Source: Akkermansia sp.
GTDB taxonomy: Bacteria; Verrucomicrobiota; Verrucomicrobiia; Verrucomicrobiales; Akkermansiaceae
NCBI GenBank assembly: GCA_017504805.1
Contig: JAFVQN010000050.1
Span: forward strand, 1-47,737
DNA length: 47,737 bases
Reading direction: 5' to 3'
Every line of letters begins with the position of its first letter. Position 1 is the first letter of the stretch. Made by a program: the position numbers and the translations under genes. Below the pieces are notes generated by a model, which was given only the letters and a program-made list of their open reading frames with translations, ran no database searches and was not told the DNA's origin. Shown here piece after piece: positions 1 to 47,737 of this stretch.

Positions 1-17
1 ATGGGGGTACGGGACAT
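1..17 (-). CDS. Possible 5' end of a gene leaving the left edge
   Basis: Only five codons are in the window (ATG at 17, reading M-S-R-T-P), so no product can be named. The reason to suspect a gene is the good leftward promoter at 50-78, whose predicted transcript would start near 43 and reach this ATG after about 26 nt. The start codon is a guess; a later in-frame start beyond the edge is equally possible. Confidence 0.3.
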
Positions 18-49
18 AGTCTTATAAATGTCTTGTTATGACGCGGACA

Positions 50-78
50 AGACTACCCCGAAACCGCCGCCAAGTCAA
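50..78 (-). promoter_or_regulatory. Leftward sigma70-type promoter at the left edge
   Basis: On the minus strand TTGACT (73-78) is followed by a 17-nt spacer and TAGTCT (50-55). The spacer ends in CGGGG, as in the promoters before 2130 and 3863. It would drive a gene lying mostly outside the window. Confidence 0.55.
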
Positions 79-98
79 GCGCAAAAAGCTACCGCTGC

Positions 99-330
99 CC
101 TGGCGGGCACACGTGTCCCAAAGATTTGGGACACGTGGATTTACGATTGACAATTTACGATTGACGAATTGAAAGTTAGCGGCTTACGCCGACAGAATCT
201 CAAATGAGCGCTTACTGCCGATGGCGAGGCGGGAGATACCCCACTACGAATTTTCTCACAGAACACTTTGCCTTTATGTCGTTCAGGGCTATTTTTCCAT
301 AATCTTTGGGACACGTGTGCCTGGCGGGCA
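99..330. mobile_element. MITE-like element with terminal inverted repeats and 11-bp flanking direct repeat
   Basis: CCTGGCGGGCA occurs at 99-109 and again at 320-330, bracketing about 210 bp. The ends are inverted repeats: the 19 bp at 108-126 are the reverse complement of 301-319, sharing the core AATCTTTGGGACACGTG. The left end also folds on itself (110-122 pairs with 125-137, 13 bp). Inside is a 13-bp direct repeat, ATTTACGATTGAC, at 139-151 and 153-165. No transposase is encoded, so this is a non-autonomous element or a large repeat unit. A related copy of the core lies at 13223-13253. The duplication could be a target-site duplication or coincidental unit structure; only one site is seen here. 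Confidence 0.6.
110..137. repeat. Near-perfect palindrome at the left end of the element
   Basis: A 13-bp arm, CACGTGTCCCAAA, is followed after GA by its exact reverse complement. The same core recurs at 301-319 and 13223-13253. Its position at an element end suggests a recombination or transposase recognition hairpin; it has no U-run and is not a terminator. Confidence 0.7.
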
Positions 331-355
331 AAAAAGGAACGAGAAAACATCCAGC

Positions 356-383
356 TTGACTTCCATCCTGTCGGATGTAGAAT
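356..383 (+). promoter_or_regulatory. Promoter of the L,D-transpeptidase gene
   Basis: TTGACT (356-361), a 16-nt spacer and TAGAAT (378-383). The start codon GTG at 390 begins only 6 nt after the -10, so the predicted transcript begins at the start codon itself. No Shine-Dalgarno is possible. Confidence 0.65.
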
Positions 384-389
384 ACAAGC

Positions 390-1061
390 GTGCGTAAGCT
401 CCTGCTATTCATTCTGATTCTAACCCCGGTCATCCTCATGGTGTTCAGCCGCCAACCACCGGAAGACCGGGTGACCACCGCCCGGAAGCGTGCGGCGAAG
501 GAATGGACCGCTCACTTCGGCAAACCGGTTTTCATCCGTATCATCAAAGAGGAGCGCCTGCTTGAACTCTGGCTGCAGGAGCCGGACAAAGGCACCTGGA
601 AATGCCACAAATCCTATACCATAGCCGGAATGAGCGGCAGTATCGGCCCCAAAACCGCCGAGGGTGACAAACAGGCGCCGGAGGGATTCTACCGGGTATA
701 CCCCCGCAGTATGAACCCCCGCAGCAAGTTTCACCTGGCTTTCAATATAGGCTACCCGAACCGCTACGACCGGGAGCTGGGTCGCACCGGCAGCTTCATC
801 ATGGTACACGGCAGCATCTGGTCCGTGGGGTGCTTTGCTATGACCGATGCCGGGATTGAAGAGATCTACACCCTGGTGAACGAGGCCTTCAAGGCAGGGG
901 CAGAGAGCGTCCCGGTACAGATATATCCCTTCCGCATGACCGCAGAACGCATGAGAAAGGAAAAGGGAAACACGCACTATGCCTTCTGGCAGCACTTGCA
1001 CCCCGGCTGGCAGCACACAGAAAACCGGCAGGAGCCTTACCCTGATACCGATACTCCATGA
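390..1061 (+). CDS. L,D-transpeptidase (YkuD/YafK-type) family protein
   Basis: This 223-aa protein carries the L,D-transpeptidase signature HGSIWSVGCFAM, with His140 and the predicted catalytic Cys148. The family makes 3-3 peptidoglycan crosslinks or attaches proteins to the wall; the substrate here cannot be read. Residues 4-20 form one hydrophobic segment, so it is exported as a signal-anchored or secreted protein acting on the wall side. The region around residues 80-105 (GPKTAEGDKQAPEGFY) matches the conserved family stretch preceding the catalytic part, and resembles the YafK subgroup. The start is GTG, fixed by the promoter whose -10 ends at 383. The stop overlaps the next ATG as ATGA, so the downstream membrane gene is translationally coupled. 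Confidence 0.85.
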   Translation: MRKLLLFILILTPVILMVFSRQPPEDRVTTARKRAAKEWTAHFGKPVFIRIIKEERLLELWLQEPDKGTWKCHKSYTIAGMSGSIGPKTAEGDKQAPEGFYRVYPRSMNPRSKFHLAFNIGYPNRYDRELGRTGSFIMVHGSIWSVGCFAMTDAGIEEIYTLVNEAFKAGAESVPVQIYPFRMTAERMRKEKGNTHYAFWQHLHPGWQHTENRQEPYPDTDTP

Positions 1062-2062
1062 TTCACCGATTTCAGCCCATCCCCCCTTCGTGTCCATACA
1101 AACCGAACTGGCCATTGCGGCTGGCGATTTCGGCAGCCCTTGGCTTGCTGGCAGGTCTTCTCTGCTGGTGCTGCGGCGGGGCGCATCCCGCTGCATGGTT
1201 CTGCGGTGCTGCGTGCTTCACCCTCTCCATCTGCCTGCACCAGGATATCGAGATGAAGTACGCACCGGACACGCGCGCAGGAGACTACCTGAGTGGTAAA
1301 TGCAATGCGTGGCGACTCATCCGCAGCGGTATCCTTCTCTACCGCGAAGGCAAGCCCGGCCTGTGCATTTTCCTACCGTGGGCAAGCTTGCAGGAAGCCA
1401 GGATGGCAGCCGACGGCATCAGCCTGTGGAATGAGGAAACAGACACCTTTTTCCTGCTGCCGATTGCCGGAAGTGAGAAGGAAACAACACTTCTCCTGAT
1501 TCAAGGACAGATTACTGAAAACAGAGTAGACGTAGAAGAGACAGAGGCTTATGAAAAAGCGGTCTTCTTCATGGGGGCCCCGTTTAATATCCCTGTATTA
1601 CCCTGCGCACTCACAGCGCTACCTTGGTTCATCCTCGGAGCAATCAGTCCCTTTCTCTTCCCAGAATCCGCACCCATTTGCGCGGTTTTTCTGACGTTTG
1701 GAAGCGCATGCGCCACAGCAAATCACTACGACCTTGAAGAGGATTTCCTCAGTACAAGCTACGTCGGGGAAGAAGTCCGCAGAAGCGGCAGCGGCATCAT
1801 CACTCGCACGGATGGGGGACTCACCTTCTATATTCCCTGGGATGACATGGAAGACGCCACTATCACAGCGGCAGACTCCGTCTTTCTGAAAATGCGCGGC
1901 GAGCGGGTCGGGCTTGTGCTCACGAACCTTGATGGCCAGATGCCTGTGCGGATAGCGCGCAGGTACACCAGAATTCATCGGTGGATATGCAACATCGGCA
2001 GATTTGCCCTCGTTTTTGCGTCCGCCATTGCCGGTATGCTGTGGCACACGTTGTGGAATTGA
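1058..2062 (+). CDS. Multi-pass membrane orphan with an internal duplication
   Basis: A 334-aa protein I do not recognise. It has a hydrophobic hairpin near residues 22-60, a soluble stretch to about 165, a second hydrophobic hairpin near 175-215, a second soluble stretch and a C-terminal segment near 310-330. The soluble stretches look like diverged copies: G-x-LYREGKPGLCIFLPWASL in the first and GIITRTDGGLTFYIPWDDM in the second, each followed by a similar strand pattern. This recalls small two-helix proteins with a C-terminal beta domain of the YcxB type, but that is only a resemblance. It overlaps the L,D-transpeptidase gene by 4 nt, so the two are probably co-transcribed and may share a wall-related role. 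Confidence 0.6.
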   Translation: MIHRFQPIPPSCPYKPNWPLRLAISAALGLLAGLLCWCCGGAHPAAWFCGAACFTLSICLHQDIEMKYAPDTRAGDYLSGKCNAWRLIRSGILLYREGKPGLCIFLPWASLQEARMAADGISLWNEETDTFFLLPIAGSEKETTLLLIQGQITENRVDVEETEAYEKAVFFMGAPFNIPVLPCALTALPWFILGAISPFLFPESAPICAVFLTFGSACATANHYDLEEDFLSTSYVGEEVRRSGSGIITRTDGGLTFYIPWDDMEDATITAADSVFLKMRGERVGLVLTNLDGQMPVRIARRYTRIHRWICNIGRFALVFASAIAGMLWHTLWN

Positions 2063-2091
2063 AAATTCTCAGTAAAAACGGACGATTCTGC

Positions 2092-2120
2092 TTGAAAAAC
2101 GGCGGTTGTCGGGGTATGTT
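2092..2120 (+). promoter_or_regulatory. Promoter of the PAS-SpoIIE gene; fixes its start
   Basis: TTGAAA (2092-2097), 17 nt, TATGTT (2115-2120). A longer reading frame begins with TTG at 2106, but that codon lies between the -35 and -10 and would not be transcribed. The first usable start is ATG at 2130, 9 nt after the -10. Confidence 0.65.
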
Positions 2121-2129
2121 ATAAAGCAA

Positions 2130-3764
2130 ATGAGTGACGGCCCCGAGCAGAATAACGAGAAGCGCACTGTACCCGGCGTATTTGTGTGGGATATGGTGCG
2201 CAAAGCGTTGCGCGCTGCGGAGGAAGGCGTGTATTGCTGGTTGTTCGAGAACGACGAAATCTTCTACACTGAGCAGTGCGTGAAAATGATGGGCATGTCC
2301 ATGAAGGACTGGGCTCCCAATATCTTCACCGAGCCGGAGAAAACCATTCATCCGGAGGATGTAAGCTTCTTCACCACTACAGTAAAGCGCTATATTGACC
2401 GCCCCACCTACAACCCTCTGCGTGTGGAAGTGCGCCTGCTCAACCAGCACAACCGCGGCTGGCGCTGGGTGCGAATCAATGGTCTGCTGGAGTACGACGC
2501 TGATAAGAAGCCGTGCCGGCTGGTTGGTGTGTGGGTGGATATCACCCGCCGCAAGATGGCAGACCTGCACGCCATGGAAGACCGCGACCTCTTCCGCACG
2601 CTCATCAACTACCTGCCGGACAACATCTACTTCAAAAACCGTGAGTCCCGCTTCGTCATTGCCAATGAAGCCACCGCGAAAAAAATGAAGGTACGTACCC
2701 CTTCCGACCTCATCGGCAGCCGGGACTCCAACTTCTTTGCGCCGGAAATGTGCGAAATCGCCCGCACAGAGGAAGCCGAAATCATGGCCACCGGCAAGCC
2801 TATTCTCAACCGCATCCACCACGAAAAATGGAAAGGCGGCAAATCCACCTGGGGCCGGGTCTCCAAATTCCCGTGGTACGCAGCGGATGGTTCAGTCAAA
2901 GGCATCGTGGGTATCTCCAGCGATGTCACAAAACTCATCGAGACTCAGCAGAAATACCAGCGCATAGCCAAACAACTGGATGAAAAGAACAAGCTGCTGG
3001 AGAAGGAGATTACCCTGGCCCGCGAGGTGCAGCAGGCGCTGCAGAATGTCTTTGTGCCTGACCGCGAATGGAAGCACATCGACGGCAGCACGCGCAGAGC
3101 GCGTTTCCACCATGTCTACCTACCCTCAGCCGGCGTGGCTGGTGACTGTTTCGAAGTATTCCCCGTAGGCCAGAGCGGCGTGGGCATGCTCATCTGCGAT
3201 GTCATGGGACACGGCGTGCGTGCAGCACTCATCGCGTCAATGATGCGCGGTCTCATGGCCCAGCTGTCCAACCTGGCCGATACGCCGGCACTCTTCCTCT
3301 CCTCCCTGAACCGGCAGATGTACCGCATCTTCAGCCAGGCAAACATCACCATGTTTGCCTCCGCCTGCTACGTATATCTGGACCTGGACCGCCGGCGTCT
3401 CACGCTGGCAGGAGCCGGTCACCCGGCGCCGATTGTGCTGCCACGGGATGCCAGGGCATTCCAACCGGCTATTCCCCGCACCCCGGCGCTGGGGCTGCTG
3501 GAGAATGCCATGTTCCGCGAAAGCGAAATACGGCTGGAAGATGGCATGAAACTCATGCTCTTCACCGATGGACTCACCGAGGCTCAGGACGCCACTGGTG
3601 ATGAACTGGGAGCCCCGCGGATTATGGATTTCCTGCAGGAGCGCCAGCCCCGGAGCATCCGCGAAATGATTGACATAGCCCTGGCCGGCATGCACCAGTT
3701 TACCGGCAGCGTGCAGCAGGATGACGATATCTGTCTGCTCGGCGTTGAATTCAATGAGGAATAA
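2130..3764 (+). CDS. PAS-domain SpoIIE/RsbU-type serine/threonine phosphatase
   Basis: This 544-aa cytoplasmic protein has two PAS-like sensor domains (about residues 20-145 and 150-275), a short charged coiled coil (about 275-305), and a C-terminal PP2C phosphatase of the SpoIIE/RsbU class. Metal-binding PP2C motifs are visible: GVAGDCFEVF, ICDVMGHGVRAALI, FTDGLTEA and QQDDDICLL. Family members dephosphorylate an anti-sigma-factor antagonist, releasing an alternative sigma factor, or feed a related partner switch. No antagonist or anti-sigma gene is adjacent, so the target is unknown. The PAS ligand is also unknown. No transmembrane segment is seen. The start at 2130 is set by the promoter. 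Confidence 0.85.
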   Translation: MSDGPEQNNEKRTVPGVFVWDMVRKALRAAEEGVYCWLFENDEIFYTEQCVKMMGMSMKDWAPNIFTEPEKTIHPEDVSFFTTTVKRYIDRPTYNPLRVEVRLLNQHNRGWRWVRINGLLEYDADKKPCRLVGVWVDITRRKMADLHAMEDRDLFRTLINYLPDNIYFKNRESRFVIANEATAKKMKVRTPSDLIGSRDSNFFAPEMCEIARTEEAEIMATGKPILNRIHHEKWKGGKSTWGRVSKFPWYAADGSVKGIVGISSDVTKLIETQQKYQRIAKQLDEKNKLLEKEITLAREVQQALQNVFVPDREWKHIDGSTRRARFHHVYLPSAGVAGDCFEVFPVGQSGVGMLICDVMGHGVRAALIASMMRGLMAQLSNLADTPALFLSSLNRQMYRIFSQANITMFASACYVYLDLDRRRLTLAGAGHPAPIVLPRDARAFQPAIPRTPALGLLENAMFRESEIRLEDGMKLMLFTDGLTEAQDATGDELGAPRIMDFLQERQPRSIREMIDIALAGMHQFTGSVQQDDDICLLGVEFNEE

Positions 3765-3807
3765 GCCGGAAAACACCTGATTTTCCGCCATTCCGCGCAA
3801 AAAATGA

Positions 3808-3836
3808 TTGCATTGGCGCGCATTTCGGGGTAGTCT
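3808..3836 (+). promoter_or_regulatory. Promoter of the 485-aa orphan
   Basis: TTGCAT (3808-3813), 17 nt ending in CGGGG, TAGTCT (3831-3836). The leader to ATG 3863 would be about 20 nt and has no Shine-Dalgarno. Confidence 0.55.
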
Positions 3837-3862
3837 ATCTGGCGGTAACCGATTTTACAATC

Positions 3863-5320
3863 ATGAGCGAAGAAAAGAGCCAGGGGAATGCCAATTCCCT
3901 CAATCTGTCAGACCTGGCAGATTTCCAGTTCGGGCCGGCCTGGGCGCGCCCGGGTGCAGCCGCCACCCCCACGTATACCAGCGCCCCGCGTGAATCTCGT
4001 GCGCCCCGCCGCAAAGAGGTTGGCGAGCGTCGCAGTTTCAATCGCGACCGCCACAGCAGCAACGCCGGCGATGCCCCCCGAGCCCCACGCAAGGGAGACC
4101 GCCCGCAGAAGCGCGAACCCCGCCGCGAGCCAAAGCCGCAGCGTGAGCTGCCAGCCCCGGCAGAAGGGTTCCGCGTTGAGCTGCGCCCGGCCAACAGCAT
4201 TCTGGAACTCTTCGCCGCCAACATCCAGAAACAGAAGCGCGCCCTGCCCCTCATCGATCTGGCACGCGTCGTCATGGGCGACAAGGCCCGCTACGACCTC
4301 GTCTTCATGAAGCTGGAGAACGGCCCCATGCTCATTCATTCCACCAAGGGCGACCAGGCCTGCTGGCTTACCGAGGCTGAGGCGGTGGCTTACCTCTGGA
4401 AAGCCCCCTGGTTCTCCGAGCTCTACACCAGGGAGGAAATCGAGGTGGAAGCGCCCAAGGGCAATTTCACCGCCGTGGCCGTCTGTTCCCTGGGTGGCGA
4501 ACTCATCGGGCCGGTGACCTGGCACGGATACCAGGCTGCGCTCATGAACCTTTACCGCAACAAGTACTCCACCATGCCGCTGGATGTGTTCAAAAACCGC
4601 ATCTCGGTAGATAAGACGGAGGAAACCGTGGCAGCCTGGGTGCAGGCTGCCAGCCACAAGACCGTGTGGAAACCCACCCGCGAGGGGGCTGCCGATACCG
4701 TGCTGGAAGATGCCCGCGCCGTGGAGGCCGACTTCCTGGCCAACCACTACAGCAGCGTGTATGAAGTAGTGGACAAAGTGTTCATCAACGGCTCCACCCC
4801 GCGGGCCGTGCTTTCCCCGGGCATTGCGGCCCATGTGGCTATCCTTTCCGATAAGACCCGCCGCTTCCCGCAGATGCTCATCCCGAACCTCTGCCACGGC
4901 ATGGCCCGCCACCACATGCCCATCTACAAGTGGCACGGCAATCACTTCACCGGCCCGAGCCGCGTGCGCGCCCTGCCCGCAGATACAGTGCTGGCAGACC
5001 GCATGATGGCCATCATGAACTGGGCAAAGGAGAACTCCGGCAAGAAGGCCGACATCATGTTCGCCGAGCTGAGCGGAGTTTCCGCCGGTGAGGACGAGGC
5101 CAGCCGCCAGGCTGCCACAGATGCGCATGCTCCCTATGTGGCCGATATGATCTGGCTGCTGGAGCAAGGCTACATCGTGGTGACCAGCGATAATGCCGTG
5201 TGGTTCCCCAAGGGAGACCTGGCACCCGAACCTGTCACTAAGCCCCAGCCCCGCAAAGGCGGCAGCAAGAAAGGCAGGAAAGCCCCTGCCCCCAAACAGG
5301 GTGAGCAGTCCAAGGACTGA
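3863..5320 (+). CDS. Conserved-looking orphan with basic disordered tails
   Basis: I do not recognise this 485-aa protein. Residues 35-110 are low-complexity and rich in Arg, Pro, Ala and Lys (for example RKGDRPQKREPRREPKPQRE), and the last 35 residues are Lys/Gly/Pro-rich. Such tails are common in proteins that bind RNA or ribosomes. The folded middle (about 115-445) is mixed alpha/beta, has no signal peptide or membrane segment, and shows no motif I can tie to an enzyme. Stretches such as NLCHGMARHHMPIYKWHGNHF hold several His/Cys residues that could bind metal, but nothing proves this. It is monocistronic, with its own promoter and a strong terminator, suggesting high expression. Confidence 0.6.
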   Translation: MSEEKSQGNANSLNLSDLADFQFGPAWARPGAAATPTYTSAPRESRAPRRKEVGERRSFNRDRHSSNAGDAPRAPRKGDRPQKREPRREPKPQRELPAPAEGFRVELRPANSILELFAANIQKQKRALPLIDLARVVMGDKARYDLVFMKLENGPMLIHSTKGDQACWLTEAEAVAYLWKAPWFSELYTREEIEVEAPKGNFTAVAVCSLGGELIGPVTWHGYQAALMNLYRNKYSTMPLDVFKNRISVDKTEETVAAWVQAASHKTVWKPTREGAADTVLEDARAVEADFLANHYSSVYEVVDKVFINGSTPRAVLSPGIAAHVAILSDKTRRFPQMLIPNLCHGMARHHMPIYKWHGNHFTGPSRVRALPADTVLADRMMAIMNWAKENSGKKADIMFAELSGVSAGEDEASRQAATDAHAPYVADMIWLLEQGYIVVTSDNAVWFPKGDLAPEPVTKPQPRKGGSKKGRKAPAPKQGEQSKD

Positions 5321-5347
5321 TTCTAACCAGCAAGCTCATTAAGACAT

Positions 5348-5377
5348 CCCCGCCGGAGGTAATTCCGGCGGGGTTTT
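5348..5377 (+). terminator. Rho-independent terminator of the 485-aa orphan gene
   Basis: A perfect 10-bp GC-rich stem (CCCCGCCGGA with TCCGGCGGGG), 6-nt loop, then TTTT. The minus side has no T-run, so it acts on the rightward transcript only. Confidence 0.9.
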
Positions 5378-5401
5378 CATGTAAGGATCCATCCGTATTC
5401 C

Positions 5402-6922
5402 TCACTCTCGCACGTAGAGGATGTATTCCGGTCGCCGGGCGAAGGAACCGAATGCAGGATTCAAATCAGAATGGCGAAGCGCTCTGTATCTGTCAGGCGC
5501 ATTCTGAAGCAGTTCTCTATCTCCCTTTTCGTTACATACGGACCCGATTGCATAGCGAGGGGAACGCTTACGGATGGACTCGCTCAGTTCCTCGCGGTGT
5601 TGCGCATAGCCACCTGGCACCATCGAGGGGATAAAATGAGCCCCCATGGGTACTGTCCCGGTCAGACGGTGCAGGTGCAAAGCGCCCTCGACATCGAGAA
5701 TCACCACATCGGTTTTATCGCCTTGAGATAATTCGCGGACAAGCTCTTGAGTCACAATTTTCATTTCAGCATTGCCATTATGCGGCTTCAGGAATTGCAC
5801 TACGAGCGGCAAACCGGCAGCAAAAGCCAGCACACTGGCCAGCGCCGCAGCTCCGCCCCATTTGACCAGACGTCCCTTCCACGCAGCAAACAGAATAAGA
5901 CCAGGCAACCAAAATACACTGAATACAAAAGCGTAGTGAATATATCTCCGCGAGCCGCAATAGGCAGCATAGACAGATACAGCCAGGGAAATAAGCAGCA
6001 CGATAAAGGCTGGAGTCACTCTGCGAACTCGCCAGAAAAAGGGCACTAACAGGCATGGCAGCAGGGTCAGCCAACCGATGACTGCAGCCAGCCACTCCGG
6101 CAGGGCCTGATGCAGATGCAATGGCACCAGCTCCGAAGCCAGCAGCCAGCCGAGTGAGCCCAGCATAGATTCTGACCATGGAGCAGAGCCATATTGCCAC
6201 GCAATCTCCACATATTCGTGCCAGAGCGGTCGGAGGGCATCATGGGCGTAAAAGTAACTCAGCACCGGCACCAGCATAACTGCGGCTCCCAGCATCTGAA
6301 GAAATCCTGCCCGCCACCAGTAGTGACCGGCAGCAAGTACCCCCCACAGGCAAAATGGCAGCCAGAACACAGCCTGATTATACTTTGCCAGTAATACCAC
6401 AGCCAGAGAGAAGCCCAGGAGGAGCTGCACACCTGCCGGCGGCTCACCTTCATCTACCACCCAGCGAGCCAGCCAGAACAGCGCCATCTGCTGCAGCACC
6501 CAGGTTATTTCTGCCGGGTGCAGAGAGAAATACAAAATGGCAACGCTATAAATTCCGAGCACACCGAGTGCCTCGGAACGTGAGACAAACAGGCGGGCTG
6601 TACGGTAGGCAAACAGTAACCCCAGCCCCACCAGCGGAGATTCCAGCAGGCAGGCCCCAAGAAAACGGCCGGGGGTAAGCAACGAGCCTGCCCCATGCAG
6701 CAGAAACACCAGAGGACCTTTCAAATCCGTCAGCTCCACATATGGTAAACGCCCCTGCATCCACCCCTGCCCGATGAGGTAGTATATGTTGAGGTCATAT
6801 TCCGGGCGCAGGTGCATGCTCACGCTCGATGGACTGAAGCCGAAACGCATGATTACAAAGGCAGCCAGCGTACCCAGCAGGTACACCAGCCAGCATTCTC
6901 TGGCAGATGCTCGCGTTTCCAT
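5402..6922 (-). CDS. GT-C fold membrane glycosyltransferase (GT39/ArnT-like)
   Basis: A 506-aa polytopic inner-membrane protein with about ten or more hydrophobic helices and a soluble C-terminal domain from about residue 385. The first periplasmic loop has the GT-C pattern: an acidic residue in EYDLNIYYLIGQGW, then GRLPYVELTDLKGPL, as in family 39/ArnT-type enzymes that transfer sugar from a polyprenyl phosphate donor. The acceptor (protein, lipid or glycan) cannot be told from sequence. It stands alone, divergent from def, with the -10 only 7 nt before its ATG. The alternative is a non-catalytic GT-C relative. Confidence 0.75.
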   Translation of the reverse strand: METRASARECWLVYLLGTLAAFVIMRFGFSPSSVSMHLRPEYDLNIYYLIGQGWMQGRLPYVELTDLKGPLVFLLHGAGSLLTPGRFLGACLLESPLVGLGLLFAYRTARLFVSRSEALGVLGIYSVAILYFSLHPAEITWVLQQMALFWLARWVVDEGEPPAGVQLLLGFSLAVVLLAKYNQAVFWLPFCLWGVLAAGHYWWRAGFLQMLGAAVMLVPVLSYFYAHDALRPLWHEYVEIAWQYGSAPWSESMLGSLGWLLASELVPLHLHQALPEWLAAVIGWLTLLPCLLVPFFWRVRRVTPAFIVLLISLAVSVYAAYCGSRRYIHYAFVFSVFWLPGLILFAAWKGRLVKWGGAAALASVLAFAAGLPLVVQFLKPHNGNAEMKIVTQELVRELSQGDKTDVVILDVEGALHLHRLTGTVPMGAHFIPSMVPGGYAQHREELSESIRKRSPRYAIGSVCNEKGDRELLQNAPDRYRALRHSDLNPAFGSFARRPEYILYVRE

Positions 6923-6929
6923 TGGTTAC

Positions 6930-6958
6930 AATATAACGCACGCCAGCACACAAGGCAA
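6930..6958 (-). promoter_or_regulatory. Promoter of the GT-C gene
   Basis: Minus strand: TTGCCT (6953-6958), 17 nt, TATATT (6930-6935). Only 7 nt separate the -10 from ATG 6922, predicting a leaderless mRNA. Confidence 0.65.
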
Positions 6959-6981
6959 GCGGCATCGGTGTCAGTTTGAGC

Positions 6982-7010
6982 TTGACATTCTGCGGTTCTG
7001 CCCCCAGAAT
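6982..7010 (+). promoter_or_regulatory. Promoter of def; fixes its start
   Basis: TTGACA (6982-6987), 17 nt, CAGAAT (7005-7010). A longer frame opens at 6976, upstream of the -35, so it cannot be the translation start. The leader to ATG 7048 is about 30 nt. Confidence 0.65.
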
Positions 7011-7047
7011 AAGGCACCTGCGGTGCATCCCCGCTACATATCTGACC

Positions 7048-7605
7048 ATGCTTCTGACTGTAAACCAATACGGCGATTCCGTCCTCCGCGCAGTGAGTGC
7101 GCCGGTGGAACATGTTGACGACGAACTCAAGAACCTGGTGGAAAACATGCTCGAAACCATGTATGCCGCCGAAGGAATCGGGCTGGCAGCTCCCCAGGTG
7201 GGGCTGAATATCCGCCTGGTGGTCATCGATATCCCCGAGGACGAGGAAGAGGGCGCCGAGCCGGAGATGATTATGGTGAATGGCGAGGAAAAGCCCATGC
7301 GCAGCATCATGCCGCTGGTGTTCATCAACCCGGAAATTGAACCCTACGGCAAGCAGTATCTCTTTACCGAAGGCTGCCTGAGCGTGCGCAACATCCGCGC
7401 CAATGTGGCCCGGCCGGAGTTTGTGAAAGCGCGTCTTCCCCAGCTGGACGGCAGCGTGCTGGAGCTGGACTGCGGCGGTCTGCTGGCCCGCTGTCTGCAG
7501 CACGAGTGCGACCATCTGGACGGGTTCCTCTTTGTGGACCGCGTGTCCTCTGCCGCCAAGATTACGCTGACCAAGAAGCTCAAGAAGCTCGCCTCCATGC
7601 GCTGA
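7048..7605 (+). CDS. def: Peptide deformylase
   Basis: This 185-aa enzyme removes the formyl group from the N-terminal Met of new proteins. All three metal-site motifs are present: EGIGLAAPQVGL, EGCLSV (Cys ligand) and QHECDHLDG (two His ligands and catalytic Glu). A short acidic insert (EDEEEGAEPE) follows the first motif. The ATG at 7048 is chosen because the promoter lies inside the longer upstream frame and homologues begin at about this point. Its last 26 nt overlap the 3' end of the convergent squalene/phytoene synthase gene. Confidence 0.95.
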   Translation: MLLTVNQYGDSVLRAVSAPVEHVDDELKNLVENMLETMYAAEGIGLAAPQVGLNIRLVVIDIPEDEEEGAEPEMIMVNGEEKPMRSIMPLVFINPEIEPYGKQYLFTEGCLSVRNIRANVARPEFVKARLPQLDGSVLELDCGGLLARCLQHECDHLDGFLFVDRVSSAAKITLTKKLKKLASMR

Positions 7606-8503
7606 GCCTGGCGGCTTCCAGAAGCGTGGCATAAACCGTCCATCTGCTGATTTTCACCCTTTCCGACCCTGCGCGCTGTTTTATAAGCCGCAGGGTCTTT
7701 TGTCCCAGCAGCGCAGGCAGCATGGCTGTAAACCGCAGGCGGAACGTTCCCAGGCGGCGGGCATAGTCAAGGCCATCCCACAAGAACCAATATGCCCGAT
7801 TGTGCCACCATTCAGGAGTCGTACAAGGATGCATTGTTTTTCCACGCTCCCGATACGGGCTTAAATAAACACGTCCGCGGGCAGCATCTTCATCCATATC
7901 CCGCAGAATGTTGACCAGCTGGAGCCCCTGCCCATAACGCACCGCGGCCTGAGCCATGATGTCTCGACGTTCCGGGGGGCAGAATTCCGCGCCCATGGTA
8001 GCCAGCCCCAGGTCGGTCCAGAACTCGCCCACGCAACCGGCCACCAGATAAGTATAACGGAGGGTTTCACCGGCGGACTCCACCACCTCATGTTCATCAA
8101 AATAGGACAAATCCCACAGCTGGCCCTTCACAATGCGAGATAACACACGGCGCAGCAGCTGCCGCTCCACCTCGCTGACCTGGGCCAGTTCCTCCAGGCA
8201 TTCCCCGAAGCGGCGCAGAAGGGTTGCTTCGCTCTCCTTGGTCTGCGCCTCTGCCATTTCACCACGAAGCAGACGCAGCAACGCCTCCTGCTCATCTGCC
8301 GACAGGTCACCCAGCACTGCGCGCCGCATCTGCCGCAGCACTTCTTCGCGCTTACCGGGAGCGGCGGTTGAAGTGTCCGCCACGCTGTCCGTAGCTCGGG
8401 CCAGCATATAGCCCAGGGCAATCCCACGCCGCATGGCCGGCGGCAGCCACACCATGCTCAGGTAAAACGAGCGGGAAACCGCCTTGAGCAGCGCAAAATC
8501 CAT
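7580..8503 (-). CDS. Squalene/phytoene synthase family protein
   Basis: A 307-aa member of the head-to-head prenyl synthase family, which condenses two prenyl diphosphates into squalene or phytoene. It shows the first Asp-rich motif (ATDSVAD) and the second in GQGLQLVNILRDMDEDAARG, followed by GRVYLSPYR. Both metal-binding motifs look intact, so it is probably active; squalene versus phytoene versus an HpnC/HpnD-type role cannot be decided here. It is the last gene of the operon after ruvA. ATG 8503 begins 2 nt after the ruvA stop; TTG 8509 overlapping that stop is an alternative start. Confidence 0.85.
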   Translation of the reverse strand: MDFALLKAVSRSFYLSMVWLPPAMRRGIALGYMLARATDSVADTSTAAPGKREEVLRQMRRAVLGDLSADEQEALLRLLRGEMAEAQTKESEATLLRRFGECLEELAQVSEVERQLLRRVLSRIVKGQLWDLSYFDEHEVVESAGETLRYTYLVAGCVGEFWTDLGLATMGAEFCPPERRDIMAQAAVRYGQGLQLVNILRDMDEDAARGRVYLSPYRERGKTMHPCTTPEWWHNRAYWFLWDGLDYARRLGTFRLRFTAMLPALLGQKTLRLIKQRAGSERVKISRWTVYATLLEAARLSAWRRAS

Positions 8504-8505
8504 AA

Positions 8506-9099
8506 TCAACTAAGCTGGCGCAGAGCACCGCGGATAAGTTCATCCGTTCCGGCCTGCGGGTTATCCTTGAGCAGCTTCAGAATCGCCTTGCGCGCCTCGG
8601 CCTGCTTGAAGCCCAGCGCCACCATGGCCAGCTCGGCATCTGAGGCCGCTTGAGTGGTGGTTCCCTGCTGCTGGGCTTCCCAGGTGGAAGCCACGCCAAT
8701 CTTATCCTTCAGCTCCAGGATGATACGCTCGGCAGTACGTTTACCCACCCCCTTGGCGCGGGCTATGGACTGCACATCCCCCTGCACTACAGCCTGCTTG
8801 AAGGTGTTGACATTCAGGCTGCTGAGAATAGCAATGGCCGTAGCCGGACCAATTCCGCTCACCCGGTCAATCAGCAGGCGGAAGATATCGCGTTCCGCAT
8901 CTGTGGCAAATCCATAAAGCACCTGGGCATTCTCGCGAATGTGCATGTGAATCTTGAGCATGATACCCTGCCCGACCAGCGGGTTGAGCATATCAAAAGT
9001 GGACAGGGGAACAGTCACCTCATAGCCGACCCCGTTCACATCCACCACCAGACACTGGGGCAGAGCCTCAGCCACGGTACCGCGCAGAAAAGAAATCAT
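8506..9099 (-). CDS. ruvA: Holliday junction DNA helicase subunit RuvA
   Basis: A 197-aa protein that binds four-way junctions as a tetramer and directs the RuvB motor during recombinational repair. The N-terminal OB-fold begins MISFLRGTV, the central domain has two helix-hairpin-helix motifs (VSGIGPATAIAIL and AKGVGKRTAERIILEL), and a linker of about residues 140-152 leads to the C-terminal RuvB-binding helices. Length is normal. ruvB and ruvC are not in the window. It overlaps the upstream GH75 gene by 4 nt (ATGA) and sits just before the prenyl synthase gene. Confidence 0.97.
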   Translation of the reverse strand: MISFLRGTVAEALPQCLVVDVNGVGYEVTVPLSTFDMLNPLVGQGIMLKIHMHIRENAQVLYGFATDAERDIFRLLIDRVSGIGPATAIAILSSLNVNTFKQAVVQGDVQSIARAKGVGKRTAERIILELKDKIGVASTWEAQQQGTTTQAASDAELAMVALGFKQAEARKAILKLLKDNPQAGTDELIRGALRQLS

Positions 9100-10514
9100 G
9101 GCTGAGTCGGGGCGGGTTGGGGTTTAGGCGCCAGCAGGTCCTCCACCTGCTGGAACTTTGCGTGTTCTGTGATACCGCCCATTTCACTGAGCAGCTCCTG
9201 AACCCTGCTGTTCAGGCGTTCATAATTGATGGGAGCGTTCTCCGGTTCCCTGGAGCCGGGAAAAATGATGTAGCTGACCCCCAGGTGGGAGACGGGACGT
9301 GCAAAGGGAGTCGCCTTGGGGTTGATGAGGCGTGCCAGTCGCAGCGAACCTTCACCCGCCTTGAAACGAGGGCCGTAATCCCCCACAATGGCCGGGAAAA
9401 TGCGATCCTCCACCACCACGGCGGCGTAATCTCCCAGCTGCGGACGGTAGGCATCATTATCCCCACTCTTGAAGGTCAGTGGCACCACAATGAACGTATC
9501 ATACTCAGCCAGCAGGAAGCTGTACTTCTTGAGGTCATGCACCACATTCTTTGCATATTGCAGAGAATCCGCATTTGCCTTCTTATCCTTGGAAAGCTTG
9601 CGAACGCGCTCTTCCCAATGCGGCAGCAAGGGGTTCGGCGTGGTTCCCAGCTTGCGCCAGCGGTACGACGTCATGGGCTGGTAATAATCACTGTTCTTCA
9701 CCTTGGCGGGCATATCCGGCAGGCGGTCTCCATCAGACCCGTCGGACACCACATCCATATCGGCCTGTACCCAGAGCACCTTGCGACCGGTATCCGGGGC
9801 CTCAATTTCCAGGATGGTATCAGTATCGTAGTAATTGTGGCGGTCCAGCAGTCGGGAGAGAGTGGCAGCCTCCTTGCGCATGCGGTTCTGCTTGTGGAGA
9901 TAGATTGCCTGGAACCACTGGGAGACACGGGCCTTACCCATAAAATCGGCGTAGCGGGTAAACAGATCCGGCAGCCGAGGGTTGGCCAGTTTCAGCGTTT
10001 CACCATCCGCAGCCTGAGGCAGGCGCAGATTGAGCGAAACACGCAGCTGGTATGCTTCCCTGGCCTTGCGGTCCTGAGAAGCGGTGCTGCCCTGCTCAAA
10101 CATGACCGAGCTGAAAACATTTAACCCGGGCGTCATTGAATTGATATGCTCATAGCGCCCCGGCTCCACTTTCTCCGGCAGAGCGGGAGGGAATGGCGGC
10201 AGTGTTATGGCAGGCATGCTGAATGCCTCCTGCGGAGCCCAGGGCTCCACCTCAATATCATCCTCAGCATCGGCAGCAGGCGGAGTAGAAGCGACGGGCT
10301 GTGTCCCGGGCGCTTCCGGAGCCTTGACCACCGGCTTGACCACCTTCCGTTTCTTCTTCCTGACAGGCTTCTCTTTCTCGGTAAGCACCTTGACCAATTC
10401 TGCCGGATACGGTGTATACAGGGATCCCGCAGCAATCAACAATACAGCCAGCAGGCTGAGCCGGAACCAGGTGAATATCTTTATCTTATGCTTGCGATGA
10501 AACAATTGTTTCAT
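9096..10514 (-). CDS. Membrane-anchored GH75 (chitosanase-like) protein
   Basis: A 472-aa protein with one N-terminal membrane segment (about 13-33), a Lys/Pro-rich linker (about 45-75) and an external domain. The part from about residue 235 matches bacterial glycoside hydrolase family 75: QADMDVVSDGSDGD with the catalytic-type Asp cluster, FIVVPLTF, LGDYAAVVV, and VGDYGPRFKAGEGSLRLA with the Glu. GH75 enzymes cut chitosan; in a host-associated bacterium a periplasmic role on an amino-sugar polymer such as de-N-acetylated peptidoglycan is an inference. The middle, residues 110-230, is unassigned. It follows the SDR gene by 13 nt and overlaps ruvA. Confidence 0.75.
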   Translation of the reverse strand: MKQLFHRKHKIKIFTWFRLSLLAVLLIAAGSLYTPYPAELVKVLTEKEKPVRKKKRKVVKPVVKAPEAPGTQPVASTPPAADAEDDIEVEPWAPQEAFSMPAITLPPFPPALPEKVEPGRYEHINSMTPGLNVFSSVMFEQGSTASQDRKAREAYQLRVSLNLRLPQAADGETLKLANPRLPDLFTRYADFMGKARVSQWFQAIYLHKQNRMRKEAATLSRLLDRHNYYDTDTILEIEAPDTGRKVLWVQADMDVVSDGSDGDRLPDMPAKVKNSDYYQPMTSYRWRKLGTTPNPLLPHWEERVRKLSKDKKANADSLQYAKNVVHDLKKYSFLLAEYDTFIVVPLTFKSGDNDAYRPQLGDYAAVVVEDRIFPAIVGDYGPRFKAGEGSLRLARLINPKATPFARPVSHLGVSYIIFPGSREPENAPINYERLNSRVQELLSEMGGITEHAKFQQVEDLLAPKPQPAPTQP

Positions 10515-10527
10515 AAGGGAGTCTCTC

Positions 10528-11337
10528 TTAATTTTCCTGAAGGGGTTCTACCTTGCGTGGGCGGCAGCCCATAACCAGCCGCAGCAGCCACAGGGGAGTA
10601 TTGCGCAACAGCCAGCCAATCAGGCGGATGCGAAGGGAGGGATAATAGCGGGGGGAGTTGTTTTCAAGAGCAGCCATGGCGCCGCTCACCACCTCTGAAA
10701 CAGAAGTATACACCCATTTCTTGAAGGAGGAATAACCGTTCGAGCATCCACTGCGGCGGGCTACCTCGCCAAATCCGGTATGCACCGGACCGGGACACAC
10801 GGCCACAACCGGAACCCCAGCCTTGCGCACTTCCAGCCGGATGGCTTCCGAGAACGACGCCACAAATGCCTTGGATGCCGCATACACCGCAAAATCCGGA
10901 ATAAACAGGTCTGCCGCGAGCGAGGCAATGTTGATGATCCCCCCACCCTGACACACCATACGCGGCAGCACAGCCCGGGTCAGCTCCGCAACGGCCAGCA
11001 CATTAACCTGCAGCATCTGATTGTTGCGTTCTTTGGAGCTGGACATATACTCACCATAATCCCCCAGCCCTGCATTATTGATAAGCAGAGTCTTACCCTG
11101 GGGCAGCGCCTCAATCTCCTCAATGAGAAGCCCTCGCGACGCCTGCGATGCAAGGTCACAGGCCCGCACCGTAATCTGCAGACTGGAATTGGCAGCACGC
11201 AGTTCGTCCGCCAGCTCCATGAGAATATCCTTACGGCGAGCTACCAGCACCATGTGTGTGCACTCCCCCACCAGACGGCGCGCAAACGCCATGCCGAATC
11301 CAGAAGATGCACCCGTTATAATGACATGCCCGTACAT
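10528..11337 (-). CDS. Short-chain dehydrogenase/reductase
   Basis: A 269-aa classical SDR oxidoreductase. It has the dinucleotide-binding motif TGASSGFG near the N-terminus, NNAG, a catalytic Ser in NIASLAAD, and YxxxK in VYAASKAF. The ARRK after the second strand suggests NADPH. It belongs to the DltE/YdfG-like group; substrate unknown. A C-terminal hydrophobic extension (WLLRNTPLWLLRLVMG) could touch the membrane. The frame extends upstream to 11415, but the promoter at 11347-11375 lies inside that extension, so ATG 11337 is chosen. It is the first gene of the leftward operon leading into GH75, ruvA and the prenyl synthase. Confidence 0.85.
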   Translation of the reverse strand: MYGHVIITGASSGFGMAFARRLVGECTHMVLVARRKDILMELADELRAANSSLQITVRACDLASQASRGLLIEEIEALPQGKTLLINNAGLGDYGEYMSSSKERNNQMLQVNVLAVAELTRAVLPRMVCQGGGIINIASLAADLFIPDFAVYAASKAFVASFSEAIRLEVRKAGVPVVAVCPGPVHTGFGEVARRSGCSNGYSSFKKWVYTSVSEVVSGAMAALENNSPRYYPSLRIRLIGWLLRNTPLWLLRLVMGCRPRKVEPLQEN

Positions 11338-11346
11338 TGTATTCCT

Positions 11347-11375
11347 ATCATGCCATAAATCTGCCTGCGTAGCAA
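11347..11375 (-). promoter_or_regulatory. Promoter of the SDR-GH75-ruvA-prenyl synthase operon
   Basis: Minus strand: TTGCTA (11370-11375), 17 nt, CATGAT (11347-11352), then 9 nt to ATG 11337. The -10 is weak but spacing is ideal. Confidence 0.45.
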
Positions 11376-11389
11376 GCACAAAAGGCACA

Positions 11390-13144
11390 TCAGCACCACT
11401 CCAGGACAAGAGCATCCCCTGGCTCCAGGGCTACAGGCATGCCTGATTCCTCCAACTGGGTATCATCCGTGTGGATGATGGGCTGGCGCTCATCCAGCAA
11501 GGAGACAAAAACATAGTTACCCGGTTTCCGGCCAGCCCAGGCTCGGGCATGAGCCGGTATGTGCAGATGCGTTTCTACCGCTTGCGTTGCACTGAAATTA
11601 CAGACTACCAGTATGGCGGATTTCGCTTTCTGGTTGTAGCGGAGAAAGGCATACAGATGATGCCCGGAAACATGGTCTCCAGGCAGGCGCCCGTACCCGG
11701 GCGTATCCCGGTTGGCCCAGTTCAGGCCATAAAACTCCCCCCTGGAAAGAGCCGGGTGCTGCAGCAGCGTCAGCAACCGGGCCGTAAAGGCTCGTAATTT
11801 CTGCTGTCCGGGGGTCATGCGGGCGCCGTCGAACAAGCCACCATTGGTCCAGTTCTGAAAATGCGGCAGGCTTGTATAGTCAAAAATACTGGTGCGGCCA
11901 TTATCTCCGCCATAACCACCGGGGCCATCGGCCCGCTCCCCCGCCTCCTGACCATTATACACCAGGACCGGGCCGCAGGTGGTGCAATACTGGGCCACCA
12001 TCACTGCGCGGCTAACCAGACCGCCCACCCCGCCCCAGTACTGGGGGGCGGCCAGACGGGGTTCATCATGATTCTCCACATAACGCACCCCCTTGTAGAA
12101 AAGCGGGTTCTGCGGCAAGTGGAGCGTATCCAGGTCATTTGCCCAGGACCCGCCTTCGTATATCTTGCGCAGGGCTTCATACGAAACACCGTCATACACG
12201 CCATCAAAACCGGCCTCCAGCAGCGCCCGGTGTACCGGGCCATCCACCAGTTTCAGGTGATCATCATACCCCTCTGCCATGAAGAAAGCAGAACAATCAC
12301 GCAAGCGGGCGTGGGCAATAATCCAGCGCCAGAACGGCAGTGGAATCATGTGCGCCATATCGCAGCGGAATCCCCCCACCCCCATATCCTGCCAGTATGC
12401 CAGCACCTCATTCATGAGCTGCCAGGTGCGTGGCAAGGCATACTCCGGAGCCAGCAGGCTGGGCAATGCTGCTGCGGCCGATGCTCCATGCCGGTAATCG
12501 GTACCGTAATTGAGTTTCACGGTTTCGTACCAATCATAGGCCCCGGGGGTCCAGCTTGCCACATTATTGCCCGTCACGCGCCCCATGCCACGTTCCGGCG
12601 CATACTCACCATCCGGCATGGTCATGGGCATATCTGTCCGGTGCGGTTCCAGATAGTAAAAGGCATTATCCCGGGCAAAAAATACTTCCGCGTTATCATA
12701 GGCACCGAAAGTACTCTCCGGCCGCACCCGGGAGCGATATTGGCGCGATACGTGGTTCGGCACAAAATCGATGACAGGCACCATGCCCCAGCGGCGGCAC
12801 CGGCGGAGTAAGGCTGCAAACTCCGCACGGCGCGCCTCCACGCACTCTGCCAGGTCCGGGTCCACATCGAAATAATCAGTCACGGCGTATGGGCTGCCTG
12901 CCAGGCCCTTCACAACGCAGGCCGGGTCTGCCGGCAGGCCGTCGTATTCACTTCGCGTAGCATGTCGCAACACTCCCGTCAGCCAAAGATGCGTCACTCC
13001 CATGCGTGCAATTGACTCAAGGGCGGCATCTGTTACAGCATTGAACGTGCCGCAGCCATTCTGCTCGCGCGAGCCCCAGGGGATGGCCCCTGTGCTGAAA
13101 TTAGAAAAATGCCGGACAAAAAGCTGATAAATGACAGGGCGCAT
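11390..13144 (-). CDS. GH13 alpha-amylase family enzyme
   Basis: A 584-aa cytoplasmic protein (no signal peptide) with the GH13 barrel. Conserved regions are DFVPNH (126-131), GFRCDMAHM with nucleophile Asp262, FFMAEGYD with acid/base Glu291, and VENHDE with Asp360. A C-terminal all-beta domain starts near residue 480. Members act on alpha-glucans by hydrolysis or transfer; the exact reaction cannot be assigned. Absence of export suggests work on stored glycogen or imported maltodextrins. No glycogen gene is adjacent. It stands alone behind its own promoter. Confidence 0.9.
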   Translation of the reverse strand: MRPVIYQLFVRHFSNFSTGAIPWGSREQNGCGTFNAVTDAALESIARMGVTHLWLTGVLRHATRSEYDGLPADPACVVKGLAGSPYAVTDYFDVDPDLAECVEARRAEFAALLRRCRRWGMVPVIDFVPNHVSRQYRSRVRPESTFGAYDNAEVFFARDNAFYYLEPHRTDMPMTMPDGEYAPERGMGRVTGNNVASWTPGAYDWYETVKLNYGTDYRHGASAAAALPSLLAPEYALPRTWQLMNEVLAYWQDMGVGGFRCDMAHMIPLPFWRWIIAHARLRDCSAFFMAEGYDDHLKLVDGPVHRALLEAGFDGVYDGVSYEALRKIYEGGSWANDLDTLHLPQNPLFYKGVRYVENHDEPRLAAPQYWGGVGGLVSRAVMVAQYCTTCGPVLVYNGQEAGERADGPGGYGGDNGRTSIFDYTSLPHFQNWTNGGLFDGARMTPGQQKLRAFTARLLTLLQHPALSRGEFYGLNWANRDTPGYGRLPGDHVSGHHLYAFLRYNQKAKSAILVVCNFSATQAVETHLHIPAHARAWAGRKPGNYVFVSLLDERQPIIHTDDTQLEESGMPVALEPGDALVLEWC

Positions 13145-13163
13145 GATGAAGCTCTATTGCGGC

Positions 13164-13192
13164 ATCGTACCACAGCCCACACCCCAGTTCAA
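13164..13192 (-). promoter_or_regulatory. Promoter of the GH13 gene
   Basis: Minus strand: TTGAAC (13187-13192), 17 nt, TACGAT (13164-13169), then 19 nt to ATG 13144. Confidence 0.55.
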
Positions 13193-13222
13193 GAATAATC
13201 GTCTATCATCCGCTCTTTACCC

Positions 13223-13253
13223 ACACGTGTCCCGAATCTTTGGGACACGCGTG
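13223..13253. repeat. Third copy of the GGGACACGTG palindromic repeat
   Basis: CACGTGTCCC, a 7-nt spacer, then TGGGACACGCGTGG, an inverted repeat with one inserted base. It shares AATCTTTGGGACACG with the right end of the element at 301-319. It lies between the divergent GH13 and ppa genes and has no poly-T tail, so it is a dispersed REP-like unit rather than a terminator. Confidence 0.6.
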
Positions 13254-13302
13254 GCAATCTACTCACGGCGGTTTCAAACTGCTTGATAATTTTCTCTGCA
13301 AC

Positions 13303-13331
13303 TTGACAAAAGCCCTGCCCACTGGTACATT
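13303..13331 (+). promoter_or_regulatory. Promoter of ppa
   Basis: TTGACA (13303-13308), 17 nt, TACATT (13326-13331), then 8 nt to ATG 13340; a leaderless or 1-2 nt leader transcript is predicted. Confidence 0.65.
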
Positions 13332-13339
13332 AGATAATC

Positions 13340-13837
13340 ATGAGTACTCCCCGCATAGTAGAGGCGCGTATTGAAATTCCCATGGGAAGCCGCAATAAGT
13401 ATGAAGTCGACGAAAAAACCGGACGCATCAAGCTGGACCGCGTTCTGTACTCGTCTGTTTATTACCCGGCAGAGTATGGTTTTGTGGAAGATACACGCTA
13501 TCTCGACGGTGACCCTCTGGATATCCTCGTGTTCACCTCAGCTCCCACTTTCCCTGGCTGCTACGTGGATTGCCGCATCATCGGCGGCATGGACATGATT
13601 GACGGTGGTAAGCCGGACGTCAAAATACTGGCCGTCAACGTGGGCGACCCTCGCTATGACCACGTCAACACGCTTGAGGACCTCCCGCCCCACTACCTGC
13701 AGGAAATCCAGAACTTCTTCCTGACCTACAAGACCTTGCAGAACAAAAAAACAGAGGTCGGAGACTTCTTCGGCGTCGAAACCGCCTGCCGCATCATCGA
13801 TGCTTCCTTTGAACGATTCGCTGCCGAGCAAAGCTGA
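13340..13837 (+). CDS. ppa: Inorganic pyrophosphatase (family I)
   Basis: A 165-aa soluble enzyme that hydrolyses pyrophosphate and so pulls biosynthetic reactions forward. The family I signature DGDPLDILV is present, with preceding conserved YPAEYGFVEDT and downstream VGDPRYD. The length matches short bacterial hexameric forms. It is monocistronic: promoter 8 nt upstream, strong terminator 28 nt downstream. Confidence 0.97.
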   Translation: MSTPRIVEARIEIPMGSRNKYEVDEKTGRIKLDRVLYSSVYYPAEYGFVEDTRYLDGDPLDILVFTSAPTFPGCYVDCRIIGGMDMIDGGKPDVKILAVNVGDPRYDHVNTLEDLPPHYLQEIQNFFLTYKTLQNKKTEVGDFFGVETACRIIDASFERFAAEQS

Positions 13838-13864
13838 TTTTCACTACCCTTTTGATACATTGCA

Positions 13865-13896
13865 GCCTCGGGAAACTCGTTCCCGGGGCTTTTTTT
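13865..13896 (+). terminator. Rho-independent terminator of ppa
   Basis: A 10-bp stem (GCCTCGGGAA with TTCCCGGGGC, one G-U pair), 5-nt loop, followed by seven T. Confidence 0.92.
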
Positions 13897-13927
13897 GTCA
13901 GGGATACTGAAATATTGAAAAAAATGA

Positions 13928-13956
13928 TTGACAAAAGTGTTAGTCAGGACTAAACT
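13928..13956 (+). promoter_or_regulatory. Promoter of the feo operon
   Basis: TTGACA (13928-13933), 17 nt, TAAACT (13951-13956). The leader to feoA is about 30 nt and has no Shine-Dalgarno. Confidence 0.8.
13940..13953. promoter_or_regulatory. Palindromic operator over the feo promoter
   Basis: TTAGTC-AG-GACTAA is a perfect 6-2-6 inverted repeat that fills the end of the spacer and the first bases of the -10. A protein bound here would block RNA polymerase. The TTAG/CTAA half-sites recall DtxR/IdeR/MntR-type metal-repressor boxes, so an iron-responsive DtxR-family repressor is the natural guess. The regulator is not in the window. Confidence 0.6.
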
Positions 13957-13994
13957 CTGCCCGTCTTCTCAAATTAGCCACCTCTAACATTAAT

Positions 13995-14228
13995 ATGAAA
14001 CCTGAGAATCTGCGATTGAACCAGATAAAGATAGGCACGACAGTGCACGTGGTGAAGGTGCACGGCGAAGGGCCGCTGCGTCAGCGCATACTGGACATGG
14101 GTCTGACCAAGGGAGCCGAAGTGCAGGTGCGAAAGATGGCACCCTTCGGCGACCCGCTGGAAGTGACAGTGCGGGGCTTTGAGCTGTCGCTGCGCAAGGC
14201 AGAGGCCGCCTGCATCGAGGTGAAATAA
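13995..14228 (+). CDS. feoA: Ferrous iron transport protein A (FeoA)
   Basis: A 77-aa SH3-like cytosolic partner of FeoB, needed for Fe(II) uptake. It shows the FeoA pattern: [16 protein letters not shown], then [22 protein letters not shown]. It opens the operon, 29 nt ahead of feoB, behind the promoter with the palindromic operator. Confidence 0.95.
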
Positions 14229-14257
14229 CCGAAATTTTCAAAGACAACACACACACA

Positions 14258-17020
14258 ATGAAACGCACCATAGCACTCGCCGGCAACCCGAACAGCGGCA
14301 AGACCACGCTGTTCAACGAGCTGACCGGTGCGAACCAGTACGTGGGCAACTGGCCCGGCGTGACCGTGGACCGCAAGGGCGGCCACCTGACTGAGCACGA
14401 GGAAATCGAGCTGCATGACCTGCCCGGCATCTATTCCCTTTCCCCCTACTCACCGGAAGAGGTTGTCTCCCGCCGCTACCTGCTGGAGGAGAAGCCGGAT
14501 CTGGTGGTGAACGTGGTGGACGCCACGAACCTGGAACGCAACCTGTACCTGACCTCCCAGATTATGGAGACAGGGCTGCCCATGATTATTGCGCTGAACA
14601 TGTGCGACCTGCTGGCCGCCGAGGGCAGCAAGATTGACACCGCCACGCTGAGCGCCCAGCTGGGTTGCCCGGTGGTGGCGGTGAGCGCCCTGAAGCAGAC
14701 CGGCATGGCCGACCTGCTGCAGCTCATGACCGGCCCCCTGCCCGCCGCCCCCAAGGTGCTGACCTATTCCGCCCCGGTGGAAAAAGCCGTGGAGAAGGTC
14801 ATGGCGGAATACGGGGCCACCCGCTTCGAAGCCATCAAGATGCTGGAAGGCGAGGAGCTGCTGCAGAAAGGCGCCAGCAAGGTAAAGGCCCACGCTCTGG
14901 AGGATATCCGCATGGAGCTGGAAACGAGCATGGATGACGATGTGGCCTCCATCATCGCAGGCAGTCGATACGATGCCATCTGCGCCTTCATCCCGCAGGT
15001 TCTGGTGCAGCAGCCAGCCCGTGAAAAATTCTCGCAGAAGGTGGATGCCGTTCTGACCCACCGTGTGGCGGGCCCCATCATCTTCGTGGCGGTCATGTAC
15101 GCCATCTATTATCTTTCCATCAACACCGTGGGCGACTGGGGCACCGGCTGGGCCAATGATGTGCTCTTCGGGCCGGTGGTCGGGGGCTGGCTGGCCGGCT
15201 TCATCGGCAACGAAGCCGCCGGAGTGGAAGCTCTCACCATGTTCAGCGCAGTGCTGGCCATGATTCTGGTGTTCCCCGACATGCTGCGCCGCCTGCATGA
15301 TCTGAACATGAACGGAGCCTGGCTCTATATCATGGTAGCCCCCTTCGCAGTGGAATACGTCTGCCCGCACCTGCCCGGTTTCCTGCACAATGCGCTCATG
15401 GCGGTGCTCGGCGTAGCCAATGCCGTGCTGCTGGTGTTCTGCCTTGCAAAGTCCGGCACAAAGGGAGCCAACAACTTTGGCAGCCGCACGCACAAGTTCT
15501 GTGCCAACCCCATGAAACTCACGGGCCGCGCCGGTCGCAGCGAGTTCATTGCCTGGTTCATCATCATGAGTCTGGTGACCTTCGGCGTGGCCATGCTGGG
15601 ACGCACCGGTCTGAATTGCTCCCCGCAGCTGCAGGCCATCATCACTGATGGTATCGTGGCAGGCGTAGGAGCCGTGCTGGGCTTCCTGCCGCAGATGGCC
15701 GTGCTGTTCCTGCTCATGTCCATCCTGGAGGACTGCGGCTACATGGCCCGCGTGGCCTTCATGCTCGACCGCCTGTTCCGCACAATCGGTCTGAGCGGCA
15801 AATCCGTGATTCCGCTGATGGTATCCATGGGCTGCGGCGTGCCCGGTGTCATGGCGACCCGCACCATCGAGAACGAGAAGGACCGCCGCATGACCATCAT
15901 GCTGACCACCTTTGTGCCCTGCGGTGCCAAGCTGCCCATCCTGGCCCTCATCGGCGCCATGATTGGTCAGACTGCCACCATTGCCACTGTGGCTTACTTC
16001 GTAGGCTTCGGCTCCGTGATTGTGGGCGGCATGATGCTGCGCAAGATGCACATGTTCGCCGGTGGCTACACGCCCTTTGTGATGGAGCTGCCCGCCTACC
16101 ACATGCCCCAGGGCGCCAATATCAACCTGCGGGCCATGGAGCGCTGCAAGGCCTTCGTGCAGAAAGCCGGTACCGTCATCTTCCTGGCCTCCGCCCTCAT
16201 CTGGACACTCTCGAACTACACCTGGAAGTTTGAATACCTGAACACCGCCGAAAACGAGGCTGCTGTGGAACAGAGCATGCTGGCCGACACCGGCAACACC
16301 TTTGCCCCGCTCTTCACCCCGCTGGGATGGGGCGACTGGAAACCCGCCGTAGCCACGGTGACCGGCCTTATCGCCAAGGAAAACGTGGTGGGCACCTTCG
16401 GTGTGCTCTACCCCGCCCAGGAAGAGCCCGCAGCTGAAGGCGAAGCCGCCGCTGAGGAGGAACTACCCCGCAGCCTTGACATCACCAAGACCAATGCCCT
16501 GAGCGCTCTGACAATGGCTGCCTGGCAATGCGACCCTGCCGCCCGCACCACCTTGCCCGCAGAAGCCGCAGCAGAAGAGGAAGAAGCCGAGGAAGAAACA
16601 GCCGCCGTTGAAGAAGGAGAAAAGAGCTTCATGGATTATGTGAATGCCGCCACGGCCTTCCTCTTCCCCGAGGTGGAGGAAGATGAGGAAACCAGCGGCG
16701 TGGCCGGAAATGTACGTGCAGCCGGGGCCTTCACGGCACTGAGCGCCCTCTCCTTCATGCTCTTCAATATCCTGTGCGCCCCCTGCTTCGCGGCCTGCGG
16801 AGCCATCCGCCGCGAGATGAACAGCGCCCGCTGGACCTGGTTCGCCATCGGTTACATGTGCCTCTGGGCCTATGTGGTAGCCTTCATCACCTACCAGCTC
16901 GGGCTCTGGATTACCGCCGGCACCCTCGGTTCCGCCCAGGTATTGGCAGGAATCATGCTTCTGGGCATCATCATCCTGGCGCTGCGTCCGAATCCGTACC
17001 GACAGCATATCAGCAAGTAA
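14258..17020 (+). CDS. feoB: Ferrous iron transporter FeoB with a DUF805-like insert
   Basis: This 920-aa inner-membrane Fe(II) transporter is longer than usual FeoB (about 700-800 aa). The N-terminal G domain is intact: GNPNSGKT (9-16), DLPG (54-57), NMCD (114-117). Core pore segments are present, including [24 protein letters not shown] and [20 protein letters not shown]. Between the first membrane segment and the gate region lies an insert of about residues 330-440 holding [21 protein letters not shown] and [12 protein letters not shown]. These are hallmarks of DUF805 membrane proteins but in permuted order. A second insert (about 720-800) is very Ala/Glu-rich and probably disordered. It is followed 24 nt later by the Cys-rich FeoB partner. 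Confidence 0.95.
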
Positions 17021-17044
17021 CCAACTTCACACACCTGCAACACC

Positions 17045-17194
17045 ATGGCAGACGTCATCATCATCCTGATTCTCCTGGGCGCAGCAGCTCTCGCCATAAA
17101 GTCCTGCCTGCGTAAAAGCAAGGAAGGCGGCTGCCCTGGTGGATGCAGTGGTTGCAGCGGCAATTGCGGCTGCAGCAGGAAAGACAGGAAGTAA
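17045..17194 (+). CDS. FeoB-associated Cys-rich membrane protein
   Basis: A 49-aa protein, short enough to be missed by length cut-offs. Residues 4-18 are one hydrophobic helix (VIIILILLGAAALAI), followed by a basic stretch and a tail with seven cysteines, six of them in CPGGCSGCSGNCGC. This is the layout of the FeoB-associated Cys-rich membrane protein family found next to feoB in many anaerobes. The cysteines could bind iron or an Fe-S cluster at the transporter mouth; that function is inferred. It starts 24 nt after feoB and is surely in the same operon. Confidence 0.85.
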   Translation: MADVIIILILLGAAALAIKSCLRKSKEGGCPGGCSGCSGNCGCSRKDRK

Positions 17195-17239
17195 TAAGCA
17201 TTCCCCCGACTGCCCTATAACCCCACAACACACACACTC

Positions 17240-17255
17240 AGAGACCCAGGTCTCT
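17240..17255. promoter_or_regulatory. Inverted repeat ahead of the first porin
   Basis: AGAGACC-CA-GGTCTCT is a perfect 7-2-7 dyad ending 14 nt before the porin ATG, in a stretch with no clear promoter. It could be an operator or a small RNA hairpin masking the start region. It differs from the feo palindrome. Confidence 0.4.
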
Positions 17256-17269
17256 ATCAACTAATACAA

Positions 17270-18466
17270 ATGAAAAAAACGAACATAATCGCAATGGCAC
17301 TGGCCGGGCTCATCACCCTGCCCGTGATCGCAGCGGAAGCCTCAGAGCCGACGGCAGGAGACATTCTCCAGGGTATCAACATGTTCACCCCTGAGGAAGG
17401 CGACCCTGCCTGCAAGGTAAAGGCCAATGAAAAGTACGGCACGCAGTGGGCCGTAGACACGGCCTATGGCTTCTGGCACAGCAACAACGCATCTGCTGAT
17501 GTGCACGACGATGCCCACCTGTTCCTCATTCACGCCCAGCTGAATCAGCGTCTCATTGAAAACAATGTGCACGGCGGCACCTGGCTGCGCGTCGAATTCT
17601 CCGGTTCCTGGGGTCTGGATAAAGATTCCGCCCAGTCCAGCTACATGTTTACCGAAGGTACCGGCAGCGCCACCGGAGCACACGCCGATATCTACGGAGG
17701 GCACGACGGCGTGCTCCCGGAGGTAGCAATCATGCAGTATTTCAACAACAAGCGCTCCTGCGTCATCGCCGGCATGGTGAATCTCACCAACTACTTCGAT
17801 TCCGTGGGTATTGCTAATGACTCATTCTCCGGCTTCACTAACGATGGCTTCATCAATTCCTCCGTGCTCGGTCTGCCGGATGCCAACCTCGGCATCGTTC
17901 TCCAGCACGAGATCGACGCAGACAGCTACGCGATGTTCGCCCTTTCCAGTGAATCCACCGGGTACGGCGACAATCCCTTCAAGTTCCACGGGAACGACAG
18001 TTTCCTGCTCGTGGGTGAATATGGCCGCATGATTCTGGATGGCACTGTTACCATCCGCCTCAATCCCTTCTACCGCTACATCGATAACATGGATGGCACC
18101 AGCAGCAATAACGCCGGTATCGCCGCCAGCATCGAGTACGAAGTCTGCGACGCCCTCACCGTATACTCCCGTTCCGGCTGGGCAGCCAGGCAGGAACTCG
18201 GGAATGGCTTCGATTTCACCTGCGGTGCCAATGTGAAGCTCATTCCCTCCCGCGAGGATGACTTCCTGGGTGTTGCCTTCGGTGTGTTCAAGGGAGCCAC
18301 CCCCAACGAAAACGACCGTGAATACGTTGCAGAGGCTATGTACAGCCTCCAGCTGAATGACTACTTCAAGCTTGTCCCTCACATCCAGTACATCTCCAGG
18401 CCCTCCTACGATCCGAACAACAGCGACGTGGTCATCATGGGAGTTCAAGGCGTATTCTCATTCTGA
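17270..18466 (+). CDS. OprB-like outer-membrane porin (first of two)
   Basis: A 398-aa protein with a signal peptide (basic MKKT, hydrophobic 5-20, cleavage near IAAEA) and a predicted beta-barrel. Alternating hydrophobic strands and the end HIQYISRPSYDPNNSD...GVFSF, with a terminal Phe, fit the OprB carbohydrate-selective porin family. The barrel would let small solutes cross the outer membrane. Substrate is not predictable; location 75 nt downstream of the feo genes suggests iron-linked expression, perhaps by read-through, since I see no terminator between. It is paralogous to the next gene (shared GGTW and SGSWGLDKDSA-type stretches, QYFNNKR, VLQHEID). Confidence 0.8.
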   Translation: MKKTNIIAMALAGLITLPVIAAEASEPTAGDILQGINMFTPEEGDPACKVKANEKYGTQWAVDTAYGFWHSNNASADVHDDAHLFLIHAQLNQRLIENNVHGGTWLRVEFSGSWGLDKDSAQSSYMFTEGTGSATGAHADIYGGHDGVLPEVAIMQYFNNKRSCVIAGMVNLTNYFDSVGIANDSFSGFTNDGFINSSVLGLPDANLGIVLQHEIDADSYAMFALSSESTGYGDNPFKFHGNDSFLLVGEYGRMILDGTVTIRLNPFYRYIDNMDGTSSNNAGIAASIEYEVCDALTVYSRSGWAARQELGNGFDFTCGANVKLIPSREDDFLGVAFGVFKGATPNENDREYVAEAMYSLQLNDYFKLVPHIQYISRPSYDPNNSDVVIMGVQGVFSF

Positions 18467-18508
18467 TGTGACAAAATTTGTTGTGCTGTAACGTGTATTG
18501 CAGTAAAA

Positions 18509-18540
18509 GCCCCGTCAGGCAGTCGTGTACCTGGCGGGGC
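18509..18540 (+). terminator. Hairpin after the first porin, possible terminator
   Basis: An 11-bp stem (GCCCCGTCAGG with CCTGGCGGGGC, one G-U pair) with a 10-nt loop lies 42 nt after the stop codon. It lacks a U-run on the plus strand, so termination is plausible but not certain. The rest of the gap to 18791 shows nothing I can support. Confidence 0.45.
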
Positions 18541-18791
18541 AACCCTTTGCCCAGGCGTAGACGGGTAACTCGTAAATTCAAATTCCTGTTTTGCGGTTCG
18601 TCAAAACATCATCCGTTAATTGCCGGAGCAATAAATGACACCCCATGTGTCAGATTGCAGTCATCCGCACTCACCTCAATCTGCAGAGCTGGTGTACAGA
18701 CTCACTGCGCGTTCTAAACATGTAATTTTCAACAATTCACGCACCAGATGGGGATTTCTGCCCTCTTCTGCCATTTTTTCTGGTAAAATAC

Positions 18792-18820
18792 TTGCCATAC
18801 CTGTCAGGCTGTGATACAGT
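18792..18820 (+). promoter_or_regulatory. Promoter of the second porin; fixes its start
   Basis: TTGCCA (18792-18797), 17 nt, TACAGT (18815-18820). The longest frame starts at the TTG of this -35 itself, so it is wrong; ATG 18831, 10 nt after the -10 and followed by a good signal peptide, is the start. Confidence 0.6.
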
Positions 18821-18830
18821 GTGCTCACTC

Positions 18831-20030
18831 ATGAAGTTCAAAAACATTCTCCTCTCCCTGCTGGCGTTGTCCGGGCTCTGCAGCAGCCCCGTGACAGCAG
18901 AAACCTGCGACAGCTTCCACCGTTTCTATGATGGCGCTCTTCTCATCCCTGGGGACGATGCTCCCGCATACAAGCAAAAACTCTTTGACAAGACCGGAAC
19001 TGCCTTCACCGTCGAAATTTTCGGCGGCTACTGGGGTATTGACAACCAGTCTCCCAATTACAGCTCCACCAACTACCTTCTGCTGTATTTCAGCAGCCTG
19101 GACCAGCGCATCATCAAGGACGACGTCAACGGCGGCACCTGGTTCAACCTGGCACTGGCCGGTTCCTGGGGGCTTGACCACGACTCTGCCAGCCAGAACT
19201 TCTTCTACGATGCCGGCATGGGCATCGGCACAGGCCAGCACACCGACTCTGTCGGTCCCGCCGGCTTCTACCTCATGAATGCCACCCTGCGCCAGTATTT
19301 CAACAACAAGCGCACATGCCTGAACGTGGGCGCCATCTGGATGAGCATGTACTTTGACCGCATCAGCCATGCCCGTTTTGCCAATGATGCTTTCGAAAAA
19401 TCCCCGGTTCTGCCCATGTACTACGGCACGCCCGGTGCTGTGCTCCAGCATGAGATTGACCAGAATAATTTTGTGACCGCCGCCTTTATCGGCACCGGGC
19501 TTGGTCTGGGTGACAACCCGCTCAACTGGGACAACACGAACGGCTACGCTGTAGTGGGCGAATACGGTCACGTCTTCGCCGAAGGTAAAGGCACCTGGCG
19601 ACTGGCTTCCTTCTTCTGCGATATGGATACAGAGGGGAAGGACGGCAGGGAGCACCAGCGCCTCTCCACCGGCATCATGACCGGCGTGGAATACGATGTA
19701 AATGACAGCGTGAAGGTTTACGCCCGCCTGGCCATTGCCAGCAGCGAGCACCAGCGCGCCCGCAAGGAGGCCATGCTCGGCACCACCCTGCGCGTAATCC
19801 CCTCACGTCCGCAGGACTACTTCGGAGCCTGTGTCGGTGTCTACAAGTGCGCAGATACCGGCACGAAGGATCTGGTGAACGAATACGAGAAGGTCATCGA
19901 GTTGACCTATCGCTACCACGTCAACGACTACATCTCCCTGGCCCCGTTCTACCAGCTGTATATCGATCCCGCCTACCGCGACACCAGCACGGTGAGCGCC
20001 ACGGGCGTGCAGGCCCACCTGGCTTTCTGA
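18831..20030 (+). CDS. OprB-like outer-membrane porin (second of two)
   Basis: A 399-aa paralogue of the preceding porin. The signal peptide is MKFKNILLSLLALSGLCSS with cleavage near VTAE. Shared landmarks with the first copy include GGTWFNLALAGSWGLDHDSA, LRQYFNNKRTC, VLQHEID, GLGDNP and VIPSRPQDYFGACVGVYK; both end in a beta strand with terminal Phe (GVQAHLAF). It has its own promoter and a terminator after it, so unlike the first porin it need not depend on the feo transcript. Two diverged porins side by side suggest different substrates or conditions. Confidence 0.8.
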   Translation: MKFKNILLSLLALSGLCSSPVTAETCDSFHRFYDGALLIPGDDAPAYKQKLFDKTGTAFTVEIFGGYWGIDNQSPNYSSTNYLLLYFSSLDQRIIKDDVNGGTWFNLALAGSWGLDHDSASQNFFYDAGMGIGTGQHTDSVGPAGFYLMNATLRQYFNNKRTCLNVGAIWMSMYFDRISHARFANDAFEKSPVLPMYYGTPGAVLQHEIDQNNFVTAAFIGTGLGLGDNPLNWDNTNGYAVVGEYGHVFAEGKGTWRLASFFCDMDTEGKDGREHQRLSTGIMTGVEYDVNDSVKVYARLAIASSEHQRARKEAMLGTTLRVIPSRPQDYFGACVGVYKCADTGTKDLVNEYEKVIELTYRYHVNDYISLAPFYQLYIDPAYRDTSTVSATGVQAHLAF

Positions 20031-20054
20031 TAAGCCCGGCAGAGTTCCCCAATC

Positions 20055-20092
20055 AAAAACACCGCTTGCTCCTGAGGGCTTGCGGTGTTTTT
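20055..20092 (+). terminator. Terminator of the second porin
   Basis: AAAAACACCGC pairs with GCGGTGTTTTT (11 bp) around a 16-nt loop; the stem itself ends in a T-run. Confidence 0.8.
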
Positions 20093-20120
20093 CATCATCT
20101 TGAAATGGGAGAGGACAGCA

Positions 20121-20273
20121 TCATCTGTTACTCACCACTACATGCTGCTGCGCATCCTGCGAAACATCGACAGATTCAGGAGCATAGAAAGCCCCCAGCA
20201 GCAGGCATACCGCCATACTGACAAGAGCACAAACGGTGGTAATGGAATATTGATTCATGGTGAATACAGGCAT
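20121..20273 (-). CDS. 50-aa single-span membrane microprotein
   Basis: A small frame in a 480-bp gap. It begins M-P-V-F-T-M-N-Q, has one hydrophobic helix (VCALVSMAVCLLLGAFY) and a short polar tail rich in Val, Asp and Gln. Support for a real gene is unusually complete: TTGCAT-N16-TATAAA promoter, GGAG ribosome site 9 nt before ATG 20273, and a helix of membrane length. A second ATG at 20258 would give 45 aa. No homologue or function is known to me; such proteins often regulate a membrane complex or are stress-induced. Confidence 0.55.
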   Translation of the reverse strand: MPVFTMNQYSITTVCALVSMAVCLLLGAFYAPESVDVSQDAQQHVVVSNR

Positions 20274-20286
20274 TCGCGTTATCTCC

Positions 20287-20314
20287 TTTATAGCACATTG
20301 TTGCGATGATGCAA
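20287..20314 (-). promoter_or_regulatory. Promoter and ribosome site of the microprotein
   Basis: Minus strand: TTGCAT (20309-20314), 16 nt, TATAAA (20287-20292), followed directly by GGAGATAACGCGATG, one of the few clear Shine-Dalgarno sites in the window. Confidence 0.55.
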
Positions 20315-20453
20315 GAGGTTTCGTTCCTCAGGCTCCATTTACCGCAGAAGTACCTGACAGCCAGTCGTCCCCACTTCTGCCCTTCCTTCCGGCAATTATT
20401 TAACTTTCCTTAAAGAGCCTTCCCATGTCTGCGCAAACCGGGTCTATGAGCAG

Positions 20454-20487
20454 ACACGGCCCCGGGGCAGAAGCTCCGGAGCCGTGT
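20454..20487 (-). terminator. Hairpin after the SNF2 gene, probable terminator
   Basis: On the minus strand ACACGGCTCCGG pairs with CCGGGGCCGTGT (12 bp, one G-U) around 10 nt, 26 nt after the helicase stop. No U-run follows, so efficiency is uncertain. The rest of the 20315-20513 gap shows nothing else. Confidence 0.5.
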
Positions 20488-20513
20488 GAGAAAAAGACAG
20501 AAACACCCGTGGG

Positions 20514-23500
20514 TTACACGTCCACCACGACCTCATCGTCATTATCCTCGCCACCATGGGCCAGAATGAACTGCAGGTCGTTGAGGTCAAGGCTGGAAGC
20601 GAAACCTTCATCACCCAGCACATTGGTGACGAGCTGATTCTTCTGGTGCTGCAGCACGCGAATCTTCTCTTCTACGGAATCGCGGGTAAGCAGGCGGTAG
20701 GCAATCACCTTGTTCTTCTGGCCGATTCGGTGCGTACGGTCGATAGCCTGACTTTCCACAGCCGGGTTCCACCACGGGTCGTACAGAATGACGTATGATG
20801 CGGAGGTAAGGTTAAGACCAGCACCACCAGCCTTGAGGGACAACAGGAAAACGCTGGGTTCCTTGGTGGTCTGGAACTTCTCAATCTCAGCCTTTCGGTC
20901 CTTGGTCTGACCAGTGAGGTAATTGTACGGGTGGTTGTTCTCCTCCAGCTTGCCCTTGATAATCTCAAGCATGGAAACGAACTGGGAGAAGACGAGCACC
21001 TTGTGACCTTCCTCACGCAGCTGGTCGAGCAGGTAGAAGAGCGCGGTGAGCTTGGCGCTATCCTCCTTGGCGTACTTGGGATCCACCAGACCGGGATGAC
21101 AGCAGATCTGGCGCAGGCGCATGAGCCCCTGCAGAATGGCAAAGGAGTTCTTCTTGACCGATTCGTCAGAGTCGACACCCAGCAACGCCTTCTGGATACG
21201 GCGCAGCTCTGCCTTGTACAGCTGGCGCTGGATGCCTTCCATCTTGGCGTACACCTCTTCTTCAGTACGCGGCGGCAGGTCCTTGGCCACCTGCTGCTTG
21301 GTGCGGCGCAGAAGGAAGGGTTTGAGGCGTGCGGCCAGGCGGTTCTGGCTCTGGGAATCCTTGCGCTTGTCGAAACGCTTCTTGAAGTAGGCACGGCTGC
21401 CCAGCACACCGGGCATGGCAAAGGCCATGAGCGACCACATGTCCAGCAGGCGGTTCTCAATGGGCGTACCCGAGAGCACCAGTCGGTTATAAGCGTTGAT
21501 TTCGCGGGCTGCTTTGGCAGCCTTGGAATCCGGATTCTTGATCTGCTGGCCTTCGTCCAGGATGACAGTAAGCCACTTGATGGCGTTAATCTGCTCGCCG
21601 CAGACGCGGAGCTGGGCGTAGTTAATCACCACCATATCGTAGTTCTCCAGGATATTTTCCACGTCGGCCTGCTCCTTATTGCGGATGACCATCACGCGCA
21701 CCCCCGGGGCGAACTTCTCGGTTTCGCTGGCCCACACATCCAACACCGACTTCGGGCACACGATAAGCACCGGCGGAATCACCACTTTCTTGCGCCCCTG
21801 CTTGTTGCGGCGGGCATAATCCTCTCGCAGCCAGAGCATGTACGTGATGGACTGAATCGTCTTACCCAGACCCATATCGTCCGCCAGAATACCACCGAAC
21901 CCATTTTCCGCAAGGTAGGCCAGGAAGTGGAAACCTTCAATCTGGTACGGACGCAGCGTAGCCTGCAGGGTTGCGGGTACATCCGGCTTCACATCTATCT
22001 TGATTTCTGACGTGCGCTCCTTGATACGCTGCCAGGCCTTCGGGTCAAACACCTCGGCTGCGCGCGGATCTGCCAGCTGCAGGGCGTGCATGCGATGCGT
22101 CTCGCCGGAAAGGTCAAACGGATCAAGTCCCAGTTTGGTAACAGCATCTCGCTGAGCATCGTCAAGTTTGATTTCAAGACGCATCCAGCGGCCGTCGTCC
22201 ATGCGCACATAACCACCGCGGGCGGAAACGAGCGAACGGATCTGCTCCTTGGTAAGCGTGACGCCCTCCACATCAATGACCACCCGGAGGTCAAACCAGT
22301 CGATTTCCTGATTCACTACCTCGAAGCGGATGGCTGCCGCCACCGGGTCAGCAAGCAGAGACTTCAGGTTCTCGTCCATCTCCACGTTGATCGTCTCGGG
22401 GATATTCCTGGCCCACTCGGCAAACTTCTCGGGGAACTGCTTGGTGATGCGACTCTTGAATGCCTCCACCTGCGTATCGTAGGTGAAGTTCATATCCTCC
22501 AGCAACCCCGGAATGGGATAGAGGAAATCGCGGATGAAGCGCAGCAGGGTGTGGTCCTTCACCGGTTGCTGCTCCAGCAGTTCCCAGTCATCCTTACCCA
22601 GCCGCTCACGGCGGCGTCCGGGGTCATCCTGCGCACTCACTTCCAGCAGGACATGCTCCGTATCGGCGCTTGTCAGACCGCGTACAATCTTCATGCTGAA
22701 GGTAGGCTTCATCTCGATGTCGATGACGCGCTCCTCCATGCTGGGAGGCAGCGTGGCTCCAATCTTGCGGAGGAACTCCACGCCGTCCAGACTGTCAATC
22801 ACCGTCTTGGGGATGGAGTAGCGAGGCTCCACTTCCGTGCTTTCCAGCCAGCGGGGCGGGCCGGGGAACACGGTTTCGTCGGACTGGTAGAGCTCCACCT
22901 GCCCCGGAAGCTGGCGGACAGAGTGCGTCACATGCACACCGGCTGCCGTTACCAGCTGCAGACCGTAGCAATCAGGCACAATGGGGTCATCGATGCAAAT
23001 CCACTTGAGCGGTTCTCGCACCACCTTGAAATAGCACTCATCCAGGTTCACCAGATAGCCCTTCAGCGCGGGCTGGTGGAAAAGGATATTCATGACCCGG
23101 CAGGCGGCCTCATCATCAAGGTCAAGAATCACGGTATCCTGGCGTTCTGCGTAGTCACGCAGCACATTGAGCAGGATATCCGTCTGCGGGTCGCACTTGA
23201 GCGCGCCATTCAGGAATTCGGACAGAATGGCATCCAGCTGGCTGCGCTCGCGAATGGCGGTCCAGTCATCCTTCGCCTCGTACCGGTATTCGAAACGCGC
23301 CTCGTTGATAGTGGAAACCAGGCGCATATAAAGCGGGTGCCGCGGCGGCTGGGGCGGGCGCTCGTTCACGCTCTGGATGCGGTCGTACCAGGTGCCAACC
23401 TCCTTCTCCCGTTCCCATTCGGAAATGCGCTTCTGGATCTTTTCCAGGTCGGTCACCACATTCATGAACTCGGGATATGCAATGCGTTTCTTGGCAAAGG

Positions 23501-24056
23501 CGTAAGCAATATAGTTCCAGAATTCGAGGATATTGCGGGGCGGGCTGGGCCAGAGTTCCAGCGCCTCGTATCCCGTAATCTCCCAGCGGGGGTTGAGGCG
23601 CACCAGGTCATGGTCGTGGATTTCCTGTTCGATGGCAAAACGGCGGTAGCGTTTCTCCAGTTTGGTCACATAATCGGACTCACGGTCGTCCAGGTCTCGG
23701 TTCAGTTTCTCCTCCAGCAGGTCCGAAAGCGGAATTTCATTGAGTTCATTCGGGCTTTCGGGCATATTGGCACCGCGGTACATGCGCTCCACCATAGTGG
23801 CAATGAGGCAGGCACCAGCCACGCGCTCGTCTTCAGCCGTGCAGGAACCGAACCAGCGGTTACCCTGCAGACGCAGACTCGTGCGGAAGACGCCAACCCG
23901 GGTTTCAACACGCCCCTGAATGTAGAGGTGGTTACCAAAGATTTGCGTCACGGCTCCATCTTTCTGGAGCTTTTCGCCCGCATTACGCACCTGCTCTGAA
24001 TAGGCATTTAGGAAATTAAGCGTAGCGCGGTCGGGATTGAGTGCAGAACTTAACAT
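20514..24056 (-). CDS. SNF2-family DEAD/DEAH-like helicase
   Basis: A 1180-aa SWI2/SNF2 ATPase. Residues 1-690 are an unassigned N-terminal region. The motor lies at about 700-1150: [26 protein letters not shown] (Walker A), [12 protein letters not shown] (Walker B, DEGQ instead of the usual DEAQ), [38 protein letters not shown]-type helices, [24 protein letters not shown] and [21 protein letters not shown]. Such proteins move along DNA to remodel bound proteins; bacterial ones link to transcription recycling or repair. The frame extends to 24209, but the promoter at 24139-24167 lies within that extension, so ATG 24056 is the start. Confidence 0.9.
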   Translation of the reverse strand: [1180 protein letters not shown]

Positions 24057-24138
24057 GAGATAAAAGGGAGATAATGAGGGGCGCGGCCTGCCGGATGTAT
24101 ACAGTACTCCCCAGCGTGCGCGTCGCGTGCATGTTGGA

Positions 24139-24167
24139 ATACTATCATAACAAAAGGTATTTTTCAA
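24139..24167 (-). promoter_or_regulatory. Promoter of the SNF2 gene; fixes its start
   Basis: Minus strand: TTGAAA (24162-24167), 17 nt, TAGTAT (24139-24144). The transcript would begin near 24132, giving a leader of about 75 nt. Confidence 0.7.
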
Positions 24168-24248
24168 GATATCTGCTGAAGTTTTTTTGATTTTTTCAGA
24201 TTTTGGCACGATTTTGAAGCAATTTGGCAGGACTGACAGCCCGCAGCC

Positions 24249-24277
24249 TTGCCATTCAGCCCCCTTGAAGCTATGCT
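24249..24277 (+). promoter_or_regulatory. Promoter of the lipoprotein L,D-transpeptidase
   Basis: TTGCCA (24249-24254), 17 nt, TATGCT (24272-24277), then 12 nt to ATG 24290. Confidence 0.6.
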
Positions 24278-24289
24278 TCTGAGCACACC

Positions 24290-25042
24290 ATGAGATATAT
24301 TCTACCGCTGATAATCACGTTCCTGCTGTTCTCTTTCGCCAGCTGCTCCCAGATTCAGATGCCACAGGAGAGCCGGCAGGCCATCATCGGTATCAGTGAT
24401 GACTGGAACAGCTCCCACGTCACCCTCACAATGGTCGAAAAGAACAGCACCGGCAAGTGGCAGCGCGTGCTCGGGCCCTTTCCCGGGCGGCTGGGCCGCA
24501 ACGGCAGCGTATGGGGACTGGGCACACACCGCAACCCGGCTGGAGCCACCGTCAAGAAAGAAGGCGACGGGCGCTCCCCGGCAGGCATCTTCCCGCTGGG
24601 CGGGCTGTGGGTGAATCACCCGGTTCCGGTGCAGCATGACCCGTCCATTCCGTATGTAAACGTCGGGCCGAATGACCTCTGGGTAAGCGACCCGCGCCTG
24701 CCGCACCTCTACAACCGCCACCTGCGGCTGGACCACCCCGCCACCACAGCCTGGGAAAAGCACGAACAGATGCGCCAGAACGACTACCCGCACAGCATCA
24801 AACTGCTGGTACACCACAACACCACTGAAAGTATAGGCAGACCCATCGTGGGCGCCGGTTCGTCGATTTTCTTCCACATCTGGCGAAGGAATGGAACCGC
24901 ACCCACTGCCGGCTGCACCAGCATGGATGAACAGCACCTGCGCCAGTTCATCAGCCGACTCAAAGCCAGCAGCAAGCCCGTCTATATTCTGCTGCCCCGT
25001 GCAGAATATACCCGCCGCCGCAAAAGCTGGGGACTTCCCTGA
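24290..25042 (+). CDS. L,D-transpeptidase (YkuD) lipoprotein
   Basis: A 250-aa envelope protein with a lipoprotein signal: hydrophobic 4-17 and lipobox FASC with Cys19. The YkuD domain covers about residues 60-240: KKEGDGRSPAGIFPLGG, then SSIFFHIW with His196 and TAGCTSM with the predicted catalytic Cys209. It would form or exchange peptide crosslinks, or cut as an L,D-carboxypeptidase, while tethered to a membrane by lipid. The protein is only distantly like the transpeptidase at 390-1061. It has its own promoter; the trp leader starts shortly after its stop. Confidence 0.85.
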   Translation: MRYILPLIITFLLFSFASCSQIQMPQESRQAIIGISDDWNSSHVTLTMVEKNSTGKWQRVLGPFPGRLGRNGSVWGLGTHRNPAGATVKKEGDGRSPAGIFPLGGLWVNHPVPVQHDPSIPYVNVGPNDLWVSDPRLPHLYNRHLRLDHPATTAWEKHEQMRQNDYPHSIKLLVHHNTTESIGRPIVGAGSSIFFHIWRRNGTAPTAGCTSMDEQHLRQFISRLKASSKPVYILLPRAEYTRRRKSWGLP

Positions 25043-25060
25043 AATTAATCAGAAAAACGC

Positions 25061-25090
25061 TTGACAAACAGCCCATGCCGGGTGCAGAAT
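25061..25090 (+). promoter_or_regulatory. Promoter of the trp leader/trpB transcript
   Basis: TTGACA (25061-25066), 18 nt, CAGAAT (25085-25090). CAGAATAAGGC also follows the def promoter spacer, and CAGAAT is the -10 of the tRNA-Ser promoter, so it seems an accepted -10 here. Confidence 0.7.
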
Positions 25091-25104
25091 AAGGCCGCAC
25101 ACAA

Positions 25105-25164
25105 ATGAACCAGATTCTCCTCAGCGCCAGTTGGTGGTGGTCCTTGCAGCAATACGCAGCGTAA
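25105..25164 (+). CDS. trpL: trp leader peptide
   Basis: A 19-codon frame, M-N-Q-I-L-L-S-A-S-W-W-W-S-L-Q-Q-Y-A-A, with three consecutive Trp codons at 25132-25140. It starts about 8 nt after the predicted transcript start and ends 46 nt before the attenuator hairpin ahead of trpB. This is the textbook sensor of transcription attenuation: when charged tRNA-Trp is scarce the ribosome stalls on the UGG run. No other function is needed. Three Trp in 19 codons just before a Trp-biosynthesis gene is very unlikely by chance. Confidence 0.9.
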   Translation: MNQILLSASWWWSLQQYAA

Positions 25165-25241
25165 GGGACCCAGGAGCTTTGGTGCATTCAGAGAAGAACA
25201 ACGAATCACGGACCTGTCGAACTTACGACAGGTCTTTTTTT
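25138..25241 (+). promoter_or_regulatory. trp attenuator (pause arms, antiterminator and terminator)
   Basis: GGTCC within the Trp codons (25138-25142) can pair with GGACC (25166-25170). The next segment, GACCCAGG (25167-25174), can pair, with a two-base bulge, with CCTGTC (25213-25218), which is the 5' arm of the terminator. Stalling on the Trp codons would free this second pairing and prevent termination. The pairings are by eye and not energy-checked. Confidence 0.6.
25211..25241 (+). terminator. Attenuator terminator before trpB
   Basis: A perfect 9-bp stem, GACCTGTCG with CGACAGGTC, 6-nt loop, then seven T. It sits 28 nt before the trpB ATG, with no gene end nearby to terminate, so it is regulatory. 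Confidence 0.93.
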
Positions 25242-25269
25242 ATACACTTTCACCGCATTTTATCACAAC

Positions 25270-26574
25270 ATGAACAGAACAACACACACAGAAATCAGTA
25301 CAAGCCACGGAAAAGCCTTGCACCTGCCCGGAAAATACACTAATATCCCCGCCGACATGGATTTCCGCACCTATCTTCGCAATTATCCTGATGCAAACGG
25401 CTTCTACGGGCGTTTCGGCGGCGCCTATCTTCCCAAGGAACTGGAGCCGGCTTTCAAGGAAATTACCGATGCCTACAACGACATCTGCCAGTCTGCCCAG
25501 TTCATCAACGAGCTGCGCCGCATCCGCAAGCAGTTCCAGGGGCGCCCCACCCCGGTCTACCACTGCGAGCGATTGTCCCGCCTGGTCGGTGGCGCCCAGA
25601 TTTACCTGAAGCGCGAGGATCTGAACCACACCGGCGCCCACAAGCTCAACCACTGCATGGGTGAGGGTCTGCTCGCCAAGTTCATGGGCAAGAAGAAAAT
25701 CATCGCCGAAACCGGCGCCGGCCAGCATGGCGTGGCTCTTGCTACTGCGGCTGCCTACTTCGGACTGGAATGTGAAATTCACATGGGCGCAGTCGATATC
25801 GCCAAGCAGGCACCGAATGTCACCCGCATGAAGATGCTGGGGGCAAACGTCGTCTGCGTGACGCACGGCCTGCAGACGCTGAAGGAAGCCGTGGACAGCG
25901 CCTTCGAAGCCTACATGCGCGACTACAAGGAAGCCATCTACTGCATCGGGTCCGTGCTGGGGCCGCACCCCTTCCCCATGATGGTGCGAGACTTCCAGAT
26001 GGTGGTGGGGCACGAAGCCCGTGCGCAGTTCGAGGAAATGACCGGCCACCTGCCCGACGTGGTGTGCGCCTGTGTGGGCGGCGGTTCCAACGCCATGGGC
26101 ATGTTCCCCGCCTTCCTCGGCGACCCGGTCGACATCTACGGCGTGGAGCCCCTGGGCCATGGCCCGACCCTGGGCCAGCACTCCGCCTCCATCAACTACG
26201 GCAGCGAGGGCATCATGCACGGTTTCAATTCCATCATGCTCAAAGATGACCAGGGAGAACCCGGCCCGGTATACTCCGTGGCCAGCGGCCTGGACTACCC
26301 CTCCGTGGGGCCGGAACACGCCTTCCTGCACGACATCGGCCGCGTGAAATACGAAACGGTCAGCGATGAGGAAGCGGTGGATGCCTTCTTCAAGCTCTGC
26401 CGATATGAGGGTATCATACCAGCCCTGGAGAGCGCCCACGCCGTTGCCTTTGCCATCCGTAAGGCCAGGGAACTGCGCCGCGGTTCCATCCTTGCCAACT
26501 GCTCCGGCCGTGGCGACAAGGATGTGGACTACATTGCCGAGCATTTCGGCTACGGCGATGAACACAAGTTCTGA
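25270..26574 (+). CDS. trpB: Tryptophan synthase beta chain
   Basis: A 434-aa PLP enzyme that joins indole and serine to make tryptophan. The PLP lysine is Lys125 in HTGAHKLN; the phosphate loop is GGGSNAMG; the entry [12 protein letters not shown] is typical of TrpB. An N-terminal extension of about 20 residues precedes the usual start. trpA is not adjacent, so the partner alpha chain must be elsewhere. Expression is predicted to be controlled by the upstream leader peptide and attenuator. A strong terminator follows, so the gene is transcribed alone. Confidence 0.97.
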
Positions 26575-26595
26575 TTCCGGATTTTCCCCGCATCA

Positions 26596-26627
26596 ACCGC
26601 AGCTGCTCCGGCAGCTGCGGTATTTTT
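26596..26627 (+). terminator. Terminator of trpB
   Basis: Perfect 10-bp stem, ACCGCAGCTG with CAGCTGCGGT, 6-nt loop, then A and five T. Confidence 0.93.
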
Positions 26628-26670
26628 GTCTCCGACGCACACGCAGGCCGGACGTTGACCGTTTTTCCGC

Positions 26671-26700
26671 TTGTCAGGGGCGCATGAGCTGCTCTATAAT
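26671..26700 (+). promoter_or_regulatory. Promoter of the thioredoxin-like gene; fixes its start
   Basis: TTGTCA (26671-26676), 18 nt, consensus TATAAT (26695-26700). An in-frame ATG overlaps the end of the -10, so the true start is ATG 26708, 7 nt downstream. Confidence 0.65.
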
Positions 26701-26707
26701 GGGAGGC

Positions 26708-27949
26708 ATGAAGAAGATACTCGCCACTGCCGCTGTCGCTCTGATTCCCCTTGCAACTGCTACGGAGGAAGCCATGAACCAGGCCCTGAACGACTGGAAG
26801 CAACAGGTCACCGAGTATGAATCAGCCATCCAGAACGCTCCAAATGAGGAAATCAGGGCCAGCATCACCGCCCCGGATGGACGCGATGTTGCCCCGCGTA
26901 TCTGGCAGGCCATCAACGGTAAGACGGGGACCCGAAAATCCGGCAAACACCGCATACCCACATACGAATTTGAAAAAGCCTGGGCGCTGCCGGCCATTGT
27001 GTGGATTCTGGAGCACCCGCAGGCATTCACCGCTGCCTTTACCGATGAGGAACAGGCGCTGCTCACCTACTTCGGCAATGCTCTGGTTGAATCCATCATC
27101 AACGTGCATTACACCCATCCCGGAGTCGGGGCTGCCTGCCCGGCACTTTCAGCTACCTCCAGCGTGCGCGAATACGAACTGCTGCAGAAAATCTACCTCC
27201 GCAATCAGAATAAGGATGCCCGCGCCTGCGCCGCCCTGGGCATGAGCCTCATGCTCAATAACCCGATGGTTAGCAGCATCGAAGGCAGTGAGGCCATGGC
27301 TCGCAGCAAGCGTCTGTATTACCTCAAGCAATCCATTCTTCTTTCCAGCAAGGATACCCGTTTCGGCAACACCCCCATCACTGAAGTGGCCATGGATCAG
27401 GCCTACTTCCTGCGTCACCTGTCCGTGGGATGCGTAGCGCCCCGGCTCAGCCTGACGGATACACAGGGAATGACCGCAGAGTTCCCGGCTGCAAACAAGC
27501 TGAACCTCCTTGTCTTCTGGTCACCGGCAGATAGTGCCAGCACCGCCATGGTGCGCGATATCGACAAAATCCGAAACCAGTACCCCGGCATCGAGATTTT
27601 CCCGGTCATGCCTCATGCTGAGCAGGAAATCCAGCAGAAGGCCCTGCAGGAGCTGGGTATAGCACAAAGCTATACCGATGATGCTGAGGGCAAGGCTGGC
27701 CGCACCTACCGCATCGGCCAGCTCCCCACCGCCATCCTGGTCAGCAGGCAGAGCAAGATTCTCTACGCCGGCTACCCGGATATGAAGCTCCAGGCGGCTC
27801 TGGACCGCGCCACCGCCAGCGAAAAGGGTACCAGCCCCAGGGTTTTCATCAAGGAAAGCAACGATGAACCGCTCATTCAGCCAGGTTCAACTCCGACGCC
27901 AAAATCCAGCGACGAAGTGCCGGAGCTCCGCGAAATGCCGGAGTTCTGA
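26708..27949 (+). CDS. Exported thioredoxin-like protein without active-site cysteines
   Basis: A 413-aa protein with a signal peptide (KKILATAAVALIPLATA). The N-terminal half (about 20-245) is helical and unassigned. From about 245 a thioredoxin/AhpC-like domain follows: APRLSLTDTQG, then NLLVFWSPADSASTAMVRDI, then IFPVMPHAE, and the cis-Pro region QLPTAILVSRQSKILYAGYP. Where TlpA or ResA has Cys-x-x-Cys this protein has Pro-Ala-Asp-Ser, so it cannot do dithiol chemistry. A binding or scaffold role in the periplasm is more likely. The start is set by the promoter; a longer frame runs back into trpB and is not real. Confidence 0.7.
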   Translation: MKKILATAAVALIPLATATEEAMNQALNDWKQQVTEYESAIQNAPNEEIRASITAPDGRDVAPRIWQAINGKTGTRKSGKHRIPTYEFEKAWALPAIVWILEHPQAFTAAFTDEEQALLTYFGNALVESIINVHYTHPGVGAACPALSATSSVREYELLQKIYLRNQNKDARACAALGMSLMLNNPMVSSIEGSEAMARSKRLYYLKQSILLSSKDTRFGNTPITEVAMDQAYFLRHLSVGCVAPRLSLTDTQGMTAEFPAANKLNLLVFWSPADSASTAMVRDIDKIRNQYPGIEIFPVMPHAEQEIQQKALQELGIAQSYTDDAEGKAGRTYRIGQLPTAILVSRQSKILYAGYPDMKLQAALDRATASEKGTSPRVFIKESNDEPLIQPGSTPTPKSSDEVPELREMPEF

Positions 27950-27958
27950 AAAAAAGAC

Positions 27959-27989
27959 AGCCGGTTGCACCACACTGGCACAACCGGCT
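27959..27989. terminator. Shared terminator of the convergent thioredoxin-like and pepP genes
   Basis: AGCCGGTTG pairs with CAACCGGCT (9 bp). On the minus strand the stem is followed by GTC and seven T, making it a good terminator for pepP; on the plus strand the tail is only TTCTTG. Confidence 0.75.
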
Positions 27990-28011
27990 TCTTGATGACT
28001 GACGGTTGACC

Positions 28012-29310
28012 TCAGCGGGCCATGGCTGCTTCTATGGCATCCGGCTCAATAGGAGCGTTGGGGATGAGGTCCTCCACGCCATTCTCCGTGATGAGCACAT
28101 CCGTCTCCAGGCGGATACCGATTTTCTCGGCGGGAATGTAAATGCCGGGTTCCACAGTCCACACCTGACCCACAGCAAAGCACTTGGTGTCAGAGCCGAC
28201 ATCATGCACATCGATGCCGAGAGAGTGAGACGTGCCGTGCATGTAGTACTTACGCACGCAGAGGGGGTTCTGCGCCTGGGCATCCACCTCCTCCTGAGTC
28301 AGCAGCCCCAGCTGCACCAGTTCAGCGGCCATATTCACCCGCACCAGGCGCTCGTATTCCTGTTTTTCAAGCCCGGGGCGCATGATGCGCATGGCGTAGC
28401 GCTGCACACGCAGAACTGCTTCATACACAGCACGCTGGCGCGGTGTAAACTTACCATTCGCGGGAATAGTGCGGGTCATATCACCGGCATAACCGCCGTA
28501 TTCAGCGCCGATATCGAGCAAAATCAGCTCCCCGTCCTGCACCTCCTTGTGGTTGGAAATATAGTGCAGCACGCAGGTATCCGCCCCGCTGGCAATGATA
28601 GGCAGGAAGGAGAACTTGCGGGCGCGACGGCGGATATAGGCTGCGCTCAGCGCGGCCTCAATCTCCCACTCACCCATGCCGGGGTGCACCTGAGGCAGCA
28701 GCTCAGCAAAGCCGGCACCCGTGATTTCGCAGGCACGGCGCAGCTGCACCATTTCCTCAGGGCTCTTGATGAGGCGCATCTCTGCCAGCAGGGGGTAAAT
28801 GCTCTCCACCCGGGCATCCGGGTAGGAAGCACGCAGCGCTGCCGCCATGCGTTCGTTGCGAGTCTGGACATAAGTGAAGCGGCGGGGATGGTTATCCGTC
28901 TCCAGCCACAGGGAAGATGAAGCGGGGAGCCACTCCGCCAGAAGAGCATTATACACATCCGTCCAGCGCACGTCCTCCACCCCGCTCAGGGCAGTGGCGG
29001 CATCGGCGGTAAGGCGGGCACCTTCCCAGATGACGATATTCTCATTGGTCTCGCGCAACAGCAGGGTATCTTCATGCTCCCCATTCTCGCCAACCCGCAT
29101 CAGCAGCACTGTCTCCTCCTGGTCAATGCCGGTCAGGTAGAACAGATTGGCATTCTGGTGGTGAGCCAGCGTGCCGTCCGCATTGGTCGGGTAAATATCA
29201 TTCGCATGCACAATCACCAGCGCCCCGGCTGGAAGCCTGGATGCCAGTTTATCTCGGTTAGTCTGGTAGAACGTAGCGGGAATCGGTTCGTAACGGAGTG
29301 TGTGGTTCAT
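28012..29310 (-). CDS. pepP: Xaa-Pro aminopeptidase (aminopeptidase P)
   Basis: A 432-aa cytoplasmic M24 metallopeptidase that releases N-terminal residues before proline. An N-terminal domain (1-170) contains NANLFYLTGIDQEE, typical of aminopeptidase P. The pita-bread domain carries the five metal ligands: Asp in LLDIGAEYGGYAGDMTR (two), His in HGTSHSLGIDVHD, Glu in VEPGIYIP and Glu in RLETDVLIT. Length fits the family. It is divergent from ndk. Confidence 0.92.
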   Translation of the reverse strand: MNHTLRYEPIPATFYQTNRDKLASRLPAGALVIVHANDIYPTNADGTLAHHQNANLFYLTGIDQEETVLLMRVGENGEHEDTLLLRETNENIVIWEGARLTADAATALSGVEDVRWTDVYNALLAEWLPASSSLWLETDNHPRRFTYVQTRNERMAAALRASYPDARVESIYPLLAEMRLIKSPEEMVQLRRACEITGAGFAELLPQVHPGMGEWEIEAALSAAYIRRRARKFSFLPIIASGADTCVLHYISNHKEVQDGELILLDIGAEYGGYAGDMTRTIPANGKFTPRQRAVYEAVLRVQRYAMRIMRPGLEKQEYERLVRVNMAAELVQLGLLTQEEVDAQAQNPLCVRKYYMHGTSHSLGIDVHDVGSDTKCFAVGQVWTVEPGIYIPAEKIGIRLETDVLITENGVEDLIPNAPIEPDAIEAAMAR

Positions 29311-29325
29311 ATCTTTCTGGCGGGA

Positions 29326-29354
29326 AGTATACGCTTTCTCTCCCCGCTCCGCAA
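29326..29354 (-). promoter_or_regulatory. Promoter of pepP
   Basis: Minus strand: TTGCGG (29349-29354), 17 nt, TATACT (29326-29331), then 15 nt to ATG 29310. Confidence 0.6.
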
Positions 29355-29385
29355 TGCGAAATCATGTAAGCGCCTGTCTTTTTCC

Positions 29386-29414
29386 TTGACAGAGCACCCC
29401 CTCCGGGGTAAAAA
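29386..29414 (+). promoter_or_regulatory. Promoter of ndk
   Basis: TTGACA (29386-29391), 17 nt ending in CGGGG, TAAAAA (29409-29414), then 21 nt to ATG 29436. Confidence 0.65.
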
Positions 29415-29435
29415 AGGCACACACTTCAAGATATT

Positions 29436-29885
29436 ATGAACCGCGACGAAAAAACACTCATTCTTTTCAAACCAGACTGTGTCCGCAAAAATCTTTCCGG
29501 CGTCATCCTGCAGCGACTCCTGGCCGAAGGATTCCGCCTGCGTGGCATAAAGATGATGCAGCTGGATGATGCCATCCTGCGCGAGCACTACGCCCACATC
29601 ATCGATCTGGTGATTGATGACAAGCCTCTCTTCCCCACCCTGTCCAGTTTCATGCAGACGAGTCCGGTCGTGGCTCTGGTGCTTTCCGGCCCCGGCGTCA
29701 TCACCCGCGTGCGTTCCATCCTCGGGCCTACCAACTCCATGAAAGCAGACAAAGGTACCATCCGCGGTGATTTCGGAACTAACAGCATGCTCAACATCTG
29801 CCACGCTTCCGATTCCCCCGAAAGCGCAGAGGTGGAAATCAAGCGTTTCTTCAAACCGGAGGAAATCTTCGACAACGTCGACTAA
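29436..29885 (+). CDS. ndk: Nucleoside diphosphate kinase
   Basis: A 149-aa enzyme that passes the gamma-phosphate of ATP to other nucleoside diphosphates through a phospho-histidine. The active site is NICHASDS with His123; the usual Gly of HGSDS is Ala here. TLILFKPDCVRKNLSG at the N-terminus and GDFGTN before the active site are typical. It is monocistronic between a good promoter and a very strong bidirectional terminator. Confidence 0.95.
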   Translation: MNRDEKTLILFKPDCVRKNLSGVILQRLLAEGFRLRGIKMMQLDDAILREHYAHIIDLVIDDKPLFPTLSSFMQTSPVVALVLSGPGVITRVRSILGPTNSMKADKGTIRGDFGTNSMLNICHASDSPESAEVEIKRFFKPEEIFDNVD

Positions 29886-29907
29886 TACTCTCTGCTTCAC
29901 CAGCATT

Positions 29908-29945
29908 CACGAAAAAAGGGCAGCCTCAGCTGCCCTTTTTTCGTG
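29908..29945. terminator. Bidirectional terminator between ndk and the amidase operon
   Basis: A perfect 17-bp stem with a CTCA loop; the arms hold A6 and T6 runs, so it ends transcripts from both sides. Confidence 0.95.
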
Positions 29946-29955
29946 ATTCTTACAC

Positions 29956-31206
29956 TCAACGGCGTCGGCGCTTGTTGCTGCGATTCACCGGTTTGGCGCG
30001 TCGAACCGGTGCCTTCGCGCGTCTGGCCCGCTTGGGCGCAGTCTTCTGGCGAACCGGTCTGGGAGCCGCCTCTTTCTTTGCAGGAGCCGGAGCCACCTTC
30101 ACAGGCTCTGCCGGAGGCTCGACCTCTGGTGCTTTCTGAACCTGCAGCACCGTGGCCGGATTCATGACACGGGCAAAGGCATCCACGCCGTCTGCCAGGG
30201 CATCTGCCAGTTTCATCTGATACTCATCAGATGAAAGACGCGCGCCTTCCTCCGGGTGCGTGGCAAAGCCCATTTCCACCGTAACAGCTGGGCAAGTCAC
30301 CGAATTGAGCGGGCTGTACCGGGCGCGGCGGCACCCACCGTCCTCAGCCTCAGTATGCTGCACCAGACTGGACTGCAGCGCCATGGCCAAGGCAGTACTA
30401 GCCGGCACATACGGGTGGCCGGGCAGGATTTTATCTCCCTTATCTGCAGGCGCAATCGTATACGTCTGAACACCCTTCATATCACTGCGGCCGCTGTTGA
30501 GATGCAGGCTCAGCAGAATGGCCGCAGGCGCGGCATTGGCCTTATCCACACGGGCCTGCGGGGACAAATACTGGTTCTGGTTCTGAGTATAACTCACCTC
30601 ATAGCCGCGCTTGGTAAGCTCGGCCCCCAGCTTCTTGGCCACCAGAAGCGTCACATCTGCCTCCCGGGCAAACGGGGACACGGTTCCGACATCATGCCCG
30701 CCGTGGCCAGGGTCTATGACCACGGTACGGAGAGCACTCCGGTTCGCTATATAGGTAGGCCGAAGCACAGGCTCAATGACACTGAGTACATCCAGCTTGG
30801 AAACGAGCAAATCACCGCTGGCATCCTCCTGCACCGGGTGGGTCAGCAGAAACAACATGTTCTGTATGCGCAACTCCCGGGGTTCAGGACCAAAGCGGAG
30901 CTCCAGCTCACCATTACCGACAATCCGCTGACCTGCCACGCGGCGACCTTTTGGCTGCAGCGACATCAGTTTGTAAAAGCTGCGCAAATCTTCCAGCGGC
31001 AAGTACTCCACTCCATCCACCTCTCGAACATGCCAGTTTCCCGCACCTGCAACAGGAGCATCCGCCGCATTGACAGCTGGCGGTGGAGGCGACGCCTGCT
31101 CTGCCGCATTGGCGGCCTCGTTTGCAGCATTGGCCCACGCACAGGAAGCCGCCGCAACCCATACAGACAGCACCAGACTGCTTCCCCCTGCCCTGCGGAT
31201 TCTCAT
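29956..31206 (-). CDS. N-acetylmuramoyl-L-alanine amidase (Amidase_3) with basic tail
   Basis: A 416-aa exported enzyme that cuts the lactyl-amide bond between muramic acid and the stem peptide. After a signal peptide (to about residue 28) comes an Ala/Pro-rich linker, a small beta domain (60-155), then the zinc amidase domain: VVIDPGHGGHDVG (His), FAREADVTLL (Glu), SLHLNSG (His) and VEMGFATHPEE (catalytic Glu). The last 65 residues are Lys/Arg/Ala/Pro-rich (ending NKRRRR), likely to stick to anionic wall or membrane. It is the second gene of a pair: its ATG overlaps the frame-restored stop of the upstream amidase as ATGA. Confidence 0.9.
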   Translation of the reverse strand: MRIRRAGGSSLVLSVWVAAASCAWANAANEAANAAEQASPPPPAVNAADAPVAGAGNWHVREVDGVEYLPLEDLRSFYKLMSLQPKGRRVAGQRIVGNGELELRFGPEPRELRIQNMLFLLTHPVQEDASGDLLVSKLDVLSVIEPVLRPTYIANRSALRTVVIDPGHGGHDVGTVSPFAREADVTLLVAKKLGAELTKRGYEVSYTQNQNQYLSPQARVDKANAAPAAILLSLHLNSGRSDMKGVQTYTIAPADKGDKILPGHPYVPASTALAMALQSSLVQHTEAEDGGCRRARYSPLNSVTCPAVTVEMGFATHPEEGARLSSDEYQMKLADALADGVDAFARVMNPATVLQVQKAPEVEPPAEPVKVAPAPAKKEAAPRPVRQKTAPKRARRAKAPVRRAKPVNRSNKRRRR

Positions 31207-31228
31207 TTCCTGGAGCGGACGTAATGAT

Positions 31229-32272
31229 TCACACTGGAGCCAGACATGCTGGTTCGGACACGCCCGGAACCGGGAGTGGTAGTGGCCATGTTCCGGCGGG
31301 CAGGCCTGCAGACCGTGTTGCTATACGCCTCAATCCCCTTGCAGATACTGTCGGCCAGAAGGTCTGGTACTGACCGGTCGCCATTTTGGCACACTCCGTG
31401 GGGTTGGACACAAAGCCGCCTTCAAAAAGAATAGCGGGGCGCTTGATGGTGCACAGTACCGAAAAACGGGCCCGCTGAATCCCGCGGTCAATCGCGCCGG
31501 AACTACGGATGGCGCGGCTGTGAACCGCTGTGGCCAGGGCGATATTCTCGCTGTCCTGGTTGTTACCGGCCAGATCCTCATAACGGCGGGAACGGGCAAA
31601 GGGAGACGTGGTGCCATGAGGCGCCAGGGTAAAGGTCTCAATGCCGCTGGCTGCCCGGCGCCCGGAGTTGTGATGAATGCTCACAAATATCGAATCCGGA
31701 ATACGGTTGGCAATATCTACCCGCTGCTGCAGCGTCAGGAAATAATCACCATCGCGAGTCATCACCACGCGGTATCCCTGGCGCTCGAGCATGCGCTTCA
31801 GCTTACGCGCCACTGCCAGGTTCAAATCCTTCTCGCGAGCTATGGAACTCACCGCACCGGCATCATGGCCGCCGTGCCCGGGGTCGATCACCACCGTGCG
31901 AAGCCGCGCTTTCGGCGAATAGCGAGGGCGCAGCACCGGATCCACCAATTTGCGCATATCTACCGAGGAAATCATGAGTTCCGAGTCACTCCGGCGCACC
32001 GGATGCGACAGAACGTAGCGGTAGTTATTCACATAAAAATCCTGCTTATCCGCCTTCAGAGACACCACATGCTTCCCACTCCCGTAGGAAACACAGCCCG
32101 GTCGCCCCTTCTTCGGCGTAAACTTGTAGAAACGCCAGACATCGCGAAGCTTCACATACTCAACGCCATCTATCTCCGTTACATCCCATTGGGTCTGTGC
32201 TGCAGCCCACCCTGCCAGGCACAGAACCCATGCCAGCATCACCATCACCACTTGCGTTGCGAGTCTTCTCAT
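31229..32272 (-). CDS. N-acetylmuramoyl-L-alanine amidase, frameshifted near the C-terminus
   Basis: As read this is 347 aa: signal peptide to about residue 25, a beta domain like its neighbour's (DGVEYVKLRDVWRFYKF), and the zinc amidase domain with VVIDPGHGGHDAG, IAREKDLNLA, SIHHNSG and FEGGFVSNP. Near 31358-31361 (about residue 305) the frame slips. The other frame continues LADSICKGIEAY, the expected last helix of the domain, and ends at 31203, overlapping the next ATG as ATGA. One added base would give 356 aa. The catalytic residues precede the slip. A TTCCTG to TTCTG deletion, or an assembly error, explains it. ATG 32272 is chosen because 32284 lies only 4 nt after the -10. Confidence 0.85.
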   Translation of the reverse strand: MRRLATQVVMVMLAWVLCLAGWAAAQTQWDVTEIDGVEYVKLRDVWRFYKFTPKKGRPGCVSYGSGKHVVSLKADKQDFYVNNYRYVLSHPVRRSDSELMISSVDMRKLVDPVLRPRYSPKARLRTVVIDPGHGGHDAGAVSSIAREKDLNLAVARKLKRMLERQGYRVVMTRDGDYFLTLQQRVDIANRIPDSIFVSIHHNSGRRAASGIETFTLAPHGTTSPFARSRRYEDLAGNNQDSENIALATAVHSRAIRSSGAIDRGIQRARFSVLCTIKRPAILFEGGFVSNPTECAKMATGQYQTFWPTVSARGLRRIATRSAGLPAGTWPLPLPVPGVSEPACLAPV

Positions 32273-32288
32273 GACCAGATACATCTGT

Positions 32289-32318
32289 ACTTTACCATTT
32301 CTTCCCTCACCTCCACAA
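32289..32318 (-). promoter_or_regulatory. Promoter of the amidase pair
   Basis: Minus strand: TTGTGG (32313-32318), 18 nt, TAAAGT (32289-32294), then 16 nt to ATG 32272. Confidence 0.5.
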
Positions 32319-32390
32319 GCCCAAAATGCTTCAGTTTTCCTTTTTATTGACGCGGATATGAGCTTGGCGTGTCAGCTTTCCAGATAAATC

Positions 32391-32419
32391 TTGACAGATT
32401 CCCGCAGAACGGGCAGAAT
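32391..32419 (+). promoter_or_regulatory. Promoter of tRNA-Ser
   Basis: TTGACA (32391-32396), 17 nt, CAGAAT (32414-32419); the mature tRNA begins 20 nt further. Confidence 0.7.
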
Positions 32420-32438
32420 ACCCCCGCACTCCGCACTT

Positions 32439-32526
32439 GGAGAGATGGCTGAGTTGGTCTAAGGCACTCGACTCGAAATCGAGCGTGGCAGAGATGTCAC
32501 CGTGGGTTCGAATCCCACTCTCTCCG
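32439..32526 (+). tRNA. tRNA-Ser (anticodon CGA)
   Basis: An 88-nt class II tRNA. The acceptor stem GGAGAGA pairs with TCTCTCC, followed by discriminator G. The anticodon stem CTCGA/TCGAG encloses CT-CGA-AA, giving anticodon CGA for UCG codons. A long variable arm (about 20 nt) fits serine. The T arm is GTGGG-TTCGAAT-CCCAC. The 3' CCA is not encoded. Confidence 0.97.
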
Positions 32527-32530
32527 CTGG

Positions 32531-32564
32531 AAGCCCCCGCAATCACCGTATTGCGGGGGCTTTT
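32531..32564 (+). terminator. Terminator of tRNA-Ser
   Basis: A perfect 13-bp stem, AAGCCCCCGCAAT with ATTGCGGGGGCTT, 6-nt loop, T4 tail. Confidence 0.92.
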
Positions 32565-32599
32565 CCGTTGATTAACGCAGCGAACGGGATGAAAGCAGA

Positions 32600-32628
32600 T
32601 TGACAAGCCGGCATAGATGATATAGGAT
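32600..32628 (+). promoter_or_regulatory. Promoter of the four-helix orphan; fixes its start
   Basis: TTGACA (32600-32605), 17 nt, TAGGAT (32623-32628). An in-frame ATG at 32627 overlaps the -10, so ATG 32654 is the start. Confidence 0.6.
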
Positions 32629-32653
32629 GGAGAAGCACCTCCATTTTCAGCGC

Positions 32654-33184
32654 ATGAAATCCACCCTGCTTTTCATCTGTTCCTTGCTTTGCCTGCTCTT
32701 TTTTGCGGTCCACATCACCCTCTCAGGGGTTTCGCTGACCATACCGCCGGATGAGGCGTGGGTGCAGGTTGCCAATGCAAACGCTGCCGCTGAGTATCTG
32801 CATTGCCAGGAGGCATTCAACCTGACCATGGGGATGATTATCGCCGGTGTGACAAGTCTTGCCTTGCTGGGAGCCATTATCAGTCTCCTGTTCCTGAGAA
32901 AGGAGCACATTCTGCGCTGGTTCCGCGTGGGATTGCTGGGGGCCAACATCATCGTGCTGATTACCTGTGCAGCGCTCTTCTTCATCACCCTGGTGGAAAG
33001 TATGCAGCCGGAGCCGGACTTTTTCACACTCAGCTGGCCATGGCAGACCTCCTACTGGGCACAGGCCGTCAAGCGCACCCAGCAGGCAGCCATGTTCCTG
33101 GGGCTGTGCTGCGGCATGCTCAGCTGCGTGAACTGCGCAGCCTTCTACTTGTTTTACCGCCGTCGAGAAATGTACGGAAGTTAA
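32654..33184 (+). CDS. Four-helix membrane orphan
   Basis: A 176-aa protein I do not recognise. Four hydrophobic helices lie at about residues 3-25, 57-80, 92-115 and 142-168, with an external loop after the first helix and a larger one (MQPEPDFFTLSWPWQTSYW) before the last; it ends in a basic cytosolic tail (YRRREMYGS). Five cysteines lie in or near the helices. The last 4 nt overlap the 3' end of the convergent tatD gene. It may be lineage-specific; no function is suggested by neighbours. Confidence 0.6.
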   Translation: MKSTLLFICSLLCLLFFAVHITLSGVSLTIPPDEAWVQVANANAAAEYLHCQEAFNLTMGMIIAGVTSLALLGAIISLLFLRKEHILRWFRVGLLGANIIVLITCAALFFITLVESMQPEPDFFTLSWPWQTSYWAQAVKRTQQAAMFLGLCCGMLSCVNCAAFYLFYRRREMYGS

Positions 33185-33993
33185 GCCCCGAAAGCCGGCA
33201 GCCGGAAGAAGCGGCAGGCATTAGCCGTGGTGGCTGCGGCAACTTCATCCAGCGAAAGGCCACGCAGGGTGGCCAGCTTCTCAGCCACAAAGCGGGTGCG
33301 TCCCGGTATATTGAGCTTACCGCGGTGGGGTTCCGGGGAGAGGAAGGGAGAATCTGTCTCCACCATCACGCGGTCGAGCGGAGCCCAGGCCGCCACGTCC
33401 TGAACAGCACTGGTCTTTTTGAAGGTAATGATACCGGTGAAGGAAATCATGCCATCCAGCTGGTCAAAGACAGCATCTGCCTGCTCCCTGGAGCCGATGA
33501 AGCAATGAAACACCGGACGCACCTTCGGGAAATTGCGGGCAATGGCAAAGGCATCATCAAAACATGAGGTTCCAACCTTGTCGCGGGTATGCAGGGATAT
33601 GTTCAGCCCGAGTTCCTCTGCCAGGGCAAAATGCTTCTCCAGCAGCGTTTTCTGGCGAGCATGGTAGGCACCCTCATCCCACCCTTCCGGGGCATCCCAG
33701 AAGTAATCGAGGCCGGTTTCACCGATAGCTGCCTGGGGGTGCTGACGGCAGAGATCCGCCATGTATTCAAAATCCGCATCGCTCACATTGGTGACCTCCG
33801 AGGGGTGTGCCGCCAGGCAGGAGGTGATGAAATCAGGCATGCGGCGGGCAAGTTCCAGCTGCGGCAACCAGTCCTGCGGATGCGTACCCTGAGATATGCA
33901 GTGACCAACCCCCAGCGCGAGCGAATCCGCCCGCAGCTGCTCCATATCATCGTACTTATCGTGTACCAGGTGGCAATGCGTATCGATAATCAT
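33181..33993 (-). CDS. tatD: TatD family metal-dependent hydrolase
   Basis: A 270-aa TIM-barrel hydrolase of the TatD DNase family (3'-5' DNase, and D-aminoacyl-tRNA deacylase-like activity in some members). Metal ligands are visible: DTHCHL, GETGLDYFW, LHTRD, HCF and ETDSPFLSP. The start is ATG 33993: the GTG at 34008 that opens the longer frame overlaps the -10. Confidence 0.9.
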   Translation of the reverse strand: MIIDTHCHLVHDKYDDMEQLRADSLALGVGHCISQGTHPQDWLPQLELARRMPDFITSCLAAHPSEVTNVSDADFEYMADLCRQHPQAAIGETGLDYFWDAPEGWDEGAYHARQKTLLEKHFALAEELGLNISLHTRDKVGTSCFDDAFAIARNFPKVRPVFHCFIGSREQADAVFDQLDGMISFTGIITFKKTSAVQDVAAWAPLDRVMVETDSPFLSPEPHRGKLNIPGRTRFVAEKLATLRGLSLDEVAAATTANACRFFRLPAFGA

Positions 33994-33999
33994 GCGCAC

Positions 34000-34028
34000 C
34001 GTATACACCAGAGCAAGGGATTTGTCAA
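34000..34028 (-). promoter_or_regulatory. Promoter of tatD; leaderless
   Basis: Minus strand: TTGACA (34023-34028), 17 nt, TATACG (34000-34005), only 6 nt before ATG 33993. Confidence 0.65.
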
Positions 34029-34069
34029 GGCCAACCTGCTACCGGAACAGACGCCGTGCGGCCCGCTGG

Positions 34070-34300
34070 TCAGTTTTTCTTTCTCTCACGCAGGAGCCTG
34101 ATAATGTACCAGACAGCCCCGATAATGACCATGGCGTCATCTGCCTGACCTAATCCGATGAACGCATCAGGAATCAAATCGATGGGGGAAAGCACATAGA
34201 GGATGGCAAGGACATAAAAGATGATGCTGCGGGGGCTGGAAAGGCTTCCCTTGCGGGCCTCTTTGACCAGGTGTTCTGTTATCTTCTGTTTATCGTTCAT
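34070..34300 (-). CDS. DUF1232 (YkvA-type) small membrane protein
   Basis: A 76-aa protein with the DUF1232 signature SPIDLIPD followed by GLGQADDAMVIIGAVW. Two hydrophobic stretches (about 27-40 and 52-68) suggest a membrane hairpin. The role of the family is unknown. Its start overlaps the stop of the Nudix gene by 4 nt (ATGA), so the two are co-translated. Confidence 0.85.
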   Translation of the reverse strand: MNDKQKITEHLVKEARKGSLSSPRSIIFYVLAILYVLSPIDLIPDAFIGLGQADDAMVIIGAVWYIIRLLRERKKN

Positions 34301-34809
34301 AACGATTGCTGTTTTTTAAGGAAATACAGGCCAGTATAGATGCGGGGGTCGAGGGCAATCCCCTGCTCCACCTGGGAGGCCAGCCAGGCATCAATATCAT
34401 CCAGCGGGGCTTCTCGCACGGTGATATTCTCATGATCCACCCCACCGCCGGCCGCCACGCGGCGCAGACCCGTGGCCAGGTAGAAGGACAGGCTCTCGGA
34501 AGTCAGCCCCGGGGATGACGGGCCATGGAAAAGGAACTGCATTTCTGCGGCTTCGAAGCCGGTTTCCTCCAGCAGTTCGCGGCGGGCGGCTGCGGCGTCG
34601 CTCTCCGGACCTTCATCGCCGCTGAGTCCGGCGGGGAAGCATATGCAGCGCTGCCCGATGGGCGGGCGGAACTCCTCCACCAGCAGCACCTTGCCCTCCG
34701 GGGTGCAGGCAAACACCATCACCGCGCCGGTGTTGTTCACACGCTCGCAGTATTCCCAACGCCCCTCGCGGACCATATTCAGAAACTTGCCTTCGTACAG
34801 CTTTTCCAT
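34297..34809 (-). CDS. Nudix hydrolase (ADP-ribose pyrophosphatase-like)
   Basis: A 170-aa Nudix protein. The box reads GLSGDEGPESDAAAARRELL then EETGF; it has two extra residues in the first spacer relative to G-x5-E-x7-RE-U-x-EE-x-GU. Context FPAG before the box and hydrophobic strands around it resemble ADP-ribose/GDP-sugar pyrophosphatases, which clear toxic nucleoside diphosphate derivatives. ATG 34809 is chosen; the GTG at 34842 falls inside the terminator of the preceding aminotransferase gene. Confidence 0.85.
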   Translation of the reverse strand: MEKLYEGKFLNMVREGRWEYCERVNNTGAVMVFACTPEGKVLLVEEFRPPIGQRCICFPAGLSGDEGPESDAAAARRELLEETGFEAAEMQFLFHGPSSPGLTSESLSFYLATGLRRVAAGGGVDHENITVREAPLDDIDAWLASQVEQGIALDPRIYTGLYFLKKQQSL

Positions 34810-34817
34810 AACGGGAT

Positions 34818-34852
34818 AAAAAGGGGCGGCAAGCTGAATCACCCGCCGCCCC
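34818..34852 (-). terminator. Terminator of the aminotransferase gene
   Basis: Minus strand: GGGGCGGC pairs with GCCGCCCC around 14 nt, followed by five T. It lies 9 nt upstream of the Nudix ATG, so read-through may feed the Nudix-DUF1232 pair. Confidence 0.75.
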
Positions 34853-34875
34853 CGTAGAATGTTGAGCTTGCGCTA

Positions 34876-35727
34876 TTACTCGCGCACCAGCTGCTGGAAG
34901 CGGGCCAGGATGCGCTTGGTCACGGGGCCGGCCACACCGGTGCCAATCTTGCGGCCATCCAGGGAGGTAGCGGCAATCACCTCAGCGGCGGAGCCGGTCA
35001 GGAAGCACTCATCGGCGCAGAGGATATCGAAGCGGTTCATCACCTTCTCCACGCAGGGGATGCCGAGCTCAGCGCAGATATCCATCACGGCGTGGCGGGT
35101 GATACCACCCAGGCCACCCTCGGTCAGCGGCGGGGTCTGCACCTCACCGTTCACCACGATGAAGAGGTTATCGCCCGTGCATTCGGCCACATTGCCGCGC
35201 TGGTTGAGCATGAGAGCCTCGCCGGCGCCGGCAGCCACAGCCTCAATCTTGGCGGAAATGCCGTTCAGATAGTTCAGGCTCTTCACCTGCGGGCAGAGGA
35301 TATCCGGGTTCGGGCGGCGGAAGGAAGAGGTAATCATGCTCAGGCCCTTCTCATACATTTCCTTGGGATACAGAGCGATATTCTGCACGATGATGAACAT
35401 GCTGGCCTTGGGGCAGTTGCGGGGGTTCAGGCCCAGGTCGCCCACACCGCGGGTCACCACCAGGCGGATGTAGCCGTCCTCCATGCCGCTGGCCGCCACG
35501 GTCTCATTCGTGGCGGCGCACACCTCCTCGAAGCTCCAGGGAAGCTCAATCATGAGGTAGCGCATGGAATTGAACAGGCGCACGATGTGCTCCTCCAGGC
35601 GGAATACCTTGCCGGAGTAGAAGCGGATGCCCTCGAAGCAGCCATCACCATACAGAACACCATGATCAAAGACGGAGACCTTGGCCTCGTCCCGGTCAAC
35701 CAGCTTGCCATCAAACCAGATTTTCAT
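34876..35727 (-). CDS. ilvE: Class IV (branched-chain) aminotransferase
   Basis: A 283-aa PLP enzyme of fold type IV. It carries VSVFDHGVLYGDGCFEGIR at the N-terminus, the PLP lysine in QVKSLNYLNGI, and LTGSAAEV near the C-terminus. The likely reaction is the last step of Leu/Ile/Val synthesis; D-amino-acid transaminase or aminodeoxychorismate lyase are the alternatives, but EGIR and the SLNYLN stretch favour IlvE. Monocistronic behind a promoter with consensus TATAAT. Confidence 0.85.
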   Translation of the reverse strand: MKIWFDGKLVDRDEAKVSVFDHGVLYGDGCFEGIRFYSGKVFRLEEHIVRLFNSMRYLMIELPWSFEEVCAATNETVAASGMEDGYIRLVVTRGVGDLGLNPRNCPKASMFIIVQNIALYPKEMYEKGLSMITSSFRRPNPDILCPQVKSLNYLNGISAKIEAVAAGAGEALMLNQRGNVAECTGDNLFIVVNGEVQTPPLTEGGLGGITRHAVMDICAELGIPCVEKVMNRFDILCADECFLTGSAAEVIAATSLDGRKIGTGVAGPVTKRILARFQQLVRE

Positions 35728-35759
35728 GAGATTGTTAAGAAATTTTTGTGAACGGCAGC

Positions 35760-35765
35760 ATTATA
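35760..35765 (-). promoter_or_regulatory. -10 element of the aminotransferase promoter
   Basis: Consensus TATAAT on the minus strand, 32 nt before ATG 35727. No good -35 is seen at 16-18 nt; the hexamer at 17 nt is CTTTCT. Confidence 0.45.
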
Positions 35766-35819
35766 CGCCCTTTTTTGCACAAAGAAAGCAGAAAAACGCG
35801 GCATGCCCGTTTTTTGTCA

Positions 35820-35848
35820 TTGAATGCAGCCTGCAAGCATTCTATCAT
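35820..35848 (+). promoter_or_regulatory. Promoter of the first TMEM43-like gene; fixes its start
   Basis: TTGAAT (35820-35825), 17 nt, TATCAT (35843-35848). In-frame starts at 35748 and 35847 lie upstream of or on the -10; ATG 35859, 10 nt after it, begins MEHPGK, the same start as the downstream paralogue. Confidence 0.65.
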
Positions 35849-35858
35849 GGCAGGTGAA

Positions 35859-36962
35859 ATGGAGCATCCCGGCAAAAACTGGAACCGCATCGAAACCTGG
35901 GGCAACAAGGTCCTGGACCGCTTTCTGCCAACCAAAGCACTGCGGTGGTTCTGGGGCGTGCTGCAGGCGCTCCTTTCCCTGCTGCTGACTCTGTTCACCC
36001 TGCAGGCAACACTGGGAGTGGCATGCATCAATGTTGTGATGATACATTATCTGACCGCTGAGCGCATCATCTCATGCGGCAACGCGGCAGTCAATCCCCA
36101 GAATGAAGGAAAGCTCATCAAGATTCAGGGGAAACTCACACACTCCGAGCCGGTGCATGACCCCGTATTGAATGTGCGCATCGATGTCCCCTGTGCCAGG
36201 CGCGTTTTCACCCCGAACGACGAGGGAATCCACTCGCTCAAAACTTACCCGCCGATTCTGGACACGCTTCGTACGGGGCCGAGCCTCCTTTCCACCGAAA
36301 CCAGCATCGGGGCTTATCGCATCCTGAATCATGCTCACGATATACTGATCTGGGATGAGTGGCATGCCCCGGCAGCCCCCGGCGATATCAGCCTCGGCAC
36401 CCCGGCCGGGGGATTCTCCCTCACTTGGGAAAATCCCTATTCCGCAGATTCCCGGCTCCAGTTGCGTAATGAGGACGGGGTGCTGCTGGGCATGGTCACC
36501 TACTGCGTGCCTGAACCGGAAGAGCCGCATCTCTACCTCATTGGGCGCCAGTTGGATGGAGCTCTGGATCTGAACCAGCAGGAGACTCATTGCTACGGCC
36601 ATGCCGACCACTGGGTCAAATACGACCGCGATTCCCTGTTTGGCTTTGAACCTTTCCACATTTGCCTGCTCCTTATCGGCCTGCTCGTTCTGCTCGGTTT
36701 GTTGTACGTGCTGCTCGGCGCGCTGCGGGCCGCGTGGTGGAATCTGACCCGCATGGCGGATTTCCTGCGTTTCAGGCTGCAGCATGCCGCGCTGTATGCG
36801 TGCGGCATCCTCTCCCTGCTCGCCAGTGGGGGCGGGTGGCTTATCCTCATGGCCATATCGTCTCGCGCACCCTCCCGGCTCCTGATAATCGGGCCGCTCT
36901 TACTGGCAGCCGGGCTCATGCTCCTGGCCAATGCCGTGCAACATTGGCGCCGGAAAAAGTGA
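35859..36962 (+). CDS. TMEM43-like membrane protein (first of tandem pair)
   Basis: A 367-aa protein with a helix near 33-60, a large external domain (about 65-270), and three helices near the C-terminus (280-300, 320-340, 343-360). The stretch AVNPQNEGKLIKIQGKLT matches the start of the TMEM43/LUMA family domain, and IGRQLDGALDL precedes the C-terminal helices as in that family. TMEM43 is a eukaryotic nuclear-envelope protein; the bacterial relatives have no settled function. The next gene is a paralogue, 35 nt downstream, with the same N-terminus pattern. Confidence 0.7.
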   Translation: MEHPGKNWNRIETWGNKVLDRFLPTKALRWFWGVLQALLSLLLTLFTLQATLGVACINVVMIHYLTAERIISCGNAAVNPQNEGKLIKIQGKLTHSEPVHDPVLNVRIDVPCARRVFTPNDEGIHSLKTYPPILDTLRTGPSLLSTETSIGAYRILNHAHDILIWDEWHAPAAPGDISLGTPAGGFSLTWENPYSADSRLQLRNEDGVLLGMVTYCVPEPEEPHLYLIGRQLDGALDLNQQETHCYGHADHWVKYDRDSLFGFEPFHICLLLIGLLVLLGLLYVLLGALRAAWWNLTRMADFLRFRLQHAALYACGILSLLASGGGWLILMAISSRAPSRLLIIGPLLLAAGLMLLANAVQHWRRKK

Positions 36963-36997
36963 ACCGATTCGGCCATAAACCCATCATAACAGATAGC

Positions 36998-38023
36998 ATG
37001 GAGCATCCCGGCAAAGTTTGGAACGCCATCGAATCCTGGGTCAACAAGTACCTGGGACGCGTGCTGCCGGCCAAGGTGCTGCGCTGGCTCTGGGTTCTGG
37101 TGCATGGTGGGCTGGTCTTCTATGGCGGGCTCATCACACTCTTCATCATCACGGTGACCGGTACCTTGCTTTCCTACATAACAGGAGCCTTGCTGCAGGA
37201 ACAGGCCGTGCATGCCCCGGCGGATATGGTCAACCCGGCAAACGATGGCAAGCTGGTCAAAATCTGCGGCCGAGTCAGCATCCCAGCCCCCGCCTGCGAC
37301 CCTCTGACCGGGGTGAAAGCGCACGTCATCCGACTGGAGCGGATATCCACCCCCGATAAGGGCAGTGAAACAGAGAAATGCTTTTACCCTCACACGCTGA
37401 AAGTGGGTGCCTTCACCCTCGTGAACTATGAGGAAGAACTCAGGTACGGTGTCGATGAAGTCATGCCAGTCCCTCTCGAATTCGGGCAACCCGCCGCGGG
37501 GTATTCCTTCGCCCCCTGCGATGAGACACAGAAGCACTTTGAGCTCTCGTTCCTGAATGGGGCTGAACGCACGCAGGTGCAATACCGTGCCTACTGCGAA
37601 GACACCCTCTACCTCGTCGGGCGACAAGTGGGCAATGTCCTCGATTTCAGTGACCCGAAGGCTGCTATCTTTACCTTCCGACCGGTCAGCTGGGAAAGCA
37701 ACAGCCCCCGCTCATACGATGATGCAGGTCTGGAAGAAATCTGCCTCGCAGTCATGATGCCTTTCTTTGCGTATTTACCGCTGCTGTTCGTCCTGGGGAG
37801 CCTGCGCTCCGGGCTCTGGCATGCCACCGGCGGGCGGGACCTCCTGCGGCTACCCCTCTGCGAAGCAACCCTGCTGCTGGAGGCCGGTAGCATCTGCTTG
37901 ATTTACGGGCTCATCCGCATGAATGAGCCGACGCCCACTCCTACCCTGGGTCTGGCTACCGTTATCCTGGCCCTCGGCATCCTGGCCCACACCCTCCGCC
38001 GCTGGCACTCCCAGCGACCATAA
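36998..38023 (+). CDS. TMEM43-like membrane protein (second of tandem pair)
   Basis: A 341-aa paralogue of the preceding protein, beginning MEHPGKVWNAIESWVNKYLG, with the same plan: helix near 38-60, external domain with MVNPANDGKLVKICGRVS, LVGRQVGNVLDF, and C-terminal helices (about 255-340). Sequence similarity is clear at the ends and weak in the middle. The start is the ATG that begins this shared N-terminus; the long upstream extension overlaps the first gene out of frame and is not real. The pair probably forms one transcript. Confidence 0.7.
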   Translation: MEHPGKVWNAIESWVNKYLGRVLPAKVLRWLWVLVHGGLVFYGGLITLFIITVTGTLLSYITGALLQEQAVHAPADMVNPANDGKLVKICGRVSIPAPACDPLTGVKAHVIRLERISTPDKGSETEKCFYPHTLKVGAFTLVNYEEELRYGVDEVMPVPLEFGQPAAGYSFAPCDETQKHFELSFLNGAERTQVQYRAYCEDTLYLVGRQVGNVLDFSDPKAAIFTFRPVSWESNSPRSYDDAGLEEICLAVMMPFFAYLPLLFVLGSLRSGLWHATGGRDLLRLPLCEATLLLEAGSICLIYGLIRMNEPTPTPTLGLATVILALGILAHTLRRWHSQRP

Positions 38024-38036
38024 CCCGCTACACAGA

Positions 38037-38066
38037 AAACCCCGGAGCCTCGCGGCTCCAGGGTTT
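38037..38066. terminator. Hairpin between the TMEM43-like pair and L31
   Basis: A 13-bp stem with a TCGC loop. On the minus strand it is fully paired (one G-U) and ends GGGGTTTTC, so it best serves L31; on the plus strand it has one C-A mismatch and tail GGGTTTCC. Confidence 0.75.
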
Positions 38067-38094
38067 CCAAACCAATAGAAAGAAAGGGGGATTT

Positions 38095-38364
38095 TTAGCC
38101 CAGGGTCGGCTTCTTGGCGCGACGCACAGCACCGAAGCGCTTCTGGAACTTGTCGATACGACCCTCGGTGTCCACGAACTGGTTCTTACCGGTGAAGAAG
38201 GGGTGGGAATCGGAGGTGATACCGCAGGAAATCACATAGTGCTCAACACCGTCGATTTCTTCCTTCTTGGCGGAAGTTGCGGTGGAACGGGTGATGAAAC
38301 GGCGGCCCGTGGTAATGTCCACGAACACAACGGGATTGTACTTGGGATGGATGTCAGCTTTCAT
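38095..38364 (-). CDS. rpmE2: 50S ribosomal protein L31, type B
   Basis: An 89-aa large-subunit protein. The start MKADIHPKYNPVVFVD and the core SHPFFTGKNQFVDTEGRIDKFQKRF are diagnostic. It lacks the four-Cys zinc site of classical L31 (only one Cys), so it is the zinc-independent type B. It is single, between its own promoter and terminator; a zinc-binding copy, if any, is elsewhere. Zur control is common for type B genes but no Zur box is evident here. Confidence 0.95.
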   Translation of the reverse strand: MKADIHPKYNPVVFVDITTGRRFITRSTATSAKKEEIDGVEHYVISCGITSDSHPFFTGKNQFVDTEGRIDKFQKRFGAVRRAKKPTLG

Positions 38365-38401
38365 AGTCTTTCAGGCTGCGTTACCGTCGCAGCGCGCTGG
38401 G

Positions 38402-38429
38402 ATTTTACTACGCTTTTCTTTATTGTCAA
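38402..38429 (-). promoter_or_regulatory. Promoter of the L31 gene
   Basis: Minus strand: TTGACA (38424-38429), 16 nt, TAAAAT (38402-38407); leader about 30 nt ending GAAAGACTATG. Confidence 0.7.
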
Positions 38430-38510
38430 GTCGTATTTTCCCCTTCCTCCTCATTTTGACATGAATTTCAAGAAATTTTACATTTCCCTACAAATTGGTA
38501 GAATTTACTG

Positions 38511-38539
38511 TTGACAGCGCAATTTCCTTATGGTATTTT
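38511..38539 (+). promoter_or_regulatory. Promoter of the OsmC gene
   Basis: TTGACA (38511-38516), 17 nt, TATTTT (38534-38539). The longer frame from 38495 includes this promoter, so ATG 38579 is the start, with AAAGGA 8 nt before it. Confidence 0.65.
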
Positions 38540-38578
38540 AGAATCGTTCCAAGCAACAAGATAGAAAGGAAACCAATT

Positions 38579-38986
38579 ATGAGCAACTATACGTCCACCA
38601 CCGTACATGAAGGAAGCATGCGCTGCGTCACAAACTTTCCGCAAGGCAAAGCGGTATTCACCACTGATGTAGGCTCTGCCCTGGGCGGACGAGGAGAGTG
38701 TCCCTCCCCTGCGCAGATGCTGGCAGCAGCAGTGGCCTCGTGCATGGCCAGCATGATGGCCTTCATGGGAGCCCGCCGCGAGCTGAACACCGCCGGCATT
38801 TCCATTGAAGCCGGATATGAAGAAGGCAAGAGCGGTATCACGGCACTGAATTTCCACATCACAGTACCGAATCCGACCACGGTGGGAGAACGCGCTGTGC
38901 TGGAAGCCGCGGTGAAAGGCTGCCCCGTGGGTGCGGCCATTGCTCCCACCGTAGAAAAGAAGATTTCCTGGACCTGGGCCGAGTGA
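38579..38986 (+). CDS. OsmC family protein
   Basis: A 135-aa OsmC/Ohr-fold protein. The two conserved cysteines are seen in ASCMASMMAFMGARR and KGCPVGAAI, with PSPAQMLAAAVASC before the first. Ohr-type members reduce organic hydroperoxides with these thiols; YhfA-like members are less understood. No regulator of the OhrR type is adjacent. It has a real ribosome site and a terminator directly after it. Confidence 0.9.
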   Translation: MSNYTSTTVHEGSMRCVTNFPQGKAVFTTDVGSALGGRGECPSPAQMLAAAVASCMASMMAFMGARRELNTAGISIEAGYEEGKSGITALNFHITVPNPTTVGERAVLEAAVKGCPVGAAIAPTVEKKISWTWAE

Positions 38987-39036
38987 CCCGGAATTTGGCT
39001 GAAAGACAGAAGACACCAACCATAGAGAGGAAGCAG

Positions 39037-39076
39037 ACCGGGAGGGGCAAGTGTGTGGCCTCTCCCGGTTTCTTTT
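39037..39076 (+). terminator. Terminator of the OsmC gene
   Basis: A 12-bp stem, ACCGGGAGGGGC with GCCTCTCCCGGT (one G-U), 9-nt loop, tail TTTCTTTT. Confidence 0.88.
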
Positions 39077-39097
39077 ACCAGCCCGGGTACATTTCAC

Positions 39098-39126
39098 TTG
39101 CCGGGCAGAATCGCATCTGCTACACT
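39098..39126 (+). promoter_or_regulatory. Promoter of the ankyrin gene; leaderless
   Basis: TTGCCG (39098-39103), 17 nt, TACACT (39121-39126), exactly 6 nt before ATG 39133. Confidence 0.65.
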
Positions 39127-39132
39127 CTGGAC

Positions 39133-40344
39133 ATGAAGCACCCCCGAATTCGCAGATGGACAAAGCGCCTGGGCATTTTCCTTGGCAGTGCCGCACTGGC
39201 CATGCTGCTGCTCACGGGAGGAGGGACGGTATGGCTCTGGTGCTGGAGCTGGGATGGAGCCCCGGTGTTTCATGAGAGTTGGAACGAAGCCGAGCGCGCC
39301 GCACTGCTGCAACTGGATGACGAGCTCCGCCAGGCTCTGCAGGAAACCGTTTCCTCAGTGGATGCCAGACCGGATTTTTTCGGGTTGCTGGAGGGGCAGA
39401 ACAATCTGGAAGCATTGGCAGATGAACTCCACACCATCTATATCGGCAGGGAGCTGAGCGCAAAGTTCCACGAGCAGTTGCACCGGGTGGCCGGGAATGG
39501 CAATGGAGCAGATGACGAGCTGATTACTTATGGCACAAACCCAGCCCACCAGACAACGCTGGCCATCTGGGCGGCACTAACCGGCAATCTGCCCGCACTG
39601 GAAGCACTCGTTGCCCACGGAGCCAATCCGAACACCCTCCTTTATAACGACAAAGGCACCGAGATGGATACCCCGCTCACGCCGGTCATCAACGGTTGCT
39701 TCCTGAACGGCGAACGTGTACCTTGGGAGAAACGGCGAGAAACGGCGGATTTCCTGCTGCAGCATGGAGCCGATATCAATGGCACCAAGCGCGTTATCGG
39801 GCTCGCTTGCGACCTTCCCCTGGTGCTGCATGGTGAAAGTGCACCCTGGCTCTGGGCTCTCGACCACGGCAAGACCATGAGTATCGAAAATCTCTGCAAC
39901 ATCGTGGCAGAAGAAGGTGCCATGCCCGTTCTCGAACGCATCCTGCGCGAAAAACGCATTGATATCAATGATGTGAGCGGCACAAAAACCGCGTTGCAGG
40001 CACTTCTGCACCCACTGCGATATGTGCCGGACGATGAGGCATGGCAGGAACTCCAGGAGCGGCAGATAGAGCCGCGGCTCGATATGCTGCTGGCCGCCGG
40101 CGTCGTCCCGGCCCTGCTTCCGAAAGAGGCAGAAGCTCAACGCCCCGGCGAAAGTGATAATGAATACCACGAGCGGTTGCTCAATACCCGCGCCTGTGAT
40201 GATTTACCCGCAGACATCGTTCTCTCCGCTCTGGAACAGGCAGAGCTTCCCCAGCACCGGGAGCTCTGCCAGCGCATTCTCAACACACTCCGCGCCGTCG
40301 GAGCCGAAAAGCCGGCCAGTTCCACATCTCCGGACGCGCCCTGA
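39133..40344 (+). CDS. Membrane-anchored ankyrin-repeat protein
   Basis: A 403-aa protein with one N-terminal membrane segment (about 13-37) and a long external or periplasmic region. Two or three ankyrin-like units are visible: TTLAIWAALTGNLPALEALVAHGANPNTLL, then TPLTPVING...TADFLLQHGADINGTKR, with further helical pairs to residue 300. Ankyrin repeats bind other proteins; no enzyme domain is seen. The frame extends upstream into the OsmC gene, but the promoter sits between, so ATG 39133 is chosen. It converges on the macroglobulin operon. Confidence 0.7.
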   Translation: MKHPRIRRWTKRLGIFLGSAALAMLLLTGGGTVWLWCWSWDGAPVFHESWNEAERAALLQLDDELRQALQETVSSVDARPDFFGLLEGQNNLEALADELHTIYIGRELSAKFHEQLHRVAGNGNGADDELITYGTNPAHQTTLAIWAALTGNLPALEALVAHGANPNTLLYNDKGTEMDTPLTPVINGCFLNGERVPWEKRRETADFLLQHGADINGTKRVIGLACDLPLVLHGESAPWLWALDHGKTMSIENLCNIVAEEGAMPVLERILREKRIDINDVSGTKTALQALLHPLRYVPDDEAWQELQERQIEPRLDMLLAAGVVPALLPKEAEAQRPGESDNEYHERLLNTRACDDLPADIVLSALEQAELPQHRELCQRILNTLRAVGAEKPASSTSPDAP

Positions 40345-40428
40345 GCCCCGCTTCGCGGCATGCGCAGCCCCCATGCAGGGAGACAGAAAAGACAAGGCGA
40401 AGAGCAAGGTGCTCAGGTATTTACTCAT
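40204..40428 (-). CDS. Signal-peptide ORF after the macroglobulin, possibly a gene remnant
   Basis: A 74-codon frame whose ATG overlaps the macroglobulin stop as ATGA. Its first 24 residues form a convincing signal peptide (MSKYLSTLLFALSFLS, then cleavage near GAAHA). These codons fill exactly the gap between the two convergent genes. The rest runs antisense through the end of the ankyrin gene and looks random. Either a truncated third gene of the operon or a short secreted protein; chance is not excluded. Confidence 0.3.
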   Translation of the reverse strand: MSKYLSTLLFALSFLSPCMGAAHAAKRGSGRVRRCGTGRLFGSDGAECVENALAELPVLGKLCLFQSGENDVCG

Positions 40429-43400
40429 GGTTCAGATACAATCCGGGTATTGGGGGAAAGACCGTAAACCTGGGGCTCATACATGAGCTGAGCCTGGGCG
40501 GGCGGCGCGGCAGAGGTGCCGGCGCGCTTCACGCGGGCGTAGTACTGCATGTTGAGCAGGTCGCGGCCCTCCCAGCGGGTGCAGAAGCCGCGAACGCGGT
40601 CGGCCAGGTACTCACGGTGATCGAACCAGAAGCTCCAGCGGGTCGGTTCCAGACCAGCAGACTGGCCTGGAACATTCGGGTTGATGGCCTCCATGCAGGC
40701 GGGAAGGTAATCCTCCAGCACCAGGTACTTGAGCTCATCCGCCACCTTGGCGCAGGTGAGCGTGACGCGCACCACATCGCCCACCTTGAAAACGGTGTCG
40801 GGGCGCCACACGCCATCTGCCCCCCTGGTCTCGTACAGACGGGTAAGCTGCAGACCGCACTCCGTCACGCCCGGGTAGTCAGCGGTGGCCGGCAGCGCAC
40901 GCACGCTGAAGGTGGCATACACCGTGCCCTCCTTAGCCGCCAGCATGGTGGGCAGCGTCTTCATCTCCTGCCCCGCCTGCCAGGGCAGCGGCACGATGGT
41001 GCTACCTTTGTCCAGCTTGACTTCCGTGCCATCCTGCAGCAGCAGCGTGGCCTCACCACCCTCATTTTTCTTGAGATTCAGGTACTCCGCCAGTGCCAGC
41101 AGGGTCCAGGCATGGCGCTGCGTGGTTCCGTGGCGGTAATCGCGCCCGACTGTACGCATCCAGCTGCGGAAAGCCGCATCCCCCTCAGCCGGGGTGGTCA
41201 GCAGGGAAAGGATGAACTGCATGCCAGCGCGCGACTCGCGGTCGAGGCAGGCATTCTTCTTCTCCAGCGACTTACGCAGAACCGACTTCATACCCTCAGA
41301 CTCACCGCGGGTGCGGGCAAGGCAGAACTGCGCCATGGCAGAAAGCTTGCTGGTATCTGCCTTCCAGAGGAATTGGAGCAGATTCTCCAGTTTTTCCTCA
41401 GGCACCTCATAGCCCTGCTCCTGCGCCAGCTTCAGCACACAGGCCGCATGAGCACTGGCCCACAGACAGGATTCGCGCTGGCCAGCCCAGTATGCCAGGC
41501 CACCGTCCTTGCACTGGCGGCTGAGCAGCTCTCCAATAATCTCCTTCACGGTATTCTTCACTTCCTCCGGGCTGGTTCCGGCCAGGAGCGGGCAGAATGG
41601 CGCCAGGTGGTCATACAGCAGCCAGGGGATGAGCGCCGAGGCGCGCTGCTCAGTGCAGCCGTAGGGATAAGTCAGCAGGAAATCCGCAGCTCCCGCCAGG
41701 TGCAGCAGCGGATTGGCCGAGACCTGCAGCTCCATCCTGCCACGGGTGGCTGTCGCTACTTCAGCCTCCAGAAGAACGGCCAGAGATTGGGCTGGAGCAC
41801 CCGCCGGAATCGCAAGGCGGTGTACTTCCTTGAGCACCGGTGCGGGGAAACGCACCTCGAACTCACCCTGCACCGCATCGCTGCCGGGCTTGCCGAGCGC
41901 CGTCCAGCGCAGCTTCTGTCCGCCCTCCGAGGCAGCCTTGAAATGGAAGTACAGGGTACCCTGCCCGTGTGCAGCCAGCGTTATCCGCTGCGGAGCGGCC
42001 GCTCCTTCGAGGGTGACAGTCCAGGTGCCGGCTTCATCCGTATTGTTCACAATGGAAAGCGGCAGACGCAGCTCATCGCCCAGGCTCATGAAAAGCGGTG
42101 TGCCCGGGGTGAGCATCACGGGCTGGGCCACGGTGAATTCACCCGAGGCTGAGCCGAAGCGCTTGCCGCCCTTATCCAGAGCCACGGCAAAGACACGGTA
42201 GGTCGTGAGCGTGTCCGGCAGCTTCACCTCCGTGGAGAATCGCCCATCAGCATCGGCACGCAGCGACCCTTTCCACACGGCAACAGGCGCAAAATCCGTA
42301 CGCAGACGCGGCGCCGTCATTTCGCTTCCGCCGGCCACTTTCCCCAGGCCTGCCCCCATCGCCATTGGCGCCTGTGCGGCATCCAGGCCGACGCCAAGGT
42401 CAATCCCCGTGCCGCATTCCTCCTCCATGGCTATGTCCAGATCCTGCACAGCTGCATTCCTGGCAGAAGTCTTTCTACTGTAGTAAGTAGCCGCGCGATT
42501 CAGGCGCGCCCCATCGGCAGCACTGCACACAACCTGACATGCTCCGTATGATGTCGGGGTGAGGGAATACCCCTTGCCCACCAGGTCACCGCGCCATATA
42601 CCGGGCATGAGACTGAGCTCATTCATCACCTTGTTGCGACGATACGGCACTCCCGCCCCGGTGAGGCTGAAACGGCGCGACCAGCCGCGGCAGAAGAAGG
42701 ATTCGGGGTCGGGTTTCTCATACCGCCCAACAGAAAGCATACCGGCATCCACCGCGTAGAGGGTCACCTCCGCATCGGCGGGCTGTCCATCTGCCAGAAC
42801 GCAGCCGGAGAGAGTAACCGTCTCCGCCGGGCGGCAGACCTGCTGCGGCAGGTTCAGCTCCACATCCAGGTGATATTTCGAAATGGGCACAAAACACTCC
42901 CCATGGCTGATTACCGGTGCCGACTGAGTATCAGCCGGTGGCAGCACCAGGGTGACACTCACCGTGCCTTCCTCACCGGATTGCAGCGGCACCCGGTGGG
43001 TCTGAATCCCGGCCTGCACCGGCAGCACCAGATGACGCAGCTTCTGCGCACAGCCAATGAAGAGATGAGCCTGCGCGGCCTTCGGCAGCTCGCAGCGCAG
43101 CTCCAGCTCACCCGCCTTATGCTCCAGCTTCAGCTCGGGAGACTCCGCTCGCGGACGGAAGAACCAGAGCGGATGCGTCGTGGTGCTTTCGCGTCCTTCG
43201 GCATCGCGAGCACTGATAACCCAGGCATCAGCATCGGGATACTTTTCCCGGGCATCAAAAGGCAAGGGGTGGCCGAGTTCACAGTTGGCGGGCACCGTCA
43301 TGCTGCCGACCCAGAGTTCCACCTTGCGGTCTTCCATCTTACCTAAGCCGTTGTCGCCAATGATGGGTTCCCGCTTATGCTGAATAAGTTTCAGATTCAG

Positions 43401-46139
43401 CTGCTGCTCACGCCCCAGCACCTTATTCGTGCGGGCATCGAAAAGCTTCACACGACCACGCGACTGCCCCACATAAAAATCCGCGGGATAGACGGTCTTA
43501 TGAAGCTCGGACATCCGCACAACTTCCTCGCGGTCGTTCATCACACAGCCGCTCACGCAGATGACACGCCGCTCCTTGACCGGTTCCTTCAGCTCCCGGG
43601 TGAGGCTGGCCTTACCCTCTGCATCAAGCTTGAGCTCAACCTGCTCGTTCTCCACATTGAGGGAACACTCTGCCCCCGCCATCGGTACCCCGCTGTAATC
43701 TACCGCGGAAACATGCACGGTAAAATTCTTCGGGGTAACGGGGGCAAGCTCCAGCTCCAGCGAAGCTTTGAAGGCATCCCGGCGGAACACCTGGCAATTG
43801 GCAGAAATCCACTGCCGGAAATTGCCGCACTCTACGCCGATGGAGTAGAAGCCGGTTACATCGTCCTCGCCCTTCGGCAGCAGGAACTGCGCCTCGAAGG
43901 CGCCGAACTCGCCCAGCGAAACCTCGCGGGTCTGCAGATTTTCCCCATTCGGCGCGCGGAAAATGAGTTTTGCCTTCTTCTGAGCCGGAATGGCGCAGCT
44001 GCCATCGGCCAGCTTGTGGCGCAGAATACCGCGCACATTGATAGTGTCGCCGGGGCGGTACAAGGGGCGGTCCAGCACCAGCATGGTGGACTGCCCGCGG
44101 CCCCGGGAACCGGCACTACGTCTCTTGCCGTGCCACAGATTGAGCAGCACGGAATCATTCCCGCTGCGCACTTCCACCAGACCATTGATGGCAGAATCTT
44201 CCGGCAACCAGGCAATGCCGTTCTGCACGGTCAGCTGGCACCGGGCACCGGCCTTGTCACTGTAAGTCACCGTGCCGGACTCCACCGGGGAGCCGTCCGA
44301 AAAGCGATTCACCAGAATAGCGGCATCGCCCACAGCCACATTCAAATCCGTAACCTGCACCACCACATCCTGCTGCGAATCCAGCGATTCAGCAGGTTTC
44401 CTGTGCAGCTGCAGCGCACTCCGCACCCCGGCATTTGCTACAGGCTGCAAGCGCAGCAGATACGTGCCGGGAACCACAGGGCCGCCGATAGCGGAATCGA
44501 GCGGGAGCACGGCCTCGCCGCTCTGCAGCAGGCCACCGGCTCCGGCGGGAAGCTGCATTCCGGGCAAGGGTGTGGCTCCTTCCAGCACCTCAGCGCTGCG
44601 TGCTGCTCTTTCTTTTTCCTCATCGCGCAGACGAATCAGCTGGTAAACATCCTGTGACCTGGCACTATTGTTCACCTCCAGACCGAGCTCACGGCGGGCA
44701 TCCAGCATATCACAATCCAGTTGCCGGGCCAGCACCCGGGCAGAATTGCTCAGGCGCCCCTCCACGGCCAGAGCCCGCTTATCTTCCGCCACGCGCCAGG
44801 CACTCACCTTCACGGAATCCAGGTTCGTATACGGCAGGCGCAGGTTATGGTCACCTTTCAGGGGTACTTGCACGGCCTCGCCATATTGCAGCACGGGCCA
44901 GGCGGGGTTCAGCGCAATGCGGTGGCGGTGCTCCGCGGCCAGTCCCCAGCCCAGAGCCGACTTGGTATCACCCGGCAGCACCACATCCAGCACAGCCGGC
45001 ACTGGGGCACTCACCTCCACAAAGAAACCGAGCGCCAGCCCCTTCGGGGTATAGGACAAATCGCCACCCGGGCGTTCCCAGTGCGGGCCAACCATGGGCA
45101 ATTCCTGGGCACCAGAGTAGCGAAACTCCAGACACTGGCCGTTCACCATCAGCTGTTTTTTACCATCCCCGGCTGCTGACGCCACCTGTTCCCCCACCGT
45201 CAGCTGCATACGGTCGAACAATCCCGGCAGGTCTGCTGCCTTCATAGGTTCACTGAAAAAGACACGCAGACGGCAGGTCTTGTTTTCATGCAACACCCAC
45301 TCCACTCCAGAGCCCAGATCTGCTTTCGGCACCAACCCACAGACAGGATCCGCCGTGGCAAAGCCCTGCGCCTTCTCCGGCAGGAGAAGCAGGTGCCATT
45401 CCTTCTCCGGCTCCAGCGGACTTACCGGGCGCACGACCACATGCCCCGGCAGCGGGGTATCGGGGGTGAGTTTTTTCCACACGTCTTCGCCGCGATTCTC
45501 CAGGATGCGCAGTGTATTCAGAGTCACGCCGTGCTTCAGGCATGCTGGCTCGAGCGTCGTCTCCACTGTCGTGCTGTAACGGACTTCCTCGAGCTCTTCA
45601 TCCCAGTGGGCCTCCCGGAATACAAAGCGTAAGCCGGAATCGGGCGAGAGCCCGCGGCTTTCACGGGTCAGGTGGTGATTAGCGCTCACCACAACGCCCA
45701 CTCCCTTGTCATCCATGAAATCCTTTCCGCTCAGGGTATCATCCGGGCAGAAAAAAACACGTTCCTGCTGCGGCGCCTCTGCCCCGCCCAGATATGTTGT
45801 GCCGGGATTCAGGCGGAACCTGTATTCCGTGGCGCAGGAAGTGCCCACCGGGAAACTGATACGCAAGGTATCCTGGTCGCGCCACACGCCGGTGGGCTTG
45901 AACTGAGCATCGCCGGTGATAGTGAAAATATCGCGCCCGAGGTCCTCATCACTCAGACCGGAGGTATCGTCGTAGTAGCCATTGTGCACAGCAGTCTGAC
46001 TCACCAGTGGTTCCGGGAACTTGAACTCCACGACCTGCTCATAACGGTCAGGGCGTAGTTTCGGCCATTCAGCCGAGTTGGCAGGCAACAGGGTAGCAGC
46101 ACAACCCAGCAGCATGATAGGAAGGTGTTTCATAGACAT
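40425..46139 (-). CDS. Bacterial alpha-2-macroglobulin (thioester type)
   Basis: A 1904-aa envelope protein of the bacterial alpha-2-macroglobulin (YfhM/MagD-like) family, which traps proteases that cleave its bait region. The signal peptide holds LLGCAA, which may be a lipobox, so lipid anchoring is likely. MG-type beta domains run from about 25 to 1300. The macroglobulin motif RTDFAPVAVWKGSL lies near 1280. The thioester site is PYGCTEQ with Cys1495 and Gln1498, so the covalent trap is intact; an alpha-helical thioester domain (to about 1790) and a receptor-like end domain follow. A Met/Gly/Ala-rich stretch (AQAPMAMGAGLGKVAGG, about 1255-1272) is a candidate bait loop. A paralogue lies 40 nt upstream. 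Confidence 0.92.
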   Translation of the reverse strand: MSMKHLPIMLLGCAATLLPANSAEWPKLRPDRYEQVVEFKFPEPLVSQTAVHNGYYDDTSGLSDEDLGRDIFTITGDAQFKPTGVWRDQDTLRISFPVGTSCATEYRFRLNPGTTYLGGAEAPQQERVFFCPDDTLSGKDFMDDKGVGVVVSANHHLTRESRGLSPDSGLRFVFREAHWDEELEEVRYSTTVETTLEPACLKHGVTLNTLRILENRGEDVWKKLTPDTPLPGHVVVRPVSPLEPEKEWHLLLLPEKAQGFATADPVCGLVPKADLGSGVEWVLHENKTCRLRVFFSEPMKAADLPGLFDRMQLTVGEQVASAAGDGKKQLMVNGQCLEFRYSGAQELPMVGPHWERPGGDLSYTPKGLALGFFVEVSAPVPAVLDVVLPGDTKSALGWGLAAEHRHRIALNPAWPVLQYGEAVQVPLKGDHNLRLPYTNLDSVKVSAWRVAEDKRALAVEGRLSNSARVLARQLDCDMLDARRELGLEVNNSARSQDVYQLIRLRDEEKERAARSAEVLEGATPLPGMQLPAGAGGLLQSGEAVLPLDSAIGGPVVPGTYLLRLQPVANAGVRSALQLHRKPAESLDSQQDVVVQVTDLNVAVGDAAILVNRFSDGSPVESGTVTYSDKAGARCQLTVQNGIAWLPEDSAINGLVEVRSGNDSVLLNLWHGKRRSAGSRGRGQSTMLVLDRPLYRPGDTINVRGILRHKLADGSCAIPAQKKAKLIFRAPNGENLQTREVSLGEFGAFEAQFLLPKGEDDVTGFYSIGVECGNFRQWISANCQVFRRDAFKASLELELAPVTPKNFTVHVSAVDYSGVPMAGAECSLNVENEQVELKLDAEGKASLTRELKEPVKERRVICVSGCVMNDREEVVRMSELHKTVYPADFYVGQSRGRVKLFDARTNKVLGREQQLNLKLIQHKREPIIGDNGLGKMEDRKVELWVGSMTVPANCELGHPLPFDAREKYPDADAWVISARDAEGRESTTTHPLWFFRPRAESPELKLEHKAGELELRCELPKAAQAHLFIGCAQKLRHLVLPVQAGIQTHRVPLQSGEEGTVSVTLVLPPADTQSAPVISHGECFVPISKYHLDVELNLPQQVCRPAETVTLSGCVLADGQPADAEVTLYAVDAGMLSVGRYEKPDPESFFCRGWSRRFSLTGAGVPYRRNKVMNELSLMPGIWRGDLVGKGYSLTPTSYGACQVVCSAADGARLNRAATYYSRKTSARNAAVQDLDIAMEEECGTGIDLGVGLDAAQAPMAMGAGLGKVAGGSEMTAPRLRTDFAPVAVWKGSLRADADGRFSTEVKLPDTLTTYRVFAVALDKGGKRFGSASGEFTVAQPVMLTPGTPLFMSLGDELRLPLSIVNNTDEAGTWTVTLEGAAAPQRITLAAHGQGTLYFHFKAASEGGQKLRWTALGKPGSDAVQGEFEVRFPAPVLKEVHRLAIPAGAPAQSLAVLLEAEVATATRGRMELQVSANPLLHLAGAADFLLTYPYGCTEQRASALIPWLLYDHLAPFCPLLAGTSPEEVKNTVKEIIGELLSRQCKDGGLAYWAGQRESCLWASAHAACVLKLAQEQGYEVPEEKLENLLQFLWKADTSKLSAMAQFCLARTRGESEGMKSVLRKSLEKKNACLDRESRAGMQFILSLLTTPAEGDAAFRSWMRTVGRDYRHGTTQRHAWTLLALAEYLNLKKNEGGEATLLLQDGTEVKLDKGSTIVPLPWQAGQEMKTLPTMLAAKEGTVYATFSVRALPATADYPGVTECGLQLTRLYETRGADGVWRPDTVFKVGDVVRVTLTCAKVADELKYLVLEDYLPACMEAINPNVPGQSAGLEPTRWSFWFDHREYLADRVRGFCTRWEGRDLLNMQYYARVKRAGTSAAPPAQAQLMYEPQVYGLSPNTRIVSEP

Positions 46140-46179
46140 TCGTTCTTGTTTTGGTCAGACAATAGCATCAGAATTCTGT

Positions 46180-47737
46180 TCAAGGTTCACTCTTGATGCG
46201 GGCGTTAGGCGAAAGGCCATATACCTGCGGTTCATACATGAGTTGAGCCTGCGCCGGCGGGGCCATGGAGGTGCCGGCACGCTTCACCCGGGCATAGTAG
46301 CGCAGGTTGAGCAGGTTCCTGTCCGACCAGCGGGTGCAGAAGCCACGCACGCGATCGGCCAGGTACTCGCGGTGGTCGAACCACTGGCTCCAATCCAGCG
46401 CCGGAAGCCCCACAGCCTGACTGGGCACATTCGGGTTGATGGCCTCCATGCAGGCGGGCAGATAATCCTCCAGCACCAGGTATTTCAGCTCATCTGCCAC
46501 CTTGGCGCAGGTGAGCGTGACGCGCACCACGTCACCTACCTTGAAGCTGGTAGCAGGGCGCCACACGCCGTCTGCCGACCTGGTTTCATACAGGCGGGTC
46601 ACCTGGAGCCCGTGCTCTGTCACCCCGGGATAATCCGAAACAGACGGCAGAGCCCGCACACGCAGCGTGGCATACACTGTGCCGTTGTGGGCCGCCAGCG
46701 TGGTGGGCAGCGATCTCATCTCCTGCCCCGGCTGCCAGGGAAGCTTTACCTCAGTGGCTTGCTTGCCCAGCGGAATCTGCAAGCCATCCTGCAAGGCAAG
46801 TATGGCCGAGCCTCCCTGCTCCTTCTTGAGGTTGAGGTATTCCACCAGGGCAAAGAGCGTCCAGGAATTGCCCTGGGTGGTGCCGTGGCGATGGTCGCGG
46901 CCCACGCTGCGCATCCAGGTGCGGAAGGCCGCATCTGCCGCATCGGGGTTCTCCAGCATGCTGAGCATGAACTGCAGACTGGACTTCGTTTCGCGCAGAA
47001 TCCAGTCGCGGGTCTCGTCCTCTTTCAGCATCTCGCGCAGGATATCCTTCATCTGCCCGGTCTTGCCGCGGGTGCGGGCAATGGCAAAGCGCGTGCGGGC
47101 CGATTCCTTGCTGGCAGAGGTCCACCACAAGTAGCTGTAGAGCCTTTCCATGACCTCCTCCGGCACCTCGTATCCCATTTCCTGCGCCAGCTTGAGCACA
47201 TAGCCTGCGTGAGCCGTGGCCCACAGGCTGGAGTGGTGCCACCCGCCCCAGTAGGAGAGGCCACCATCCTTGCACTGGCGGGGCAGCAGCTCATCCAGCA
47301 CTTTCTGCACTACCTTCTTCACATCCTCAGGTGGCGTCTGAGCCATCTTCGGGCAGAAGGGGGCCAGATGCTCATACAGCAGCCAGGGAATGAGCGCCGA
47401 AGCACGCTGCTCGGTGCAGCCGTAGGGGTACTCCAGCAGGAAATCCGCAGCCCCGGCCAGATGCAGCAGAGGATTGGCCGAGGCCACCAGCTCCAGCTCA
47501 CCACGCGTGGCGGTACCCACCTCGCTGCCCAGCATCGTGGCCAGCTGCACCGCAGCCTCGCCCGGAGCGAGGGTGAAGCGGTGCGTTTCCTTGAGCACCG
47601 GCGCGGGGAAACGCACGGCGAACTCGCCCTGCACCGCATCGCTGCCGGGTTTGCCAATCGCGGTCCAGCGCAGCTTCTGCTCACCTTCCGCTGTAGCCTT
47701 GAAATCAAAGAAGAGCGTGCCGCTCTGGCGCGCACCC
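46180..47737 (-). CDS. Second alpha-2-macroglobulin, partial at the right edge
   Basis: The frame is open to the window end, so only the last 519 residues are seen (A-R-Q-S-G-T-L-F-F-D-F at the edge). It is a close paralogue of the next gene in the same operon: the thioester site PYGCTEQ, KDGGLSYWGGWHHSSLWATA, SVGRDHRHGTTQ, TLTCAKVADELKYLVLEDYL and the end VYGLSPNARIKSEP are nearly identical or strongly similar. The thioester Cys and Gln are kept, so both proteins should be active traps. Differences cluster in the helical domain. An apparent start at 47634 is an internal Val codon. Confidence 0.92.
   Translation of the reverse strand, partial: GARQSGTLFFDFKATAEGEQKLRWTAIGKPGSDAVQGEFAVRFPAPVLKETHRFTLAPGEAAVQLATMLGSEVGTATRGELELVASANPLLHLAGAADFLLEYPYGCTEQRASALIPWLLYEHLAPFCPKMAQTPPEDVKKVVQKVLDELLPRQCKDGGLSYWGGWHHSSLWATAHAGYVLKLAQEMGYEVPEEVMERLYSYLWWTSASKESARTRFAIARTRGKTGQMKDILREMLKEDETRDWILRETKSSLQFMLSMLENPDAADAAFRTWMRSVGRDHRHGTTQGNSWTLFALVEYLNLKKEQGGSAILALQDGLQIPLGKQATEVKLPWQPGQEMRSLPTTLAAHNGTVYATLRVRALPSVSDYPGVTEHGLQVTRLYETRSADGVWRPATSFKVGDVVRVTLTCAKVADELKYLVLEDYLPACMEAINPNVPSQAVGLPALDWSQWFDHREYLADRVRGFCTRWSDRNLLNLRYYARVKRAGTSMAPPAQAQLMYEPQVYGLSPNARIKSEP

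Follow-up and report, generated by a model that had tools for sequence, protein, structure and literature searches.

A DtxR-family operator at feo belongs to an already known kind, and the closest described form is the site of the IdeR regulator of Saccharopolyspora erythraea. One IdeR dimer was found to bind a 14-bp half-site; the apparent KD was 78 nM when the site was a designed one and 102 nM when it was a natural half-site at a complex I promoter (PMC8464063). In the same study, published in 2021, this one-dimer 14-bp site, TTAGGNNNNCCTAA, was proposed as the redefined DtxR consensus, and the role of one-dimer 14-bp sites was left open. Gln43 was paired with the first C of CCTAA, Thr40 with its second base, and both Ser37 and Pro39 with the T. 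By counting, each repeat pair contacted by one IdeR dimer in that study corresponds to TTAG-N6-CTAA, and the classical 19-bp DtxR/IdeR box, TTAGGTTAGSCTAACCTAA, is composed of two such units overlapping by 5 bp.

The window analysed here, i.e. the whole stretch of 47,737 nucleotides of the Akkermansia sp. contig JAFVQN010000050.1, carries two separate TTAG-N6-CTAA units in front of feoAB. These are very probably operators through which a metal-loaded DtxR-type repressor controls feoAB, and the same motif recurs at iron and redox genes across the genus.

Promoter, operators and gene order of feoAB in the window

The feoA gene was located at 13995–14228 (plus strand; Pfam FeoA PF04023, E 1.3e-22) and feoB at 14258–17020 (plus strand; NCBIfam TIGR00437 above cut-off; Pfam FeoB_N, Gate and FeoB_C). 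The feo promoter (13928–13956, plus strand) consists of the -35 TTGACA at 13928–13933, a 17-bp spacer and the -10 TAAACT at 13951–13956. The preliminary description had reported a perfect palindrome across the spacer and the -10 of this promoter directly before feoAB, and both the sequence and the coordinates bear this out. Operator 1, TTAGTCAGGACTAA, is a perfect 6-2-6 dyad at 13940–13953 (plus strand) upstream of feoAB, and its unit, TTAG-N6-CTAA, overlies the spacer and the -10. No Fur box was seen at feo when the promoter was read.

Taken alone, the perfect 6-2-6 dyad is ordinary and at chance level: 14 such dyads were counted in the window, with 13.7 expected from the base composition. 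The TTAG-N6-CTAA unit occurred in 2 copies, 34 bp apart, with 0.19 expected from dinucleotide shuffles. The second copy was overlooked in the preliminary description. This operator 2, TTAGCCACCTCTAA, is an exact TTAG-N6-CTAA at 13974–13987 (plus strand), situated in the leader close upstream of the feoA ATG, and seven bases separate its end from the start codon. In the 2.04-Mb host genome, the exact unit was confined to feo and eno, its 3 copies being both feo sites and one site in the enolase promoter. The TTAG/CTAA pairs at all 21 spacings from 0 to 20 numbered 24 in this genome, about one per spacing, and therefore two sites within one 48-bp stretch before feoA, i.e. 2 of the 3 genomic copies, are far beyond chance.

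The FeoB encoded in the window is 920 aa long, with acidic Glu-rich insertions and a DUF805-like stretch at residues 318–408 (PF05656); the FeoB proteins of the A. muciniphila group are often about 750–770 aa long. A 49-aa ORF after feoB (17045–17194; MADVIIILILLG...CPGGCSGCSGNCGCSRKDRK) looks like a putative FeoB-associated Cys-rich membrane protein. Two tandem OprB-type porin genes follow at 17270–20030, the first of which occupies 17270–18466 (plus strand; Pfam OprB PF04966). The stretches upstream of both porin genes contained no operator, even with up to two mismatches allowed. The homologue of the first porin located beside feo elsewhere bears operators of its own (A. muciniphila, L247:4645 and 4790; G033, L287:902), which suggests an iron-linked outer-membrane porin.

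Conservation of the operators and their further targets

The comparison set consisted of 53 Akkermansia promoters immediately upstream of feoA, obtained from feo loci collected across the genus. The A. muciniphila-like genomes, which have a doubled feoA, were read separately from the other feo promoters. Many of the compared genomes are incomplete MAGs, and the nearest named loci to the window belong to Akkermansia MAGs of goat, water deer and other ruminants. The absence of the motif from the feo promoters of relatives had been named in advance as a result that would refute the iron-operator interpretation. The motif was detected in 53/53 promoters: G-TTAG-N6-CTAA was exact in 48 and had one mismatch in 5, and in every case its start lay 12 bases downstream of the -35 start. 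The TTGAC -35, the 17-bp spacer and a TAANNT-type -10 were likewise kept in all 53. In 45 non-redundant promoters, the columns of GTTAG, of TAA and of the final -10 T carried about 1.85–2 bits each and the C of CTAA 1.65 bits, with about 0.4–0.7 bits at the six inner bases of the operator. The dyad of the preliminary description is thus present, but the conserved unit is TTAG-N6-CTAA and not 6-2-6, since the inner TC/GA arms vary among the relatives and TTAG and CTAA are kept. Partial second overlapping units were seen in some relatives, e.g. TTAGTTTAGACTAA. The 7 order-level outgroup feo upstream regions contained no TTAG-N6-CTAA, even when one mismatch was allowed. As judged from the compared promoters, the conservation across Akkermansia removes doubt that the feo motif is real.

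The idea that conservation acts on an RNA hairpin was discarded, because part of operator 1, which shares bases with the -10, is left untranscribed. The inner six bases of operator 1 pair inconsistently, in 25, 16 and 15 of the 53 promoters.

Operator 2 was found in 39 of the 53 feo promoters (38 exact), 15–27 bp upstream of an ATG, and a C is the next base after 34 of the 38 exact copies. The distance from operator 1 to operator 2 is 26–34 bp, most commonly 29 bp, and 33–34 bp in the clade of the window. The two prevalent spacings are offset from each other by roughly half a turn of the helix, which makes two independently bound dimers appear likelier than a single fixed joint complex.

The same data bear on the explanation that operator 1 is a chance palindrome, derived partly from the -10 and kept only through the conservation of the promoter. 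Such an origin would agree with the chance-level number of 6-2-6 dyads in the window and with the TAA of CTAA doubling as the start of the -10. However, the GTTAG in the spacer, which is dispensable for sigma, is (nearly) invariant in the 45 non-redundant promoters, the second copy lies outside the promoter core in the 39 promoters mentioned, and further sites recur before eno and dtxR. A chance origin is effectively refuted by this conservation pattern and is hardly credible.

The host enolase site (TTAG-N6-CTAA at L002:1501–1514; G000 C133:5194) is located 35 bp upstream of enolase on contig C133, and a degenerate second copy lies 62 bp further upstream. Taken alone, the host enolase site is not beyond chance expectation. 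Of the 24 genus loci with a readable upstream region, the host included, 15 have an exact site before enolase, and the inner bases of these sites differ. One-mismatch sites numbered 76 in the host genome, which is too many for interpretation without conservation. One of them, TTTGTCTAAACTAA (host C9:1678), lies 4 bp before the copA ATG and is likely real, because exact sites precede the same gene in relatives (L217, L274, L290). Another, TTATGCTTGCCTAA (L017/L362:13–26; G000 C27, C27:13), lies 20 bp upstream of a Fur/PerR-like gene, which is followed by sufC and sufB, and it is possible that this site at the fur-suf cluster is real. Two-mismatch matches near contig ends (TTAATCGGGACTGA and the like) resemble an unrelated repeat and were dropped.

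Exact GTTAG-N6-CTAA sites were listed in 16 relatives, most of them were read in context, and Pfam matches and sequence similarity served to judge target orthology. According to a hand tally, 30 of the 71 distinct exact sites were at feo, and about 60 of the 71 were at feo or another recurrent or iron/redox gene. These recurrent or iron/redox genes, named by Pfam, were enolase, nuoD, a P-type ATPase with an HMA domain, AhpC, rubrerythrin, a NifU-like gene, an Fe-S flavodoxin-like protein, the divergent hemC and the feo-linked OprB porin. In the genome G114, the sites precede two short dtxR genes, a porin, feoAB, two P-type ATPases, nuoD, a flavodoxin and imelysin. For each of these two short dtxR genes, about 10 bp lie between the end of the site and the start codon, as would be expected under autoregulation. 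The expectation that the motif could be used to find the regulon was borne out, as it led to additional iron and redox genes and to the two short dtxR genes of the A. muciniphila group. Some of the targets, e.g. enolase and the P-type ATPases, fall outside the classical iron genes. The same operator appears to mark an iron and redox regulon across Akkermansia that is apparently undescribed; in a literature search covering few subscription journals, no described Akkermansia iron regulator or DtxR regulon was found. Two related genomes (L270, L283; G017, G020) have an exact site, TTAGAATCAGCTAA, some 20 bp upstream of parB, which may be a chance match shared by descent.

Candidate regulator and the sensed metal

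The search for a DtxR/MntR or Fur gene, recommended in the preliminary description, revealed a DtxR-family gene in the host and nearly all relatives. The host genome has one such gene, of MntR size, on contig C120. Its product matched PF01325 with 49.8 bits (cut-off 26) and PF02742 with 56.5 bits (cut-off 27), and it ends after the metal domain with no C-terminal SH3 domain. The PF02742 match was missing in G006, G035 and G045 although feo sites are present, perhaps due to the incompleteness of these genomes. In some genomes of the A. muciniphila group, a second, divergent feoB is accompanied by the gene of an additional DtxR protein of SH3 length (L089, L248; G048 C3). No TTAG-N6-CTAA was found within the 4.5 kb read around this gene pair in G048.

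Real operators could also be bound by a different protein, either of the MarR/SlyA type or the Fur-family protein encoded beside suf, which is considered unlikely. TTAG dyads are similar to sites of the MarR type, that of SlyA being TTAG-N4-CTAA, and Fur boxes belong to another type than TTAG-N6-CTAA. The likeness to TTAG dyads would speak for a MarR-type binder, and the presence of one Fur-family gene in the host genome, beside sufC, together with the lack of an operator upstream of the host dtxR gene, would also agree with another binder. In contrast, the N6 spacing is that of a DtxR dimer, each of the two dtxR genes in the A. muciniphila group has a site, and no neighbouring MarR or Fur gene was found for any exact site, with one one-mismatch site preceding fur-suf. 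The different type of the Fur boxes argues additionally against a Fur-family binder.

The recognition helix points to the DtxR-type protein as the binder. In Akkermansia, Pro39 is kept, Thr40 is replaced with Ser, and Gln43 with Ala, Val, Ser or Leu (IdeR numbering). In the Akkermansia operator, position 5 is mostly T, position 10 is mostly A or G, and CTAA is kept. As Gln43 is assigned to the first C in PMC8464063, the lost preference of the operator for the first C fits the lost Gln43 of the protein. The helix would thereby match the operator in a specific manner, Pro39 and CTAA being kept and Gln43 and the first C being lost, and this pairing provides a testable protein-DNA match.

MntR positions 8, 11, 77, 99, 102 and 103 were determined to be D, E, H, C, E and H in all the Akkermansia short proteins examined. 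As read from the sequences, the ligand set is mixed, with the Asp and Glu of MntR and the Cys of DtxR. The MntR-like proteins of the order-level outgroups have Glu at MntR position 99. The scores of the host protein were under the NCBIfam MntR cut-offs (75.8 vs 153 and 73.5 vs 138 bits) and under the NCBIfam DtxR iron-repressor cut-off (41.1 vs 290 bits). Its nearest solved structures are MntR proteins, and its best NCBIfam matches are also MntR.

The same operator and DtxR-family protein might therefore serve for sensing manganese, as in MntR, or both metals, and feo would then be a divalent-metal route. This possibility is a tentative one, to which the two retained MntR metal-site residues, Asp and Glu, and the MntR-like nearest structures and best NCBIfam matches lend weight. 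However, the Cys at the position of MntR Glu99 is as in DtxR, the targets are of the iron-limitation type (feo, flavodoxin, imelysin, NifU-like), no Mn transporter was found among the sites read, and the full NCBIfam MntR cut-offs were missed. Due to the nature of the target genes, Fe is favoured as the sensed metal.

Proposed repression and comparison with known systems

The interpretation of the feo dyad as a DtxR-type iron operator is well supported and rests on comparison, i.e. on the motif in 53/53 feo promoters, the presence of a regulator gene and the further iron and redox targets. We infer that the DtxR-type protein is the binder, acts as a repressor and senses iron. Repression is favoured over activation, because operator 1 overlies the -10. 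When the metal, most likely Fe2+, is sufficient, the metal-loaded two-domain DtxR-type protein would bind operator 1, and the dimer would cover the spacer and the -10 and exclude the polymerase. A second dimer on operator 2 would cover the start of the transcribed leader up to near the start codon, and feoAB, possibly also the downstream porin, would be repressed. When the metal is scarce, the protein would leave both operators and feoAB would be transcribed. With moderate confidence it is further proposed that an iron and redox regulon spanning the genus, in which enolase recurs, is run by one-dimer half-sites alone, and that the protein belongs to a distinct two-domain DtxR subfamily. The distinct subfamily is suggested by the recognition helix (Pro39 kept, Gln43 lost) and the metal site (Cys in place of MntR Glu99), in which the protein differs from MntR as well as from DtxR/IdeR.

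For Akkermansia, a much-studied gut commensal, there is now a defined operator together with a candidate regulator and a list of targets. Enolase as a recurrent target would link the metal status to glycolysis. The variant for which no description was found comprises half-sites as the standard of the genus, the lack of the flanking G/C, a two-domain regulator with mixed ligands and the enolase target.

Compared with the classical box, the Akkermansia feo promoters have two separate single units 26–34 bp apart, and the host operators TTAGTCAGGACTAA and TTAGCCACCTCTAA do not contain two units shifted by 5 bp. The two-domain size and the equivalents of Asp8, Glu11, His77, Glu102 and His103 are shared with the MntR of the Bacillus subtilis type. 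In contrast to the latter, the Akkermansia protein has Cys for Glu99 and Pro and Ser in the recognition helix, and its targets are apparently of the iron type.

The closest likeness is to the S. erythraea IdeR half-site, TTAGGNNNNCCTAA, which is also 14 bp long with TTAG and CTAA six bases apart. TTAG-N6-CTAA at iron-gene promoters, the form of the half-site, was found in 53/53 feo promoters. Complex I (nuo) is a common target of both systems, and one dimer per site, as bound by S. erythraea IdeR, is predicted for the Akkermansia operator of the same size. The flanking G and C of TTAGG/CCTAA, which stand on the inner side of the half-site, are not kept in Akkermansia, and its regulator, unlike S. 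erythraea IdeR, has neither the SH3 domain nor Gln43. Half-sites are an exception in the S. erythraea IdeR system, whereas Akkermansia seems to use one-dimer 14-bp sites (cf. PMC8464063) as its usual, standard operator.
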